Assembly (NCBI GenBank): GCA_019316985.1 | Contig: CP079215.1 | Location: forward strand, 2,356,001-2,420,000 | Source of the DNA: Paraniabella defluvii | GTDB lineage: Bacteria; Bacteroidota; Bacteroidia; Chitinophagales; Chitinophagaceae | Direction of reading: 5' to 3' | Length of the DNA: 64,000 nt | Shown here: positions 1 through 64,000 of the stretch, one piece after another | Layout of the letters: every line of letters starts with the position of its first letter | Position numbering within the stretch: position 1 is the first letter of the stretch | Made by a program: the position numbers and the translations under genes | The notes under the pieces: model-generated | Told to the model about the DNA's origin: nothing | What the model saw: only the letters and a program-made list of their open reading frames with translations | Databases searched by the model: none

Positions 1-224
1 AAGAGGTGCCTGCACAAGCCATCAGCATGTCGGTAAAACAGATCATGAAATCTACCCACATTATTTGTTCTGTTCCCGATGGCAGAAAAGCACAGGCAGT
101 AAAAGATAGCATTGAACAGCCTGTTAGCCCTTTGTATCCTGCCAGTATCCTGCAATTGCATACCTCCTGCAGCTACTACCTGGACCAGTCTTCTGCAGCG
201 TTGCTGAGAATGACGGCCCAATAA
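1..224 (+). CDS. glucosamine-6-phosphate deaminase-like protein, 3' end only
   Basis: This is the C-terminal ~73 residues of a protein whose start lies before the window. The tail (PAQAISMSVKQIM, then IICSVPDGRKAQAVK and SPLYPASILQLH) matches the conserved end of NagB-type glucosamine-6-phosphate deaminases, which convert glucosamine-6-phosphate to fructose-6-phosphate and ammonia in the cytoplasm. The GTG at 6-8 is an internal valine codon, not a start, since the frame is open to position 3. It sits ahead of two secreted sugar-hydrolase-like genes, which fits aminosugar or glycan catabolism. Recognition is by family memory from a short fragment, so exact substrate is unproven. Confidence 0.75.
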   Translation, partial: EVPAQAISMSVKQIMKSTHIICSVPDGRKAQAVKDSIEQPVSPLYPASILQLHTSCSYYLDQSSAALLRMTAQ

Positions 225-294
225 AAATAGCAGATGTCAAACGCATCTTGTTTTGCCTGAAATACAACAAGAGGAAATTTTAAATTAGATCCAT

Positions 295-1486
295 ATGAAA
301 TTATTAAACAGGGGACTTTTATCGGCAGGTTGGCTGTTAGCTTGTTTTATTGCTGTTGCGCAAAAGACCGGCAACCGCTCCGGCTAAATATACCTTCAGA
401 TGGTGTGCCCTTTGCGCAAATATTCGACAGCAGGGTAAAAGATGCCTCAGTATATCAAAAACAGGGGAACAAGTTTTACTTTATCTGGGGCGCCGCAAAG
501 CCTGATCTGATTGAGGGCGTGACCATGAGCAAGTACTTTCCTTCGTATCGTAATCCCGAGCGGCAATTTGATATTGAATGGTATAAAAAGAACCACCCCG
601 ATTGGATCATGTATAAGGAAGATAAGGTAACACCTGCTTATGGCTATATCTATGATTATGGCGGACTGGTACCACTGGATGTCTCCAATCCTGAAGTGCG
701 CGAATTTTACTTAAAGGAATTTATGCTGCCCGCTATTAAGCAAGGTTATAAAGTAATGGCCATGGATAACGTTGATCTGGGTAACTGGCCGGGTGCTGTA
801 GGTAAATATGAAAAGGGCAAATGGGTGCAGTTATATACCGGCAAAAAAATGATACAACCTTCCAGGAAAATATGATCGGGTGGATGCGCTATTTGACCGA
901 GAATCTGAATCCATTAGGGGTTCAGGTAGCGGCCAATATCAAGGCTAACAGCGCTCCGAACGATGTGGTGCTGCGCATGATGCATTCCGTAAATATCTGG
1001 CTGGATGAAAATGGCTTTACCCATACCGGTAAAAATATTACGGGCAGCAACTGGCAAAGACAGTTTGACTATTTAAAAGAGATCGCTCCCATCAAAGGAT
1101 ATATTTCTATTAACCAGGTAGAGGGTGCTGTAGAAAAAGCTGACCCAGCGCAGATCGAGTGGGTAATCGCTAACTTTTTACTCACACGGGGACCGCAGAG
1201 CCTGCTGGCCATTACGCCATTTATAGATAAGAAAGCGATCTACCAGGAATTTCATTACCGTCCTGAGATGAATGTAAACATAGGATCGCCTGTAGATAAT
1301 GCCGTTCAGCAACAAAAAGCCTGGATCAGGAAATTTACAAAAGGGATGGTAGTTGTTAATCCTTCAGCTGCGGAAACGATTACTATAACCTTACCCAGGG
1401 GCAAATGGAAAACAATAAGCGGGCAGATCCAACAAAGTGCATTACAGGTGCCACCCGCTTGCGGTTTTGTATTAACCAGGCTTTAA
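295..1486 (+). CDS. secreted putative glycoside hydrolase-like protein (GHL15-like), two frameshifts
   Basis: Translation starts at ATG 295 with a signal peptide (MKLLNRGLLSAGWLLACF, then IAVAQ). The frame then breaks near 370 and again near 840-850. Both breaks are consistent with single missing bases, giving one protein of about 398 residues. The mature part reads like a TIM-barrel sugar hydrolase: an early FAQIFDSR strand, MAMDNVDLGN in mid-protein, WLDENGF and a late GYISINQVEG stretch, ending in a small beta domain. This resembles the uncharacterised hypothetical glycoside hydrolase family GHL15, but I cannot assign a substrate or name the catalytic pair. It lies 35 bp ahead of another hydrolase-like gene on the same strand and is probably co-transcribed with it. 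Confidence 0.55.
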
Positions 1487-1520
1487 AGAAACTTCTCTAA
1501 ATTTTTAAACTGATGGACAG

Positions 1521-3602
1521 ATGAATAATAAATTCCTTCTGCGATGTTTGGTGTTGGTGATGGCAGGCTTCTTATTTGCTACGGGTCTTCAGGCTCAATC
1601 CGGTACTGTTAAGGCCGAACCCAAGTGGGTGGATGGTTTCCCGGTAGTGATGATCGGTAACTGGGATATCAAGCCTACTTTTAGGCGGAGAGTCGGAGCC
1701 AACCCCGTATGGATCGATGAAATTTTTAAAAAGGAATCAACTGAAGAGCAGGTAAAAAAATACAAAGACATGGGAGCGACCATGGTCATGGCATTTTTTA
1801 TAAAGGCTTGGCTTAAATGCAGAGAAAGAAGAAATTGATGCCACCCGCAGGCTGGTTGCCAATTGTAAAAAATATGGATTAAAAACAGGGGCTTATATTG
1901 GCTCGACATTGCCTTTCGAGACCTTTTTGCCGAAGTGCCCGAAGCTAAAGAATGGGTGGCTCCGGATTACCAGGGGCAACCTGTTACTTACGGAAGCCAA
2001 ACGTTTCGCAAGCTGGTATACTTCCAGCATGAGGGATACAAAACCTACATAAAGCGGGTTCTTAAAATAGCTATTGAAGATATTAAGGTAGACCTGATTC
2101 ATTTCGACAACTCTTCTGTACAGGCCATTGCTCCTGTATTTTATCATCCCCTGGCAGTTCAGCATTTCAGGGAGTTCTTAACAAAAAGTATACTCCGGAA
2201 CAATTAAAGCAACGCCTGGGTTTTAGCGATGTCCGTTATGTAGAGCCACCTACGTACAGCAAAAGCATTGGTATACTGCATGATCCTTTATCCCAGGAGT
2301 GGACCGACTTCCGTTGCCGGCAGCTGGCTGATTATTACGGGGAAATGGCGCAGTACATCCGAAGCCTGAACCCTGAAGTGGCGGTAGAATGTAATCCGCA
2401 TGGCTTAGACGGCCGCAATTCGATGTGGAATGAAAGTGTTGATTTTGCAAGGATATTACCGCACACCAATTATTTCTGGACAGAAGGGGAACAAACTGGT
2501 TTGGCGGACAATGGTGCATTGCTTTCCAAGATACGTACCTTTAAAATGGCCCGCACTTTTGATAACCGTGTTTTTATCAAAACCAACGACAGCCCGCTGA
2601 AGATGGCCGAAGCCCTGGCTTATAACCGTGAAGGTATAGGGCTTATTGGCGGTATGGAAGAAATGGATGGTGGTAATTATCATACTCCACTGCCACTAAC
2701 ACAACAACAAAAAGATTATATCCGTTTTTTAAAGATCATTTTGATTATTATAGCGGTACAACAAATATTGCAGATGTAGCAGTGCTGCATACGTTTAACA
2801 GCATGGCTTACAATAACGACCGGCCTTATCAAAGCACGTTTCTTTTTGAGCAAAGCTTGATACAGGGTAAAGTCCTTTTGATGTGATCTTCGATGCACAG
2901 CTTAAAAATATCGATCGTTATAAAGTGTTGGTACTGGCTAACCAGGAATGCCTTACAAACGAGCAACAGGAGCTAGTGCGCTCTTTTTTGTGCGCAAAGG
3001 CGGTGGCCTTGTTATAACAGAACATACATCACTGTATAATGCCTGGCATCAAAGAAAAGAAAATTTTGGCCTGGCCGACCTGATAAAAGTAAAAGCCCCG
3101 GATTGGCATGACCGCCGCACTCCGGAAACGATTTTGCCTATACCCGAACAGCGTAATGCAATAGGGAAGGGACGAGTCGTCTATTTGCCCGAAGTTATTC
3201 CTTCCATACCCAAACCAACGATGGTGCCCATGGCGGGACCTTATTTTAAACTGGCTAAGAATCATCAACAACTGATTGACGCGGTGCAATGGGCTTCAGG
3301 CAATGATCTGTCACTGCAGGTAGAAGGCCCGGAAACAGTAACGATGGAATTGTTAAAGCAGGAAACTAAAAACCGGTTACTGTTGCACCTGGTGAACTTT
3401 AATTACGAGAAAGCCCCGGCAGAAAATTTAAAAGTAAGTCTTAAAATTCCGGCAGGAAAAAAAAGTACAAAAGCTGACGCTTTTAAGCCCTGATCGTAAA
3501 ACAATAGCCAGCAGCCTGGACTTTAAGCAGGAAAAAGGAATGATACAATTTATTATACCAGAGGTGAAGTTATATGAACTTGCAGCTATAGAATTAAAAT
3601 AG
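1521..3602 (+). CDS. secreted putative glycoside hydrolase with beta-galactosidase trimerisation-like domain, multiple frameshifts
   Basis: The start at 1521 gives a clear signal peptide (LVLVMAGFLFATGLQAQ). The coding sequence is interrupted at about 1800-1810, 1927, 2190, 2735, 2878, 2990 and 3480. The breaks I checked are repaired by adding one base to a T, A, G or C run, for example TTTTT to TTTTTT at about 1924-1929. The repaired product is about 695 residues: an N-terminal TIM-barrel-like region (VDLIHFDNSS, VAVECNPHG, NYFWTEGE) followed by a Rossmann-like segment (YKVLVLANQECL, then VRKGGGLVITEH) resembling the beta-galactosidase trimerisation/GATase-like domain of GH42-type enzymes. 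The C-terminal beta domain ends ELAAIELK. Substrate is unknown. A strong terminator follows at 3655. Confidence 0.55.
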
Positions 3603-3654
3603 GAGATTGACAGCTGTAACCAGAATGCAGTTCGAATCATATTTGCTTAACCGA

Positions 3655-3679
3655 AGGTTCCTGTACAGGAACCTTTTTC
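3655..3679 (+). terminator. rho-independent terminator
   Basis: A perfect 20-base palindrome (AGGTTCCTGT/ACAGGAACCT) runs straight into five Ts. It lies about 50 bp after the stop of the hydrolase-like gene ending at 3602. Confidence 0.8.
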
Positions 3680-3745
3680 TGTTTCAATGAACCGCCATTT
3701 TGAGTAAAGGATTTTTTGGCAAAATTAATGGTGGCAAAAAATAAT

Positions 3746-3842
3746 CGTCACCTAGAGCGGAGCCGAGAAGTCTCCTGAATGGAGGAGATTCCTCGACAGC
3801 TTCGCAGGTGTTGGAAAGACGAGCAACCGGGGAATTGTGACG
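3746..3842. repeat. REP-like interspersed palindromic element
   Basis: A non-coding block of about 97 bp is bounded by CGTCAC at 3746-3751 and its inverted copy GTGACG at 3837-3842. Inside are further self-complementary pieces: GAGCGGAGCCGAGAAGTCTCC, then GGAGGAGATTCCTCGACAG and TTCGC. Its style (CGTCA..GAGCGGAGCCGAGAA..TTCCTCGAC) is that of short repeats scattered between genes in many Bacteroidota genomes. Only one copy is visible in this window, so repetitiveness is inferred from resemblance. Confidence 0.55.
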
Positions 3843-3901
3843 GTACCTGGCTATTATTGTAATGCAATGTTCGGCGTATAACCTGAAAGGTCAAAAACTT
3901 A

Positions 3902-4688
3902 TCATCTGCTATTGTTTGAAAAATCACTATTTACCAGGTACTCAGCCAAAGGTGATTTAATTTCTCTTAAGCCTTCGCTTGCTAATTGAGCTATGGCTGT
4001 AGCCCCGTCAGCAGACAAATGAGTATCATCCTTTTTACCTTTAGGAAGTTTGGTAAATTTACCCGGCTCTATATACACATACAATTGTTTGGACGCTTCC
4101 GGCCCTAGCTGTTGCACCAATTCACGGGATTTTAAATTAAGATCTATCAATGGTACTTTCATTTCTTTTGATAGCTTTCTAACCTCCTCCACATACGGCT
4201 CAAAAGTATTGGGCAGCAGTATTCCATTTTTGTCAAACTTTCTCCGGGTTATTGACGTAAACAATATTGGTATACCTTTTTTGTTCTTGTATCGGATATA
4301 TACTTGATGAGATTCTGGCGGTAGGTCGTATGCGGGTCGGTATGGCGCAGGCTGTCGTCTTTTTCATCGTTAGGTCCGAACATAATAAACACGTAATCGC
4401 CCGGCTTTACCTGGTCGATCGTTTTTTGCCAGTAACCTTCGTCTCTGAAGCTTTTAGAACTTCTGCCGCTTCTGGCCATGTTTTTATAACTACGTCTTTA
4501 TTAAAAAACGACGGCATCATTTGCATCCATCCGCGTATGGGGTAATTGTCTCCGCCAAAGCCATTCAGGTATCGCTGGTCATAATCGCACATGGTAGAAT
4601 CTCCAATAGAGTAAATCGTTACTTTCTTGGTTTCGGTAAAGCTGTATAAAAATATAAGGCAGCCCAGGGCAATAAACAATCTTTTCAT
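3902..4688 (-). CDS. SGNH-hydrolase, rhamnogalacturonan acetylesterase-like (CE12)
   Basis: A predicted secreted esterase that would remove acetyl groups from rhamnogalacturonan or a related polysaccharide. The start at 4688 gives a signal-like hydrophobic N-terminus (LFIALGCLIFLYSF). Block I is present as GDST with nucleophile Ser at about residue 31. Block III reads FGPND where CE12 enzymes usually have FGHND. Block V is DDTHLSADGA, giving the catalytic Asp-His pair. The frame breaks at about 4480 and 4265, so the gene appears as three overlapping reading frames, consistent with missing single bases. Repaired length of about 263 residues fits the family. It is transcribed away from the SusC gene at 5121. 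Pectin-backbone esterase is the best guess, not proven. Confidence 0.75.
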
Positions 4689-5120
4689 ATCAGTGATTTT
4701 AAATGAATCATTCAAAGTTCATATTTGCTAATGTAGTTTCTTTTATGGCAGCCGCTGCTGTAGCGTCTGCAAATATTATCGGCATCGTTACCGATAACGA
4801 TACCGGTAATTTTACTGCAGGCTTTCGCGGAAGCGGGATAAAAATATATATCTTGGTTTTCATTAACGACAATGTTTGCCTAATTGCTTTTGTGAGGGCC
4901 GGTAGAGAGTGAAGCCTGTATTAGTAAACAACAGGTTTTTTAGTGAGATAGCTGATACCGGCTGGTAATTTAAAATAGAGTAAGCGTGATGAGCTGATTG
5001 GATTAAAATTTTCATTCTTAATAAAGCATCGAAAGAGGTTGAATATTTTCGGTCGTTCTTTAACCACAGCGTTAAGATTTCAGGGAAGTATCTGACCGTA
5101 AAAACAATAAAAATATACGG
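4689..5120. other. divergent intergenic region with nested inverted repeats
   Basis: This 432-bp gap separates the CE12-like esterase (minus) from the SusC gene (plus) and should carry both promoters. It contains the inverted repeat at 4784-4801. A 69-codon open frame on the plus strand (4703-4912) and a ~50-codon one on the minus strand overlap here, but neither resembles a protein I know. I see no convincing TAnnTTTG element directly before 5121. Confidence 0.4.
4784..4801. promoter_or_regulatory. inverted repeat, possible operator
   Basis: Perfect 7-bp arms ATCGTTA and TAACGAT are separated by 4 bases. A second overlapping symmetry (TTACCG at about 4788 and CGGTAA at about 4804) surrounds it. 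It lies about 95 bp before the start of the acetylesterase gene and about 320 bp before SusC. Dyad symmetry in a divergent promoter region suggests a regulator site, but no regulator is assigned. Confidence 0.35.
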
Positions 5121-8100
5121 ATGAAATTAATTGCAGTACTGCTGTTATCAGCTTTTAGTTTTTCTTTTTGTTTCGCTCAAACCAACCGGCGCATCAGCGG
5201 TGAGGTAACAGACTCCGCAACCGGTGGACCTCTTGCGGGGGTGAGTATACTGGTAAAAGGTAAATCAGGCGGAACGCAAACTAATGCGCAGGGTAAGTTT
5301 GTACTCTCTGTTCCCGCTAATGATACCGCAACCACGTTACTGGTTGAGCATGTAGGGTACCAGGCGCAGGAAATTACTGCAGGAAAAGAGAAGATATTGC
5401 ATATTGTACTTGCAGCGAGTATGTCGCAGATGGAGGAAGTGGTGACAATTGGCTATGCTACCGTAAAGAAAAAGATCTCACCGGCGCTGTAGTGTCGCTT
5501 GGCAGTAAGCAGTTAAAGGATATTCCGGTCAACTCATTGGCGGAAGCGCTCACGGGCCGGATGGCGGGTGTACAGGTAACCACTTCAGAAGGTGCGCCGG
5601 GCGCCGAGGTTCAGATAAAGATCAGGGGAATGGATCCATTACACAGGATATAGCGCCGCTTTATATTATAGATGGCGTGCAGGTAGAAGGGGGCTGGCCG
5701 GCCTTTCGCCGCAGGATATAGAATCGGTAGATGTGCTGAAAGATGCGTCTGCTACTTCTATCTACGGAGCAAGAGGCGCTAATGGTGTGGTAATTATTAC
5801 TACCAAAGGTGGCAGGAAGCTAAACCTGTAATTAGCTATAATGGTTTTGTGGGCTTAAAACAATTGGCGAATCGCCTGGATGTATTAAGTCCCTATGAAT
5901 TTGTAATCTCGCAATATGAAAGAAGCAGGGGCACTACAGAGGCACAAACATCTTTTGCACGTATATACGGGAACTGGGATAGTTTGGGTGTATACCGTGA
6001 TATACCTGCCATTGACTGGCAAAAGGAAACATTTGGTAATGATGCCTGGATGCAGACGCATAATGTAGGTGTTGCAGGGGGTAATAAAACTACCCAGTAT
6101 AATTTAAGCCTTACCAGTAATAACGAAGATGGGGTGATGCTCAACTCCGGTTATGACAGGAAACTGATAAACTTTAGAATGGATACTAGAGTGAGCAATG
6201 CATTAAAAGTTGGATTTAATGTACGTTATGCTAATCAGGCAATTACCGGCGCCGGTACTTCAGATGGAGGCGCTTCTACTTACAATATGCTTCGTCATAC
6301 CATTAAATACCGGCCTTTTATGTTAAACAATTTGTTACCGGGCGACTTTGATGAAGCGTATTATGATGAAACCAATGCCGGTAACGCCCTGGGTATTATT
6401 AATCCGATACAGCTTAGCAATGCCCAGTATAGTAAGAGGATGAGCTCGCTCACTAACCTGAACGGTTATGCCAATTATACATTTAGCCCGAAATTATCAT
6501 TCAGATCTACAGCCGGGGTGAACTTCAATAACCAAACCTACAATACGTTCTTTGATTATATTACTTCTAAAGCGCGTACACAGGGCGCCAGTATGCCCAT
6601 GGCAGGGGTGTTAACCAACCATGTGTACAACCTGTCCAACTCCAACGTATTGACCTATACCAATTCAAGAAAAAGCGATCATCGAATAGATGTATTGCTG
6701 GGTAATGAACTTTATAACGTAAAAGCTAAAAGCACGGATATACAGCTAAAGAATTTTCCTATAGGTATTACTGCCGACAAGGCACTGAATCAGTTAAACA
6801 TCGGTACTATTATTCCAACCTACCCGCAGTCGGGTAGCTACGAAAGCCGCATCGTATCGTTTTTTACACGTGCCAACTATGCGTATAAAGATAAGTTCTT
6901 AGCTAACTTCAGTTTGCGGGCCGACGGCTCTTCCAAGTTTGCACCGGGTAATCAGTGGGGCTACTTTCCCGCGGGTGCAGTGTCCTGGCGTATCTCCAAG
7001 GAATCATTTTTGGAGAATAGCAAAGTCATATCAGACCTGAAGATCAGGGCCAGCTACGGCGCTACAGGCAATAACCGCATAGATGATTACCTGTACATGA
7101 ACATTTTCAGCCCTACCGCCAAATATGCGCTTAACGAACAGGTAGTGCCGGCTTATATGGTAGGTAGTTTGCCTAATAAAGATCTTAAATGGGAAACCAC
7201 CATATCGCGAAACATCGGGGTTGATCTGTCCCTGCTGAAAAACAGGTTGTCGCTTACTGCCGATGTGTACCTGAATACGGTAAATAATTTATTAATAGAT
7301 GTTCCCATACCGCCAACCTCAGGCTATAGCACGCAGCTACAAAATGTAGGGAGCCTGTCGAACAGGGGCTTGAAATACAGCTAAGCGCTACACCCATTCA
7401 AAAAACAGCGTTTACATGGACTACCGAATTTAATATTTCCTTTAACCGGAATAAAATCGAAAAACTGGCGAACGGGTTAGACCAGTATTTTGCTTATTCA
7501 GGTTTTGGTATTTCCGGTCAGCCGGCAGATTATATTGTGAAAGCCGGAGAGCCATTGGGTACTATGTATGGCTATGTATCAGATGGTTTTTACAGAACGA
7601 GCGATTTTAATTATGATGCGGCAACCAGCACCTATACATTAAAAGAGGGCGTGGTAAATGTGGCGCAGGCCATTGGTATAGCACAGCCCGGTTGGATGAA
7701 GCTAAAAGATCTGGATGGGAATAATATAATCGACGAGAACGATAAGACCATCATTGGAAATGCCAACCCGAAATTTTCCGGCGGGTTGAACCAGCGCTTT
7801 ACATACAAAAATTTTGATTTGAGCGTCTTCCTGAATTTTGTTTATGGCAACCAGGTATATAATGCCAATAAAATTGAATTCACCAACGGTTATGGTTCTC
7901 ACACCAACTCGCTGGCTTTTATGAAAGACCGCTGGCGTACCGTTGATGAAAATGGCAATGTATTGCAGCAGGTAGTTACCGTGTCCGGTAACCAGGTAGT
8001 AAGAGGCGTTGCGCCGGAGCAATTGGAAGCTGTTAATAAAAATGCACAATACTGGATTCCTATCAGCGGCGCGGGTGCCTGGTACCCCACATCCTGGGCA

Positions 8101-8355
8101 ATGGAAGACGGATCCTTCTTAAGGATTAATAATATCACCCTGGGATATTCATTGCCCCGAAATATGCTCAACCGGATCAGGTTTAAAAATGTGCGGGTAT
8201 ACGGAACGGTTAATAACCTTGCGGTGCTCACCGGCTACTCCGGGTATGACCCGGAAGTGAATACCCGCAGGGCTACACCGGTTACACCAGGCGTTGATTA
8301 CTCCACTTATCCCCGGAGCCGGGTATATATTGTTGGATTAAATATTTCATTGTAA
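5121..8355 (+). CDS. SusC/RagA-type TonB-linked outer membrane receptor, frameshifted
   Basis: The outer-membrane glycan importer of a polysaccharide utilisation locus. The start at 5121 gives a signal peptide ([18 protein letters not shown]) followed by a carboxypeptidase-regulatory-like domain ([19 protein letters not shown], residues ~27-110). Next come the SusC-specific segment VTIGYAT, the plug ([46 protein letters not shown]) and a long beta-barrel ending [10 protein letters not shown]. Four breaks cluster between 5470 and 5830 and at least one lies near 7370. The first cluster is repaired by one base each in AAAA, GGGGAA, GGGGG and AGGAA contexts, which restores continuous coding. Repaired length of about 1,080 residues is normal. 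SusD follows 10 bp later. Confidence 0.93.
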
Positions 8356-8365
8356 TAACAAGGCT

Positions 8366-10119
8366 ATGACATATAAAAGATTAGGAATATCGATGCTGGT
8401 TGCCGTTACCTTATTGTTTGCGGCATGTAAAAAATACCTTACCCTTGAGCCGCAGTCTGCTTTTGGCGAAGATTATATGTTCGGCAGCACTATCAATGCA
8501 AGAAGCGCCGTATTGGGCATTTATGACCAGCTGGCGGGCGATCAGGGATATGGCAGCCGTTTTAGCCTGATCTACCCCTATGATAATGATGAAATGATAG
8601 GCGTAACCAATGCCTCTGCACCAGACAACAGCTCCCGCGATATGGCGCGTTATAATGTACAGCCCACCAACGCTCAGTTGCTGGCTCCGTTTAACCAGCT
8701 GTATGCCGGGATAGAGCGAGCCAATATCTGCATCAGGAATATACCGGTAATGGGTTTATATAAAAATGGAACAGCAGCTGATCAAAAGGAGCTGCAAAGA
8801 TTGTATGGCGAAGCCTTAACACTCAGAGCCCAGTTTTACTTTGAATTGATCCGTAACTGGGGCGATGTACCTGCATCATTTATTCCCTCTATTGATCAAC
8901 CTGATCTGTTTCTGGAGAAAACCGACCGGGATGTTATTTATGATAGCCTGATTGCTGATTTGAAAAAGGCTGAAGAGCTGGTGCCCTGGCGTACAGAAGT
9001 AAGTTCAGATGAACGCATTACCAAAGGAGCCGTAAAAGCATTGCGTGCGCGATTGGCATTATTCAACGGCGGCTATTCGCTTCGCAGATCAGGTAATATG
9101 GAGCGAAGAGGGAACTATGCAGACTACTATAAAATAGCCCGTGATGAATGTTATGAATTGATGCAGAAAAGGGATCAGCATACATTAAACCCCAGTTTTC
9201 AATCGGTGTTTAAAGATGCTTTGGACGCCTATAAGATAGATCCGTATGGTGAAGTGATGTTTGAAGTGGCCATGGCGCGGGAGGTAGACAGCAAACTAGG
9301 ATACTACGACGGTCCCCGGTTTTATGTACCGGGAAATACAGCACTGTTGGGAAATGGCTCGATCCGCGTTATACCGGTATATTTCTATTCCTTCGATTCA
9401 ACCGACACGCGCCGCGATGTAACCTGTGCTCCTTATTACAATAACGCCGACAATTCCAAAGCCCTTCAAACGCTGGTTAATATGACGAGCGGAAAATTCA
9501 GGTCAGACTGGATCACGCCTGCATTAGCTTCGGCAATACAGGCTACCGGTATTAACTGGCCGGTGATCCGCTTTTCCGATGTTTTGTTGATGTTTGCGGA
9601 AGCCGACAATGAGTTAAATAACGGTCCTACAGCCGATGCAAAAACGGCTTTTGAAGAAGTACGGAAAAGAGGTTTTAAAGGCAATGAATCAAGAATCGGC
9701 ACAACGCCCGGGGATAAGGAGGGCTTTTTAAGGCCCTGGTGAATGAGCGGTCTTTTGAGTTTGGTGGAGAAGGTATCCGCAAGTATGATTTGATCCGCTG
9801 GAACCTGCTTGCTGAAAAGATTACTTCGGTACGCAGCAACTATACGAAGATCATGAACCGGGAAGCGCCGTATAATAATCTGCCGCAATACCTGTTCTTT
9901 TTGCCCGGCGCACCACAATTAACACTCGCCAATTCTTTTTATAAGCCTTCACCAACTGCTGTAACAGGTTATACCCGTGTTAACTGGACAAGGGCTATTA
10001 CTGAAGCCTGGATCACTAATGTGGCCCAACTTTATAGGCCCAATCGTAGCGAACTCCTGCCTATACCACAGGCAGTAATTGATGCCAACCCGAAAATTAA
10101 GCAGGATTATGGATATTAA
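8366..10119 (+). CDS. SusD/RagB-family outer membrane glycan-binding lipoprotein
   Basis: The partner of the SusC receptor 10 bp upstream; it sits on the cell surface and captures the glycan. It has a lipoprotein signal (LLFAACKK, lipidated Cys ~21). The helical TPR-like core follows (LYAGIERANICIRNIPV, LYGEALTLRAQFYFELIRNWGD), then the typical C-terminal motif (RFSDVLLMFAEADNELN, VNERSFEFGGEGIRKYDLIRWN). A single break at about 9728-9738 splits the gene; one added T in GGCTTTTTAAGG joins EGFF to the following ALVNERS in frame. Repaired length of about 584 residues is typical. The glycan cannot be told from sequence. Confidence 0.92.
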
Positions 10120-10150
10120 TGGTTCAGCTCTATTTTGCTTAAGAAGTTAT

Positions 10151-10174
10151 ACCGCCTACCGAGGCGGTTTTTTT
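10151..10174 (+). terminator. rho-independent terminator after susCD
   Basis: CCGCCT/AGGCGG stem with a short loop followed by seven Ts, about 30 bp after the SusD stop. It separates the SusCD pair from the small lipoprotein gene downstream. Confidence 0.75.
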
Positions 10175-10265
10175 GCAAAACGTTAAGGAGTGCTGCACAA
10201 CTTTAATAAATAAAGCACTGTCTATTAAATGTAAAATCGTTGAATAAACAGTAAAACTGAGCAAT

Positions 10266-10691
10266 ATGTATAAGCATTTAAAATGGATGGCTCCGTTGTT
10301 GTTGGTATTAGTTACAGTTCTGGTAAGCTGCAGCAGCACGCAATATGTACAAAATGACCGGGAATATAACCGCGGACGTTATAATAACTGGACGCTTTTG
10401 GGTGAGCGGCAAGCCGATTCAAGGAACAGGGGAGATGTAATTTATCCGAGAGGCCGGTATAATAATTTTTCACAGCTGCGCTTTACTACCACCGGTCGCG
10501 ATATCAACTTATATGGAGCAACTATAGTGTACGATAATGGCAGGCGCGAATCCTATAAACTGAACGGTGGAGATCGTACGGTTAGGTTAAGAAATAGAAA
10601 CGGCAATATCCGCCAGATCCATCTGGACTACAATACTTCCAGGTACGACCGGCGTTCCAACCAGGGTTCTATTTTGGTATACGGCAGATAG
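10266..10691 (+). CDS. small hypothetical lipoprotein
   Basis: An intact 141-residue protein. The N-terminus is a lipoprotein signal (LLLVLVTVLVSCSS) with a predicted lipidated cysteine at about residue 22. The mature part is unusually rich in Arg, Asn and Tyr and carries two RGRYNN repeats (RGRYNNWTLLGE and PRGRYNNFSQLRF), suggesting two beta strands of a small sandwich. The C-terminal half (INLYGATIVYDNGR, IRQIHLDY) looks like a compact beta domain. I do not recognise a named family. It is flanked by terminators and so is probably a single-gene unit. Location is inferred to be the outer or inner membrane surface. Confidence 0.8.
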   Translation: MYKHLKWMAPLLLVLVTVLVSCSSTQYVQNDREYNRGRYNNWTLLGERQADSRNRGDVIYPRGRYNNFSQLRFTTTGRDINLYGATIVYDNGRRESYKLNGGDRTVRLRNRNGNIRQIHLDYNTSRYDRRSNQGSILVYGR

Positions 10692-10704
10692 GAAAGTATA
10701 AGAA

Positions 10705-10739
10705 AAAACAGCCACCGGAGATGAACCGGCGGCTGTTTT
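10705..10739. terminator. bidirectional terminator
   Basis: Nine-base arms AAAACAGCC and GGCTGTTTT with an inner CCGG/CCGG pairing form a hairpin. It lies between the converging lipoprotein gene (stop 10691) and the peptidase gene (stop 10757), so it can serve both strands. Confidence 0.75.
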
Positions 10740-10756
10740 GATTTTCTATTGGTGAT

Positions 10757-12576
10757 TTACAACTTCACCAGTTTGAATTTTTGTGCATTGCCGGTATTCT
10801 TAGTCCATATCTGAATTTTAGTACCGTTGGCACTAAAGCCACCGTTTACATCCAGGTTTTTGTCAGTGGCACAGGCAGGAGAGAAATTATAGTAGCCATC
10901 CCCAACATAGGTTGGAGTCCATCGTTGTGCAGCAGCATTGGCATAGCTATATACCTGTATTTGTGTACCATTGGCAGAGGCGCCACTTGTCACATCCATC
11001 ACTTTGGCAGTATCCGCCAGGGTTTTTAAGGCAAACTCACCATTCCCCAGGCTTCTTAATAACCATTTTTGATTATTGGACAGGGGATTGTTAGGCGTCC
11101 ATAACGCCACAACAGTGCCATTAGCGGGAACGCCGCCGCCACTTACATCCAGAACACTACTGTTGTTTACCGCAGATACAAGCTTATAAGTAGCCCCGTT
11201 TTCTATAAGTCCTGCATTGGCATCCGTTAATGTACTGGGTTCTACGGTTGGAGCCGGCAGGTTCAGGGCTGCTATTTCGGTATAAATACTTTCGTTAACT
11301 TTAAAGCCCCATTTTCTAAAAAATGTAGTTAGGTTCCTGCCGCTGATGGTGCATGCTTTCAGCATAAAGTATCTCATTTTTTGCTCGTCGGTAGATACTA
11401 CAGGCTTTTCTACACGGGTTTGTTTATGCAGGTTAATGTAAAAAGCATCTCCAAAAGCAAGCCATAACTGATGGAACATAAATAAACGGATGAAGTTTCC
11501 ATCCGACATATAGGTGTTCAAATTAAAATCTTTGTCGGTATTGGTATTGGCTATATAGTTTAATGCATTAGTGGTGGTAGTCCCTTTTAAACGGTTAACT
11601 CCCCCCGCTTATGGCCCGTTCTGCTGCAAGAGAATAGATGTTTACGGTTACTTCTCCCAGAGTTGACCATTTCCAGGGTTGTTGCTGGCGCATGTGTCCC
11701 AGCTCATGCCAGGATCCCCAACCATTGTTCACCATGTTAGGGTAGGTCAGGCAATCATTCCACAGGCCCGGCGCAAACCAGGTGCGGTAGTAGCTGGCAG
11801 CGCCCCATAAATTGCGGGCCGGAGATTCTACCATCGCGATCTTATGCGTGGGTTTCATGTGTTCGGGAGCCGAATTATCAAAGCCGGATATATAATCTTC
11901 TCCAAACTCTACAGCCCTGTCTATTAACTGCAGAATATTGTTGGCGTCGGCATTGCTGGTGGCGCCAGCACGGCTCCTGCCTGTTACCAGGTATGTGCTG
12001 TTGTTTACAAGCAGTACATCTGGTGATGTGGTATAAGTGGCTACCTGCGATTCCCAGTCCGTTGTCTGGTCTTTAATAAACAACGGTGCGCGTACAGCCC
12101 CTGTGTTAAAAGTAATTTTAACTTTGCCTGATGGAGTGCCGCTGGTAGTATATAGCGTATCCAGATCAACCCGCCATAAGTATCTGACGAAATGGTATTG
12201 CTACCCGCTGTTAGCTGCACCGAACGTGGGTCCCACCGAAGGGTGTCTCTCGAATAAGTGCCGATGAGTAGTTTGGGTAGCGTAGTACCGCTTAGCTGTT
12301 GTACGGTAAGGGTCATAGCAACACCGGGGGCAGGTAAAAGCCCGTGGGGTCAAAATCGGACCATGGGTTGCCCAATTGCAGCCTGTTGAACGACTCTGTG
12401 GTACCCATGATTTTTTCGCTGAATTCCTGCTCTGTGCTACCTAATGCGCCTAATGGTACAGGGTTGACAGAACGGTTCGTGGTTTTTCCGGGGCCGGTGG
12501 TTTCCGGCAGCTGGCTTTTCTTACACGACACTATTGAAAGTGCAGTGAGCATTACTACGGTTAGTAATTGTTTCAT
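10757..12576 (-). CDS. secreted M60-like (mucin-type glycoprotein) peptidase lipoprotein with C-terminal ricin-type lectin
   Basis: A zinc metallopeptidase predicted to act on glycoproteins outside the cell. The N-terminus is a lipoprotein signal (TALSIVSCKK). The catalytic motif is WHELGHMRQQQPW (at about 11691-11711), with the downstream glutamate in STLGEVTVNIYS, the M60/enhancin arrangement HExxH...E. The last ~140 residues form a beta-trefoil with three QxW-like repeats (NQKWLLR, AQRWTPT, AQKFKLV), the RicinB-lectin-2 type, which binds sugars. Breaks occur near 12315, 12070 and 11560-11595. Repaired length is about 607 residues. It is transcribed towards the SusCD operon and away from the GH97 gene. 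Protease rather than glycosidase role is well supported; the host or substrate is not known. Confidence 0.8.
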
Positions 12577-12684
12577 TTTTGGTTTTAAGGTTAAAAAAAT
12601 ACATAGAGCAAACTACCGGGGTAGTACAGGAGCAAGGCAACATTATGAACCTAAGTTATACACAAGGTAGCCGGATTCGCTCAG

Positions 12685-12696
12685 GCAAACGTTTGC
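12685..12696. promoter_or_regulatory. perfect palindrome, LacI-family operator-like
   Basis: GCAAACGTTTGC is a perfect 12-bp palindrome with the central CG and AA-N-CG-N-TT pattern typical of LacI/GalR-family operators. It lies 98 bp upstream of the GH97 start and 108 bp upstream of the divergent peptidase start. A related site stands ahead of the GH28 gene at 28476. No LacI-type regulator is encoded in this window. Confidence 0.5.
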
Positions 12697-12793
12697 GCAT
12701 ATTTGAGAACGATCTTTGTGATTATAATGTGTTTTTGGTACACATTAGATAAAAAATCCTATTTTCGTTTTCCTTTTCAAAAAAAATATACAG

Positions 12794-14883
<2,090 letters not shown>

Positions 14884-14913
14884 TTTTAATATAAGAATAA
14901 CAATATCCTGCAG

Positions 14914-14940
14914 GCCGCCTCCGTTTGGGGCGGCTATTTT
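14914..14940 (+). terminator. rho-independent terminator after GH97
   Basis: GCCGCC/GGCGGC stem with an 8-10 base loop followed by TATTTTATT, about 30 bp after the GH97 stop. Confidence 0.6.
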
Positions 14941-15079
14941 ATTGATTAATAGCAGGGTGGATAATCTCGGCTTGAAAATTGTAATTGTGTAATCCGTGAA
15001 AATAAATGCGGTGGAACTGCATAGTGTGTAAAAATTTCCACAGCATCAACTATTAAGAACTTTTTTAAACAATAGCCGG

Positions 15080-18000
15080 ATGAAAATAGCAAGGCCCGTT
15101 GATGATTTTGTGACGAGGATGAGAGAATATTTTACCTCCGAGTCAACCTATCCTTTTAAAAATGAAGACCCGTTTCGGTTAGACCTGCTGAGTAATGCAC
15201 AAATGGAGTCTCACGGTGTACGTGTGGCTGCCCAGCACGAAGTGCTGACTACCAAACAGCCTGATAAAGTGTTGAAGCGGTTGAATGATAACGAAGACGT
15301 GATCATAAAAGTGCAGGAAATGCTCGCTGAAACCATAAAGGAAAAACAAGCCATCGCACCTGCAAGCGAATGGTTTTTGGACAACCTTTACCTCATTAAG
15401 GAGCAGATTAATATATCAAGGAAACACCTGCCGAAGGGATATAGCCAAACGCTTCCCATTTTAGCTAAAGGAAAATCTGCAGGCATGCCCCGTGTGTACG
15501 ACATTGCGCTTGAAATTATTTCGCACAGCGACGGCCGGATCGATTTAGCTAATCTTACTGCTTTTATTAACGGCTATCAAACGAAAAACGTGCTCACTTT
15601 AGGGGAGCTATGGGCCATCCCTATTATGCTGAGGTTTGCAATAATCGAAAACATAAGGCGTATCGCTTCCAGGATAGCCATCGACCGGTTAGATAAGAAT
15701 GACGCTATTTACTGGTCGGATGAATTTATAAAGATTGCGCAAACAGAGCCACGTAGTATTATTATTGCCACCGCTGAAATGGCTAAAAGCGATATCGCGC
15801 AACAGTGCTTTCGTAGCTGAATTTACAAGGCGTATGCAGGGAAAGGGACAGGGGTTGGCAATGCCTTTATCCTGGATTGAGCAACAACTTTCAGATACGG
15901 GTCATTCTGTGGCCGAGCTGGTGAATATACACAATCAAAGCCAGGCAGCCGACCAGGTATCTATGCGCAACAGCATTGAGAGTATAAGATTGCTGAAAAC
16001 AACCGAGTGGAAAGAGTTTGTGGAAAGCGTAAGCGTCGTAGAAAAATATTGCAACAGGATATTACAGGTACCTATCCTTTAATGGATTTTGATACGCGCG
16101 ACTGCTACCGTCATGTAATAGAATGGATTGGTAAGAAATCTAAAATGGCCGAGCACGAGGTAGCCGCTTTAGCTATTGAGCTGGCCGCAAAAAGAAAGGA
16201 GGCTGGTGGGCCGGAGCGCCAGCATCATGTAGGTTATTTTTTTAGTAGATAAGGGAAGGGATGAACTGGTAAAAGCTGCCGGAACCCAACTTGATTTCAA
16301 AGAACAGGCAAAATTTTTTTCAGGAAGAATCGCCTGCCTGTATACGCCGGGTCTACCTTTCTCTTCGCATTGACCATAAGCATATTGCTGGCGACTACCG
16401 TTTATAAGGAAAAGGATACACTTTGGTTGGGCATAGCTACTGGCATTTTATTGTTTGTAATACTGGGGCACTTTGCTACTGTAGTGATCAACTGGATATC
16501 AACAATGGTGGTAAAACCCAAGCCCTTGCCCAAACTTGATTTTTCCGGAAAGATACCTGATATATATAGCGCTGTAGTAGCGGTGCCATGCCTGATAAGC
16601 AGCAAAGCAGGGATTGAGGAACTGGTGAGTGACCTGGAAGTAAGGTATCTTTCCAATCCGCAAAAGAATTTATACTACTGCCTGCTAACGGATTTTGCGG
16701 ATGCGCCCCGGGAAAAAATGCCGCAGGATGATGAATTGCTGGCCTATGTGCAGGAGGAGATTCACTTGCTTAACAAAAAGTACGCGCGGGAAAATGATAC
16801 CGACCGTTTTTTCTTATGCATCGCTCGCGTAAGTGGAATAAAAAGAAAAGGTATGGATGAGCTATGAACGTAAACGGGGAAAGCTTGGCGAACTGAATAG
16901 CTTGCTGAGAAATACCGGCCACGACGACTTTTCTGTGATAGTAGGTGACGTATCTGCATTAACCAATGTAAAGTATGTGATTACACTCGATGCCGACACC
17001 CTTTTACCGAGAGAGTCGGCCTGGAAAATGATAGCCACCATGGCGCACCCGCTGAATCAGCCGGTGATCAATGAGAGAAAGAGAAGGGTAGTGGAAGGTT
17101 ATGGTATTCTGCAGCCCCGCACTGCTATCAACCTGCCGGCAAAAACCAGCTCCATCTATGCGCGCATGCATAGTAATGATTCGGGCCTCGACCCTACACT
17201 CAGTTGGTATCAGATGTATACCAGGATCTTTTGAAGAAGGCTCTTTTATCGGTAAAGGTATTTATGATATCGATGTGTTTGAACGGGTACTGGGTAAAGC
17301 GTTTCCGAGAACCGCATCCTCAGTCACGACCTGCTGGAAGGTTCTTATGTGCGTTCTGGTTTGTTAACGGATGTACAGTTATTTGAAGATTATCCTGAAA
17401 CCTACTGGACAGATGTAAGCCGCAGGCATAGATGGATCAGGGGCGACTGGCAAATAGCTACCTGGGGTTTGCCTTTTGCACCTGACGGCAAGAATAAGCT
17501 AAGGCGCAATTATATTTCTTCCCTGTCAAAATGGAAAATCTGGGACAATATTAAGCGAAGCCTGCTTACACCTGCCATGCTGGTTTTATTAGCGCTTATA
17601 TGGCTCTTGCTGCCTAACCCGGGCTTCTGGATGATAGGCTTTGTGATATTCTGGTTTTTATGCCCGTGGTTACAAATGCTATACAGCTCTTCAGAAAACC
17701 TCAAGATCTTGACACAGGATCGCATATTACTGAAGTGGCAGACTCTTTTAAAAAGAGCGTAGCGCAGGTGCTGTACAATATTGTAGTGTTGCCTTTTGAA
17801 GCCTATAAAAATGCAGATGCCATTTTCTTAGCCAACTGGCGCCTGTTGTTTACCAAGAAAAGGTTGCTGCAATGGACACCTTATGCGGCTCAAAAATCGG
17901 GAGGCAAAAAAACGATTGCTGATGCATACCGTTATATGTGGCAGGCAGTACTACTGGTGATAATTATGGCAGCCCTGATAATAGTTTTCGTCCTTCGTCT

Positions 18001-21000
18001 CTTTTTATAGCTGCTCCGTTTTTGTTGCTATGGTTGTTTTCGCCGGTTATTGCCTGGAGTGTAAGCCGCCAGCGAACCAGGAAAGACTTTACATTATCCG
18101 ATTCCGAAGCCGTTTTTTACAGGTGCTCAGTCGTAAAACATGGTCTTTTTGAAGACTTTGTGGTAGCAGAAGATAATTACCTGCCCCTGATAACTACCAG
18201 GAAAAGCCTATCGAGGTAACAGCCCATCGCACTTCTCCCACGAATATAGGTTTATCTACCCTGGTAAATTTATCAGCTTATGATTTCGGGTACATATCGT
18301 TATGTAAACTGGTAGAGCGTACACAAAACACTTTTAATGCCCTGAGCGATATGGAACGTTACAGGGGCATTTTTACAATTGGTACGATACCACGAACCTG
18401 CAACCGCTTTATCCCCGTTATATCTCGGCAGTAGACAGCGGTAACTTTGTAGCCAATATGCTTGTATTGAGGCAGGGTTTACTGGAGCTGCCACATCATA
18501 AAATAATCAATCCTAAATGTTACGAAGGGCTGCATCATGCCTGGAAGGCAGCTATCGATGCTGCGCCTGAGTCGTCCGGCATTTTCAGGGAAACGGATGC
18601 CTACCTCCATGCCTTATCTAATACTCCTGAGGAGACGCTGACGGCATATAAGCATAGTTTTGATAAATTACTGCAGCAGGTTAACCTGATAAAAGACAAT
18701 GCCGCTATCAGTAACCACGCAGAAGCATTACGTTGGCTGAAAAAGTTGGAGGAGCAGATTGCAGATGCACAATTTTCGGCATCGCTTTTAACGCCCTGGA
18801 TTGATTTACTGCCGGTACCCGCCGGCCTTGACGAGCTCAATATCTTAGATAATATCCCTTCTCTAATAAATATCCGGGATTTCGAACACAACCTGTTACC
18901 GTTGATCGGCCAATTGATGACGGAGCATGCTGAACATCGCGAATGGCTTCAAAAACTAGAGGCGGCTATCCGGTCAGCGCATAGCCATGCATTGGAGAAA
19001 TTAAGTAAGATTGAAAAACTTACCAACGAATGTGCGGGCTTTGCAGAAGTAGAATATGGATTCTTATACGACGAAGAGAAACACCTTTTCCATATTGGCT
19101 ATAATGTGAGCGAAGACATAAAGGATAAGAGTTACTATGATATTCTGGCTTCAGAAGCCCGGCTGGGTATTTTACAGCCATTGCGCAGGGCAAAGTGCCA
19201 CAGGATAGCTGGTTTGTACTGGGCCGGCTGATAACCAATGATGGTACTGCCCCGGTATTACTGTCGTGGAGCGGATCGATGTTTGAATACCTGATGCCGG
19301 AACTGGTGATGCCATCTTATGAAAATACCTTGCTGGAACGTACTACCAGGGGTGTGATACAAAACCAAATAGATTACGGGCGGAAGAAGGATATCCCCTG
19401 GGGTATCTCAGAATCCGGCTTCAACCTGGTAGATGCACACCTCAATTATCAATACCAGGCTTTTGGCGTTCCGGGTACCGGCCTGAAACGTGGCCTGGGG
19501 CAGGACCTGGTAATAGCCCCTTATGCAACGATGCTTGCGCTGATGATAGAACCAGTGCCGGCGCTTAAAAACCTGCTGTTATTATCGAAGAATGGTTTTG
19601 AGGGCGCTACGGGTTTTATGAAGCGGTAGATTACACACCATCCCGTATGCCGCGTGGTACCACGCATGTTATCATCCGGTCGTTTATGGCGCACCACCAG
19701 GGAATGGGATTTTTATCGATAGCGCGCCTGTTACTGGGCGAAAAAATGCAGCAAAGATTTGAACGCGATCCCCAGTTTCAATCAGCATTATTACTCTTAA
19801 AGAAAAGGCGCCCAAGGCTACTAACTACTATACCCAGGACGATAGCGCTGCAAGTAAAACAGTGGCCAGCCACGAGTCGCATATCCGGATCATTAGAACC
19901 CCCAATACCACTATTCCAGAAGTGCAATTGCTTTCAAACGGCCGTTACCACATGGCTATCAGCAACTCCGGCGGTAGCTACAGCCGCTGGAAAAATTTAG
20001 CCGTATCACGCTGGCGTGAGGATGTTACTGAAGATAACTGGGGAACCTTTTGTTATATTAAAGATATATCGAACCAGGACCTATGGTCAAACACCTATCA
20101 GCCTACCCGGAAAAAGCTGGACGTGGATGAAACCATTTTTTCACAGGGACATGTAGAGTTCAGGCGGGTAAATAAAGACTTCGAAACAAAAACCGATATA
20201 GTTGTTTCGCCCGAAGATGATGTTTCGATCAGGCGTATCAAAATAACCAACAAAAGCAATACTCCAAGAACATTGGAAGTAACGGGCTATACCGAGGTGG
20301 TAATAGCGCCACAGGCCGCAGATGAGGCTCATCCTGCGTTTAGCAATCTTTTGTTCAAACAAAAATCAGTGAAAATAATAAGGCGATTCTTTGTACCCGG
20401 AGGGCAAGGTCCAAAATGAGCAGCCACCATGGATGTTCTTTATGATGAGCTTAACGGGAGCCGAAAAAGAAGAACTGTCTTTTGAAAGTGACCGGATGCG
20501 CTTTATCGGCCGAACACGTTCATTGGCCGCACCTCTGTCAGTGGTTAATGATGGTCCTATGTCGGGTACTGGTGGTTCGGTGCTGGATCCCGTAGCAGCA
20601 ATAAAATATAGGATCACGCTGAAGCCGCGACAGACCGCTACATTCGAGATTGTTATTGGTATAACGGAAACGCAGGATACCTGCCAGCACCTGATAGATA
20701 AATATGACGATATGTATTTGAAGAACCGTGCTTTCGAGTTATCCTGGACGCATAGCCAGGTATTGCTCAGGCAGATCAATGCCAGTGAGGCAGAAGCACA
20801 GTTATTTAATTCCATGGCCAGTCATATATTATATGCAAATGCTATTCACCGGGCAGAAGCCAATATTATCGCGGGGAACAGGAAAGGGCAGTCGGGCCTT
20901 TGGGGCTATTCTATTTCCGGGGACCTGCCCATTGTTTTGGTAAGAGTTCAGGACAGCGACAATACAACGTTGGTACGTCAGCTTATTAAAGCACATTCTT

Positions 21001-23728
21001 ACTGGCGCATGAAAGGTCTCGTAGTGGATCTGATTATATGGAACGATGATTTTGGCACTTACCGGCAGTTACTGCACGACCAGATCATGGGCTTTGTAAC
21101 GGCTATTGGCGGCGCTACGGTAGACCAGCCGGGAGGTATCTTTATCCGCCAGGGCGATCAGCTTTCTACAGAAGACAGGATATTATTTCAAACGGTAGCC
21201 CGCCTGATATTTTACGATAATGCAGGCAGCCTGCAGGAGCAGATGACCAGGCAAAAGCCGGTTAAAGCGCTGCCTCCCGCGTTAAAGATTACAGGGCATA
21301 ATACATTTGAGTCTGATGTGCAGGTGAGCCTGCCGGATAACCTTGTATTTAATAACGGCACAGGAGGATTTACTGCCGACGGTAAGGAATATTTTATATT
21401 AACCCGGCGGGGGCAAACCTCCCCGGCGCCCTGGGTAAATATTATTGCCAATGCAGAATTCGGCACGATGATCTCGGAGAGCGGATCGGGTTATACCTGG
21501 GCCGAAAATGCGCATTCTTACAGGCTTTCGCCCTGGAAGAATGATCCGGTTTCGGATAAAACGGGGAAGCTTTTTATATCAGGGACGACATCAGCGGCAA
21601 ATACTGGTCGCCCTCGCCATTACCATCAAATAGCGGTAAACCCTATATAACACGTAATGGCTTTGGCTATACAGTTTATGAGCATATTGCTTTTGGCATA
21701 AGATCCGAAATGTGGGTTTTTGTGGATGCCGAAGACGCGATAAAATTTACGGTAGTAAGAGTGAAGAATATATCACCCAAGCTAAGAAAGCTTTCTGTTA
21801 CCGGATATGTGGAATGGGTATTGGGAGATACTGCCACCAGCACACGCATGCATGTAGTTACTGAAAAGACCTGGAAACAGGCGTTTTGTTTGCACGTAAT
21901 CATTATAACAGCACATTTGCTGAAAGAGTATCTTTCTTTGATGCAGATGGCATTAACAGGTCTTATACCTGCGACCGCACGGAATTTATTGGCAGAAACG
22001 GGTCGTTGGCTAATCCTGAAGGATTGTTCAGGAAAAGCTTTCCAATAAGTATGGTGCGGCATTAGATCCCTGTACTGCCATACAAATAGGCGTTGAGTTG
22101 TTGCCGGATGAAGAAAAGGAAGTGATCTTCAGGTTAGGCAGCGGCAAATCGGAACATGATACAAGGGTACTCGCTACCAAATATAAAAATGCAGAAACGG
22201 TACATGAGGCACAATCGCGGATCCACGATGCCTGGAATCATATCCTCGGTAATGTATTGATCAAAACGCCCGATGAAGCGTTTAATGTAATAACCAATGG
22301 CTGGCTGGTGTACCAAACCCTGGCCTGCCGGATCTGGGGCCGGAGCGGCTTCTATCAGTCGGGCGGTGCCTTTGGCTTCAGGGATCAACTACAGGATACA
22401 CTGGCATTGATGCATACGCGCCCGGATATTACAAGAGGGCAGATATTGTTAGCCGCTTCAAGGCAGTTTAAACAAGGTGATGTACAGCACTGGTGGCATC
22501 CGCCCACTGGCCGCGGGGTACGCACTACCTGCTCCGACGATTATTTGTGGTTGCCTTATGTAACGGCCCGGTATATTGAGGCAACCAATGATGTAGCTGT
22601 GCTGGATGAATACGTGTCGTATATAGAAGGACGGCCCTTACGCCCCGATGAAGAAAGTTATTATGATCTGCCGGTATTTTTGAACGAATGGGAAACCGTC
22701 TATAATCACTGTAAAAGAGCTATCGATTTCGGGTTGAAATTTGGAGAGCATGGTTTGCCGCTGATCGGCTCCGGGGACTGGAATGACGGAATGGATAAAG
22801 TAGGCGAACATGGTAAAGGAGAAAGTGTATGGCTGGGCTTTTTCTTATATGATGTACTCATGAAATTTTCGGTAATTGCCGATAATTATGGCGATAAAGA
22901 GTTTTATATTAAATGTATCAGCCAGGCCGAACGACTAAAGGAAAATATTAACCGCAACGCCTGGGATGGAGCATGGTATCGCCGTGCTTACTTTGATGAT
23001 GGTACGCCTTTAGGTTCCTCTCAAAATGAAGAATGCCGTATCGACTCTATTTCCCAGAGCTGGTCGGTTATATCCGGCGCCGGTGAGCCTGAAAGAATAG
23101 AGCAGGCGATGGCTTCTTTAAACGAGCACCTGGTAGACCGTAAAAATGGTATTATTAAATTGCTGACACCGGCTTTTGACAAATCAGACCTGTATCCGGG
23201 CTATATTAAAGGTTATGTACCTGGTGTAAGAGAGAACGGAGGACAATATACACATGCTGCTATCTGGACGATGATGGCGTTTGCAATTAAGAAAGACCGC
23301 GAAAAGGTTTGGGAGCTGTTCTCAATGGTAAATCCCGTTAACCATGCAGTGAATAATGCCGAATCGCAAAAATATAAAGTAGAGCCCTATGTTATGGCGG
23401 CGGATGTTTATGGAGTAGCTCCGCATGAGGGCCGGGGCGGCTGGACCTGGTATACCGGCTCAGCAGGCTGGACCTACCAATTGGCGCTGGAGCATATATT
23501 AGGACTGAAGAAAAAGGTAATGAGCTATATATTGATCCATGCATACCAGATACCTGGCCGGAGTTTGAAGTAAACTACAGCTTTGGTACTACCCTCTATA
23601 AGATCAGGGTTGTAAATGAACAAAAAAACGGGAATATTCACATCAGTATAAACGGAAGTGGAATAAGCGAACCATTTATTTTATTAAATGATACAGGTGG
23701 CGAACAGGAGGTGCTCGTTACTATTTAA
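15080..23728 (+). CDS. cyclic beta-1,2-glucan synthase-like protein (GT84 + GH94), heavily frameshifted
   Basis: A single giant gene of about 2,885 residues once repaired, the size and layout of NdvB/ChvB/Cgs. N-terminal helical region to ~16300 (EWFLDNLYLIKEQI). Membrane segments near 16390-16510, 17575-17680 and 17930-18060. A GT2-like glycosyltransferase domain between them has the DADTLLPRESAW motif at ~16989, a DLLEGSYVRSG motif at ~17330 and HRWIRGDWQIATW at ~17430. Two GH94-type modules follow; the second has the catalytic motif GDWNDGMDKVG at ~22776, whose Asp is the phosphorylase acid. By homology it would polymerise UDP-glucose into beta-1,2-glucan, trim and cyclise it. At least a dozen frame breaks occur; no stop survives between the frames in a way that suggests separate genes. 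Final stop is TAA at 23726. Confidence 0.85.
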
Positions 23729-23756
23729 TTCACTGGCTCTGTTTTTTTTAAAAGCA

Positions 23757-23784
23757 AAAGAGGCGACAGTTCGCCTCTTTTGTT
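23757..23784. terminator. bidirectional terminator
   Basis: AAAGAGGCGA and TCGCCTCTTT form a perfect 10-bp stem with a CAGT loop. It lies between the glucan synthase-like gene (stop 23728) and the converging TonB receptor gene (stop 23809). Confidence 0.85.
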
Positions 23785-23808
23785 AGTTATAACGGTAAGT
23801 ACAGCTAC

Positions 23809-26241
23809 TTAAAACCTGTAGGTAATACCTATTCTCATATTTCTGCGGGCCTCAACAATATATGAGTAATAAGGAACTGCTCCTCTCGATGCTGCCAATG
23901 CCGCAGATGGAGTAGTCATAGAGCCTGCAGTCATGAGTCGCTGATGGTTCAACAGGTTGTTCACCAGCATTGAAATAGCATAACGGCCCTTTTGATAACT
24001 AATGCCTCCATCAGCTCTGAAGTAGTCGGGGAAATTGGTAGTTTTGGAAGTACCTACTACACGGCCGGTTTGAGACTGGATACCGCCCGATAAACCAAAG
24101 CCTTCTAAAAAGCCTTGCTGAACCCTGTACTGTAACCAAAAATTGGTAACGTTATAGGGAACATAAGCCGTTCTGTTGCCAACAGTAGCGGCTGAAGCAG
24201 TGGTAGACGAGGCTTTGGTTATTTTTGAATCAGTATAAGCATAATTGGCCGTAAGGTTCAGGCCCGGGATAATTTCACCCACAATATCTACTTCAATACC
24301 TTTTGAAGTAGTTTCTCCGGCCTGTATGCTAAACGACTGGTTACCTACTACGTGAGATGCATCCGGGTCTGGTACAAGGGCATTTGTTCTCTTAATATTA
24401 TAAACAGATATGGTAGACATCCACCGGCCTGCAAACCACTCTTTCTTAATGCCGCCTTCAATATCGTTACCACGTACCGGCTTAAAGGTATTGCCAAAAA
24501 AATCAGTGCCTGCAACAGGTACAAAGGTTTGGTCAAACAGAGCGTACAAAGAGGTAGACTTATTGATGGAATAGCTCAGCCCTGCTCTTGGAGAAAATAC
24601 TTCGTCCTTCTGATCGGCGGCGCCTGTTTTTCCAACGGTTGTCATATCGGTAAATCTCAATCCCAGTGAAAGGCGTAGTTTTTCTTTAAAGAATGACATT
24701 TCATCATGTACAAAAGCCGATGAATAGGTAGTTACAGTCATATAGTTACCGGCGGCAGCCCTTGTGTAAATGCTTTTGGATCGGTCCGCCACGGGTATCT
24801 GGCTGGCTGGTAAACCATACCTCGGATTATATACGTTAAACAGTATGCTGTCGGCAAAATATAAATCTGATTTAAGCGTTGGGAAATCACCCCAGAATTT
24901 CTTATTGCCAAAATCGGCGCCCATTAAAATCGTATGTTTAATGGGACCGGTATGCTCTACACCCGAGAAGGAGAATTGCCCAAACCTATTCTCTCCTGCT
25001 TCGTCAGACATGCTATAGTACCGGCTCATTCCCCGTCGGCCGTTAAATAGTTGGCCCAGGTACTGGTTGCCTTCATCCTAAAATTGAAATAAGCAATTTG
25101 GGCATGCGCCTCCCAGCGGTCATTGATCTTATGATCGAAATAAACATAAGCGCTGTGATCTCTGAGTTTGCCCGGCTCCATCGAAGGATCGCCATAAAAG
25201 AAATCGTTCCTGATACCCGGATCAGCATATTGTTTGGGAGAGAACGTATAGTTGCCGTTTGAAAGATATTTTGATCCCTGAAAATTATATTCCAGTGTTA
25301 TAGAAGTGTTGTCGTTAACCAGGTATTTTAGCGAGGGCGCTACCACTACGCGGTTGCTGTAATTGTACTTGGTGAAAAAGTCTTTTGCTGGGCAGATGCG
25401 GCAACGCGGTATAATAGCTTGCCGTCTTTACTTAATTTGCCATCAAAGTCTAAGCCTCCCCTATAAGTACTGAAACTACCCATGGAGAAATTAACCAGGC
25501 CTTTTGTCTGGCCGGTTGGTTTTTTAGTTACCACGTTATAAAAGCCTCCCGGCTCCCCGCTGGCCAGCATAAAACTTCCGGGACCTTTCACAAACTCAAT
25601 CCTGTCGATCATGATAGCATCTTCGGCTGTTGGTCCCCATGACGCTTCGATGTTCATGCCGTTTCTGAAAGAAGGCAGCTTAGAGCCCCGCATTCTTATA
25701 TTAGCATATTGGTTATCCCAATGCCCCTGGCGTATCACACCGCTGGCGTTACGGGTAATGCCGTCTACAATATCAAATACCTGCTGGTCGATCAATACGT
25801 CTGATGTTACTACCTGTATGTTTTGTGGTAAGTTAAGGATCGGCGTTTTAAGCCTCATAGAGCTGCTTAACTCATCTACCTTGTAGCGGTTTCGCGCACT
25901 TTTGATGATGATTTCTTCCAGTTCCTGTAAGCTGCTGCTGATAGTGACAGATATATCGGTTGTTTCATTATGACCTACCTCTACACTTTGTTCCACGGGT
26001 TCACTGCCTATAAAAGATACAACAATGGTGTATGTGCCGGCATCTAATTTTCGAAAATAAAATATACCGTTCTTATCCGTAACAGTGGCGCGGTCGGTAT
26101 TTTTATCTGAACAGTAGCATTAGCTACCGGCTTATTGTCTGAACTGCGAACCGTTCCTTTAATAACAGAGAGGGGCTCATTGGCTGCCGATACGTTTATA
26201 GCGCATGCCAGCATCAGAAAGAGGGAAACTAAATATTTCAT
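23809..26241 (-). CDS. TonB-dependent siderophore-type receptor, frameshifted
   Basis: An outer membrane active transporter, probably for a ferric siderophore. The start at 26241 gives a signal peptide (LFLMLACAINVSAAN). A carboxypeptidase-regulatory-like domain follows (VIKGTVRSSDNKPVANATV), then a plug typical of FhuA/FpvA-like receptors (LNLPQNIQVVTSDVL, IVDGITRNASGV, MIDRIEFVKGPGSFMLASGEPGG). The barrel ends in the expected terminal aromatic (GITYRF). Breaks lie near 26045-26100, 25385 and 25030. Repaired length of about 813 residues is normal. The PepSY protein gene lies immediately upstream on the same strand, separated by a terminator, and this pairing is common for iron-siderophore uptake. 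Ligand is unknown. Confidence 0.88.
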
Positions 26242-26350
26242 AAGAGAATAAATTTGCGCGCGAAATTAGAAGGTGAGCCGGGTAAGTCATTTACGATATG
26301 CGGAAATAGATTACTGCAATCGGGAAAAAATAAAAAGGGATCATTACAAA

Positions 26351-26376
26351 AAGGGCCGATAATATTTATCAGCCCT
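26351..26376 (-). terminator. rho-independent terminator after PepSY gene
   Basis: AAGGGC..GATAA and TTATC..GCCCTT form a stem with one mismatch; on the minus strand it is followed by a T run. It is about 25 bp after the PepSY gene stop at 26401. Confidence 0.7.
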
Positions 26377-26400
26377 TCTGTAGAATAGTTGATTATTGAT

Positions 26401-27654
26401 TTACAAGGTTACGGTTTCCTGATGCGCCACTTTAATACTGGTTACTTTGGGTTGAGCAGTCTTCTGCACTACTGGTTTCTTTTTCTTTTTACGCTTGCCC
26501 CACCATACCAAAAAGCCGGTTACAGGCAGGCTGGCGCCAATTAATGCGCCGAAGAATGCCAGTATCTTTCCCGGCAAGCCGAGTATAGAGCCTACATGCA
26601 GATCATAATTCATTCTTCGCAGTTTGGCCGCCCCGGATGCTTCGTCATAGCTTTTGTCATAAACCGGGTTATTGCCTTCCAGGGGTTGACCCGTATGTTG
26701 ATCAAATACAAAACTGTAACGATTATAGTATTTGCCGGCGGTAGGATATATGCTGATATTGATAGCGCTTTTGGGTTTGGCGGTATCTGCAAAATTGTAA
26801 TAGAAGCCTTCTGCTTCGGGATGTGCGGCCGCTACTTCCTTCCAGGTTTTATCCATGATAGCGGCCGGCGTATAGAATTTGCCGGCTTGTAGGGAGTCGG
26901 AAGTGGCTGCTTTGAATTCGGGCAGGTTGTCGCCGCCTGATGTTACCCAATACAAGCCATTGCTATACCATTTTATCCCATACACCATTCCCGTAAGCGC
27001 CATAATAGCCAGCACGATCAGTGAATAGAAGCCCAACACATTATGCAGGTCATAATTCACTCTTTTAAAGGAAGCCTTGGTTTTAATGGTTAAAGCCTGT
27101 TGTTTGGCAGCTTTGGTCCATTTGCAGGGCCACCAAAGCACAATACCACTGATCAGTATAATAACAAATATCAGTGTACTGTAATTAACAACATGCCTCC
27201 CTATTTCATAAGGCAACCACAAAAAACGATGGCCATTCAATATAAACCTGAAGAAGTCGGTTTCTCCTTCTTTATGCTCTTTAGTGCTGATCACCTGGCC
27301 GGTATAAGGGTTAATCCTAAGTATAGTGTTTCCTTTTCTGCCCTCACCCAAAGAAAGATAAATGGCATTACCTTGTTTATAAGTAGCGTACCCTGCTTTT
27401 TTACCCGGGTATAAAGAGTCAGCGATGGCCATTAGTCGCGAAGGAGGTATCACGGCTTCATTGCGATGAGCAATCCTTGTTTCCGGCTCCAGTAAACCGG
27501 TGATCTCTTCATTGAATACCCAAATGCAGGCGCAAAGACACACTACTACCATAATAGCGCCGGTAATTAATCCCAGCCAAAGATGGAGCCAGGCTGATAC
27601 ACGATAAAACAGGCTGCGTTGTTTCTTTTTGTTCGGGGCTTTTCCGTTTGTCAT
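26401..27654 (-). CDS. PepSY-associated transmembrane protein (iron-uptake type)
   Basis: An intact inner-membrane protein of 417 residues. I chose the ATG at 27654 (MTNGKAPNKKKQR) over the one at 27705 because it puts a basic stretch right before the first membrane helix (WLHLWLGLITGAIMVVVCL). Four membrane segments are visible: that one, VVNYSTLIFVIILISGIVLWW, VLGFYSLIVLAIMALTGMVYG and ILAFFGALIGASLPVTGFLVWWG. PepSY repeats lie in the periplasmic loops (YTGQVISTKEHKEG and DQHTGQPLEGNN). Members of this family lie next to TonB siderophore receptors and are thought to act in reductive release of iron in the periplasm. The TonB receptor gene at 23809-26241 supports that here. Confidence 0.85.
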   Translation of the reverse strand: MTNGKAPNKKKQRSLFYRVSAWLHLWLGLITGAIMVVVCLCACIWVFNEEITGLLEPETRIAHRNEAVIPPSRLMAIADSLYPGKKAGYATYKQGNAIYLSLGEGRKGNTILRINPYTGQVISTKEHKEGETDFFRFILNGHRFLWLPYEIGRHVVNYSTLIFVIILISGIVLWWPCKWTKAAKQQALTIKTKASFKRVNYDLHNVLGFYSLIVLAIMALTGMVYGIKWYSNGLYWVTSGGDNLPEFKAATSDSLQAGKFYTPAAIMDKTWKEVAAAHPEAEGFYYNFADTAKPKSAINISIYPTAGKYYNRYSFVFDQHTGQPLEGNNPVYDKSYDEASGAAKLRRMNYDLHVGSILGLPGKILAFFGALIGASLPVTGFLVWWGKRKKKKKPVVQKTAQPKVTSIKVAHQETVTL

Positions 27655-27746
27655 TGCGCCGGGAGTTTTTTGAAGAATGAACAGCGAAATTATACACCCG
27701 GGCAAAGAAGGTATTTACGAAAAACGGAAAATTTTCAGCACAAAAA

Positions 27747-27764
27747 AAGCGGCTGATGCCGCTT
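27747..27764 (-). terminator. rho-independent terminator
   Basis: AAGCGGC/GCCGCTT stem with TGAT loop, followed on the minus strand by seven Ts. It lies 30 bp after the lipoprotein gene stop at 27794. Confidence 0.75.
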
Positions 27765-27793
27765 ATATATTTATTACCCGGGTTGTAATAAAA

Positions 27794-28297
27794 TTACTGG
27801 TTAATGGTAAATCCGTTATCAGCAGCAAATTTTGCCTGTGCCGATTGCAGGTTAGCCATTACCGCAGCCTGGCCATTGATAATATTGGTCATTTCATCAG
27901 CGCCTTTCATTCTCTCTTCTTCTGTTTTAGCTTCTCCTATTTTTTTGTAGGCGGTATAAATACTTTTAATGTATTCAAAGTAACGGGTAGCCACCAGTTT
28001 AAAATCTTCACCTCCTTTGCCTACAGGCTCCAGTTTCTTCAATGCGTTGATCCTCAGGTCAACGGTGTCTTCCATGGCTTTGGCAGACCGTGCAATTCCT
28101 TCAAAATCTTTTTATCCCCTTGCTTTTATAGCAGCTTCGGTAGTTAACAGGGGCTCCGACATGGTTTCTTCGAGTTCGGCTACCTTTTCATAGTACTGGC
28201 TGGCGGTTGCCGGCGCTTCTCCGGTATCTGTTGATTTCGACTTGCAGGCAGTAAACAAAAATGCAGTTATAGATGCGATTATAAATAGTTGTTTCAT
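27794..28297 (-). CDS. hypothetical lipoprotein, interrupted by an in-frame stop
   Basis: The N-terminus is a lipoprotein signal (FIIASITAFLFTACKSK). The mature protein is helical and Lys/Glu-rich (YYEKVAELEETMSE, TYFEYIKSIY-like region, MKGADEMTNIINGQ), about 167 residues in all. A TAA at 28112-28114 interrupts the frame after EAAIKARG, yet the same frame resumes with DFEGIARSAKAMED and continues to the stop at 27794. Three neighbouring homopolymers lie there (AA, GGGG, AAAAA on the coding strand). Adding one base to each would turn the stop region into KAKGDKKDFEG and remove the stop. That repair is inference. It resembles small Bacteroidota lipoproteins of unknown function (possibly DUF3829-like). 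Confidence 0.65.
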
Positions 28298-28475
28298 TGT
28301 TTATTTTTTAAGACATGAGCGTTTCAAAAAGTATGCCCGAAAGATAAGGATATTCATAATCAATCAGGTACAACTATCAGCTTATTTAGCCGGTAGATGG
28401 TATTTTGGCGTATGCAGCCAGCTTGTTACCTGGGTAGCAGGTTATGACTGGGGAAAGCCGCCATAAGATTCATTT

Positions 28476-28489
28476 CGCAATCGATTGCG
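28476..28489. promoter_or_regulatory. perfect palindrome, LacI-family operator-like
   Basis: CGCAATCGATTGCG is a perfect 14-bp palindrome with the AATCGATT core seen in operators of hexuronate/pectin-type LacI regulators. It lies 116 bp upstream of the GH28 start in a 307-bp gap that shows no gene. Together with GCAAACGTTTGC at 12685 it suggests related control of sugar genes. Confidence 0.55.
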
Positions 28490-28604
28490 TTTTTATACAA
28501 TTTACCGCTTACGAATCATTTATTTTTGACGCAATTCCGGTTGGTTGCCATACACGTCATAAATTGAAACCGATTCCGGGGCTTATTAATAAACAAAGTA
28601 AAAA

Positions 28605-30187
28605 ATGATCAAAAGCATTGTTGCTGTTATTACCCTTGCGGCTTTTTCTGCAACCGTTCATGCGCAGTTTAGCTGGAACAGGCTGCCGGAAGTAAAGAAA
28701 ACCTCGTTTAAAAAAGACAGCTTTAATATTGTAAAGTACGGAGCCGTATCTAACGGGACGGTTTTAAACACGGAGAGTATAACCAAAGCCATTAAGGCCT
28801 GCAATGCCAATGGAGGCGGTGTAGTTGTAGTGCCGTTTGGTATTTGGCTTACAGGGCCGCTGGAGCTGAAAAGCAATGTAAACCTGTATGTTCAAAAAGG
28901 TGCGATGCTGCTGTTTACCAATGACAAAACAAAGTATGAAATAGTAGCAGGTAGTTATGAGGGCAGAAGCTCAGCGCGTAACCAGTCGCCGATATGGGCC
29001 AAAAATGCCGAGAATATTGCTATTACCGGTGGTGGTGTGATTGATGGTAATGGCGATATATGGAGAGGTCTGACCAAATCTGCGGTGACGGAATCTTTCT
29101 GGAACGCCCGGGTAAAGTCGGGTGGCGTTTTAAGTAGTGACGGTAAAAGATGGTATCCATCGGAGCAATTTAAAGTAGCCAGCGAAACCAAGCGCAGTAT
29201 GTTGTTAGAGCCGGGAAAATTGTTAAGCGATTATACCGATATGAAGGATTTTTAAGGCCCAACCTTTTAGTATTGACACAATGCAAACGTATTTTGCTGG
29301 AAGGCGTTACGTTCCAGAATTCCGGTGCGTGGAACCTGCATCCGCTGATGAGCGAGGACCTGATCATCAGGAATGTAACGGTGAAAAATCCTGAGTACTC
29401 GCATAATGGCGATGGGCTTGATATAGAGTCGTGCAAAAACTTTATCGTGGAAGATTGCGTGTTTGACGTAGGTGATGATGCCATCTGTATAAAATCAGGT
29501 AAAGATGAGGAGGGACGCAAACGTGGCATGCCTACGCAAAATGGCATTATCAGGAACAACCTGGTATATAAGGGCCATGGTGGCGTGGTGGTAGGCAGCG
29601 AAATGAGCGGTGGTACTAAAAATATCTTCATTGAGAACTGCCTTTTTATAGGTACGGATAAGGGCTTGCGTTTTAAATCTGCCCGTGGAAGGGGTGGAGT
29701 AGTGGAAAAGATTTATGCCCGCAATGTCCAGATGCGCAATATAGACCAGGAAGCTGTTTTCTTTGACATGCATTACGCAGTAACATTTGCAACAGACGGC
29801 GTGAGAAAAATAGACACCACTTTTGGAGAAGGTACGCCTGTTTTCAGGGATATGGAGTTTGAGAATATTGTTTGTGATGGGGCAAAGAAGGGCATTTTTG
29901 TGCGAGGACTACCTGAAGCAGCCATACAAAATATCCGTATAAAGAATACTACATTGATTACAGACATTGGTGCCGAACTGATCTTAGCTGATGGAATAGT
30001 TCTGGACCATGTGAAATTTGAAAGCAAACAAAAAGACCCGGTAGTGTTGGTGCATAACAGTAAGAATATTGAAATAAATAAACCTGTTTATCCAACGGAT
30101 ACCAAATTATTCCTCAAAGTATCGGGCGGCAACAATATTAAAGTAGATCAAACCCTGGTAAATACAGGAGAGGTTGCGAAATGGTAA
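28605..30187 (+). CDS. GH28 polygalacturonase-family glycosidase
   Basis: A secreted pectin hydrolase, predicted to cleave galacturonan or rhamnogalacturonan by inversion. The signal peptide is SIVAVITLAAFSATVHAQ. A right-handed beta-helix follows, opening with FNIVKYGAVSNG. Family motifs in order are NGDGLDIES (~residue 267), GDDAICIKSG (~289), GHGGVVVGSE (~323) and LRFKSARGRGG (~354), supplying the catalytic Asp triad, His and the Arg-x-Lys pair. One break at about 29252 (GATTTTTAAGG) is repaired by one T, giving DFLRPN and a protein of about 528 residues. The operator-like palindrome at 28476 and the CE12 and GH78 genes elsewhere in the window support a pectin role. Exo- versus endo-action cannot be told. 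Confidence 0.92.
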
Positions 30188-30216
30188 CAAATAGATCGGT
30201 TACCGGAAAATAATAA

Positions 30217-30247
30217 AACCCCGGAGGCACAAAACTTCCGGGATTTT
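30217..30247. terminator. terminator after GH28
   Basis: CCCGGA/TCCGGG stem with A run before and T run after, so it can work on both strands. It lies between the GH28 stop (30187) and the converging TonB receptor stop (30260). Confidence 0.7.
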
Positions 30248-30259
30248 GTATGCTATTGG

Positions 30260-32623
30260 TTAAAACTGTATGCGGTAATTGAAATTAGGCCAGAAGCCCA
30301 GCTGGTTCTGGGTTCGTATTTTTACCCGAGCGGCTGTCGTACCACTGATTAAATATATTTTTATGATTGGTTACATTCTGGAAGTCTACAAAAACTCCTG
30401 CATAAATCCTTTATTGTTCATGCGGTAAGTAAGCTTACAATCGAGGCGGAAATAGGCCGGTGTTTTTTCTTCAAATGACCGGGACTCGTAGTAAATAACC
30501 CTGCCAGCCGCCTTGGAAGCCTCCTCGTTAATGGGTGTAAATCTTCTGCCACCCGCAGTAACTACTTTCAGGTCTGCGCCGATGGTATGTATCCCGGCAA
30601 TCCGCCACTCTTTTCCTGCCAGGGCGTTGGCAACATAATTACCGTTGAATACTGTATGGTGTGCTACACCATTGCTTCCTTTATACTTCGACTCAAAAAC
30701 CGAAACAGTAGCTAATGCATAATATCCGTGAGCGAAGGGTTTTTCCACTGTCAGTTCCAGGCCGTAATTGGTGCCGGTTCCTTGTTGACCAGGCTGTCTT
30801 CCAGCCCTGATCCATATCCGGCTCCTATGTTGAGCGCAGACCAGTCGGATAACCTTTGTTCTACCGGTACCTTACGCAGCAGCTGGGTGTATGCTTCCAG
30901 TTTGTATTTCCAGTTATTTTTTAAAGCTTTTTCCCAGCCTGCCACCATATGATGGCTTTGGGTAAAATCCAGGTCGCGATTGGTTTGCATATATTCATCT
31001 CCCACCCTGGTTTCGTGGAAATAGCTCATAAGTGATTGCATCTGGCTGTGCTTCCCGTACGCCAGGGTAAGCGCGCCGGCTGCCGGAAGCGTGTACCGGA
31101 GCCCCAACCTGCCTTCTACTGAAGTGTTACTGTTGAGCGCCAGGTATTGACTATAAACGCCGGAATTAAGCGTGAGCCGCGGACCAAACCGGTGCTGCCA
31201 TTGCGCAAAGCCGCGTAGCAACCGGGTGTGGTTTTTCTCCACTGCAAAGGGAATGAAACCGTAGTCGGCATTCCTTATACTGTCGCTATAGCTATAGTGC
31301 AACTGATCAGCCGTAATGCCTGCCGTAAGCCGGTCGCTCGCAGAAAACTTCTTATTAACTACCAAACTGGCCAGGTATCGCCATTCATTGCCATTTTGCC
31401 TGAAGTTTTTATGGGCTATTCGCTCTGCATCCAGTGAATCCTGCCGGGTAGTTACGTTGGTGCCTGTAGCTGCTATAGTTAAGGTATAGGAGGTAGTGTT
31501 GTTGAAAAAATAAGTATGTTTAATGCCTGCCACGCCCATTTTGGTAGCATTATAAAGATTACTGTAGGGATCATTGTAAAATTTGCCGTGTCTTTCAGTT
31601 CCCCAGGAAATTGATATTACTGGTGCCTCCCATGCCAAACAGGGTAAATTGCCCGGCTTTTTTGCAGGCAGGTCTGCTTTAAAACTAATGTCCTGGTAAG
31701 CAGGAACGGCAGCACCGGTTCCTACATCAACGCCTAATGAGCTGATGAGGCCGGGAATACTGTACCGGTAATAAACCAGGTAAGAGGCTTTGCTCGTCTT
31801 ACTGAAGGGTCCTCGGCGCCCAGCTCGAGGCCGTTAAAGCCAATCTGGCCTGTAAATTCCCTTTTATTATTGTTGCCGCTTCTCAGGCTCAGATCAAAAG
31901 CACCGGCCGTAGCATTACCAAACTGAGCCGGGAACGCCCCGTGTAAAAAGTTGATTGCCCGATAACATTATTATTGAGCATACCTACCGGGCCGCCGGTG
32001 GCGCCCAGGCTGCCAAAGTGGTTGGGATTGGGAATATCTACTCCTTCCAAACGCCAAAGCAGCCCTAAAGGAGAGTTCCCTCGTATAATAATATCATTGC
32101 TGCCGTCGTTCAGGCTACCGACACCTGCAAAATTTGAAGCCATCCTTGCTACGTCGTTGCGGCTACCGGCAAAGCGCCGCGTATCCTCGGCATTAAATTC
32201 CATGGCGCTTACAGTAGCCATTTGCCGGGCCGCCAGCTTTTCACGCCGGCCGCTAACCCATACCGCTTCTTCCGACCGGCCTATTTTTTCGAGTAATTCA
32301 ATATTTACGATCGCCTCTTTTCCCGATTCCACTACTATATTCGATAATTGCGCAGCCTCGTAGCCTACATGAGTGGCGGCCAGGCTTACCCGCCCGAGCG
32401 GCACCCGGCGTATAGAATAATAGCCCAGGCTGTCGGTGGTAGCTCCGAGGGTTGTACCATCAACCTGGAGGTTTACCTGCGCCAATCCTTTTTTAGATTG
32501 CTGGTCGATAACCCGGCCTCTCAGGGTTTGGTATTGCTCCTGGCCATGGGTTGCAAGAGCAATCGATACAAATAGCAGTAACAGGAAATATGTTTTTCTT
32601 TTTAGCTTTTCTGGCCACATCAT
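30260..32623 (-). CDS. TonB-dependent receptor with carboxypeptidase-regulatory domain, frameshifted
   Basis: An outer membrane receptor of about 790 residues. The start at 32623 (tandem ATG ATG) puts a signal peptide (TYFLLLLFVSIALATHGQ) in frame. A CarboxypepD-reg-like domain follows (LRGRVIDQQSKKGLAQVNL), then the plug (DVARMASNFAGVGSLNDGSND, IIIRGNSPLGLLWRLEGVDIP). The barrel is split by breaks near 31915, 31800, 31640, 30750, 30395 and 30320; the last joins the end to FWPNFNYRIQF. Unlike the receptor at 23809 it has no siderophore-type plug. It is divergent from the LytTR regulator gene (194 bp gap) and beside the ApbE/PepSY/DUF2271 genes, so iron, copper or flavin-linked cargo is possible but unproven. 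Confidence 0.85.
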
Positions 32624-32763
32624 TGTTTGTTTTTGATTGATTTTTTGATTTTCGTAAAAGTAGTTTTCAGATAACCGGCGCATCTTTTTTGGGGCGGATA
32701 GCAAATACTAAGGGGTAAACGGCATTTTGGGATGAATGGTACGGCCCAATCCCTCATAATTAA

Positions 32764-32771
32764 TAGCTTTG
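32764..32771 (+). promoter_or_regulatory. Bacteroidota -7 promoter element
   Basis: TAGCTTTG matches the TAnnTTTG consensus of the primary Bacteroidota sigma factor and sits 45 bp before the LytTR gene start. No clear TTG element is seen at the usual -33 distance. Confidence 0.35.
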
Positions 32772-32816
32772 CGAGCGCTGTATCAAAACTTCTCGTTTCT
32801 ATAACCCTGAAAAGTC

Positions 32817-33757
32817 ATGCACTGGAAAATATTAAGAGAGCCGTTCCCCATCAACACCTGGCAATGGTACCGGTTGCGCGGGATCGGATTTGGCTTATTC
32901 GTATTCCTGTTTCTCTTCCTGTTCCAGCCTTTTAGTCTCAATCTTTTTGATACTAAAAAGTTATTATATGTTACCCTGGTGTATGGTGCGGTTACCGGCG
33001 CCGTTATTTTATGCGGTGGATGGATATTTAGTAAATGGATAGCGCCCCGGTTAGATGACGAAAAATGGACATTGGGCAGGCAGATTGTATGGAATGTATT
33101 GCTGATGATTTTTATTACCCTGCTGAACGTATACGTTACCCAGTTAATGCATCAAACCGTTTTGCCGCTATGGTGGTGGTTTGTAATGTTGAAATGGGTG
33201 CTGATGCTGGGCGTGTTGCCCGTGTCAGTGGCTGAGCTTATTGCTTATAACCAGCATTTGCGGCATCATCTTAAAACGGCTACCCGGCTGTCGCAGTTAG
33301 TACAACAACCGGTGCTTCCTGATAAAGTTTCGCAACCTGCTTCCGGTTCGGGGAATAGATCGCATGACGGCTGTACCGAACTTTTGCCCGGCAGCAATAG
33401 TCCTATTGTATTAACAGGCGAAAACCAGGGGAAAAGCTGGAACTGCTTCATGAAAACCTGCTGGCGGTTCAGGCCCTCGATAATTATGTAAATGTGTTCT
33501 GGGAAGCCAACGACCAGTTGCAAAGCACGTTGTTGCGTAATACGCTCACTAATATTGCCGACCAGGTGAGTGATGCCGCTCACATATATCGTACGCATCG
33601 CAGCTGGCTGGTAAATGTGCAACGGGTGGCGCGGGTGAATGGGAATGCGCAGGGTTTAAAGCTTTCGGTTGAACTGATGGACCAGCAAGTGCCTGTATCA
33701 AGAAGTAATATACCCGGCTACCGGCAACTAACCGAGTTGCAGCACCAGGCTAATTAG
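32817..33757 (+). CDS. membrane-anchored LytTR DNA-binding regulator
   Basis: A transcription regulator with an N-terminal membrane part of about four helices (FGLFVFLFLFLFQPF, LVYGAVTGAVILCGGWIF, VWNVLLMIFITLLNVYV, WWFVMLKWVLMLGVLPV) and a C-terminal LytTR domain (YRTHRSWLVNVQRV, VPVSRSNIPGYRQL). There is no receiver domain, so the signal would pass straight from membrane to DNA rather than through a kinase. One break at about 33425-33430 joins VLTGENQG to EKLELLHENLLAVQALDNYVNVF when one base is added; repaired length is about 314 residues. It is divergent from the TonB receptor at 30260-32623. Its stop overlaps that of the convergent ApbE gene by 4 bp. Confidence 0.85.
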
Positions 33758-34741
33758 CGGCTTATTTTTTTGATCTTAAAACCGGGACTGGTTATATATT
33801 TACCTGCGTCGGTAATTATAAATGCTTTGTAACCCGGAAACTTCCTGAGTAGTTCCAGTCCTGCATCTTTGCCCAATACCATAATAGAAGTGCTGAAGGC
33901 GTTAGCCATTTCGGCATCAGGCCCCGTGATGGTTACGCTCGTCAGCCCCGTTGCAGGATACCCCGTTGCAGGGTTAATGATATGCGTGTATCGTTTGCCA
34001 TTAATGAGAGCATATTTTTCATAACTGCCCGATGTAGTGATAGCTCCGTTGATGTCTATCGTTCCTACAAGGTCGTTACTTTTAAAGGGATCATTAATGC
34101 CAATGCGCCAGGGTTTGCCATTGGGCTGGATGCCCCAGGCCTGTATGTCGCCGGTAGCATTGATCAGGCCGGCAGTGATGCCCTGGCTATCATCATATCC
34201 CTGCATTTGCCTGCTGCATAACCCTCACCCAGTGCGCCAAAGCCTATTTTCATGCCGGGCAACTTTAAAAAATGGTCGAACTGTCTTTATTGATGATGAT
34301 ATTTTTGTAGCCGACCTTTTGCCGGGCTTTCTTTACTGCCTCCGGTGAAGGCATGGCGGTCATCGTTCCATCGAATTTCCATATTTTTTCCATAGCCGCA
34401 AAGCTGATGTCGAAAGCGCCATGAGTAAGCTCAGAGATTTTCAAGGCGCGCTCCGTAAGTTCCAGCACTTCCTTATCCACTTTCACCGGCCGTATGCCGG
34501 CGTTCTGGTTTACCCTCGACACCTGGGTTTCGGGCTTCCAGTCGGAAATCAAGTATTCGATCCTGGATATTTCCGCAATAACGGTATCTATATTCTGTTC
34601 GGCTGTAAGCGAGTCTTTCGCCACTATCGTAATGTCGAAACGCCCGCCCATCAGGAAAGCGTCACGGGTACGCTTTACCTGCGCAAAGCCGGTGTTCGCT
34701 ATCAGCAAAATGAGGGACAGTATTATATATTGTGCTCGCAT
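33754..34741 (-). CDS. apbE: FAD:protein FMN transferase (ApbE)
   Basis: ApbE attaches FMN covalently to Thr or Ser of partner proteins outside the cytoplasm. The start at 34741 gives a signal peptide (YIILSLILLIANTGFAQ). Family features are DAFLMGGRFDITI near the start, SDWKPETQVSRVNQN, GAFDISFAAMEKIW, GLINATGDIQAWG, YTHIINPATGYPA and a C-terminal AFIITDAGKYITS. One break near 34215-34265 removes a base between the SSTIFLKLPG part and GFGALGEGYAADMQG. Repaired length is about 330 residues, typical for the family. It is the last gene of a minus-strand run with the reductase (54-bp gap), DUF2271 and ankyrin genes, which suggests that the DUF2271 protein is its substrate. Confidence 0.92.
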
Positions 34742-34794
34742 ATTTTTTCCGCAGGTCTCCAAAAGCTTTTTAATTTTCCGGAGCTGTTTTGTTC

Positions 34795-36977
34795 CTAATA
34801 ACAATCTGTAAGTATCTTACCCCGCTCTATCAATTCGGTAAGATGCATATTATTTTCAACCGTACAAATATCTTCCAATACTTTCATAACATCGTTCTGC
34901 ATCGACAAAGATCCGCAAAGCATGATGATGCCACCTTCCTTTATATAGCGTAAAACCGCATCACTGTCTCTCAGTAAACGATGGCTTACATATTCCTTTT
35001 CCTCTTCACGCGATAATACCAGGTGCAAACGCGCGAGGTTACCTTTTTCAATTGCTCCTCCAAAAATGGCTGGTACAATACAAAAGACGATCGTTTACGA
35101 AACCCGCAGTAAAGCTCAATAGGAATCTTCCTGCGATTCTCACTAATCATACCTAAGAAGGGCGCAATGCCCGTTCCGTTGGATACCATGATGATTTTTT
35201 TGCTTTCCCGGGGAAGCGGAAGTGCTGGTTTTTTACCAGCTTGGCTTTAATAGTATCTCCATGCTGTAAATTATTGAGGAAACCAGAACCTAAACCGTGC
35301 TCGTGAAGCTTCACACTTAATTGAATGTTTTCTTCTATCTTGCCGATAGAATAGAGCCGTTCACGGTGATCATTTTTAGGATAAACCGCCAGCAAATCAC
35401 CGGATACTGCATGCTTTAGTCGGGTAGATTTAAATTGAATGATAAAGCTGGCTTCTTCATCCAGGCCGGTGCGGCTGGCTACTGAAAGTTTTTTTAATTC
35501 AGCAGTATTCGGCTGGAGTAATTCACGTGGCATTATTAAGCTAAAACCTGCCTGGCACGTCCACTTTGTCATCCAGTCACTAAAGTCCTGCGGCGATTTA
35601 TCGTTCACCGTGTAAACGGGCAATAATGCTTTTGCCCAGCCTGCATTTTGCAGTAGCTTTTCTACTTCAAATGCAAATTGACAAAACTGGCTGAAGCTTC
35701 TCGAACCGAAACCTACAACAGAATATTGAATGTTTCGGTTTTGGGGTATTGCTTTATACGCTCTGCCAGTCTTTTTGCATTGGAAGGTGCATCACCCTGG
35801 CCATAGGTGCTGGTCATAACACGAGGTGTTCGGCGTTCGGAAATGCTGTAAAATTGGAAAGATCGGTTAAAAATACTTTCTCGCCGTGCTTGATCAGCTG
35901 TGTGTAAATGGCATCGGCAAATTTAAAAGTACCGCCGTTTTCGGAGCCTACCAGGATGATGATACGAGCCTCTTGGGCTTTGAATTTGTTTTTAGACCGG
36001 CTGCGCCTGCGTTTTAGGGTGATGGTAAAACCGGAGTAAATAAAGAACAGGATATAAGCAGATGCCAACGCGAGTATCAATGCCCAGATAGTGCCCGACC
36101 GGCCGGTATGCCAGCGCAGGCTGAAATGAGCCAGCTGGTAGGTTTTACTGTAGTCCTGTTGAGCCAGTATATCGCCTGTGAACTGGTTGATACAGAGCTC
36201 CCGGTCTTTTAGCTGCAAGTTGTAATAGTCTTCAGGAAAATCGGAGAACGGGTATTGTAATTTCTGAAGATTGTTAAGCGGGATTTTGCGAAGAACAGGA
36301 AAATCAGCCGGTTCTTTTAAAGGTTCTTCTTTGATCTTTGTTTCGTCAACCAGGGCACTGGCTTTTCCCGGCGGCGGCATCAACCTGTAAACTGCTATGT
36401 AGGTGCCAGTGAGCGCAATGGCCAGGATAAAGAATAAAGACATGCGGCCGAATACCACATGGTAATATTGGGCAAAACCGGTTTTTTCAACGTTGGAGAA
36501 AAAGTTTTTCCAGCCGTTCTGTCGCTGCGCCACCAGGAAGATACCCGACACTGCGATCAGTATCAGTAAGAAAGCGGTTATGCCCATTAGAATCCTTCCC
36601 GTTTCGTGTATAAACAGGAGCGGTGCAAAGTGGTCATCCACTGAAATAGTGGTAGTTTTTCAGTGGGGTACCTAATACCTTACCTGTTGCGGGATCTACG
36701 TATGCCTGCTTATCGCCGCCCTCTTCAGCGGCATATTTAATCAAAACAAAATGGTGATTATCTACCGAGATCTCCTGTATACCGGGAAATTTTTCCTTTA
36801 ATAAAGGTACGGTTTGGGCTAAAGTGAGCGTATCAAAACCAGCACCTTTATAGTCGCGCGATTTTTCAATAACCGGTTCAAATGCTAAAAAGATACCTGT
36901 TACGGATGCAACTGTAAGTAATAAAAAGAAGATATAGCCAGTGTTAAATGGCTATATCTCCAGATTGAAATGATCAT
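34795..36977 (-). CDS. PepSY membrane protein fused to flavodoxin and FAD/NADPH reductase (CysJ-like)
   Basis: A predicted inner-membrane flavin reductase that passes electrons from NADPH to the periplasm. The start at 36977 gives an N-terminal anchor (LTLAISSFLLLTVASVTGIF) and a PepSY repeat (AYVDPATGKVLG). Further membrane segments are GITAFLLILIAVSGIFLVA, SLFFILAIALTGTYIAVY and WALILALASAYILFFIYSGF. A flavodoxin-like domain (IIILVGSENGGTFKFA; GQGDAPSNAKRLAERI) and an FNR domain follow. The FNR part has an FAD motif RLYS, an NADP site MVSNGTGIAPFLGM and a terminal ILTDCY with the stacking Tyr. Breaks occur near 36640, 35815, 35190 and 35030. Repaired length is about 729 residues. Order PepSY then sulfite-reductase-like part is known in bacterial iron-reduction proteins; a true sulfite reductase is unlikely because of the membrane part. 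Confidence 0.85.
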
Positions 36978-37013
36978 CGTTATGAATGGTTGACTAGTTA
37001 ATTTGTTGACTTG

Positions 37014-37034
37014 TTAACCAGTAAACCAGTCAAC
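37014..37034. repeat. 21-bp interspersed intergenic repeat, copy 1
   Basis: TTAACCAGTAAACCAGTCAAC, which matches the copy at 51810-51830 at 19 of 21 positions. It lies just 17 bp beyond the stop of the minus-strand DUF2271 gene, within a longer self-complementary stretch (36989-37034) containing GTTGAC and GTCAAC. Confidence 0.6.
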
Positions 37035-37050
37035 TTTTTTTCCCCAACCT

Positions 37051-37530
37051 TTAACTACCACTAAACCTCACATACCTGATATAACCTTTACCATCCGTTT
37101 TTGCCGCCAGGCCTGCGGTAGTCAAAGGCACTTCTGCATCTTTGGTGTGATATAGCTTTTCTTCAACGGCAGTTTCAAAACGCAGGGTATAGCCTGCGTT
37201 CATCTTTTTACTGTCAATTGCTAAAGTTACTACTGCACGGTCACCGCCTCCTATAGAAGCACCGGTTACGGCACTTATTTTTTCTTTGCTTTTGGCCTGG
37301 AACTTATACCATTCTTTCAGGGTATTAAACCATTGCTTATCCGGGCCCATTACCCGGAGCGTTTTCTCGTAATCACCTTTAGGGTTGATTAATGATATAA
37401 TGACGTAAGCTTTTTCGCCCTGGTAACTGTTCATCTGTATCATGCATTTGTAGTTGCTGGTTTGCGCCCTTCCTGCATAACTAATAAAAAATAAACCAAT
37501 AGCTACTACACTTTTTATAAATAATTTCAT
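37051..37530 (-). CDS. secreted DUF2271-family protein, possible ApbE flavinylation target
   Basis: An intact 159-residue exported protein (signal SVVAIGLFFISYAGRAQ). Overall pattern (YKCMIQMNSYQGEKAYVIISL, KQWFNTLKEWYK, GYTLRFETAVEE, YIRYVRFSGS) fits the DUF2271 family of predicted periplasmic proteins. Residues 86-92 read SAVTGAS, close to the flavinylation motif (Dxx[ST]GA[TS]) recognised by ApbE, in which the last Thr or Ser receives FMN. Here that is Ser92. The ApbE and PepSY-reductase genes lie downstream in the same run, so a covalent flavin carrier in the periplasm is a good hypothesis. Gap to the ankyrin gene is 9 bp, to the reductase 73 bp, indicating an operon. Confidence 0.85.
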   Translation of the reverse strand: MKLFIKSVVAIGLFFISYAGRAQTSNYKCMIQMNSYQGEKAYVIISLINPKGDYEKTLRVMGPDKQWFNTLKEWYKFQAKSKEKISAVTGASIGGGDRAVVTLAIDSKKMNAGYTLRFETAVEEKLYHTKDAEVPLTTAGLAAKTDGKGYIRYVRFSGS

Positions 37531-37539
37531 GTTGATGTT

Positions 37540-39079
37540 TTATTGTAAGAAGGTAATAGATACATTGTTGTTTTTTAGAAACTCATTTTCCTTCGCCAGA
37601 TCATAAGCTGTTTCATCAAACCCTGTTTTCAGGTCTTTTTTACCCCTAATGCGATTAGGGATTTTAAGATCTGGTCATCTTTGGCAATTAAGGCCGCCTT
37701 ATGTAATGCTGTGGCTCCTTCTTTGTCCTGTGCATTAATATCAGCACCAAGCTCCGCTGCTTTTTTGATCAATGCTGCGTTCTCTTTAGCTACAGCCAGG
37801 TGCAACAGTGAACTGCCATCGCCTGCGGAGCTGTTATATCAAGGCCTTTGCCTTTTAACAGGGCTAGCTTTTCGGCGAATTCATCACCCTGCGGCTGTGC
37901 CTGCCCGCCCATTGGGCTGCCAGGCCTGCCTTCCCTGAAAGAGTTGAACCAGTGATACGCCAGGTTATGGCCATCTTTATCTACCACTTTAACATCAGCG
38001 CCTTTCTGCAGTAGCAAATTCACTATTTCTGCTAATCCGTTAGCAACGGCCTTAGTTAATGCAGATTCGCCTTTATCGTTTACTGTATTGATATTAGTTG
38101 TTTTAGCAAGAAGGGTGGTGATCAGCGCTGCATCTCTGCCACCTGCTGCATTAATCAGCACGGTATTGCCTTCATTGTCTTTTTGTTGATATCAACACCT
38201 TTGGCCAGGAAATAGTCAATCAGCTCTTTATTAGGACGGCGTACCAGGTTGTGCAAAATGGTAGCGCCATCTTTAGGATTGATAGCTTTGGGATCCAGCT
38301 TTAATTGTTCCACCAGGTACTGATAAACATCGATACCGTTTTGAGACATTCTTGAACCCTGTGTAGCAAAGAACAATGCACGGTTAGTAGGCTTAAGACC
38401 CTTCGCCATCAGCTTTTCCATAATGTCGCGGTTACCCAGCCTGGCTGCATAATCAACAGCGGTGCTGCCATATTCGTCTTTATCGTTAAAGGACAGTCCT
38501 TTTTTACCAGGTAATCAGACAGGCTTAGATCTTTGTCATTCGCAACACCCATTAGTAATAAGGTGGCGCCATCATCATATCTTTTTTAGGGTCTACTCCG
38601 GCTTTAAATAAGGCTTCTAATACAGGGATGTTCTTACTTCCTCCGGTAAGCGCATTGGCAACCACAGAGGTGCCGTGGCTATCGTTAAGATGTACATCCG
38701 ACCCTTTTTCGATCAGGTAGTTGATCAGGTCTATATTGCCCCTGGATGCTGCCCAATGTAAATAAGAAGCACTATGGTGTGTTTTTTTCTTGACGCCATT
38801 GCCTTCCTGCTCCACCATGAATTTAATGGTTTCCAGGGCGCTTCATTTAAGATCGCTCTTGCTGTGGGGTCCCATGAAGCCGCATCGGGTTGCGAAGGGC
38901 TATTGCCTTTTGCAATCTCTGCTTTTACCTGGTCAACCGTTGGTTTGGTTTTCCAGAAATCGGGGCTCATCAGCGTATTAGTGGGCTGTGCCCCGAAGAG
39001 CCCCGGGACGATCGCCGCCTGGCTGTGCATTTGAAATAATAGCGAGGAGCGTGAAGATGCCTAAAAATATCTGCTTCAT
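37540..39079 (-). CDS. secreted ankyrin-repeat protein, frameshifted
   Basis: The start at 39079 gives an N-terminal signal ([16 protein letters not shown]). About nine or ten ankyrin repeats follow, each of the form TxLHxAAxxGxxxxVxxLLxxGA; clear ones are [43 protein letters not shown] and [23 protein letters not shown]. Breaks lie near 39000, 38830, 38560-38500, 38165, 37800 and 37640; the repaired product is about 515 residues, ending [11 protein letters not shown]. Ankyrin repeats bind other proteins. Being exported and 9 bp ahead of DUF2271, it may scaffold the periplasmic redox proteins. No enzymatic domain is visible. Confidence 0.82.
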
Positions 39080-39232
39080 ATTGATTATCAATGTCTTTTT
39101 TAAGATTGCCCCAAGGGAGCCATTAAACTGCGAAGGTAAAAAATGTTGGTGGCGGGTAGGTTACGAAATGCGGAAAACTTAAGACGTAACCCGGAAATAA
39201 GCCAAAATCAATCAATAATATGATTTGCAGGG

Positions 39233-40984
39233 CTACTGTAGGCTTTGGGCAAGATGATACGCTTTTTGCATGTCCGGTAGGCCGTAACCGTGAGGGAGGG
39301 CCGGGGCGGAGTATCGGTCGGCCGACTGCTTTATTACCTCTCTTATTTGCTGATTGGTTAGGTTAGGAAATGCCTGCCATAAACAAGCGGCCATGCCGGT
39401 GACAACCGGTGCTGCGAATGAAGTGCCTGTTCCTGTAGCAATAGTGCCTAAACTGGTGATCCGGTAAGTGCCTGCGCCTAAAGCAATTATATCCGGTTTA
39501 ATCCTGCCGTTAGCCGTCATGCCCCTGGAGCTGGCGGTTGTTACCGTTCCCGAGGTGTTGACCATGCCTATTGCCAGGGCTCCCGGCGAATCGGCCGGAC
39601 TGCCAACAAAGCTGCCGTCGTTACCTGCCGATACTACTACCAGTATACCCCTGGAAAAAGCCATGGATACCCCACGTGAAGCATGGGCGGTTGCACCATT
39701 CAGTAGTTCAAATGTGTTGCTCATGCCGGGCAATGGGTATTCTTTGTAGCCCAGCGAAGTATTGATGATGTCTGCACCTGCGCTATCTGCATATTCAAGC
39801 GCGCTTACATAATAATCTTCCTCAATGGGAAATTCATCGGTATTATCTTCAGAAGTAAGTAATAAATAACTCGCTTCGGGGCTGTGCCTACATACCGGCC
39901 CGGTTGGGCGCCTCCAATGATCGATAATACGGCAACACCGTGTTCATCCATGAAAAACGGGTTGGGCTGTTCATAAATAAAAGATCTGGCTCCCAACAGG
40001 TGCATATTACTGAACATGGAGTTTTTATCTACATCTTTATAACCTGCATCTATAACGGCAATAGCGATGCTTCGGCCTTTAAAACCCAATTGGTGTAAAG
40101 CTTCGCCTTTATTTTGTCGTATGTTTTCATAGGCAGGCCCGTAAACGCTGTTGTCGGTGGCTATAGTAATATCGGGGACAGCCGGTGCATTGCTGCCGGG
40201 AAAGCTCCAGCCGCCTGAGGGTTCCTTGTAAAGGTTGCTTCTTTTAGCCCATACTACTTTAACATCGGCCACGAACGGAAGTGCTTTGTATCGGGGAGCA
40301 AAGTGGCGTCATTAATATGTACGCTAACCGTTTTCAGCCATTTGCTTTTGGCCACAACAGTACCGCCGATCTTAGCGATTTCCTGTAAGTATTCATCTGC
40401 AATAGGCAGGTCATTCTCATCTACGTTGATCGATTGTTTCTGCCGGCGTTGCAGCGCTTTGGCAGAAAGAAACGCCGATGGGTTGCTTAATGACAGCGTC
40501 GTATGCCTGCCTTTATCCTTCAGCACCAGGCGCAGTTTATAAACATTGGAGTCGGTAACCGTTACCGCACAGCGGGCCAACTCTTTGCCGTCTTTGCTGT
40601 AGGCTATTACATCTGTCTGTCCCGCCCATTTTGCTGCTATAACACCAGGCGACAAGAAGGCCACGATTTCTTCGTTCGAGGATTTCCATACTACATCTGT
40701 TGCATGTAATGTATCCTTGTTTTTGAGCAGGTGAAGCGTTTTAAATAAGGCTTCATTCACATTCAGGGTTATGCTGGAAGGGGTAATCGAATAGCCGGCA
40801 GAAGGGGTTGCTTCAGGAAGCTTTTCTTTTTACAGGCAGTAGTACTCAACATTACACAAAGGCACAGGATCCACCCGCCTAATGCTGCCGGAGCGGTTGT
40901 AAATCCCAACTTTAGGGTAGTAGTATGTTCAGGTTGCCTGTTTTCCAACGTGATTGCAGTATTTGTGCTGCTAATGTACGACAA
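39233..40984 (-). CDS. secreted subtilisin-like serine protease (S8), lipoprotein-like, frameshifted
   Basis: Subtilase triad is complete: Asp in AVIDAGYKDVD, His in DEHGVAVLSIIGG and Ser in GTSFAAPVVTGM, with the oxyanion Asn in SAGNDGSF. Upstream of the catalytic domain is a ~200-residue part with a bacterial Ig-like segment (GVIAAKWAGQTDVIAYSKDG) and an inhibitor-like segment (LRLVLKDKGRHTTLSLSNP). The N-terminus contains a lipoprotein-type motif (LCVMLSTTACKKK) but begins with about 35 extra residues if read from 40984. The true start may be later or the upstream frame broken, so the start is uncertain. Breaks near 40765, 40265, 39890 and 39740 split the gene. Repaired length is about 585 residues. 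Confidence 0.82.
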
Positions 40985-41077
40985 ATGATATGCCGTATTT
41001 CCTATAATGCCGGTATCCAGTAAACTTAACTGCAGGATAAAAAAATCCGCCGTGTGAATTAAACGCGGTGGGTTATC

Positions 41078-41415
41078 TTATACATAAGGGATGATATTGA
41101 TAGGCGCCTCAATAAAAGGCTGCCGCATTGATTTTTTATTCGGCGGCTTGGGTAATGCCTTTTGTTTTGTAATTAATAACGTAGAGATTTCCATCTGCAC
41201 ATAAGCATCGCCAGCTATGCCAATATGCCGGAGTTGACCGAAAGTGCCGGTTAATGCTTCCCAGGCAGCAAACCGGAAATGTATGATGTTAAAGACATTA
41301 TTGATCAGTATTTTGGTTACTTACCTCACCACGTCAAATTATTGCCGGTAACGCTATGGCATGAACTGAGTTGGTATTCGGGTTGGAAAGCTTATCCGCG
41401 TTTCCTCTTAAAAGA
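41078..41415 (-). other. unresolved stretch, possible C-terminal coding remnant
   Basis: A 338-bp interval between the subtilase and the membrane protein gene. On the minus strand a frame open from about 41320 down to a TAA at 41078 encodes about 80 residues, including EALTGTFGQLRHIGIAGDAY and ending FIEAPINIIPYV. There is no convincing start and an upstream stop at ~41322. On the plus strand a frame from 41279 has a protein-like opening (DVKDIIDQYFGYLPHH) but runs into the antisense of the next gene. I cannot decide which, if either, is real. Confidence 0.25.
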
Positions 41416-42192
41416 CTATTCGGCCGTTTTTAAGGAGTCGGGCTGTTGCGTGGTTGCTTCTTCAGGTTCTACATCTGGCTCATCACCTTCTTCGGTATCT
41501 GCCTCCAGTTCTTCTTTGGTGTATTGATGATAAGGTTCGAACGTTTTAAGCTGGCTGTTATATACCAGGGCGTCCTTATTGTATTTGAATTGTATAATGA
41601 TGCCGTCCAATGGCGACGGCTCCAGGGTAGGAGTATCAATAAATATTTTGCTGCCTTTTTTGAAAGCGTTGATAATAGGCAGGTCTGAGCTATACTCCTT
41701 CCAGTATAAAATGTCACCCAGGCTCGAAATAACAAAGAGCGCGCTGCTTTGAAAATCCTGTTTCTCCAATAAGAATGCCATATCGGGCTTGCCTTCCTGG
41801 CTGCGACCGGTAAAATTGCCAAAGGCGTAAATTTTCGGTGCCCGGTCCTTGATGGATGTCAGGTGGTATTGATCCTTTCCGTCCCTTTCGTAGTATTTAT
41901 TATCCATAAATATTTTTACGATCGCTCTTTTATAGTTGACGGGAATATTGTCGTATTCGCTGATACGAAAGGTGGCGCCTTTCCAGTATTCATAATCTTC
42001 CATTGCTGCTAATCCATGCTCGTCTATGGCAACATCCGTAGCGTAAGCCACATTATCGCCTAATGCTTCGCTTTCGCCGCTTTTCTTTCCTGCATGATAA
42101 ATAAACCAACCGGCTATTACAGCTACCGGTATTATTACAAGGGTTAGTAGTATTTTCTTTTTCGTATTACCGTTTTTCTTTTGCTCTTCCAT
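41416..42192 (-). CDS. hypothetical single-pass membrane protein
   Basis: An intact 258-residue protein. It opens with a basic, Lys/Asn-rich stretch (MEEQKKNGNTKKK) and one membrane helix (ILLTLVIIPVAVIAGWFIYHAG, residues 14-35). The rest is predicted outside the cytoplasm: a mixed alpha/beta domain (YEYWKGATFRISEYD, IYAFGNFTGRSQEGKPDMAFLL, SALFVISSLGDILYWK), then a strongly acidic tail (TKEELEADTEEGDEPDVEPEE). I do not recognise a family. The PDMAFLLEKQD/SALFVIS pattern is reminiscent of FG-GAP/VCBS-like strands but too weak to call. It appears monocistronic. Confidence 0.8.
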   Translation of the reverse strand: MEEQKKNGNTKKKILLTLVIIPVAVIAGWFIYHAGKKSGESEALGDNVAYATDVAIDEHGLAAMEDYEYWKGATFRISEYDNIPVNYKRAIVKIFMDNKYYERDGKDQYHLTSIKDRAPKIYAFGNFTGRSQEGKPDMAFLLEKQDFQSSALFVISSLGDILYWKEYSSDLPIINAFKKGSKIFIDTPTLEPSPLDGIIIQFKYNKDALVYNSQLKTFEPYHQYTKEELEADTEEGDEPDVEPEEATTQQPDSLKTAE

Positions 42193-42295
42193 GTTTAGCG
42201 TTCCAAGTTTTTGATAAGCATTGAATAGGGCAGCAAAATAAGTAAGTTTTAAATAGGAATGAATGTAGCCTTGCTTTTTTCGGTGAGCCGGGGTC

Positions 42296-43327
42296 TTATT
42301 GCCATAAGATATTTTCGAAAACCTGCTTCATTCCATTGCATTGATCGGCATTGGTAAGAAAAACATATCCCAACTTTTTATCCGGATTGATCATAAAAGA
42401 GGCCGTGTAACCCAGGTTGTTGCCACCATGCCAGTAGTTGAGGGTATGGTTAAGCGGCGCAATAGCCAGCCCCATACACCATGCATCAACACCAAAAAGA
42501 GTCCGGATGATATGATCTTTTTCCAGTTCAATTACCGGTTTCATCATTTCGTTGAAAACTGATTGCTGTTGCATCATGTAAAGTAAGAGTTTTGCATACG
42601 CTCCCGCATTAGCATACAATCCCCCTGCAGGGTCAAACAGGTGGCGATTGCGATCATCGAATACCTTTTTATTATCCTGGTAAGCAGTAGCCAGCCGGGT
42701 TTTGATAGAAGGCTTTATAACGAAATGAAAATCCTTCAGGCCCGCCTGCTGCGCCACTTCTTTCTGGTATAACTCATCCAGGTTTTCCAGATTCAGGCTT
42801 TTTATGTGAGCGATCACTTTAGCCAGTACATATATGCTTCTCCTGAATAGGAGAATTTTGTTCCAGGGTCTGCTTCCAGTTTCATGGGGCCCCTTCGCTC
42901 CAATTGGGCAAGCCGGTAGTGTGCGCCAATACCATGCGCGCGGTTATCTTTTTATATCGTTCGTCGGCAATATTAGTTGCCGGCAGGTATTCAAATAAAG
43001 GTTTATCTAAATCAATCACTCCTTTACGTGCCAGTGTTACTACGAAAAAAGCAAAGGCCGGTTTGGATAAGGATGCCGCTTCAAACAAAGTAGTATTGGT
43101 CACCGGGTCCTTTAATTCAATATCTGCCCATCCTAATCCTTTTGTAAAAACGACTTTTCCTTTGTTGATCACTGCTACCGACATGCCCGGTACCTTCAGG
43201 GAGTCCATAGCCGCGGTTATTTGTCTGGTGAAAGTAGCAATACTGATCTTTTTCCTGAATAAGTTTGTATTTGTGCTTGTACGGTTTGTGTTAATAGGAC
43301 AAGCATGAGCAGTATGTATTTTTTCAT
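42296..43327 (-). CDS. beta-lactamase-family serine hydrolase, frameshifted
   Basis: A secreted class C beta-lactamase/esterase-like enzyme. Start at 43327 gives a signal peptide (YILLMLVLLTQTVQAQ). The catalytic SxxK is SLSKPAFAF, followed by YLPATNI and the typical MVLAHTTGLPNW. The later GGLYANAGAYAKLLLYMM stretch and WHGGNNLGYTASF (HGG in the place of KTG) complete the fold. Breaks lie near 43220 and 42830-42890. Repaired length is about 345 residues. Members act as D-Ala peptidases or esterases as often as on antibiotics, so resistance should not be inferred. Neighbour on the same strand is an alpha/beta hydrolase, with a 70-bp gap. Confidence 0.85.
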
Positions 43328-43397
43328 CAGTAAAAGCATGTTTAGTATCTTTTGATATGAGCAGGATTACTCAAACGATCTAAGCTTCCATATCCAT

Positions 43398-44191
43398 CTA
43401 ATCCTCCTCTAAAAAACGCTCCACCAGCGGCACAATAAAATCACTGCTTTTATAACCAGGTTTCAAAGTAGTGATTTCTCCCATATAAGCACCATGCCCG
43501 CCGGGGATAATAGCAAGCCGGCAATTTGGTATTAATTTCGACATAGCCACTATGTGTTCTGATGTTGCTACATCCTGGTCACCGTTCACCAATAATACCG
43601 GAGCCTGTATAGATTGTATTTCAGCATCGCTGAATTCTTTAAAATGGATCATACGATTAGCGCATTTCTGGTACATCGTCATCAATTTAGTGGTATCGGG
43701 TGTAACAGCTAAAAAGGCGTCTTTATAGGCCTGGGGCATTTGCTCGAATGTGCCTTGTTTCATAAACTCCCAGAACCGGGGAAAGCGCCATCTTTTTTCA
43801 GCAGGGGAGAGCCGGCAATGATGCTACGGCAAAGCTGCGGATGCCTGATAGCTATTTGCAAAGCCGTGTTAGCGCCGTTGCTAAAACCCCAAATTTCAGC
43901 ATTAGTAATACCCATACTCTTAAGCAATGCAGCCACATCATCAGCATCCTGCTCAAAAGAGAGCTCGCTGTTACGATCACTGGTGCGACCATGAGCCTGG
44001 AGCTCTACGGCGATGATCTGGCGACGGGACGCCAGCAGTGGAATGATCCTGCCAAAGCTGGTTTGAATAGTGGAGCCGCCGCCGTGAATCAGCACCAGTG
44101 GCTGGCCCTGGCCGTATATTTCATAATACATATTGATACCGTTTATTTCGGCATGTCCGGATCTCGTGCTAAGCGTATTATCAGGAGCCAT
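43398..44191 (-). CDS. alpha/beta-fold hydrolase
   Basis: A cytoplasmic hydrolase of about 265 residues. The oxyanion loop HGGGST, nucleophile elbow GFSNGAN (Ser ~104), acid in VNGDQDVAT and His in GGHGAYMG supply the catalytic triad. One break at about 43760 separates the N- and C-terminal halves. The last codons of the first half read DGAFPGSGSL, and one added base in the GG/CC run gives FPGFWEFMKQG, joining the two halves. No signal peptide is present. Substrate is not predictable. It is transcribed in the same direction as the beta-lactamase-like gene downstream. Confidence 0.85.
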
Positions 44192-44618
44192 AGTTATTAT
44201 TTTTATCTTTTAGGGACAGGTTGGTTACTACAGACTGTTATAATCCAAACTGCAGCTAGAAAGATAGTGATTTTATGGATCCTGATGGCAGATGATGTGC
44301 TTACAAGGCATAAGATTTAAAAATGATATTATTTATTTACCGCAGAAAACGAAAGAAGCGGAGATGACGCAGCGTAGGTCGGATTACATATTCGAGGTTT
44401 ATTTCATCAGAATCAGATTATACCTTCGGGTATCCTTTGTGTTCTCCTTTTGTCTGGGGTAACACGTCCGGCTAAAGCGGATATCACCCCTTAATTGTCG
44501 CAGATACACTCCCCGGTCTTCATTTAAGATACCATCTTTGTGTTGTCAATGAGTGGAGCAGCAACCACACAAACGGGCGGAACCGAAAAGCCATACGAGT
44601 AGGATAAAACCTAATATT
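44192..44618. other. intergenic region, no gene seen
   Basis: This 427-bp stretch between divergent genes has no supported ORF. A possible bulged hairpin lies at about 44457-44491 (GGGGT and ACCCC arms enclosing TCCG/CGGA) without a T run. An ACCGCAGAAAACG motif near 44339 resembles dispersed repeat debris but has no second copy here. Confidence 0.4.
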
Positions 44619-45068
44619 ATGTCTGACAACAATGTATCATTACACAGGGTTTTGAAAGCCTCGCCTGAAAAAGTATTCCGTGCTTTTACCAATAGCCTGG
44701 CTATTGCCAGCTGGCTGCCTCCTTACGGATTTCTTTGTACCGTTCATGAAATGAACGCTGAAACCGGCGGAACTTTTCGTATGTCGTTTACCAATTTTAC
44801 AACGGGCAATGGTCATTCTTTTGGCGGTAAATACCTGGATGTAAAGCCCAACGAGTTTTTACAATATACCGACCAGTTTGATGACCCCAACCTGCCGGGC
44901 GAAATGGTTACCAGCGTTTGGTTAACGCCAACCATTGCCGGTACCGATATCAGGATTACCCAGGAAAATATTCCCGCGATGATACCTGCAGCCATGTGCT
45001 ACCTGGGCTGGCAGGAGTCGCTCGAAAAACTAGCTAAGCTGGTAGAGCCCGAAATACCTGACGCATAA
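44619..45068 (+). CDS. SRPBCC/AHSA1-family protein
   Basis: An intact 149-residue protein of the START-like SRPBCC superfamily, starting at ATG 44619 (MSDNNVSLHRVLKASPEKVF) rather than at 44553, since the first 22 codons of the longer frame look non-coding. The typical pattern is RVLKASPEKVFRAFTNS, WLPPYGF, ETGGTFRMSFTNF, GKYLDVKPNEFLQYT and a terminal GWQESLEKLAKLVE helix. Members bind hydrophobic ligands or act with chaperones, so function remains open. A terminator follows at 45108. Confidence 0.88.
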   Translation: MSDNNVSLHRVLKASPEKVFRAFTNSLAIASWLPPYGFLCTVHEMNAETGGTFRMSFTNFTTGNGHSFGGKYLDVKPNEFLQYTDQFDDPNLPGEMVTSVWLTPTIAGTDIRITQENIPAMIPAAMCYLGWQESLEKLAKLVEPEIPDA

Positions 45069-45107
45069 TATGCGTAATTTATAAAACTATAAAGCGTTTT
45101 TATACCC

Positions 45108-45137
45108 GGGAGACAACCAGATTGTCTCCTGTTTTTT
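45108..45137 (+). terminator. rho-independent terminator
   Basis: GGGAGACAA/TTGTCTCC stem with a 5-base loop followed by GTTTTTT, 40 bp after the SRPBCC gene stop. Confidence 0.8.
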
Positions 45138-45138
45138 A

Positions 45139-45306
45139 TTATAGGGAGACAAGACACCGAAATAGTACTTCGTCTTTATATCCGTAATGCCGGGGATAAG
45201 CAGCAGGCTGCTCTGCTTTAATAATGTCTTCAGGAATTATATTATGCCGTATACATCGCATTTCAAGCATAGAGTTGCCGCCACTTATATTAATTTTTTT
45301 ACTCAT
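45139..45306 (-). CDS. possible small protein of 55 residues
   Basis: A short open frame from ATG 45306 to TAA 45139. The product opens MSKKINISGGNSMLEMRC and later contains IIPEDIIKAEQPAAYPRHYGY. It fills much of a 470-bp gap that otherwise holds no gene, and its composition looks protein-like rather than random. No family is recognised, and no promoter or ribosome site was found. It could be a chance ORF. Confidence 0.4.
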   Translation of the reverse strand: MSKKINISGGNSMLEMRCIRHNIIPEDIIKAEQPAAYPRHYGYKDEVLFRCLVSL

Positions 45307-45537
45307 AAGATCATTTGTTTTAAGCAGGCCTCGAAAAGTGATCGAAGACGTATTTCCGCTCCTTAGAAGAGAAGTGAGTTGCCTTTCAAAAAATCATCTT
45401 TTTAACGATTGAAAAAGACATTATGCCATCTATTTTTATGTCGTAATAAAAAGACATTTACCCTTTTTTACAAAACAGACTCGCAACCTTTTAAACCCGT
45501 TCAACGGCTCAGCCGCATGAACACAAACTACATACAA

Positions 45538-46737
45538 ATGAACATTAAATTTTACCACTTTTTAACTGCAGCAGTCGTATTGGTTCATAGTTCCTGTCAA
45601 AAAAAAACGGTTAATGACCAGGATCACACGGCTAAAAGTTCAGCTAATGTCTTTTCAGCAACTGGAAAAACAATGTTTGATAACGTTAGTTCAATGTCTT
45701 CTTCCGGTCAGGTATTGTTTACGAATACGTCGTTAAAGCAATTACAGGTAACGGGAAATGATAAAGAGGAAATTGCCCAAAAGATAGCTGAAATAGTAAA
45801 GCCAGTGATTGAGCAATTGGGCAAACTGATGGAATCTGATCCGGATAATTATAAAGCCTACCAAAACGGTATCAGGGCAATAGCTGCGGCCAAAACGATG
45901 GAAAAAAAAAGAAAGAACGGCATATGTTTCAAACAGGTACTATTCTTTTGTCAAAAAGATGTGGGAGGCTGCAAAAATCGACGAGCCCTATTATCAATCA
46001 AAAATAAAAGAAGTGTTTCCCGGTAATATAAAAGACCGCATTAAATTCAGTGAGTTTCTACGGTTCGAGTACGAATTGTCAAAACCTGTTGAGCCATATA
46101 CACCGCCATCAGGAGGGAGTGGCGGCTCCGGCAATACCGGAGACAATACTAAGCCGGAGCCCCGAATCCCTTTTTGTGCTTCGATGCGCTCCCTTCTTCT
46201 TTTAGTTCTTTTAATACCTCCCGATCAGGCGTGGGATCTGGCTGGCACAAATTTATACGGTATAATCCGTTACCCGGGCGTACTCACAATGTTATCGAAA
46301 CCAAAACCGATACCCAGTCTCCTTATGGTTCCTGTTTAGAAGCGGGGATTGCTTTGGATTCGTTCAGCATTCCCGGTAAGTTTCCGCTCGATTCGCGGCA
46401 TTTGCAGGTGTCAACCGGATATGGCTGGGATGGCAGCGCTTATGTTACTTCAATTCTGGGTTGTTCTATTGCCTATTATTATAAAACCTCCACTTTTTCG
46501 GGAGCAGTAGCAGACTGGGATACCGAAATATGTATTTGCGCGCCTGCTACATTTGTGTTATGGTCAATGAAAAGTGAAAATGTTTCTTTTGTTTCCAAAG
46601 AGTTTGAAAAAATGCAGGGTAAGGCGATTGCTTTCGGATTTGGAACTGCCAATTTAACCGGTGCTTCGGGTATTGCTTTTGCCGGTGCGCATACGTTATT
46701 GGAGGCAGACAAATGGAACATTTGTGAAATACCTTAA
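45538..46737 (+). CDS. hypothetical lipoprotein with Gly-rich linker, frameshifted
   Basis: The best start is ATG 45538 (MNIKFYHFLTAAVVLVHSSC), a lipoprotein signal with lipidated Cys ~20. The first domain is helical (EEIAQKIAEIVKPVIEQLG, ESDPDNYKAYQNGIRAIAAAK, then MWEAAKIDEPYYQSKIKEVF). A disordered linker rich in Pro, Ser and Gly (YTPPSGGSGGSGNTGDN) leads to a beta-rich C-terminal domain (SYGSCLEAGIALDSFSIPG-like stretch, GYGWDGSAYVTSILGCSIAYY, ATFVLWSMKSENVSF). Breaks near 45915 and 46170 are consistent with missing bases. Repaired length is about 400 residues. Neither domain resembles anything I can name. Confidence 0.65.
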
Positions 46738-46844
46738 GGAGAAGTGCTATATAAAATGACCGCCCGATAAATCATGGAATAATTGGGCTTTGCCTTCTTT
46801 GAGCCGGACTTTTAGTTATTACGAACCGGTAACGGGAAATTGTC

Positions 46845-47375
46845 TCAGAATTTCCGTAAATAATCGAGATAATCTGTTACGCTTTGTTCCAGACGTTCAT
46901 TGGTCAGATGGTATTCAAGGCCATAGAAGGCAAAAAGCGGGCGGTAATCGGCTTTAACATATTCAAATGTCAACTCAAAAGGTGCGGTCAGTGTTTTTAT
47001 ATCATACCGGTAACGGGCGCCGGGTGCATATTCTTCTTCGTCCACGCCAATGCTCATTGCCAGCGCAATCTTTTTCCCCTGTAATTTGTAACCGCTTTTA
47101 CTGCCGTAAGCCCAACCGTGTAACAGCACTTCATCAAACCATTTCTTCAATAGCGGCGGTGCATAAAACCAGTAATAAGGAAACTGGAAAATGATGCGTT
47201 CGTATTTTTCCACCAATGCCTGTTCAGCCGCGACATCGATGATGCCGTCGGGATAAATTGCATCGAGATGATGAAGGGCAAATTGGTCGGGATACTTCTT
47301 CAATTCTTCCATCCATCTTTTGTTAACAACCGAATTGCCGATATCCGGGTGAGTGACAATGATCAGCGTTTTCAT
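46845..47375 (-). CDS. NAD(P)H-dependent flavin oxidoreductase (KefF/MdaB-like)
   Basis: An intact 176-residue flavodoxin-fold quinone reductase. Signature elements are LIIVTHPDIGNSVVNKRW at the start, IIFQFPYYWFYAPPLLKKWFDEVL in the middle and GKKIALAMSIGVDEEEY, as in the NAD(P)H dehydrogenase (quinone) family. It would reduce quinones or nitro-compounds in the cytoplasm with bound FMN. It is divergent (75-bp gap) from an HxlR regulator gene, the usual arrangement for inducible detoxification pairs. Confidence 0.88.
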   Translation of the reverse strand: MKTLIIVTHPDIGNSVVNKRWMEELKKYPDQFALHHLDAIYPDGIIDVAAEQALVEKYERIIFQFPYYWFYAPPLLKKWFDEVLLHGWAYGSKSGYKLQGKKIALAMSIGVDEEEYAPGARYRYDIKTLTAPFELTFEYVKADYRPLFAFYGLEYHLTNERLEQSVTDYLDYLRKF

Positions 47376-47408
47376 GTTACAAAATTAAAGCGGTTACCCT
47401 GTATACGG

Positions 47409-47416
47409 TATCTTTG
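47409..47416 (+). promoter_or_regulatory. Bacteroidota -7 promoter element
   Basis: TATCTTTG matches TAnnTTTG and lies 34 bp before the HxlR gene start, in the divergent region shared with the oxidoreductase. Confidence 0.4.
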
Positions 47417-47450
47417 CAGCTAATTGTAGGGTACTATAAAAAAGTAAGTA

Positions 47451-47813
47451 ATGGGAAGAATAAAAGAGAGTTCGACCAATTTCGAGAATAAGAAAATAAT
47501 GAACGACGCCTGTCCGGAAGTGTATGCCGCCAGCATATTGGGAACCCAGTGGACGCTGGCCATTTGTTCTTATCTCGTACTCGGTAAACACCGGTTTGGT
47601 GAGCTCCGGAAAAAGATACCGGGTATTACCGAACGCATGCTGACCTTGAAACTGCGCGAGCTCGAACAGCAGAAGATCGTGAAACGCACTGTATTTGCCG
47701 AAGTGCCACCGCGCGTGGAATATGAACTGACTAAGATCGGTAAAGACCTGCAGCCGCTGATCCGGCAACTGGAAACCTGGGGCAAAAAGCACAAAAAACT
47801 GATGGGAGCCTGA
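47451..47813 (+). CDS. HxlR-family transcriptional regulator
   Basis: An intact 120-residue winged-helix regulator. The family core is visible as CPEVYAASILGTQWTLAICSYL, RFGELRKKIPGITERMLTLKLR and KRTVFAEVPPRVEYELTKIG, and a single Cys (C22 in MNDACPEV) stands at the position that senses electrophiles or oxidants in HxlR members. The oxidoreductase gene at 46845 is its probable target. Both genes are undamaged by frame breaks. Confidence 0.92.
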   Translation: MGRIKESSTNFENKKIMNDACPEVYAASILGTQWTLAICSYLVLGKHRFGELRKKIPGITERMLTLKLRELEQQKIVKRTVFAEVPPRVEYELTKIGKDLQPLIRQLETWGKKHKKLMGA

Positions 47814-47939
47814 TGAATAGATAAATAGTCGACAGGCCATGACTGGCGCGAGTTCCTGGGAGCTGAGAATAATAGATAATAAAAGTTTTCGTAAAAGATG
47901 GGGAGCGTTTCCGGGAATTAAAAACTTTTCAGAAAATGA

Positions 47940-47975
47940 AAAACCCACCTCAAACGTACGTCTGACGCGGGTTTT
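47940..47975. terminator. bidirectional terminator-like hairpin
   Basis: AAAACCC and GGGTTTT form the base of an imperfect hairpin whose centre is ACGTACGT. It lies between the HxlR gene (plus) and the tRNA-Asn gene (minus) and has A and T runs on both sides. Confidence 0.6.
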
Positions 47976-48019
47976 ACTCTTTTTAGCGGTTTTGAGTCGT
48001 ATTAAAAACTCACGCTTAG

Positions 48020-48092
48020 CTCCCCTGCTGGACTTGAACCAGCGACCCTCTGATTAACAGTCAGATGCTCTAACCAACTGAGCTAAGGAGGA
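48020..48092 (-). tRNA. tRNA-Asn (anticodon GTT)
   Basis: On the minus strand the sequence opens TCCTCCT TA GCTC AGTTGG, with anticodon arm CTGACTGTTAATCAG (loop CTGTTAA, anticodon GTT) and T arm GCTGGTTCAAGTCCAGC. The 3' acceptor strand reads AGGGGA where seven paired bases need AGGGGGA, so one G is missing in the run and the acceptor stem does not close properly. The CCA end is not encoded. The defect matches the single-base losses seen across the window. Confidence 0.92.
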
Positions 48093-48269
48093 ATACCTGT
48101 TTTCCCTTTCGGGGTTGCAAAAATAGGGATAATTTTATTTTAAACAACAATTTTGAAAAATTTTTTAAGCAACATTTTTCAGAAAACCCGCCTCTTTCCG
48201 CATCCTTTGCTACCCTGCTTTTATCAACTCAGGTGAAGTAAACCGTTGACCAATGCGCTTTACTGCTTA

Positions 48270-49165
48270 CTACCGGTGCTCCTGGTACAAATTGGCGGGA
48301 GCGGATGTTTTTAACTGACCGAGCCAGTCCACATCAGGTTCAGGCCGGGGAGCGATGGCTTCCTGTAGCTGCTCCATCGTTCTGATACCGGTTACCACGC
48401 TGCTTACTGCCGGGTGACTGAGTACGTATTGCGTAGCCAGGGCCGATGGGGTGGTGGCTGATGCAGTGGCTTGTACCTTCAGGTTGTCTGCAGCGGATTG
48501 TACTACCGAAGCGGGATGGCCCAGGTATTCTTTGGGTGGTTTGCCTGCTAAAAGCCCCTGGGCCAGCGCGCCACGTACCATAATGCCCACCCCGTTTGAT
48601 TGTAGCAAATTCAATATAGTTTCTTCCGGCCTGCGATCCAGGATGCTATACTGCAGCATTACGGAAATAATCCTGGACTTTTCGACGTAAGCCCTGATCA
48701 CATTAGGCCTTATGCTGCTGATGCCGTAATGCCGGATCTTTCCCTGCCGAATTAATTGTTCAAAAGCCTCTATAGTTTCGTCGATGGGGTCTTCAATAGT
48801 GCCTCCATGCAGCTGGTACAGATCAATATAATCCGTCTGCAGCCGGCGCAGGCTTTCATCAACTGCTTTCAAGATGTAATCTTTAGTAGGGTTCCAGTCC
48901 CAGCCGCTTCCATCATTCTTCCACTGGTTGCCTACTTTAGTGGCCAGCACAATTTTGCTTCGCACCGGCTTTAGCAGCTTTCCTATCAATTCCTCGTTAG
49001 CTCCTTATCATACAAATCGGCCGTATCAAAATAATTAATGCCCGCATCAACAGCTGTGTGTATTATAGCCGCTGCCTCGGCATCAGGGGTTTTCGATAAT
49101 GACATACACCCGAATCCAGTTTCCGAAACGCTTAATCCAGAATTTCCAACGAACCGATAATTCAT
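48270..49165 (-). CDS. aldo/keto reductase
   Basis: A cytoplasmic NADPH-dependent reductase of about 298 residues. The start at 49165 opens MNYRFVGNSGLSVSETGFG. The catalytic tetrad is present: Asp and Tyr in NYFDTADLYD, Lys in IVLATKVG and His in YQLHGG. The NADP-binding end is VSSVVTGIRTMEQLQEAI. One break at about 48990-49010 separates the first 55 residues; a single added base restores YDKGANEELIGKLL. The MarR gene lies in the divergent direction (145 bp gap). Substrate is not predictable. Confidence 0.9.
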
Positions 49166-49310
49166 CTGAGGTAGATTTTATATACTATTTTAACGGCAAA
49201 ATGCCTGCCGTAATATATAGCGAACGGGATAAATGAAGACGTTAAAATTGATTATATTTAGTAGGAGTTATATATATTTACTACGATTCTAATCATTTAA
49301 TGCTCACCCT

Positions 49311-49766
49311 ATGACCATTGAGGAAGAAATTAAGCAGAGCAAATTTGCAAGTTCCTACCAGAAACTGGCGTTCAATATTATTCATAGCAGTCGCTGGCTG
49401 GAGAATTTTTTGAAAAAGCGCTTTAGCGAGCATGGTCTTACCATGCAGCAGTATAATATATTAAGGATATTGCGTGGCAGCCAGCCCAACCCGCTTTCTA
49501 CATTGCAGATAAGGGAACGGATGATCGATAAAATGAGCGATACCAGCCGGATCGTAGATCGCCTGATCCTTAAAAAACTGGTTACCAAAAAAACAAGTAA
49601 AATGGATAGCCGCCTGGTAGAAGTACGTATTACCGAAAAAGGCCTGGAGCTGCTGGCCCAACTGGATGATACCGATCATAAAATTGCGTCCTATCTCGCC
49701 AACCTTACCGAGGAGGAAGCAACCCTCGTGAGTAACCTGTTAGATAAAATGCATTCCAAAGCCTAG
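49311..49766 (+). CDS. MarR-family transcriptional regulator
   Basis: An intact 151-residue winged-helix regulator. Characteristic parts are LTMQQYNILRILRGSQPNPLS, the recognition region MIDKMSDTSRIVDRLILKKLV and the wing SKMDSRLVEVRITEKGLELL. The 5' region is very AT-rich (49240-49300) and it is divergent from the aldo/keto reductase gene, a candidate target. The GHL10 gene follows 31 bp downstream. Confidence 0.93.
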   Translation: MTIEEEIKQSKFASSYQKLAFNIIHSSRWLENFLKKRFSEHGLTMQQYNILRILRGSQPNPLSTLQIRERMIDKMSDTSRIVDRLILKKLVTKKTSKMDSRLVEVRITEKGLELLAQLDDTDHKIASYLANLTEEEATLVSNLLDKMHSKA

Positions 49767-49784
49767 CCATTAATGCAACTTGGC

Positions 49785-49792
49785 TATTTTTG
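49785..49792 (+). promoter_or_regulatory. Bacteroidota -7 promoter element, near-leaderless
   Basis: TATTTTTG fits TAnnTTTG and stands only 5 bp before the ATG of the GHL10 gene, so a transcript from here would be leaderless or nearly so. No -33 TTG is seen at the standard distance. Confidence 0.3.
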
Positions 49793-49797
49793 CGCCT

Positions 49798-51136
49798 ATG
49801 CAAAAGTTGAAGGCCCCGTTATTGGTTGTTTTATGTATTGCAATCGTTCATTCGGCATGGACCCAGCAATATGAGTTTCGTGGTGTTTGGATCGCTACGG
49901 TAATGAATATCGACTGGCCCCCGCAGAATGCCAGTGTAGAAGCGCAGAAAGCTGATTTTATACGTCAGCTGGATATGCACCAGCGTAATGGCATGAATGC
50001 GGTGATCGTACAGGTAAGGCCGGCCGGCGATGCCTTTTATCCCTCTCCATATGAACCCTGGAGCCAGTGGTTAACCGGTACCCAGGAAAAGCACCCGTGC
50101 CGTTTTATGATCCCATGGCCTTTATGATACAGGAAGCGCATAAAGGGGTATGGAATTCCATGCATGGCTCAATCCTTACCGCGCAGAATTTACCGTAGGA
50201 AGATCTTCTATTGCGCCGGACCATATCATGCGCAAGCATCCCGACTGGTTTCTTACTTATGGTACTACCAAATACTTCAATCCGGCCAATGTGCAGGTAC
50301 AAAACTTCGTGATTGATGTGATAAAGGATATTGTAAGACGCTACGATGTAGACGCCATTCACATGGATGATTATTTTTACCCGTACCCGGTAGGTGGTAA
50401 GCCTTTCCTGATGATTATGCTTACCAGCGCTCCGGCACCAGCCTCAGCAAAAACGACTGGCGCCGCAGTAATGTAGATTCAATCATTAAAAATATCAATA
50501 TCGCTATTAAAGCTACCAAGCCATATGTAAAATTTGGCATTAGTCCCTTTAGTGTATGGCGCAATTTGTCGGATGATACACAGGGCAGCGATAGCAAAGG
50601 CGGCCTGACCAACTATGATCATTTATATGCCGACATACTGTTATGGTTGCGTAAAGGCTGGATCGACTATGTAACACCGCAGCTATACCGCGAGATCAAT
50701 GACCGGCTGGTCCCATATGAGAAAATGGTGACCTGGTGGGCGGCGCACAGTTTTGGCCGCCACGTATATATTGGCCACGGTATTTACCGGGCTACCGAAG
50801 CAAACACAACGGCAGCGTGGAGAAACCCCAACCAATTACCCGACCAGATCAAAATAGCCCGCTATACCCCTGGTATTGAAGGCAGTGTTTTTACAGCAGT
50901 AAGATCTTTAAAAATAACCCCTGGGCTGGAATGATTCGCTCCGGAATAATTATTACCGGGTTCCGGCTAAAGTGCCTGTAATGCCCTGGTTGCCCAAGCG
51001 ACCAGCGTGGGAGTAACAGGTGTTGCATTTAAAATCGTATCACAACAGGCGCTGCTGTTCAACAGTAACAGGTGGTGTGATATATAATCCCGCTTTCTAC
51101 ACTGGCAACTACGGACCGGTTAAAGTGAATCTATAA
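49798..51136 (+). CDS. secreted glycosyl-hydrolase-like 10 (GHL10/DUF187) protein, frameshifted
   Basis: Start at ATG 49798 gives a signal peptide (APLLVVLCIAIVHSAWTQ). The GHL10 pattern follows: EFRGVWIATVMNIDWPP, GMNAVIVQVRPAGDAFYPS, MEFHAWLNPYRAEF, VDAIHMDDYFYPYP, KFGISPFSVWR and IDYVTPQLYREI. This is a TIM-barrel family of putative sugar hydrolases; the HMDDYFYP motif holds candidate catalytic acids. Breaks near 50085, 50145, 50405, 50925 and 50990-51060 split the gene. The end, VIYNPAFYTGNYGPVKVNL, was placed by the longest readable frame, so the last 40 residues are less sure. Substrate unknown. Confidence 0.85.
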
Positions 51137-51148
51137 ATATTTTTTGAA

Positions 51149-51744
51149 ATGAGAAACCTGGCTTACCCTTTACAGTTTACTTTTAAGGTTACTACCATTG
51201 CTAACGATTTCCAGGCGGTAGATGCCTATGGAAATACTATTGCTTATGTACGGGAGAAGATCTTTAAGCTGAAAGATAATGTAGACGTATACTCCGATGA
51301 GTCCAAGTCGCAGCGCCTGTTTAATATTAGGCCAATCAGTGGATAGACTGGAGCACCAGTTATAAAATGACCACGGATGACGGGCAACCGCTGGGCCGTA
51401 TTGGCCGCAAAGGCTGGCGCAGCCTCTGGAAAGCCACTTATGAAATATTTGATGGCCAGGATCAGAAAGAATTTCATGTATCGGAAGATAATGGCTGGGT
51501 AAAAGTAGCAGATGGATTTTTAAGCGAGATCCCTCTTTTAGGAATGTTCTCGGGATACTTTTTTAACCCCAGTTATTCAGTTTATGATAACCACGGCACT
51601 AAAGTAGCGCAGATCAAAAACAAAAATCCTTCTGGGGCCGTCGCTTCACGGTAGATCAACTCATGCCCATGAACCCCGCGCAGGAAGAGCGTGTTGCCCT
51701 GGGCCTGATGATGATGATCTTGTTGGAAAGAAGGAGAGGTTAAA
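51149..51744 (+). CDS. LURF-one-related (tubby C-like) protein, frameshifted
   Basis: A cytoplasmic protein of about 199 residues with the tubby-like fold pattern: YPLQFTFKVTTIANDFQAVDA, IAYVREKIFKLKDNVDVYSD, LGRIGRKGWRSLWKATYEIFD and YSVYDNHGTKVAQI, ending near EERVALGLMMMILLERRRG. LURF-one/YxjI-type proteins may bind membrane phospholipids; function in bacteria is unknown. Breaks near 51335 and 51630 are consistent with missing A bases. It follows the GHL10 gene by 12 bp. Confidence 0.78.
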
Positions 51745-51809
51745 AGTTTAAGGTTTAAGGTTCGGGGTTTGCAAAGTTTGAGCTTGAACATTAATCCCTT
51801 TTTAACTAA

Positions 51810-51830
51810 TTAACCAGTGAACCAGTTAAC
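51810..51830. repeat. 21-bp interspersed intergenic repeat, copy 2
   Basis: TTAACCAGTGAACCAGTTAAC, 19 of 21 positions identical to the copy at 37014-37034. It ends 14 bp before the stop of the minus-strand YceH gene, an equivalent position to copy 1 relative to its neighbour. A GTTTAAGGTTTAAGGTT run lies just upstream at about 51747. Confidence 0.6.
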
Positions 51831-51843
51831 CCATCAACCTACC

Positions 51844-52514
51844 TCACCCCATCAGCTCCTTCATCAGCTTATCAAAGTTGGCTTTTAAAGTGGCCAGTTC
51901 CTGTTCTACGGCACTCAGGCGCTCCTCAAGATTCGTTTGGGTTGGAGAAGCCGTCGCCGAAGCATTTTCTGTAGTATAAGTATCCAGTATATTGGCATCG
52001 CCAAACAAATGCATATAACGTGCTTCTTTCTGACCCGGTTGCCGCTCCAGTTGTTTTATGTATGGCTGATTGCCCGAAGATAATTTTTCAATCACGGCCT
52101 GCACTTCAGCCAGGTCGTCAAATTCATATAGTCGGCCAGAGTTGCTATTAATTTCACCCGGCGTAAGCGGGCCTCTTAAAAATAATAAACACAGCACGGC
52201 CAGTTCATCCGGCGTAAACTCATAGTTTAATGCAATAGTATGGCGGTATTTGATCACGCGACTACCTCCACCGGTTACCGTAGCCGCTAGTCCTTTTCGC
52301 TTCAGGCGATCCAGTATCAGGGTCACGATCTGTTCGTCATAGTTTACCACCGGGTTGCGCGAGGTTTTTGGTTGCAGGCCGCGGTAAGGCCGTTCAGCGT
52401 CATCGGGTAGTATTCAGGCGTTGTTTTGGATTTTTCCATCAAGGCGCCTAATACACGCAACTCTTCACTATCTAAAACCGGTAGGGGCTTTGGTTGGGTC
52501 AGTTCTGTACTCAT
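51844..52514 (-). CDS. YceH-family (DUF480) protein
   Basis: A cytoplasmic winged-helix protein of about 223 residues in the UPF0502/YceH family. It opens [20 protein letters not shown], then [20 protein letters not shown] and [14 protein letters not shown], and has the conserved [18 protein letters not shown] core. A C-terminal coiled-coil helix ([20 protein letters not shown]) follows a low-complexity [14 protein letters not shown] linker. One break at about 52350-52380. It is 15 bp beyond the stop of the 2-hydroxyacid dehydrogenase gene on the same strand. Molecular role unknown. Confidence 0.88.
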
Positions 52515-52529
52515 AGCCGTAAAAATACA

Positions 52530-53505
52530 TTATTGGAGGTAAACATCAGGGTTTACTATGGTAGGTAATGGTTCGCCTCCCAGTCCTGCAATTACATTCT
52601 TAGCGGCCATAACTGCCATGCCATTACGGGCTTCCTGCGTGGCCGAGCCGATATGTGGCAGTATGCAAACATTAGGCATAGTGAGCAGTGGATTATCTTT
52701 ATCCATAGGTTCCGGGTTGGTAACGTCCAGCCCGGCTCCCCAGATGACCCCTTGTCTAAAGCATCTTTTAAATCCACTTCATTATGCAAGCCGCCACGAC
52801 CTGTGTTGATAAATATAGCATTGGACTTCATTTGGCAGAAAGCCTCTTTATTAAAAATGCCCATGGTCGCATCCGATAAATTAGCATGTAGCGTTAATAC
52901 ATCGCTTTGTGCTAATAGTTCTTCAAAGCTTACATAGGTGGCCTGCAGCTCCTGGTCAGCTTTAGCATTGGGCTTGCGGTTATGGTAAATGATCTTCATA
53001 CCGAATGCTGCTTTACACTTTATGGCCATTTCATACCCGATATTGCCCAACCCAAATACACCCAGTGTTTTACCATACAGCTCCTGTCCTAAATGGGCCG
53101 TGGGCTCAAATCCTTCCCATTTGCCGTCTAATATTTTCTTATAATTAAAAAATGCCTTGCGGCTCACGGCCAGCATCAACAGGAAAGCGATATCAGCAGT
53201 GGCTCTGCTCAATACATCCGGGGTATTACCAACGGGAATTTTTAAACGGGTGGCCGCTTCAACATCAACACTGTCGTATCCTACCGAAAATAAGGAAACT
53301 ACTTTCAGGTGCTTACAGGCTTCCAGAAATGTGCATCTATCTTATTAAAACCGGCGCTAACCAGCGCATCGTGCTGGAGGCATTGAGCAATCAGCTCTTC
53401 TTGTGGCAGGGGCAGGCGTTCATCATGTATGGTCACTTCATGTCCTGCTTCTTTTATTAATCGGATGCCTGTTTCGGGTATTGGTTTGGTAATAAATACT
53501 TTCAT
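52530..53505 (-). CDS. D-2-hydroxyacid dehydrogenase (glyoxylate/hydroxypyruvate reductase-like)
   Basis: A cytoplasmic NAD(P)H-dependent reductase of about 326 residues. The start at 53505 opens MKVFITKPIPETGIRLIKEA. The Rossmann motif is TLGVFGLGNIGYEM, with NRKP after the second strand; FINTGRGG carries the substrate-binding Arg, EPMDKDNPLL the Glu and LPHIGSAT the catalytic His. Breaks near 53330, 53215, 52740 and 52650 separate the pieces. The end, GGEPLPTIVNPDVYLQ, was restored by adding a base. It probably forms an operon with the YceH gene. Confidence 0.88.
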
Positions 53506-53702
53506 GACTTGTTATTTTACGACTTCACGAATGTGATATCCATTTGTGCTAATGCTTATTCGGCCAATAATACTGAAAAAATCGTACCTTCGCTGTCTGC
53601 AAATTATTATCTGTAGCATGTAATACCAATTTCTTTTTTGATTGAGACAGGATTTTAGCGTTAGTAACGCTGATCCATTTTTAATTTTTAAAAGAAAGAA
53701 GT

Positions 53703-55289
53703 ATGCTTACACTTTACCAGATTTCCTATTTACATCCTGATAAAGAACAGCTTTTTGACCATCTTGGTTTTTCGATACCAAAAGGCCAGAAAGTGGCATT
53801 GATCGGCAACAACGGGTCCGGCAAATCTACCCTGCTTAAAATAATTGCAGGACAACTAACACCGGCTGCCGGTGAAATCAAATTGGATGCAACACCTTAT
53901 TATGTACCCCAGGTTTTCGGTCAATACAATCATCTCACCATTGCACAGGCGCTCGGGGTACATGATCGTTTGCAGGCTTTGCATCATATATTGGCCGGTG
54001 ACGTGTCAGAAGCTAATATGGATATACTGAACGACGACTGGACAATAGAAGAGCGTTGTGCTGAAGCATTAGGGCTGTGGGGACTTAGCGGGCTTCATAT
54101 GAACCAGTGTATGGATACTTTGAGCGGCGGCCAGAAAATGAAAGTATTCCTGGCGGGTATTCATATCCATCAACCTGAATTAATACTTATGGATGAACCG
54201 GGCAACCACCTGGATATTGCGGGCAGAAATCAATTATATGATTTTATCAGCCAGACCTCCAAAACGCTGATCATTGTAAGTCATGACCGGAAGCTATTGA
54301 ACCTGCTCAATACCATGCTTGAACTAAGTGCCGGTGGCATTACGGTTTATGGCGGTAATTATGATTTTTACAAGGAGCAAAAACATATAGCAGACCAGGC
54401 GTTGCAGGACCATTTGCAGAGTAAGGAAAAGGCACTGAGGAAAGCCAAAGAAAAAGAACGGGAGACTTTAGAGCGGCAGCAAAAGCTGGATGCCCGTGGC
54501 AAAGGCAAGCAGGAAAAGGCCGGTGTGGCCCGTATTATGATGAATACCCTGCGCAACCAGGCGGAGCACAGTACTTCCAAATTAAAGTTGGCCCATGCTG
54601 AGAAGATAAGCGGCATATCGCAGGAGCTGCAACAATTACGGTCAGCGATGCCGGATATGGATCAAATGAAGCTGGGCTTTGATGATTCTGATCTTCATAA
54701 AGGCAAGCTGCTGTTTAAAGCGGAAGGACTCAATTTTAATTACGGTTCGGTAGAAGTATGGAAAAAATCCCTGCATCTAAGCCTGTTAAGCGGGGAGCGG
54801 CTGGCTTTAAGCGGACCAAACGGATCCGGTAAAACAACACTGATCAAAATCATTCTTGGCGATCTGAAGCCGGAGCAGGAAGTATATAGCGCTATCCGGC
54901 ATGCCGTGTATATCGACCAGGAATATTCATTGATTGATAACAGCAGGAAAGTATACGAGCAGGCCCAGCAATTTAATACAGGGGCTTTGCAGGAGCATGA
55001 GATCAAAATAAGGTTGAACTGGTTTTTGTTTGGCAGGGATGATTGGGATAAACCCTGTGCCGCCCTGAGTGGTGGTGAAAGAATGCGCCTGCTGCTTTGT
55101 TGCCTGACTATTTCAGATCAATCGCCCGATCTTATTGTACTGGATGAGCCGACGAATAACCTGGATATCCAAAATATAGAAATTCTTACCCATGCAATTA
55201 ATAATTATAAAGGCGCTTTGATCATTGTATCGCATGATGCATATTTTCTGGAACAGACAGGTATTGAGCGAACCATTAATTTGCAATAA
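53703..55289 (+). CDS. ABC-F family ATPase
   Basis: An intact 528-residue protein with two ABC domains and no membrane segments, acting on the ribosome rather than in transport. Domain 1 has Walker A GNNGSGKSTLL (~33), signature LSGGQKMKVFL (~140) and Walker B LILMDEPGNHLD (~162), where the usual DEPTNHLD reads DEPGNHLD. Domain 2 has GPNGSGKTTLI (~370), LSGGERMRLLL (~454) and LIVLDEPTNNLD (~478). A Lys/Glu-rich linker (KEKALRKAKEKERETLERQQ) joins them. Such proteins rescue or modulate ribosomes and some give antibiotic resistance; the linker does not tell which. It stands alone between two gaps. Confidence 0.93.
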   Translation: MLTLYQISYLHPDKEQLFDHLGFSIPKGQKVALIGNNGSGKSTLLKIIAGQLTPAAGEIKLDATPYYVPQVFGQYNHLTIAQALGVHDRLQALHHILAGDVSEANMDILNDDWTIEERCAEALGLWGLSGLHMNQCMDTLSGGQKMKVFLAGIHIHQPELILMDEPGNHLDIAGRNQLYDFISQTSKTLIIVSHDRKLLNLLNTMLELSAGGITVYGGNYDFYKEQKHIADQALQDHLQSKEKALRKAKEKERETLERQQKLDARGKGKQEKAGVARIMMNTLRNQAEHSTSKLKLAHAEKISGISQELQQLRSAMPDMDQMKLGFDDSDLHKGKLLFKAEGLNFNYGSVEVWKKSLHLSLLSGERLALSGPNGSGKTTLIKIILGDLKPEQEVYSAIRHAVYIDQEYSLIDNSRKVYEQAQQFNTGALQEHEIKIRLNWFLFGRDDWDKPCAALSGGERMRLLLCCLTISDQSPDLIVLDEPTNNLDIQNIEILTHAINNYKGALIIVSHDAYFLEQTGIERTINLQ

Positions 55290-55467
55290 CCGGTTTATAT
55301 AGGATGGGTGATGCACAAAAGAACAAGCGAGCTTGGCAATTTTGTTGATACCTGTTTACTGATGGGGACATAAAAAATCCTGCTATTTACCGGTTCTATT
55401 CTGTTGTTTACCGAGTTTTTTATGCCAAGCACAGTACTTTGTATTGCCTACTACTGCTAACTGCCAA

Positions 55468-55475
55468 TATCTTTG
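55468..55475 (+). promoter_or_regulatory. Bacteroidota -7 promoter element
   Basis: TATCTTTG matches TAnnTTTG and lies 18 bp before the PadR gene start. A TTG at 55444-55446 is 21 bp upstream, slightly longer than the usual spacing. Confidence 0.4.
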
Positions 55476-55493
55476 TATCACATTAGTCAAGCA

Positions 55494-55828
55494 ATGAATA
55501 TTGAAAATACACAGAGCCAGATGCGAAAAGGGATACTGGAATTTTGTATTCTTTCCATCATCAAACGCGGAGAGGCTTACCCCAGTGATATCGCGGAGGA
55601 AATGAAGGGAGCGGGGTTACATATTTTAGAAGGAACTTTATATCCTCTCTTAACCCGGTTAAAAAACTCAGAAATGGTAACTTACCGGTGGGAAGAAAGC
55701 TCAGGCGGCCCTCCCCGTAAATATTTTCCCTTACGGAAAAAGGGCAAAGTTTTTACCGGGAGTTGCAGCAAACATGGGACGAACTTTCAGGCGCAGTCAA
55801 TACACTAACACAAACATCAACTATATAA
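55494..55828 (+). CDS. PadR-family transcriptional regulator
   Basis: A ~112-residue winged-helix repressor-like protein: MRKGILEFCILSIIKRGEAYPSD, then GLHILEGTLYPLLTRLKNSEMV and the wing SGGPPRKYF. A break at about 55728 is repaired by one base in the CCC/TTT stretch, giving FSLTEKGQ and an end ELSGAVNTLTQTSTI. The start is ATG 55494, not 55473. It is 27 bp ahead of the PspC gene, the standard Bacteroidota pairing in which PadR controls a PspC protein. Confidence 0.88.
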
Positions 55829-55855
55829 ACTACTACTACCAACAAACGAGATAAC

Positions 55856-58038
55856 ATGAAACAGATAATCAACATAACATTAGGCGGCAGAAGCATTGCA
55901 ATAGAAGATGCGGCCTACGAAAAAGTACAGGCTTATACCAATAGTCTCCGCGAGTACTTTAAAAACGAAGAGGGTAGGGATGAGATTGTAGCGGATATAG
56001 AAGCCCGTTTTGGTGAGTTGATGAATGATAAAATACGTAAGGGGCTCCCCATATTACGGATGCCGATGTGGATGAAATGATCGCAACGATGGGCCGGCCC
56101 GAAGATTTTGATGCGGCTGCGCAAGGTGCGGCATACACACCCAACTTTACGCTTAATCAAAAACGCCGCCTGTACCGCGACTCTAACAATAAAGTATTGG
56201 GAGGTGTTTGTAGCGGCATCGCCAACTGGCTGAACATTGATCCTACCGTAGTAAGGGTGTTATTTGCTATTGTATCGTTTGGTGGTTTTGGTACCGGTAT
56301 TTTTATCTATATCGCTTTATGGATCTTTTTACCAGCACGCAGCATTGATAGTTACAAAGGAAAGCGTATGTTTCGTGATCCCGATAATAAATGGTTTGGC
56401 GGCGTGGCAGGCGGTATCTCGGCCTACTTTAATATTAATACCAATACAGTTCGTGGAATACTGGCGCTGCCGTTGATCATCAGTATTTTAAAAGGTGTAA
56501 ATGTATTTGGCTGGAACAATGATTTTACTTTCTTTCCCAACCTGATTTTTAGCGGCCTTACCGGTACTTTTATTTTTATCTACATTGTGTTATGGATTGT
56601 ATTGCCAGAGGCTTTAACGCCTTACCAGAAAATGGAAATGCGCGGCCAGAATATTGATGTAAACACCATCAAGCAAAATGTACAAAGTACAATGGGCGAT
56701 TTTGGCGAGCGCATGAAGAACTGGGGCAAAGAAGTGCAGGAGTCGGCAGAGAATTTTGGCAAACGTGCTGAAGCGTTCGGGCAAACCCGCGGAAAACAGT
56801 TTGGACGGGAGTTTACTTATGTGGCGCAGAAAAGCGGGCGTGGTATCGGGTATGCAATCGCAATGATCTTTAAAGCGATCTTCATTATTATTGGTGGAAT
56901 CATCGCAGTTTCCCTGCTGGCTGTATTTCTGACCTTCCTGTTCAGCGGTTTTGCCTGGGCGCCGGTTAACAATTTCTTGTGGACCAGCGAAACGCAGCAA
57001 ATGCTGGGCTGGGGTACCCTGATCCTTTTTATAGGCGCGCCCATTGTAGGCCTGGTGATCTGGCTGATCAGAAGAGTGATCAGTATTCGCACGCCCGGTA
57101 ATTATTTAAACTGGACCTTTGGCGGTTTATGGGCCATCGGCTGGATATGTTTGATGTTTTTCCTTGCCAGTATGTCAACTGATTTTAGAAGATACGAATC
57201 GGTAGAAGAAACAGCGGTCATACAGCAACCTTCTAACGGTAAAATGATCTTTAAAGTAAGTCAGCCTGAACTGGTGTACGAAGGCAATTTCGGCTGGCTC
57301 AACGACAACGGCAATGAGCTCGATGGCTTTAGTCTTACAGCAGATACGTTAAAATTGTCCACTATCAATCTAGATTTCCAGAAAAGTGAAGACAGCCTGT
57401 ATCATGTAACTATTATAAAGCAGGCCATGGGGCAATCGGATGAGGATGCTTTAAACCGTTCAAAAAAGATTAAATACACCGTGAGTTCTGCGGACAGCGT
57501 ACTAGACCTGCCGGCTGGATTTGCGGTAGATAAAAACAGCAAATACAGGGCTCAAAATGTGTTGGTGCTGGTACAGGTGCCTGTAGGTAAAAAAATAAAT
57601 ATTGATGGTACGGTGTTCGCCAAACTGAACAACCTAAACGTGGAATTCAACAATGGCAGAAGAAGGCTGAAAAGTTCAAGAGATGTTACGCATAATATCA
57701 GGAGATACCGCTCTAACACAGATTATACAATGCAGAGCGATGGCAGCCTGAAAAATGATGATGATAAGAATGATGATGTAGCGAAAAGCAACAATAAGGC
57801 AGGCGATGATAATTATCGCTGGGATGGCGACAGTACTGCTGCAGACTCATCAAAACTGGTTCCACCCGCTGCACCGGCACCTCCGCCTCCTCCGGGAAGT
57901 GATACCGCCGAAGTGTATCGATACAACCAGACTCCTTCGCGAAATAAGAGCAAGGAAGAAATGGCGAGGGAGTTAGAGCAAAAGCAAAAAGAGATTGAGG
58001 CGTTAAAAAGAAGCTGGCTGAGTAATGAAATACAATAA
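55856..58038 (+). CDS. PspC-domain membrane protein
   Basis: An inner-membrane protein of about 728 residues. The N-terminal ~75 residues (MKQIINITLGGRSIAIEDAA) form a conserved cytoplasmic head. Two PspC domains follow: RLYRDSNNKVLGGVCSGIANWL with VVRVLFAIVSFGGFGTGIFIYIAL, and MFRDPDNKWFGGVAGGISAYF with its own helices. More helices occur around residues 340-440, and the C-terminal half is outside the cytoplasm, ending in a Pro-rich and Lys/Glu coiled tail (ELEQKQKEIEALKR). One break at about 56050 (AAGGGGCTCCCC) is repaired by one G. Predicted role is envelope stress sensing under PadR control. Confidence 0.9.
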
Positions 58039-58518
58039 GGTAATCAGGGCATTGCTATTGTTAAGTGTTGTTATGCTGGCAACACTGGCAAAGGGACAGG
58101 AAAGCCGGACGTCTGAGCTTTACAGGACTTTAAAAGCCAGGGATAGCCTGGTTTTTGAAGTTGGGTTTAATCGGTGTAATCTTTCTCCTTATGATACATT
58201 GATTAGCGAAGACCTGGAGTTTTATCATGATAAAGCCGGCCCCTCCTATGGGAAAGCTGCATTCATAGCATCAGTTCAAAAAAATATATGTAGCGGTGAG
58301 GTAAAACCCAAGCGTGAATTAGTAGATAGCAGCCTGAAAGTATTTCCCTGTACAGCAAAAATGTATTATACGGCGCTATACAGGAAGGCGTGCATCTTTT
58401 TTATATTAAGGAATCCAATAGCTGGAAACATACAGCAACCGCGGCATTTACCCATGTTTGGATACTCAATGAAGGGCGTTGGAGACTAAAACGTGTTTTA
58501 AGTTATGATCATCATTGA
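58025..58518 (+). CDS. secreted NTF2-like (DUF4440/SnoaL-type) protein
   Basis: Starts at ATG 58025, overlapping the end of the PspC gene by 14 bp, so the two are translationally coupled. Signal peptide LLLLSVVMLATLAKGQ. The rest reads like an NTF2 cone: LYRTLKARDSLVFEVGFNRC, SEDLEFYHDKAGPSYGKAAF and, after the break at about 58347, LYGAIQEGVHLFYIKESNSW and WILNEGRWRLKRVLSYDHH. A single C added in TTTCCCTGT restores that frame. Repaired length is about 164 residues. The enzyme or binding role is unknown. Confidence 0.82.
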
Positions 58519-58525
58519 TTGGTAA

Positions 58526-58556
58526 AACAGCCCGTGATTTTGCGTCACGGGCTGTT
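58526..58556. terminator. bidirectional terminator
   Basis: AACAGCCCGTGA and TCACGGGCTGTT form a perfect 12-bp stem with a 7-base loop, between the NTF2-like gene stop (58518) and the converging gene stop at 58562. Confidence 0.8.
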
Positions 58557-58561
58557 GTGCA

Positions 58562-59076
58562 TTAAAACTTGTAAGCCAGTCCCAAACCGTTTTTAGTAGG
58601 TTGAACGGACATTTGTCCGCCGCCGTATTTTTCATTTTTTTGTTGCCGATTACCCACATGGTAATACCTCCGGCCGTTGATAAAGCGCCAAAAGCAATGC
58701 CCACCGCACCGGCAACTATTTTGCCATCACCATCCGTAAGGTCGCCATCATAATAGTCGCCTGTGAAGTTATAACCGTCGTTCTGGTTATTGCCATCAAT
58801 GATCAATGCCGTACCACCAATGATAAGTCCTGCTCCCACACTTGTTAATATGATACCACCGGTTCGCAGCTTTTTGAACTTTCGGAATTTCTCCTCATTA
58901 TAATCAAAAGAGATTTTTGCATTGTTTGTAAAAATGCTTTTATACTTGCTTTCCGTATTAAGCCGGGCAAAGTCCTGTTGAAACGCTTCATTGCCGGTGC
59001 TGTTGCTGGTTTGGGCCCGGGCGGTAAAGAGGCATAGGCTTGCAATGGTTGCTGTAAGCAGCTGTTTTGTCTTCAT
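58562..59076 (-). CDS. hypothetical envelope protein with two hydrophobic segments
   Basis: A protein of about 171 residues after repair. Signal peptide LLTATIASLCLFTARAQ, then a charged stretch (KISFDYNEEKFRKFKKLRTG) and two Gly-rich hydrophobic segments (GIILTSVGAGLIIGGTALIIDG and IVAGAVGIAFGALSTAGGITMWVIG) separated by an Asp/Gly/Tyr loop (NDGYNFTGDYYDGDLTDGDG). A break at about 58630-58640 (TTTTTTT) is repaired by one A on the coding strand, giving MKKYGGGQMSVQPTKNGLGL and a terminal YKF. The aromatic end and glycine zippers hint at an outer-membrane or envelope location. No named family. Confidence 0.75.
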
Positions 59077-59144
59077 GTTGATTATTGTTTAGTTGAGGCA
59101 CTAAAATAATAACAATTTTGTTTACCGGGTGTTGGGGTATTGCT

Positions 59145-59176
59145 AATCTGCATTTGCGCATACGATTGTGCAGATT
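59145..59176. promoter_or_regulatory. 32-bp inverted repeat upstream of GH31
   Basis: Perfect 8-bp arms AATCTGCA and TGCAGATT separated by 16 bases. It ends 23 bp before the candidate -7 element at 59200 and so overlaps the expected -33 region, where a repressor or activator could act. Confidence 0.4.
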
Positions 59177-59199
59177 GATGAATCGCCTGTACCATTAAC

Positions 59200-59207
59200 T
59201 ACTTTTG
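59200..59207 (+). promoter_or_regulatory. Bacteroidota -7 promoter element
   Basis: TACTTTTG matches TAnnTTTG, 35 bp before the GH31 gene start. A TTG at 59175-59177 is 22 bp upstream, within the end of the inverted repeat. Confidence 0.4.
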
Positions 59208-59242
59208 CTATTTGCATTTCGATCATTTCGATTCGTTATATT

Positions 59243-62200
59243 ATGTTCCGTAAAGTCTTTTGTACACTATCACTTTTAAGCTTCCTGTCAGCAGGTTTTA
59301 ACTCTTTTACGTCAGCACAAACTATTAATAATACCGTTATTACTTCGGCTGCAACGATTAACCCAACCACAGTGGAGCTGCAGCTCAATAATGGCCGGCA
59401 TATACTTTTAGATTTTTATGCCGATCATATTTTCAGGCTCTTTATCGACAGCACGGCTAAACGGTTACGGGCACCCGAGGCTAAGCCTGAAGCGCAGATA
59501 CTCGTAAACCAGCCACGTAAGCCGGTGGCAAAACTATCTGTTACGGAGCAGGAGCAATCGTTTGTAATAACTACCCGCAGCATTGCGGTACGGTTTGACA
59601 AAGCCTCTTCGCAGTTTTCGATAGCAACCGGCGATGGAAGAATAGTAGTGCAGTCCGTTGAGCCGGTTAGCTTTGAAGCAAACAAAACCATGGTAAAACT
59701 CCGGGAAGCCGCTGATGAATATTTTTATGGCGGTGGTGTACAGAACGGCCGTTTTTTTCTCACAAGGGCAAAGCCATTGCCATTGAAAATCAAAATAGCT
59801 GGACGGATGGTGGTGTTGCATCTCCCAATCCTTTTACTGGAGCACGAATGGGTATGGGGTAATGGCATATACCTTTAAAAAGGGAAAATATGATTTTGGT
59901 TTAAAAGAAAAAGGCATAGTAACATTATATCATGAAACAGATTATCTCGATCTGTTCTTTATGATAAATAACGGTGCCGTTGCGTTGCTCAACGATTTTT
60001 ACCAGCTAACCGGACACCCGGTACTGTTACCAAAATTTGCGTTTTACCAGGGACATTTAAATGCCTATAACCGCGACTACTGGAAGGAAGATACTACAGG
60101 TGTGTTGTTCGAAGATGGAAAGAAATATAAAGAAAGCCAGAAGGACAATGGCGGTATTAAGGAATCGCTAAACGGAGAGCTGGCAAATAACTACCAGTTC
60201 TCGGCAAGGGCAGTGATTGACCGTTATAAAAGTAACGACATGCCACTGGGGTGGGTGCTGCCTAATGACGGGTACGGTGCGGGCTATGGCCAGACGGGTA
60301 CATTGGATAGCAACGTGTTGAACTTGAAAAATTTTGGGGACTATGCCCGTAAAAACGGCGTAGAGATAGGGTTGTGGACGCAAAGTGACCTGCATCCCAA
60401 ACCGGGTATCAGTGCCCTATTGCAGCGTGATATTGTAAAAGAAGTAAGAGATGCCGGTGTTCGTGTTTTAAAAACAGATGTGGCCTGGGTGGGAGCCGGT
60501 TATTCTTTTGGCTTGAATGGTGTGGCGGATGTGGCTAAGATTACCTCACAATACGGGAAGAATGCGCGCCCCTTTATTATTTCGTTAGATGGCTGGGCCG
60601 GCACACAGCGTTATGCAGGCATCTGGAGCGGCGACCAAACAGGCGGCCAATGGGAGTATATCCGTTTTCATATCCCCACTTATATCGGATCCGGTTTATC
60701 GGGTAATCCCAATATCAGCTCTGATATGGACGGCATATTCGGAGGCAAAAATATACCGGTGAATGTTCGCGATTTTCAATGGAAAACTTTTACACCCATG
60801 CAGCTGAATATGGATGGTTGGGGCACTAATCCCAAATACCCCGAGGCATTGGGTGAGCCAGCCACTTCCATCAATCGGAATTACCTGAAGTGGAAGTCGG
60901 AGCTGATACCCTATACCTATTCCATTGCCAGAGAGGCGGTAAACGGGTTACCGATGATCAGGGCCATGTTTTTAGATGAAGCAACTCCCTACACATTAAG
61001 TGCTGCTACCCGCTACCAGTTTATGTATGGTCCGTCGTTCCTTATAGCGCCAATATATAAAGATACCAAAGCAGATAAGGAGGGCAATGATATCAGGCAT
61101 GGCATATACCTGCCTAAAGGAACCTGGATAGATTATTTCACCGGCGAGCAATACGAAGGCGGTCGGGTGATCAACTATTTTAACGCTCCGCTCTGGAAAT
61201 TACCTGTACTGGTGAAGCCCGGCGCTATTATCCCTCTTGCTAATGCCAATAATAATGTGCATGAGATCAATAAAAACTTACGCACTTATGAGTTGTACCC
61301 GGCAGGCAGTTCTGCATTTACAGATGATGATGATGAGGGTAACCGAAGCCTACCGAACGGGCAAAGGCGTTACCACTGAGATTCATATGAGCGCTACAAA
61401 AGATGCGGCTTCGGTAACGATCAGCCCGGCTAACGGAAATTTTGACGGCTTTGCAAACAACAAAGCAACCGTGCTGAAGATCAACGTTTCTCAGCCGGCA
61501 AAAAAATAACGGCCCGGATAGGTAAGAAAAAGATTAAATTAAAACAGGTAACATCTGCCGATGATTTCGATGCACAGTCTAATGTGTATTTCTATAATGC
61601 CACCCCGGAGTTCAATCGTTTTGCCACCAACGGCAGTGATTTGTCGAAACAACAGATTACAAGAAACCCGCAGTTGTGGGTAAAACTGGCCGCTACCGAT
61701 ATCAGCAAAAATAGAGTGCAGGTAGCTGTAAGCGGATTTGCTTTCCATATCGAGAATAAGTTTAAGAAAACAACAGGTCAGCTTGCACCTGTTACAAACC
61801 TTACTGTAATTGACAGTAATGCCAGGGCATTCAGTCTTCAACCATCCTGGAAGAAATCGCTTAATGCTGATTTTTATGAAGTGCAATTCAACGATATGCT
61901 GTATTCACATATTATTGATACCTTCTTTTTACTCGAAGAGTTACAGCCCGAATCTGATTATAGTTTCCAGGTAAGAGCCGTAAATAAAACCGGGGAATCA
62001 GCCTGGACAGCTGCGTCGGGAAGAACAAAGATGAATCCGTTACAATTTGCTATTAAGGGCATTTCGGGTCATAGCACCGCCGCATCACAAGGTAGTGAGG
62101 GGCTAAATAAGTTATTTGATTTTGATGAGGATAATAACTGGCATACTAAATATGGAGAGAATGCTATACCCTTCGACCTGGTGCTGGACCTGAAAAGCGT

Positions 62201-63057
62201 TAATCAGCTGGACAAGCTGCAATACCTTCCCGGATCAGTGGTTTTAACGGCGTGATCCTGAAGGGGCCCATCTATTACAGTATGGATCGAAAATCCTGGA
62301 CGGAAGCAGGTACTGTTCAATGGAAACGAAGTAACGAGGTTAAAGAGTTTGTTTTGCTTCAAAACCAACGGCAAGGTATATTAAACTGCAGGTTACTGAA
62401 GGTGTGGGCAATTTTGGATCGGGCAGGGAAATCTATGTATTTAAAGTGCCGGGCAGCGCGAGTTATATTCCCGGGGATATTAACAATGATGGCAGGATTG
62501 ATCATAATGACCTGACCTCGTATACCAACTATACCGGTTTGCGGAAAGGGGATGGCGACTTTGAAGGCTATATCAGTAACGGCGATATCAATAAAAATAA
62601 CCTGATCGATGCTTTCGATATTTCTAATGTGACAACCCAGCTTGACGGTGGCGTATCGCGTGACTCAGTTGGAAAGCTGAGCGGTAAGTTGATCCTTATA
62701 CCAAACAAGACTTCTTATAAAAAAGGCGATAATATAGAAATAACGGTAAAAGGACTGCAACTGGGTAGTGTAAATGCATTGAGTTTTGCATTGCCTTATG
62801 ATGCAGACAAATATGAATACGTGGCTACGCAAACCATCAGCACCGGGGCAATGGAAAACCTTACTTATGACCGGTTGCATACCGGTGGTGCCAAAGCGTT
62901 ATACCCTACTTTCGTTAATGTGGGCAAGAAAGCGTTGTTAAACGGCGATAATGAATTATTCATTATTAAGATGAAAGCCAAGCAGGACCTGAAATTTGAT
63001 CTGAAGGCAACAGATGGCATACTCGCAGGCAAAGACCTGGAGACCGTTAATTTTTAA
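59243..63057 (+). CDS. modular GH31 glycosidase with FN3, F5/8C, dockerin-like and cohesin-like domains, frameshifted
   Basis: A secreted multidomain alpha-glycosidase of about 1,273 residues after repair. Start 59243 gives signal peptide VFCTLSLLSFLSAGFNS. Galactose-mutarotase-like domain 59300-59880; GH31 barrel to about 61100, with nucleophile Asp in VLKTDVAWVGAGYSFG (codon 60477-60479), acid/base Asp in WSGDQTGGQWE (60633-60635) and SSDMDGIFGG. A beta domain follows, then FN3 (61770-62030, PESDYSFQVRAVNKTGESAW), F5/8C-like (62031-62455), a dockerin-like pair (GDINNDGRIDHNDL and GDINKNNLIDAFDI, ~62470-62640) and a cohesin-like beta domain (VNALSFALPYDADKYEYV, 62680-63054). Breaks occur near 59755, 59838, 61355, 61510, 62240 and 62400; the first two are one T each in T runs. 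Substrate could be alpha-glucan, xyloglucan or galactoside. Confidence 0.85.
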
Positions 63058-63075
63058 TTTGCTATATTATAGCAG

Positions 63076-63113
63076 AAGGCGATATGCATGAAAATGCATA
63101 TCGCCTTTTTTTT
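63076..63113 (+). terminator. rho-independent terminator
   Basis: A perfect 14-bp stem AAGGCGATATGCAT/ATGCATATCGCCTT with a GAAA tetraloop followed by a T run, 18 bp after the GH31 gene stop. It lies between converging genes. Confidence 0.9.
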
Positions 63114-63126
63114 ATTTAACAGTACA

Positions 63127-64000
63127 CTATAGCTTTATTACAAAGTTATAATGGCCGGAGCCTGTTTCCACTACCGTATACCCTTCTTCCTGCCCTTTTA
63201 CTTTAATGGCTTTTGACGACGATAAGGGTGCGCCATTCTCAGTTATTTTATCAACATCAGTTCCGGGAATGTAAATAGAGGCCTTAGTGTTTGCCGGGAT
63301 TTTTACCTGCATGTTTATTTGAACGCTGTCCTTTTTCCACGCATTACTTAATGTTCCATAATAAGTTTGCAAAGAGGCGCTGGCATATGTGAATGGGCCA
63401 CCAATATATGGTTTTACCTGTATGTGTTTATAACCCACCCCATCTTCATAGGTGTCCAGGCCAACCATCTTCCTGTACATCCAGTCACCGATAGCGCCAT
63501 AAGCATAATGGTTAAAAGAGTTCATAGTAGGAGTTTGGAAAGAACTATCAGTTTTAATTCCGTCCCATCTTTCCCATATTGTAGTAGCGCCCATTTTCAC
63601 CGGGTAAAGCCAGGATGGATAAGTGTCTTGCATCAGTAATGTGTAAGCCAGGTCGTTATAGCCAAACCTTGTTAATACATGACACAGGTAAGGGGTGCCC
63701 AGAAAGCCAGTGGTAAGATGGTTATGGTAGCGTTTGATGTTCTCTGCCAGCCGCCCTGCTGCTTGTTTGCGACTGTTTTCGGGCAACATATCAAACTGTA
63801 GCGCCAGCACATATGCAGTTTGTGTACCGGAAACCAGCCTGCCGGTTGCCGTTACATATTCCCTGTTAAAGGCTGCTTTTATTCTTTGTAACAGGTCTGT
63901 ATAACTGGCTGCATCTGCATTATTTCCCAACACCTTAGCCGCATTAATGAGCAGCTGTGTGGAGTGAGCATAAAAGCATTGCGCAATCAGGTGCTTATCA
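63127..64000 (-). CDS. GH78 alpha-L-rhamnosidase, 3' part only
   Basis: The C-terminal ~290 residues of a rhamnosidase; the gene runs off the window at 64000. The (alpha/alpha)6 barrel is visible as KHLIAQCFYAHSTQLLINAAKV, LVSGTQTAYVLALQFDMLPE, FLGTPYLCHVLTRFGYNDLAY and GATTIWERWDGI, with FNHYAYGAIGDWMYR near its end. This is the bacterial rhamnosidase (GH78) pattern. A C-terminal beta domain (VQINMQVKIPANTKASIYIP) ends with SGHYNFVIKL. No frame break is seen in this portion. It converges with the GH31 gene. Release of rhamnose from pectic rhamnogalacturonan fits the CE12 and GH28 genes. Confidence 0.9.
   Translation of the reverse strand, partial: DKHLIAQCFYAHSTQLLINAAKVLGNNADAASYTDLLQRIKAAFNREYVTATGRLVSGTQTAYVLALQFDMLPENSRKQAAGRLAENIKRYHNHLTTGFLGTPYLCHVLTRFGYNDLAYTLLMQDTYPSWLYPVKMGATTIWERWDGIKTDSSFQTPTMNSFNHYAYGAIGDWMYRKMVGLDTYEDGVGYKHIQVKPYIGGPFTYASASLQTYYGTLSNAWKKDSVQINMQVKIPANTKASIYIPGTDVDKITENGAPLSSSKAIKVKGQEEGYTVVETGSGHYNFVIKL

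Follow-up and report, generated by a model that had tools for sequence, protein, structure and literature searches.

The operon described here raises two questions: to what acceptor a flavin-based electron line built from ApbE, a DUF2271 protein and a PepSY membrane reductase would deliver its electrons, and what an exported ankyrin-repeat protein (ANK) encoded with them would contribute. It lies in a stretch of 64,000 nucleotides from Paraniabella defluvii, hereafter the window; the genus assigned in this analysis is Niabella.

Gene organization and integrity of the operon

In agreement with the original prediction, four genes lie within 33754..39079, all on the minus strand and in the order ANK (37540..39079), DUF2271 (37051..37530), a PepSY transmembrane reductase fused to a flavodoxin and FAD/NADPH module (34795..36977), and ApbE, the FAD:protein FMN transferase (33754..34741). 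The predicted families also held when Pfam was run on 10 gene pieces, with no match for one NADPH-domain piece: the E-values were 9.7e-37 for DUF2271, 1.6e-22 and 5.5e-06 (the second below the cut-off) for PepSY_TM, 2.5e-05 for Flavodoxin_1 (24.9 bits versus a cut-off of 25), 9.5e-27 and 2.8e-40 for the two pieces of ApbE, and 1e-7 to 4e-10 for the ankyrin repeats of the ANK pieces. The original prediction did not mention that an unbroken frame is present for DUF2271 only; by ORF count, ANK is in ~8 open-frame pieces, the PepSY fusion in ~7, and ApbE in 2, in two frames. The pieces of each gene match one protein of the relative L011 (516, 159, 742, and 329 aa), and intact orthologs measure about 460–590 aa for ANK, with a signal-peptide-like start, and about 720–750 aa for the PepSY fusion; DUF2271 and ApbE of the window also have signal-peptide-like starts. 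The same gene order was found again across the phylum sample, beyond chance.

The frameshifts in three of the four genes are best read as assembly indels, not decay, because rpoB of the same genome is likewise in 4 pieces, the genome completeness is 72%, Ka/Ks is 0.06 (8 pieces pooled, versus L011), and relatives carry intact copies. Decay of the operon in this organism, with the frameshifts as true mutations, would account for the splitting of ANK, PepSY, and ApbE in the assembly; against it stand not only rpoB, the completeness, and the Ka/Ks value but also the genes adjoining the operon, which are split as well, and we regard it as very improbable.

These adjoining genes were compared over 121 loci, consisting of 41 anonymous and 80 named stretches that partly overlap (e.g., L113 = G012, L114 = G001). 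A fragmented LytTR regulator gene (32817..33757, plus strand; Pfam on the L011 ortholog), to which the original prediction had given weight, was found in 1 of the 121 (L011); it was therefore rejected as a regulator and looks like a bystander. The TonB neighbor fared unevenly: the window's own TonB-dependent receptor-like gene (30386..32704, minus strand, fragmented) is matched in L011 and L165 (36% identical) and, not being conserved in the 121 loci, was rejected as an operon partner, whereas other TonB genes do lie near the operon in relatives. The L011 ortholog of the window gene has CarboxypepD_reg domains, with Plug below the cut-off. TonB and lipoprotein genes occur near the operon in 21 of the 80 named loci, which are the best 80 of 462 DUF2271 relatives, and 17 of these 21 also have an AraC-like gene. 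The operon-side lipoprotein is a distant relative of DUF4374/XusB (hhalign prob 98); DUF4374 was assigned by Pfam in 2 relatives and by a home-made profile in two more, and a DUF4374-related lipoprotein is present in 25 further of the 121 overlapping loci. The fragmented S8 peptidase gene upstream of the operon (39233..40760, minus strand; L011 ortholog) recurs, among the 121 loci, in the Niabella stretches L010/L113 and in L011 only.

Flavin carrier and transmembrane reductase

Judged from sequence, the core of the operon, that is, ApbE, a TGAS-bearing DUF2271, and a four-histidine PepSY reductase with a cytochrome P450 reductase (CPR)-like module, belongs to the flavinylation system described in the accessible part of PMC8238504. 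The proposed extracytoplasmic flavin-based electron transfer is supported, and the link between ApbE, PepSY, and DUF2271 named in the original prediction is in print there (PMC8238504). The sequence T-G-x-S is invariant in all 24 rows of the DUF2271 alignment and reads TGAS in 23 of them, including the window copy (37255..37266, minus strand), in which it is the predicted flavinylation motif of the predicted FMN acceptor. In the same report, the motif was tested in another DUF2271, and one DUF2271 was flavinylated when co-expressed with its own ApbE (PMC8238504). Sequence comparison found no solved-structure relative of DUF2271.

The PepSY_TM (PF03929) protein clusters with ApbE and DUF2271, as flavinylation systems do, and its histidines 10, 119, 174, and 291 (L114 numbering) are invariant in 25 of 25 PepSY rows; the structure model shows long helices. 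The CPR-like module follows the order flavodoxin, FAD, and NADPH domains, of which Pfam names the flavodoxin and NAD domains only, the FAD part being assigned by sequence and fold similarity. Comparison with PDB sequences did not match the PepSY part to any structurally solved PepSY reductase, the top match being YpmB (E 0.25); a sequence link to such a reductase was accordingly dropped, none being found there or in a second PDB listing that gives the best 60 of 82 rows.

Linkage of the ankyrin protein to DUF2271

ANK lies directly upstream of a stand-alone DUF2271, at a median gap of 5 bp, in 80 of the 80 named loci (best 80 of 462), 35 of which are from Sphingobacterium, so that the 80 are not independent. 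The same stretches contain the PepSY fusion in 77 and ApbE in 73 cases, and the co-occurrence check proposed for the four families was passed. A recount confirmed the family counts. In 294 genomes of the family, with scoring limited to each genome's five best first-look candidates, the ANK profile (E 1e-60 or better) was found in 22. These are all of the 23 genomes with a stand-alone DUF2271 except ours, whose ANK is fragmented; the other 271 gave no match, and ANK without DUF2271 was thus seen in 0 of the 294 at this threshold. The DUF2271 counts are of matches above the Pfam cut-off, the second copy of G666 and that of G831 lying above it with their neighbors left out (no locus). In the loci read, stand-alone DUF2271 is always beside ANK, save in L111, which is cut by a contig end.

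Within the phylum sample, the pair recurs in several orders and families. Where it has no adjacent reductase, one is present elsewhere in the genome in five of five cases (G198, G207, G878, G879, and G880, that of G879 being a partial match); a sixth pair (G274) is truncated by the end of its contig, the reductase of that genome being on a different one, and two pairs but one reductase are found in both G198 and Dyadobacter bucti. Partial correlations of the distances, uncorrected for relatedness, are 0.52 for ANK–DUF2271, 0.37 for ANK–PepSY, and −0.11 for ANK–ApbE. The top 50 PDB fold matches of ANK are ankyrin-repeat or designed-repeat chains or proteins containing such repeats. Our literature search found no paper naming an ankyrin protein and DUF2271 together, and ANK as the companion of DUF2271 is a new element, not found described in that role. 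Two other roles were considered and rejected: metal binding, as there is no conserved Cys and 18 of 28 rows have none, and action as an injected effector, for which the matching NCBIfam models scored far below their cut-offs (best 94.5 bits versus 600), as generic repeats would give.

A shared operator in relatives

Upstream of the ANK gene in Sphingobacterium, Dyadobacter, Flavobacterium, and others lies a palindrome resembling ATTTAGA-N7-TAAATAA, found at 58 of the 80 named loci (best 80 of 462) versus 6 of 240 control windows, the matrix having been trained on the same 80 regions that were scored and the controls, drawn from these loci too, possibly containing true sites. In five genomes, the pattern gave 62 matches versus 8 for a reversed control, both strands being counted and palindromic sites therefore counting twice; the 7 matches in Pedobacter G874 hardly exceed the 6 of its control. 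Among the 47 distinct sites read (G873 17, G876 15, G877 9, G875 5, and G874 1; excluding several sites of Pedobacter and, in four genomes, those of ANK), 22 have a TonB Plug gene (751–926 aa) starting within 450 bp, and others front HmuY, AraC, ECF sigma, HemA, esterase, aconitase, and DUF4198 genes. These names are from Pfam, except for the AraC-like gene of L263, named by likeness to L228; of four DUF6686-like proteins at the sites, two are below the family cut-off and one has no match. In one Parapedobacter and three Sphingobacterium genomes, the site also stands before TonB receptor, HmuY, and haem genes, so that iron control is likely in these four. In a Sphingobacterium genome (L250), a DUF4198 gene elsewhere on the same contig shares the operator, and at one site (L249) a MauG-type peroxidase gene is divergent.

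Among the named loci (best 80 of 462), neither Niabella (0/2) nor other Chitinophagaceae (0/3) showed the operator upstream of ANK, and a whole-genome scan allowing two mismatches gave 9, 2, and 4 matches in G000, G003, and G001 versus 4, 6, and 4 for the control, with none in the window; iron control is therefore predicted for the relatives and not for the window operon. In L114, a bare ATTTAGA lies 270 bp before the ANK gene, but the site scores low there. The E. coli-type Fur consensus was not enriched in the 80 named loci (best 80 of 462), its best matches being no better than those in 50 shuffles per sequence. In Bacteroidota, according to the accessible part of PMC6613475, a Fur homolog that has been studied fails to bind the E. 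coli Fur box; the palindrome offers a candidate operator for iron control in this phylum. PepSY-like clusters are described as Fur-repressed in two species (PMC8238504, PMC12004947), and ferric reduction, which is the best guess (the original prediction named a ferric or cupric reductase), is backed by the iron-type regulon motif in relatives together with the Caulobacter data (PMC12004947).

Predicted electron line and alternative explanations

We consider it probable that the operon encodes a transmembrane electron line reducing ferric iron in the periplasm, most likely siderophore- or chelate-bound, with ANK as a docking scaffold. In this predicted mechanism, electrons would pass from NADPH through FAD to FMN within the PepSY protein's cytoplasmic module, whose domains are recognizable, would cross the membrane via two haems presumably held by the four invariant histidines, and would then reach an FMN on the threonine of the TGAS motif of DUF2271, where the co-encoded ApbE may attach it. 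ANK may keep the carrier docked to the reductase or to the substrate, a role suggested by linkage, fold, and weak distance correlations. Fe(II) would then enter through a separate transporter, and in relatives the shared operator suggests that production would be controlled by iron. Flavinylated electron lines are widespread (PMC8238504). The accessible part of that report does not address how so small a flavin protein locates the partners that give and take its electrons, a question to which ANK, as a companion of DUF2271 in a large group of bacteria, offers direct access; the operon also offers a clear test of whether such clusters are ferric reductases in Bacteroidota.

ANK might instead be a periplasmic assembly factor that keeps DUF2271 open or stable for FMN loading by ApbE, outside electron transfer. 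Its place directly upstream of DUF2271 at a few base pairs (best 80 of 462) and its presence beside every stand-alone DUF2271 in the loci read, other than the contig-end L111, would suit such a factor, and AnkB, a periplasmic ankyrin protein of Pseudomonas, reportedly supports a catalase. However, seven Pseudomonadota plasmid loci and 16 loci with an ApbE-fused DUF2271 lack ANK, the distances correlate with those of DUF2271 and PepSY and not ApbE, and co-expression with its own ApbE was described as flavinylating one DUF2271 (PMC8238504), all of which makes this role unlikely. The view that the substrate is not iron but copper, quinones, or oxidised periplasmic proteins or haem enzymes under repair appears improbable to us: Pseudomonadota plasmid relatives lie near metal-efflux or P-type ATPase genes and two-component genes, and the peroxidase gene at L249 would also fit, but iron- and haem-type genes lie behind the shared operator, TonB genes are neighbors, and the links described in print are to iron (PMC8238504, PMC12004947). 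Co-regulation alone could hold genes together, and the listed PDB fold matches are generic ankyrin and designed-repeat chains, so ANK could be merely a promoter-sharing neighbor with no physical part in the electron line; we find this quite improbable, as the pair persists without an adjacent reductase and spans several families and orders, and as ANK was not seen without DUF2271 in 294 genomes (E 1e-60).

Beyond the scaffold reading, we tentatively raise a bolder possibility, namely that the functional unit may be an obligate ANK–DUF2271 pair, a flavinylated carrier on an ankyrin solenoid, which Bacteroidota would have duplicated and plugged onto a single PepSY-CPR reductase, the ankyrin arm aiming the covalent flavin at an iron-siderophore complex or its receptor. 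If true, flavin-based extracytoplasmic electron transfer would gain a new class of subunit, which in many genera would be under the control of a Bacteroidota iron operator, one for which we found no name.

Comparison with known systems

A FoxB-type reductase, which we take PDB entry 7ABW to be, differs from the present protein in that the latter is fused to a CPR-like NADPH module and has no sequence match to it in the PDB. The PepSY transmembrane core and four conserved histidines are common to both, as far as the siderophore reductase is described in PMC11334425. The PepSY-like flavinylation clusters of Meheust et al. 2021 (PMC8238504) share with the window operon ApbE, a DUF2271 with [S/T]GA[S/T], and PepSY_TM with a NAD-binding domain, and some have TonB neighbors; they are described with DUF4198 (1500 clusters), a frequent though not a required member, whereas in the window operon the upstream position is occupied by an ankyrin protein, and the word ankyrin occurs 0 times in the accessible main text. 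Caulobacter CCNA_03155-03159 likewise comprises a flavin-dependent reductase, PepSY, and DUF2271; it is a Fur target whose mutants are less fit in EDTA, and it has DUF4198, with 0 mentions of ankyrin in the accessible part of the report (PMC12004947). XusABC of Bacteroides combines a TonB receptor, a DUF4374 lipoprotein, and a PepSY reductase, and DUF4374 or a distant relative lies near the operons of some relatives studied here; no DUF2271, ApbE, or ankyrin is named with it in the accessible parts of PMC13142918 and PMC10434189. The ORF lists of the window, read by eye, show neither a DUF4374 gene nor a siderophore-type TonB gene adjoining the operon, and the XusABC arrangement of TonB receptor and DUF4374 in the same operon was not found in them.

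The seven Pseudomonadota plasmid clusters have DUF2271 in common with the window operon, along with a PepSY protein of ~720–740 aa in five and ApbE in five. No ankyrin is annotated in any of the seven, for which the PLSDB gene tables are incomplete. Five have a small PepSY-domain protein upstream of DUF2271, one of them with a cytochrome b gene between, and response-regulator genes lie nearby in all seven.

Operon genes and interrupted frames

All four families of the original prediction are present on the minus strand at 33754-39079 in the order foreseen, with Pfam backing nine of the ten operon pieces scanned: the exported ankyrin-repeat protein ANK (37540-39079, about eight pieces), the DUF2271 protein (37051-37530, the sole gene in one open frame), the PepSY reductase with its flavodoxin and FAD/NADPH domains (34795-36977, about seven pieces) and ApbE (33754-34741, two pieces), the piece numbers being our own count of open frames. 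The pieces compared correspond to parts of single proteins in relatives. The breaks are best read as assembly errors, because the essential gene rpoB of the same genome (G000, C1:1091545-1095317; 6.13 Mb, completeness 72%) also lies in four pieces, the genes adjoining the operon are likewise split, all four operon genes are intact in the relatives G003, G001 and G024, and comparison of eight operon pieces with G003 (locus L011) yields Ka 0.076 and Ks 1.28 (pooled), a ratio of 0.06 that is strong purifying selection. In Niabella hibiscisoli (G012/L113), which belongs to the same genus, the ANK and PepSY genes are split too. Since the frameshifts reach even rpoB, any gene-level reading of this genome calls for caution. 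Downstream of the TonB gene in the window, a pectinase-like glycoside hydrolase gene (28605-30187; family judged by eye) is split as well, with 527-aa orthologs in L010 and L011.

Conservation of the gene set

DUF2271 exceeds the cut-off in 38 of the 294 family-sample genomes and, by our reading of the match list, forms a stand-alone gene at 24 places in 23 genomes and part of a frame of about 500-540 aa at 16 others. ANK is directly upstream at 24/24 stand-alone places (the window's own judged by pieces), the PepSY fusion is next downstream at 21 and ApbE falls inside the available stretch at 17; the fusion is missing at the first copy of G198, in G207 and in G274, where the contig ends. Genome-wide, 22/294 genomes have a match to the ANK profile at E ≤ 1e-60 (the five best candidates of each genome scored), that is, every genome with stand-alone DUF2271 minus the fragmented one of the window, and the PepSY-fusion profile matches 24, namely the 23 with stand-alone DUF2271 and G144, whose match begins only at position 295. 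The co-occurrence that the original prediction proposed to check was found, and the set recurs across the family, order, phylum and named samples: both ANK and PepSY accompany 5/5 further stand-alone loci of the order sample, and among 24 further loci of the phylum sample ANK is present in 23 and the start of the PepSY fusion in 24, the stretch of the sole locus without ANK (L111) starting 118 bp ahead of DUF2271. In the named loci (the best 80 of 462 relatives, from 10 named genera and three unnamed Chitinophagaceae, dominated by Sphingobacterium with 35 and Dyadobacter with 17), ANK occurs in 80, the PepSY fusion in 77 and ApbE in 73. NCBI annotation of a Spirosoma plasmid gives ankyrin, DUF2271 and PepSY in this order, with a divergent TonB receptor and ApbE nearby.

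All 16 long DUF2271 frames match the ApbE profile too, and these single-frame fusions make up a second DUF2271 class within the same family; ANK is absent from their stretches (L051, L059, L062, L063, L065-L069 and L071-L077).

The ANK-DUF2271 pair, separated by a median of 5 bp, is tighter than the rest of the operon. Where it lacks an adjacent reductase (G198, G207 and the genomes of L185, L149 and L190, that of L149 by a partial match), a reductase is found elsewhere in the genome in 5/5, and G198 and Dyadobacter bucti (L156, L190) each combine two pairs with one reductase. Partial correlations of ortholog distances over 69 loci, relatedness not removed, are 0.52 for ANK-DUF2271, 0.37 for ANK-PepSY, -0.11 for ANK-ApbE and 0.54 for DUF2271-ApbE, which fits a place for ANK between DUF2271 and PepSY. 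Outside Bacteroidota, seven Pseudomonadota plasmid DUF2271 loci, picked from 96 matching records, have no annotated ankyrin in their incomplete gene tables (7/7), and five have a small PepSY-domain protein upstream. Response-regulator genes lie near these clusters (L268-L274), with metal transporters in some; L269 has genes for a transporter of VIT1 type and for a ferric reductase-like protein.

Protein features

In the intact PepSY protein of L011, Pfam delimits PepSY_TM (23-337), Flavodoxin_1 (355-475) and NAD_binding_1 (612-713). The soluble half is nearest by sequence to nitric oxide synthase, NADPH-cytochrome P450 reductase and CysJ, and by fold to the first two. The AlphaFold model has four long membrane-type helices (pLDDT 82, pTM 0.48), and 25 orthologs share exactly four invariant histidines (H10, H119, H174 and H291, L114 numbering), to be compared with the two haem sites of two conserved histidines each described for a structurally solved PepSY protein (PMC11334425). 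The DUF2271 alignment contains T-G-x-S in 24/24 rows (TGAS in 23), and the motif threonine is reported to be required for ApbE flavinylation of another DUF2271 protein (PMC8238504). Starts resembling signal peptides were seen by eye on ANK, DUF2271 and ApbE at eight loci. ANK is confidently modeled as a single long helical ankyrin solenoid of ~13 helix pairs (pLDDT 90, pTM 0.81), and its orthologs have no conserved cysteine.

An operator upstream of ANK

Upstream of ANK, an E. coli-type Fur box shows no enrichment. De novo search yielded the near-palindrome TTATTTAGA-N-T-N-ATT-N-TAAATAA, scoring >8 bits in 58 of the 80 ANK upstream regions, which are also its training set, versus 6/240 control windows. 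It is present in Sphingobacterium (27/35), Dyadobacter (12/17), Flavobacterium (10/12), Pedobacter (3/5), Runella (2/2) and four single genera (4/4), and in neither Niabella (0/2) nor other Chitinophagaceae (0/3). Genome-wide, the pattern matches 62 times versus 8 for the reversed control, summed over three Sphingobacterium genomes, a Pedobacter and a Parapedobacter, palindromic sites being counted twice as both strands were included; the Pedobacter genome alone gives 7 versus 6. Literature searches for a Bacteroidota Fur motif gave no title, PMC6613475 among them, that describes such an operator.

A TonB Plug gene (Pfam) starts within 450 bp of 22 of the 47 distinct sites read. All 22 encode 751-926 aa, whereas most Plug frames among those listed for three of these genomes, which have between 98 and at least 150 such genes each, are near 1000-1200 aa. 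One TonB gene has a divergent MauG-type peroxidase. Elsewhere the operator precedes genes for HmuY (2 sites), AraC (5, one of them assigned by likeness alone), ECF sigma factors (2), glutamyl-tRNA reductase, esterase, aconitase, DUF4198, LpxR, S41 peptidase, a PLP enzyme (site within a gene) and the ANK operon itself, and nothing was found downstream of four. Taken together, these genes make the set look like an iron and haem regulon, which as defined by the operator does not extend to Niabella. Four sites front small DUF6686-like proteins of Sphingobacterium genomes (L227:3016-3345, L239:3138-3512, L242:2632-2952 and L253:2650-2973), one over the family cut-off and one without a match. The DUF4198 gene (L250:3112-3822) shares both operator and Sphingobacterium contig with the ankyrin operon; DUF4198 is described as a frequent neighbor of PepSY/DUF2271 in published clusters (PMC8238504).

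Proposed working and the place of ANK

The analysis shows the parts, their motif residues, their linkage and, in relatives, the shared operator. From these we infer the direction of electrons along the PepSY line; the PepSY protein may bind haem, DUF2271 would carry attached FMN, iron is the presumed substrate and ANK may act as a scaffold. The ApbE-DUF2271-PepSY core is known, having been published together with 1077 NAD-binding PepSY proteins (PMC8238504). We count ANK as the novel part of the operon because no published mention was found: ankyrin has 0 occurrences in the main texts of PMC8238504 and PMC11334425 (2024), whose supplementary gene lists may contain it, and searches of the available literature returned no paper joining DUF2271 and ankyrin, no relevant one for ankyrin with PepSY and iron (Flavobacterium included), and for ankyrin with ApbE only papers unrelated by title.

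TonB and lipoprotein neighbors

TonB and lipoprotein genes share the stretch in 21 of the 80 named loci, accompanied by an AraC-like gene in 17; examples with a lipoprotein of ~450 aa are L114:2933-8115 and L117:3207-8313. A Pfam scan covered two AraC-like, two TonB and three lipoprotein genes, some via identical loci, and gave no convincing match for the lipoprotein. True DUF4374 genes lie upstream in L058 and L070; DUF4374 is described as the XusB family (PMC13142918), and a Bacteroides PepSY/DUF4374/TonB locus is reported to rise 489-676-fold in low iron (PMC10434189). By profile, the lipoprotein aligns to DUF4374 (probability 98, E 1.5e-13); it is distantly related to DUF4374/XusB and could represent a new family of siderophore-binding proteins.
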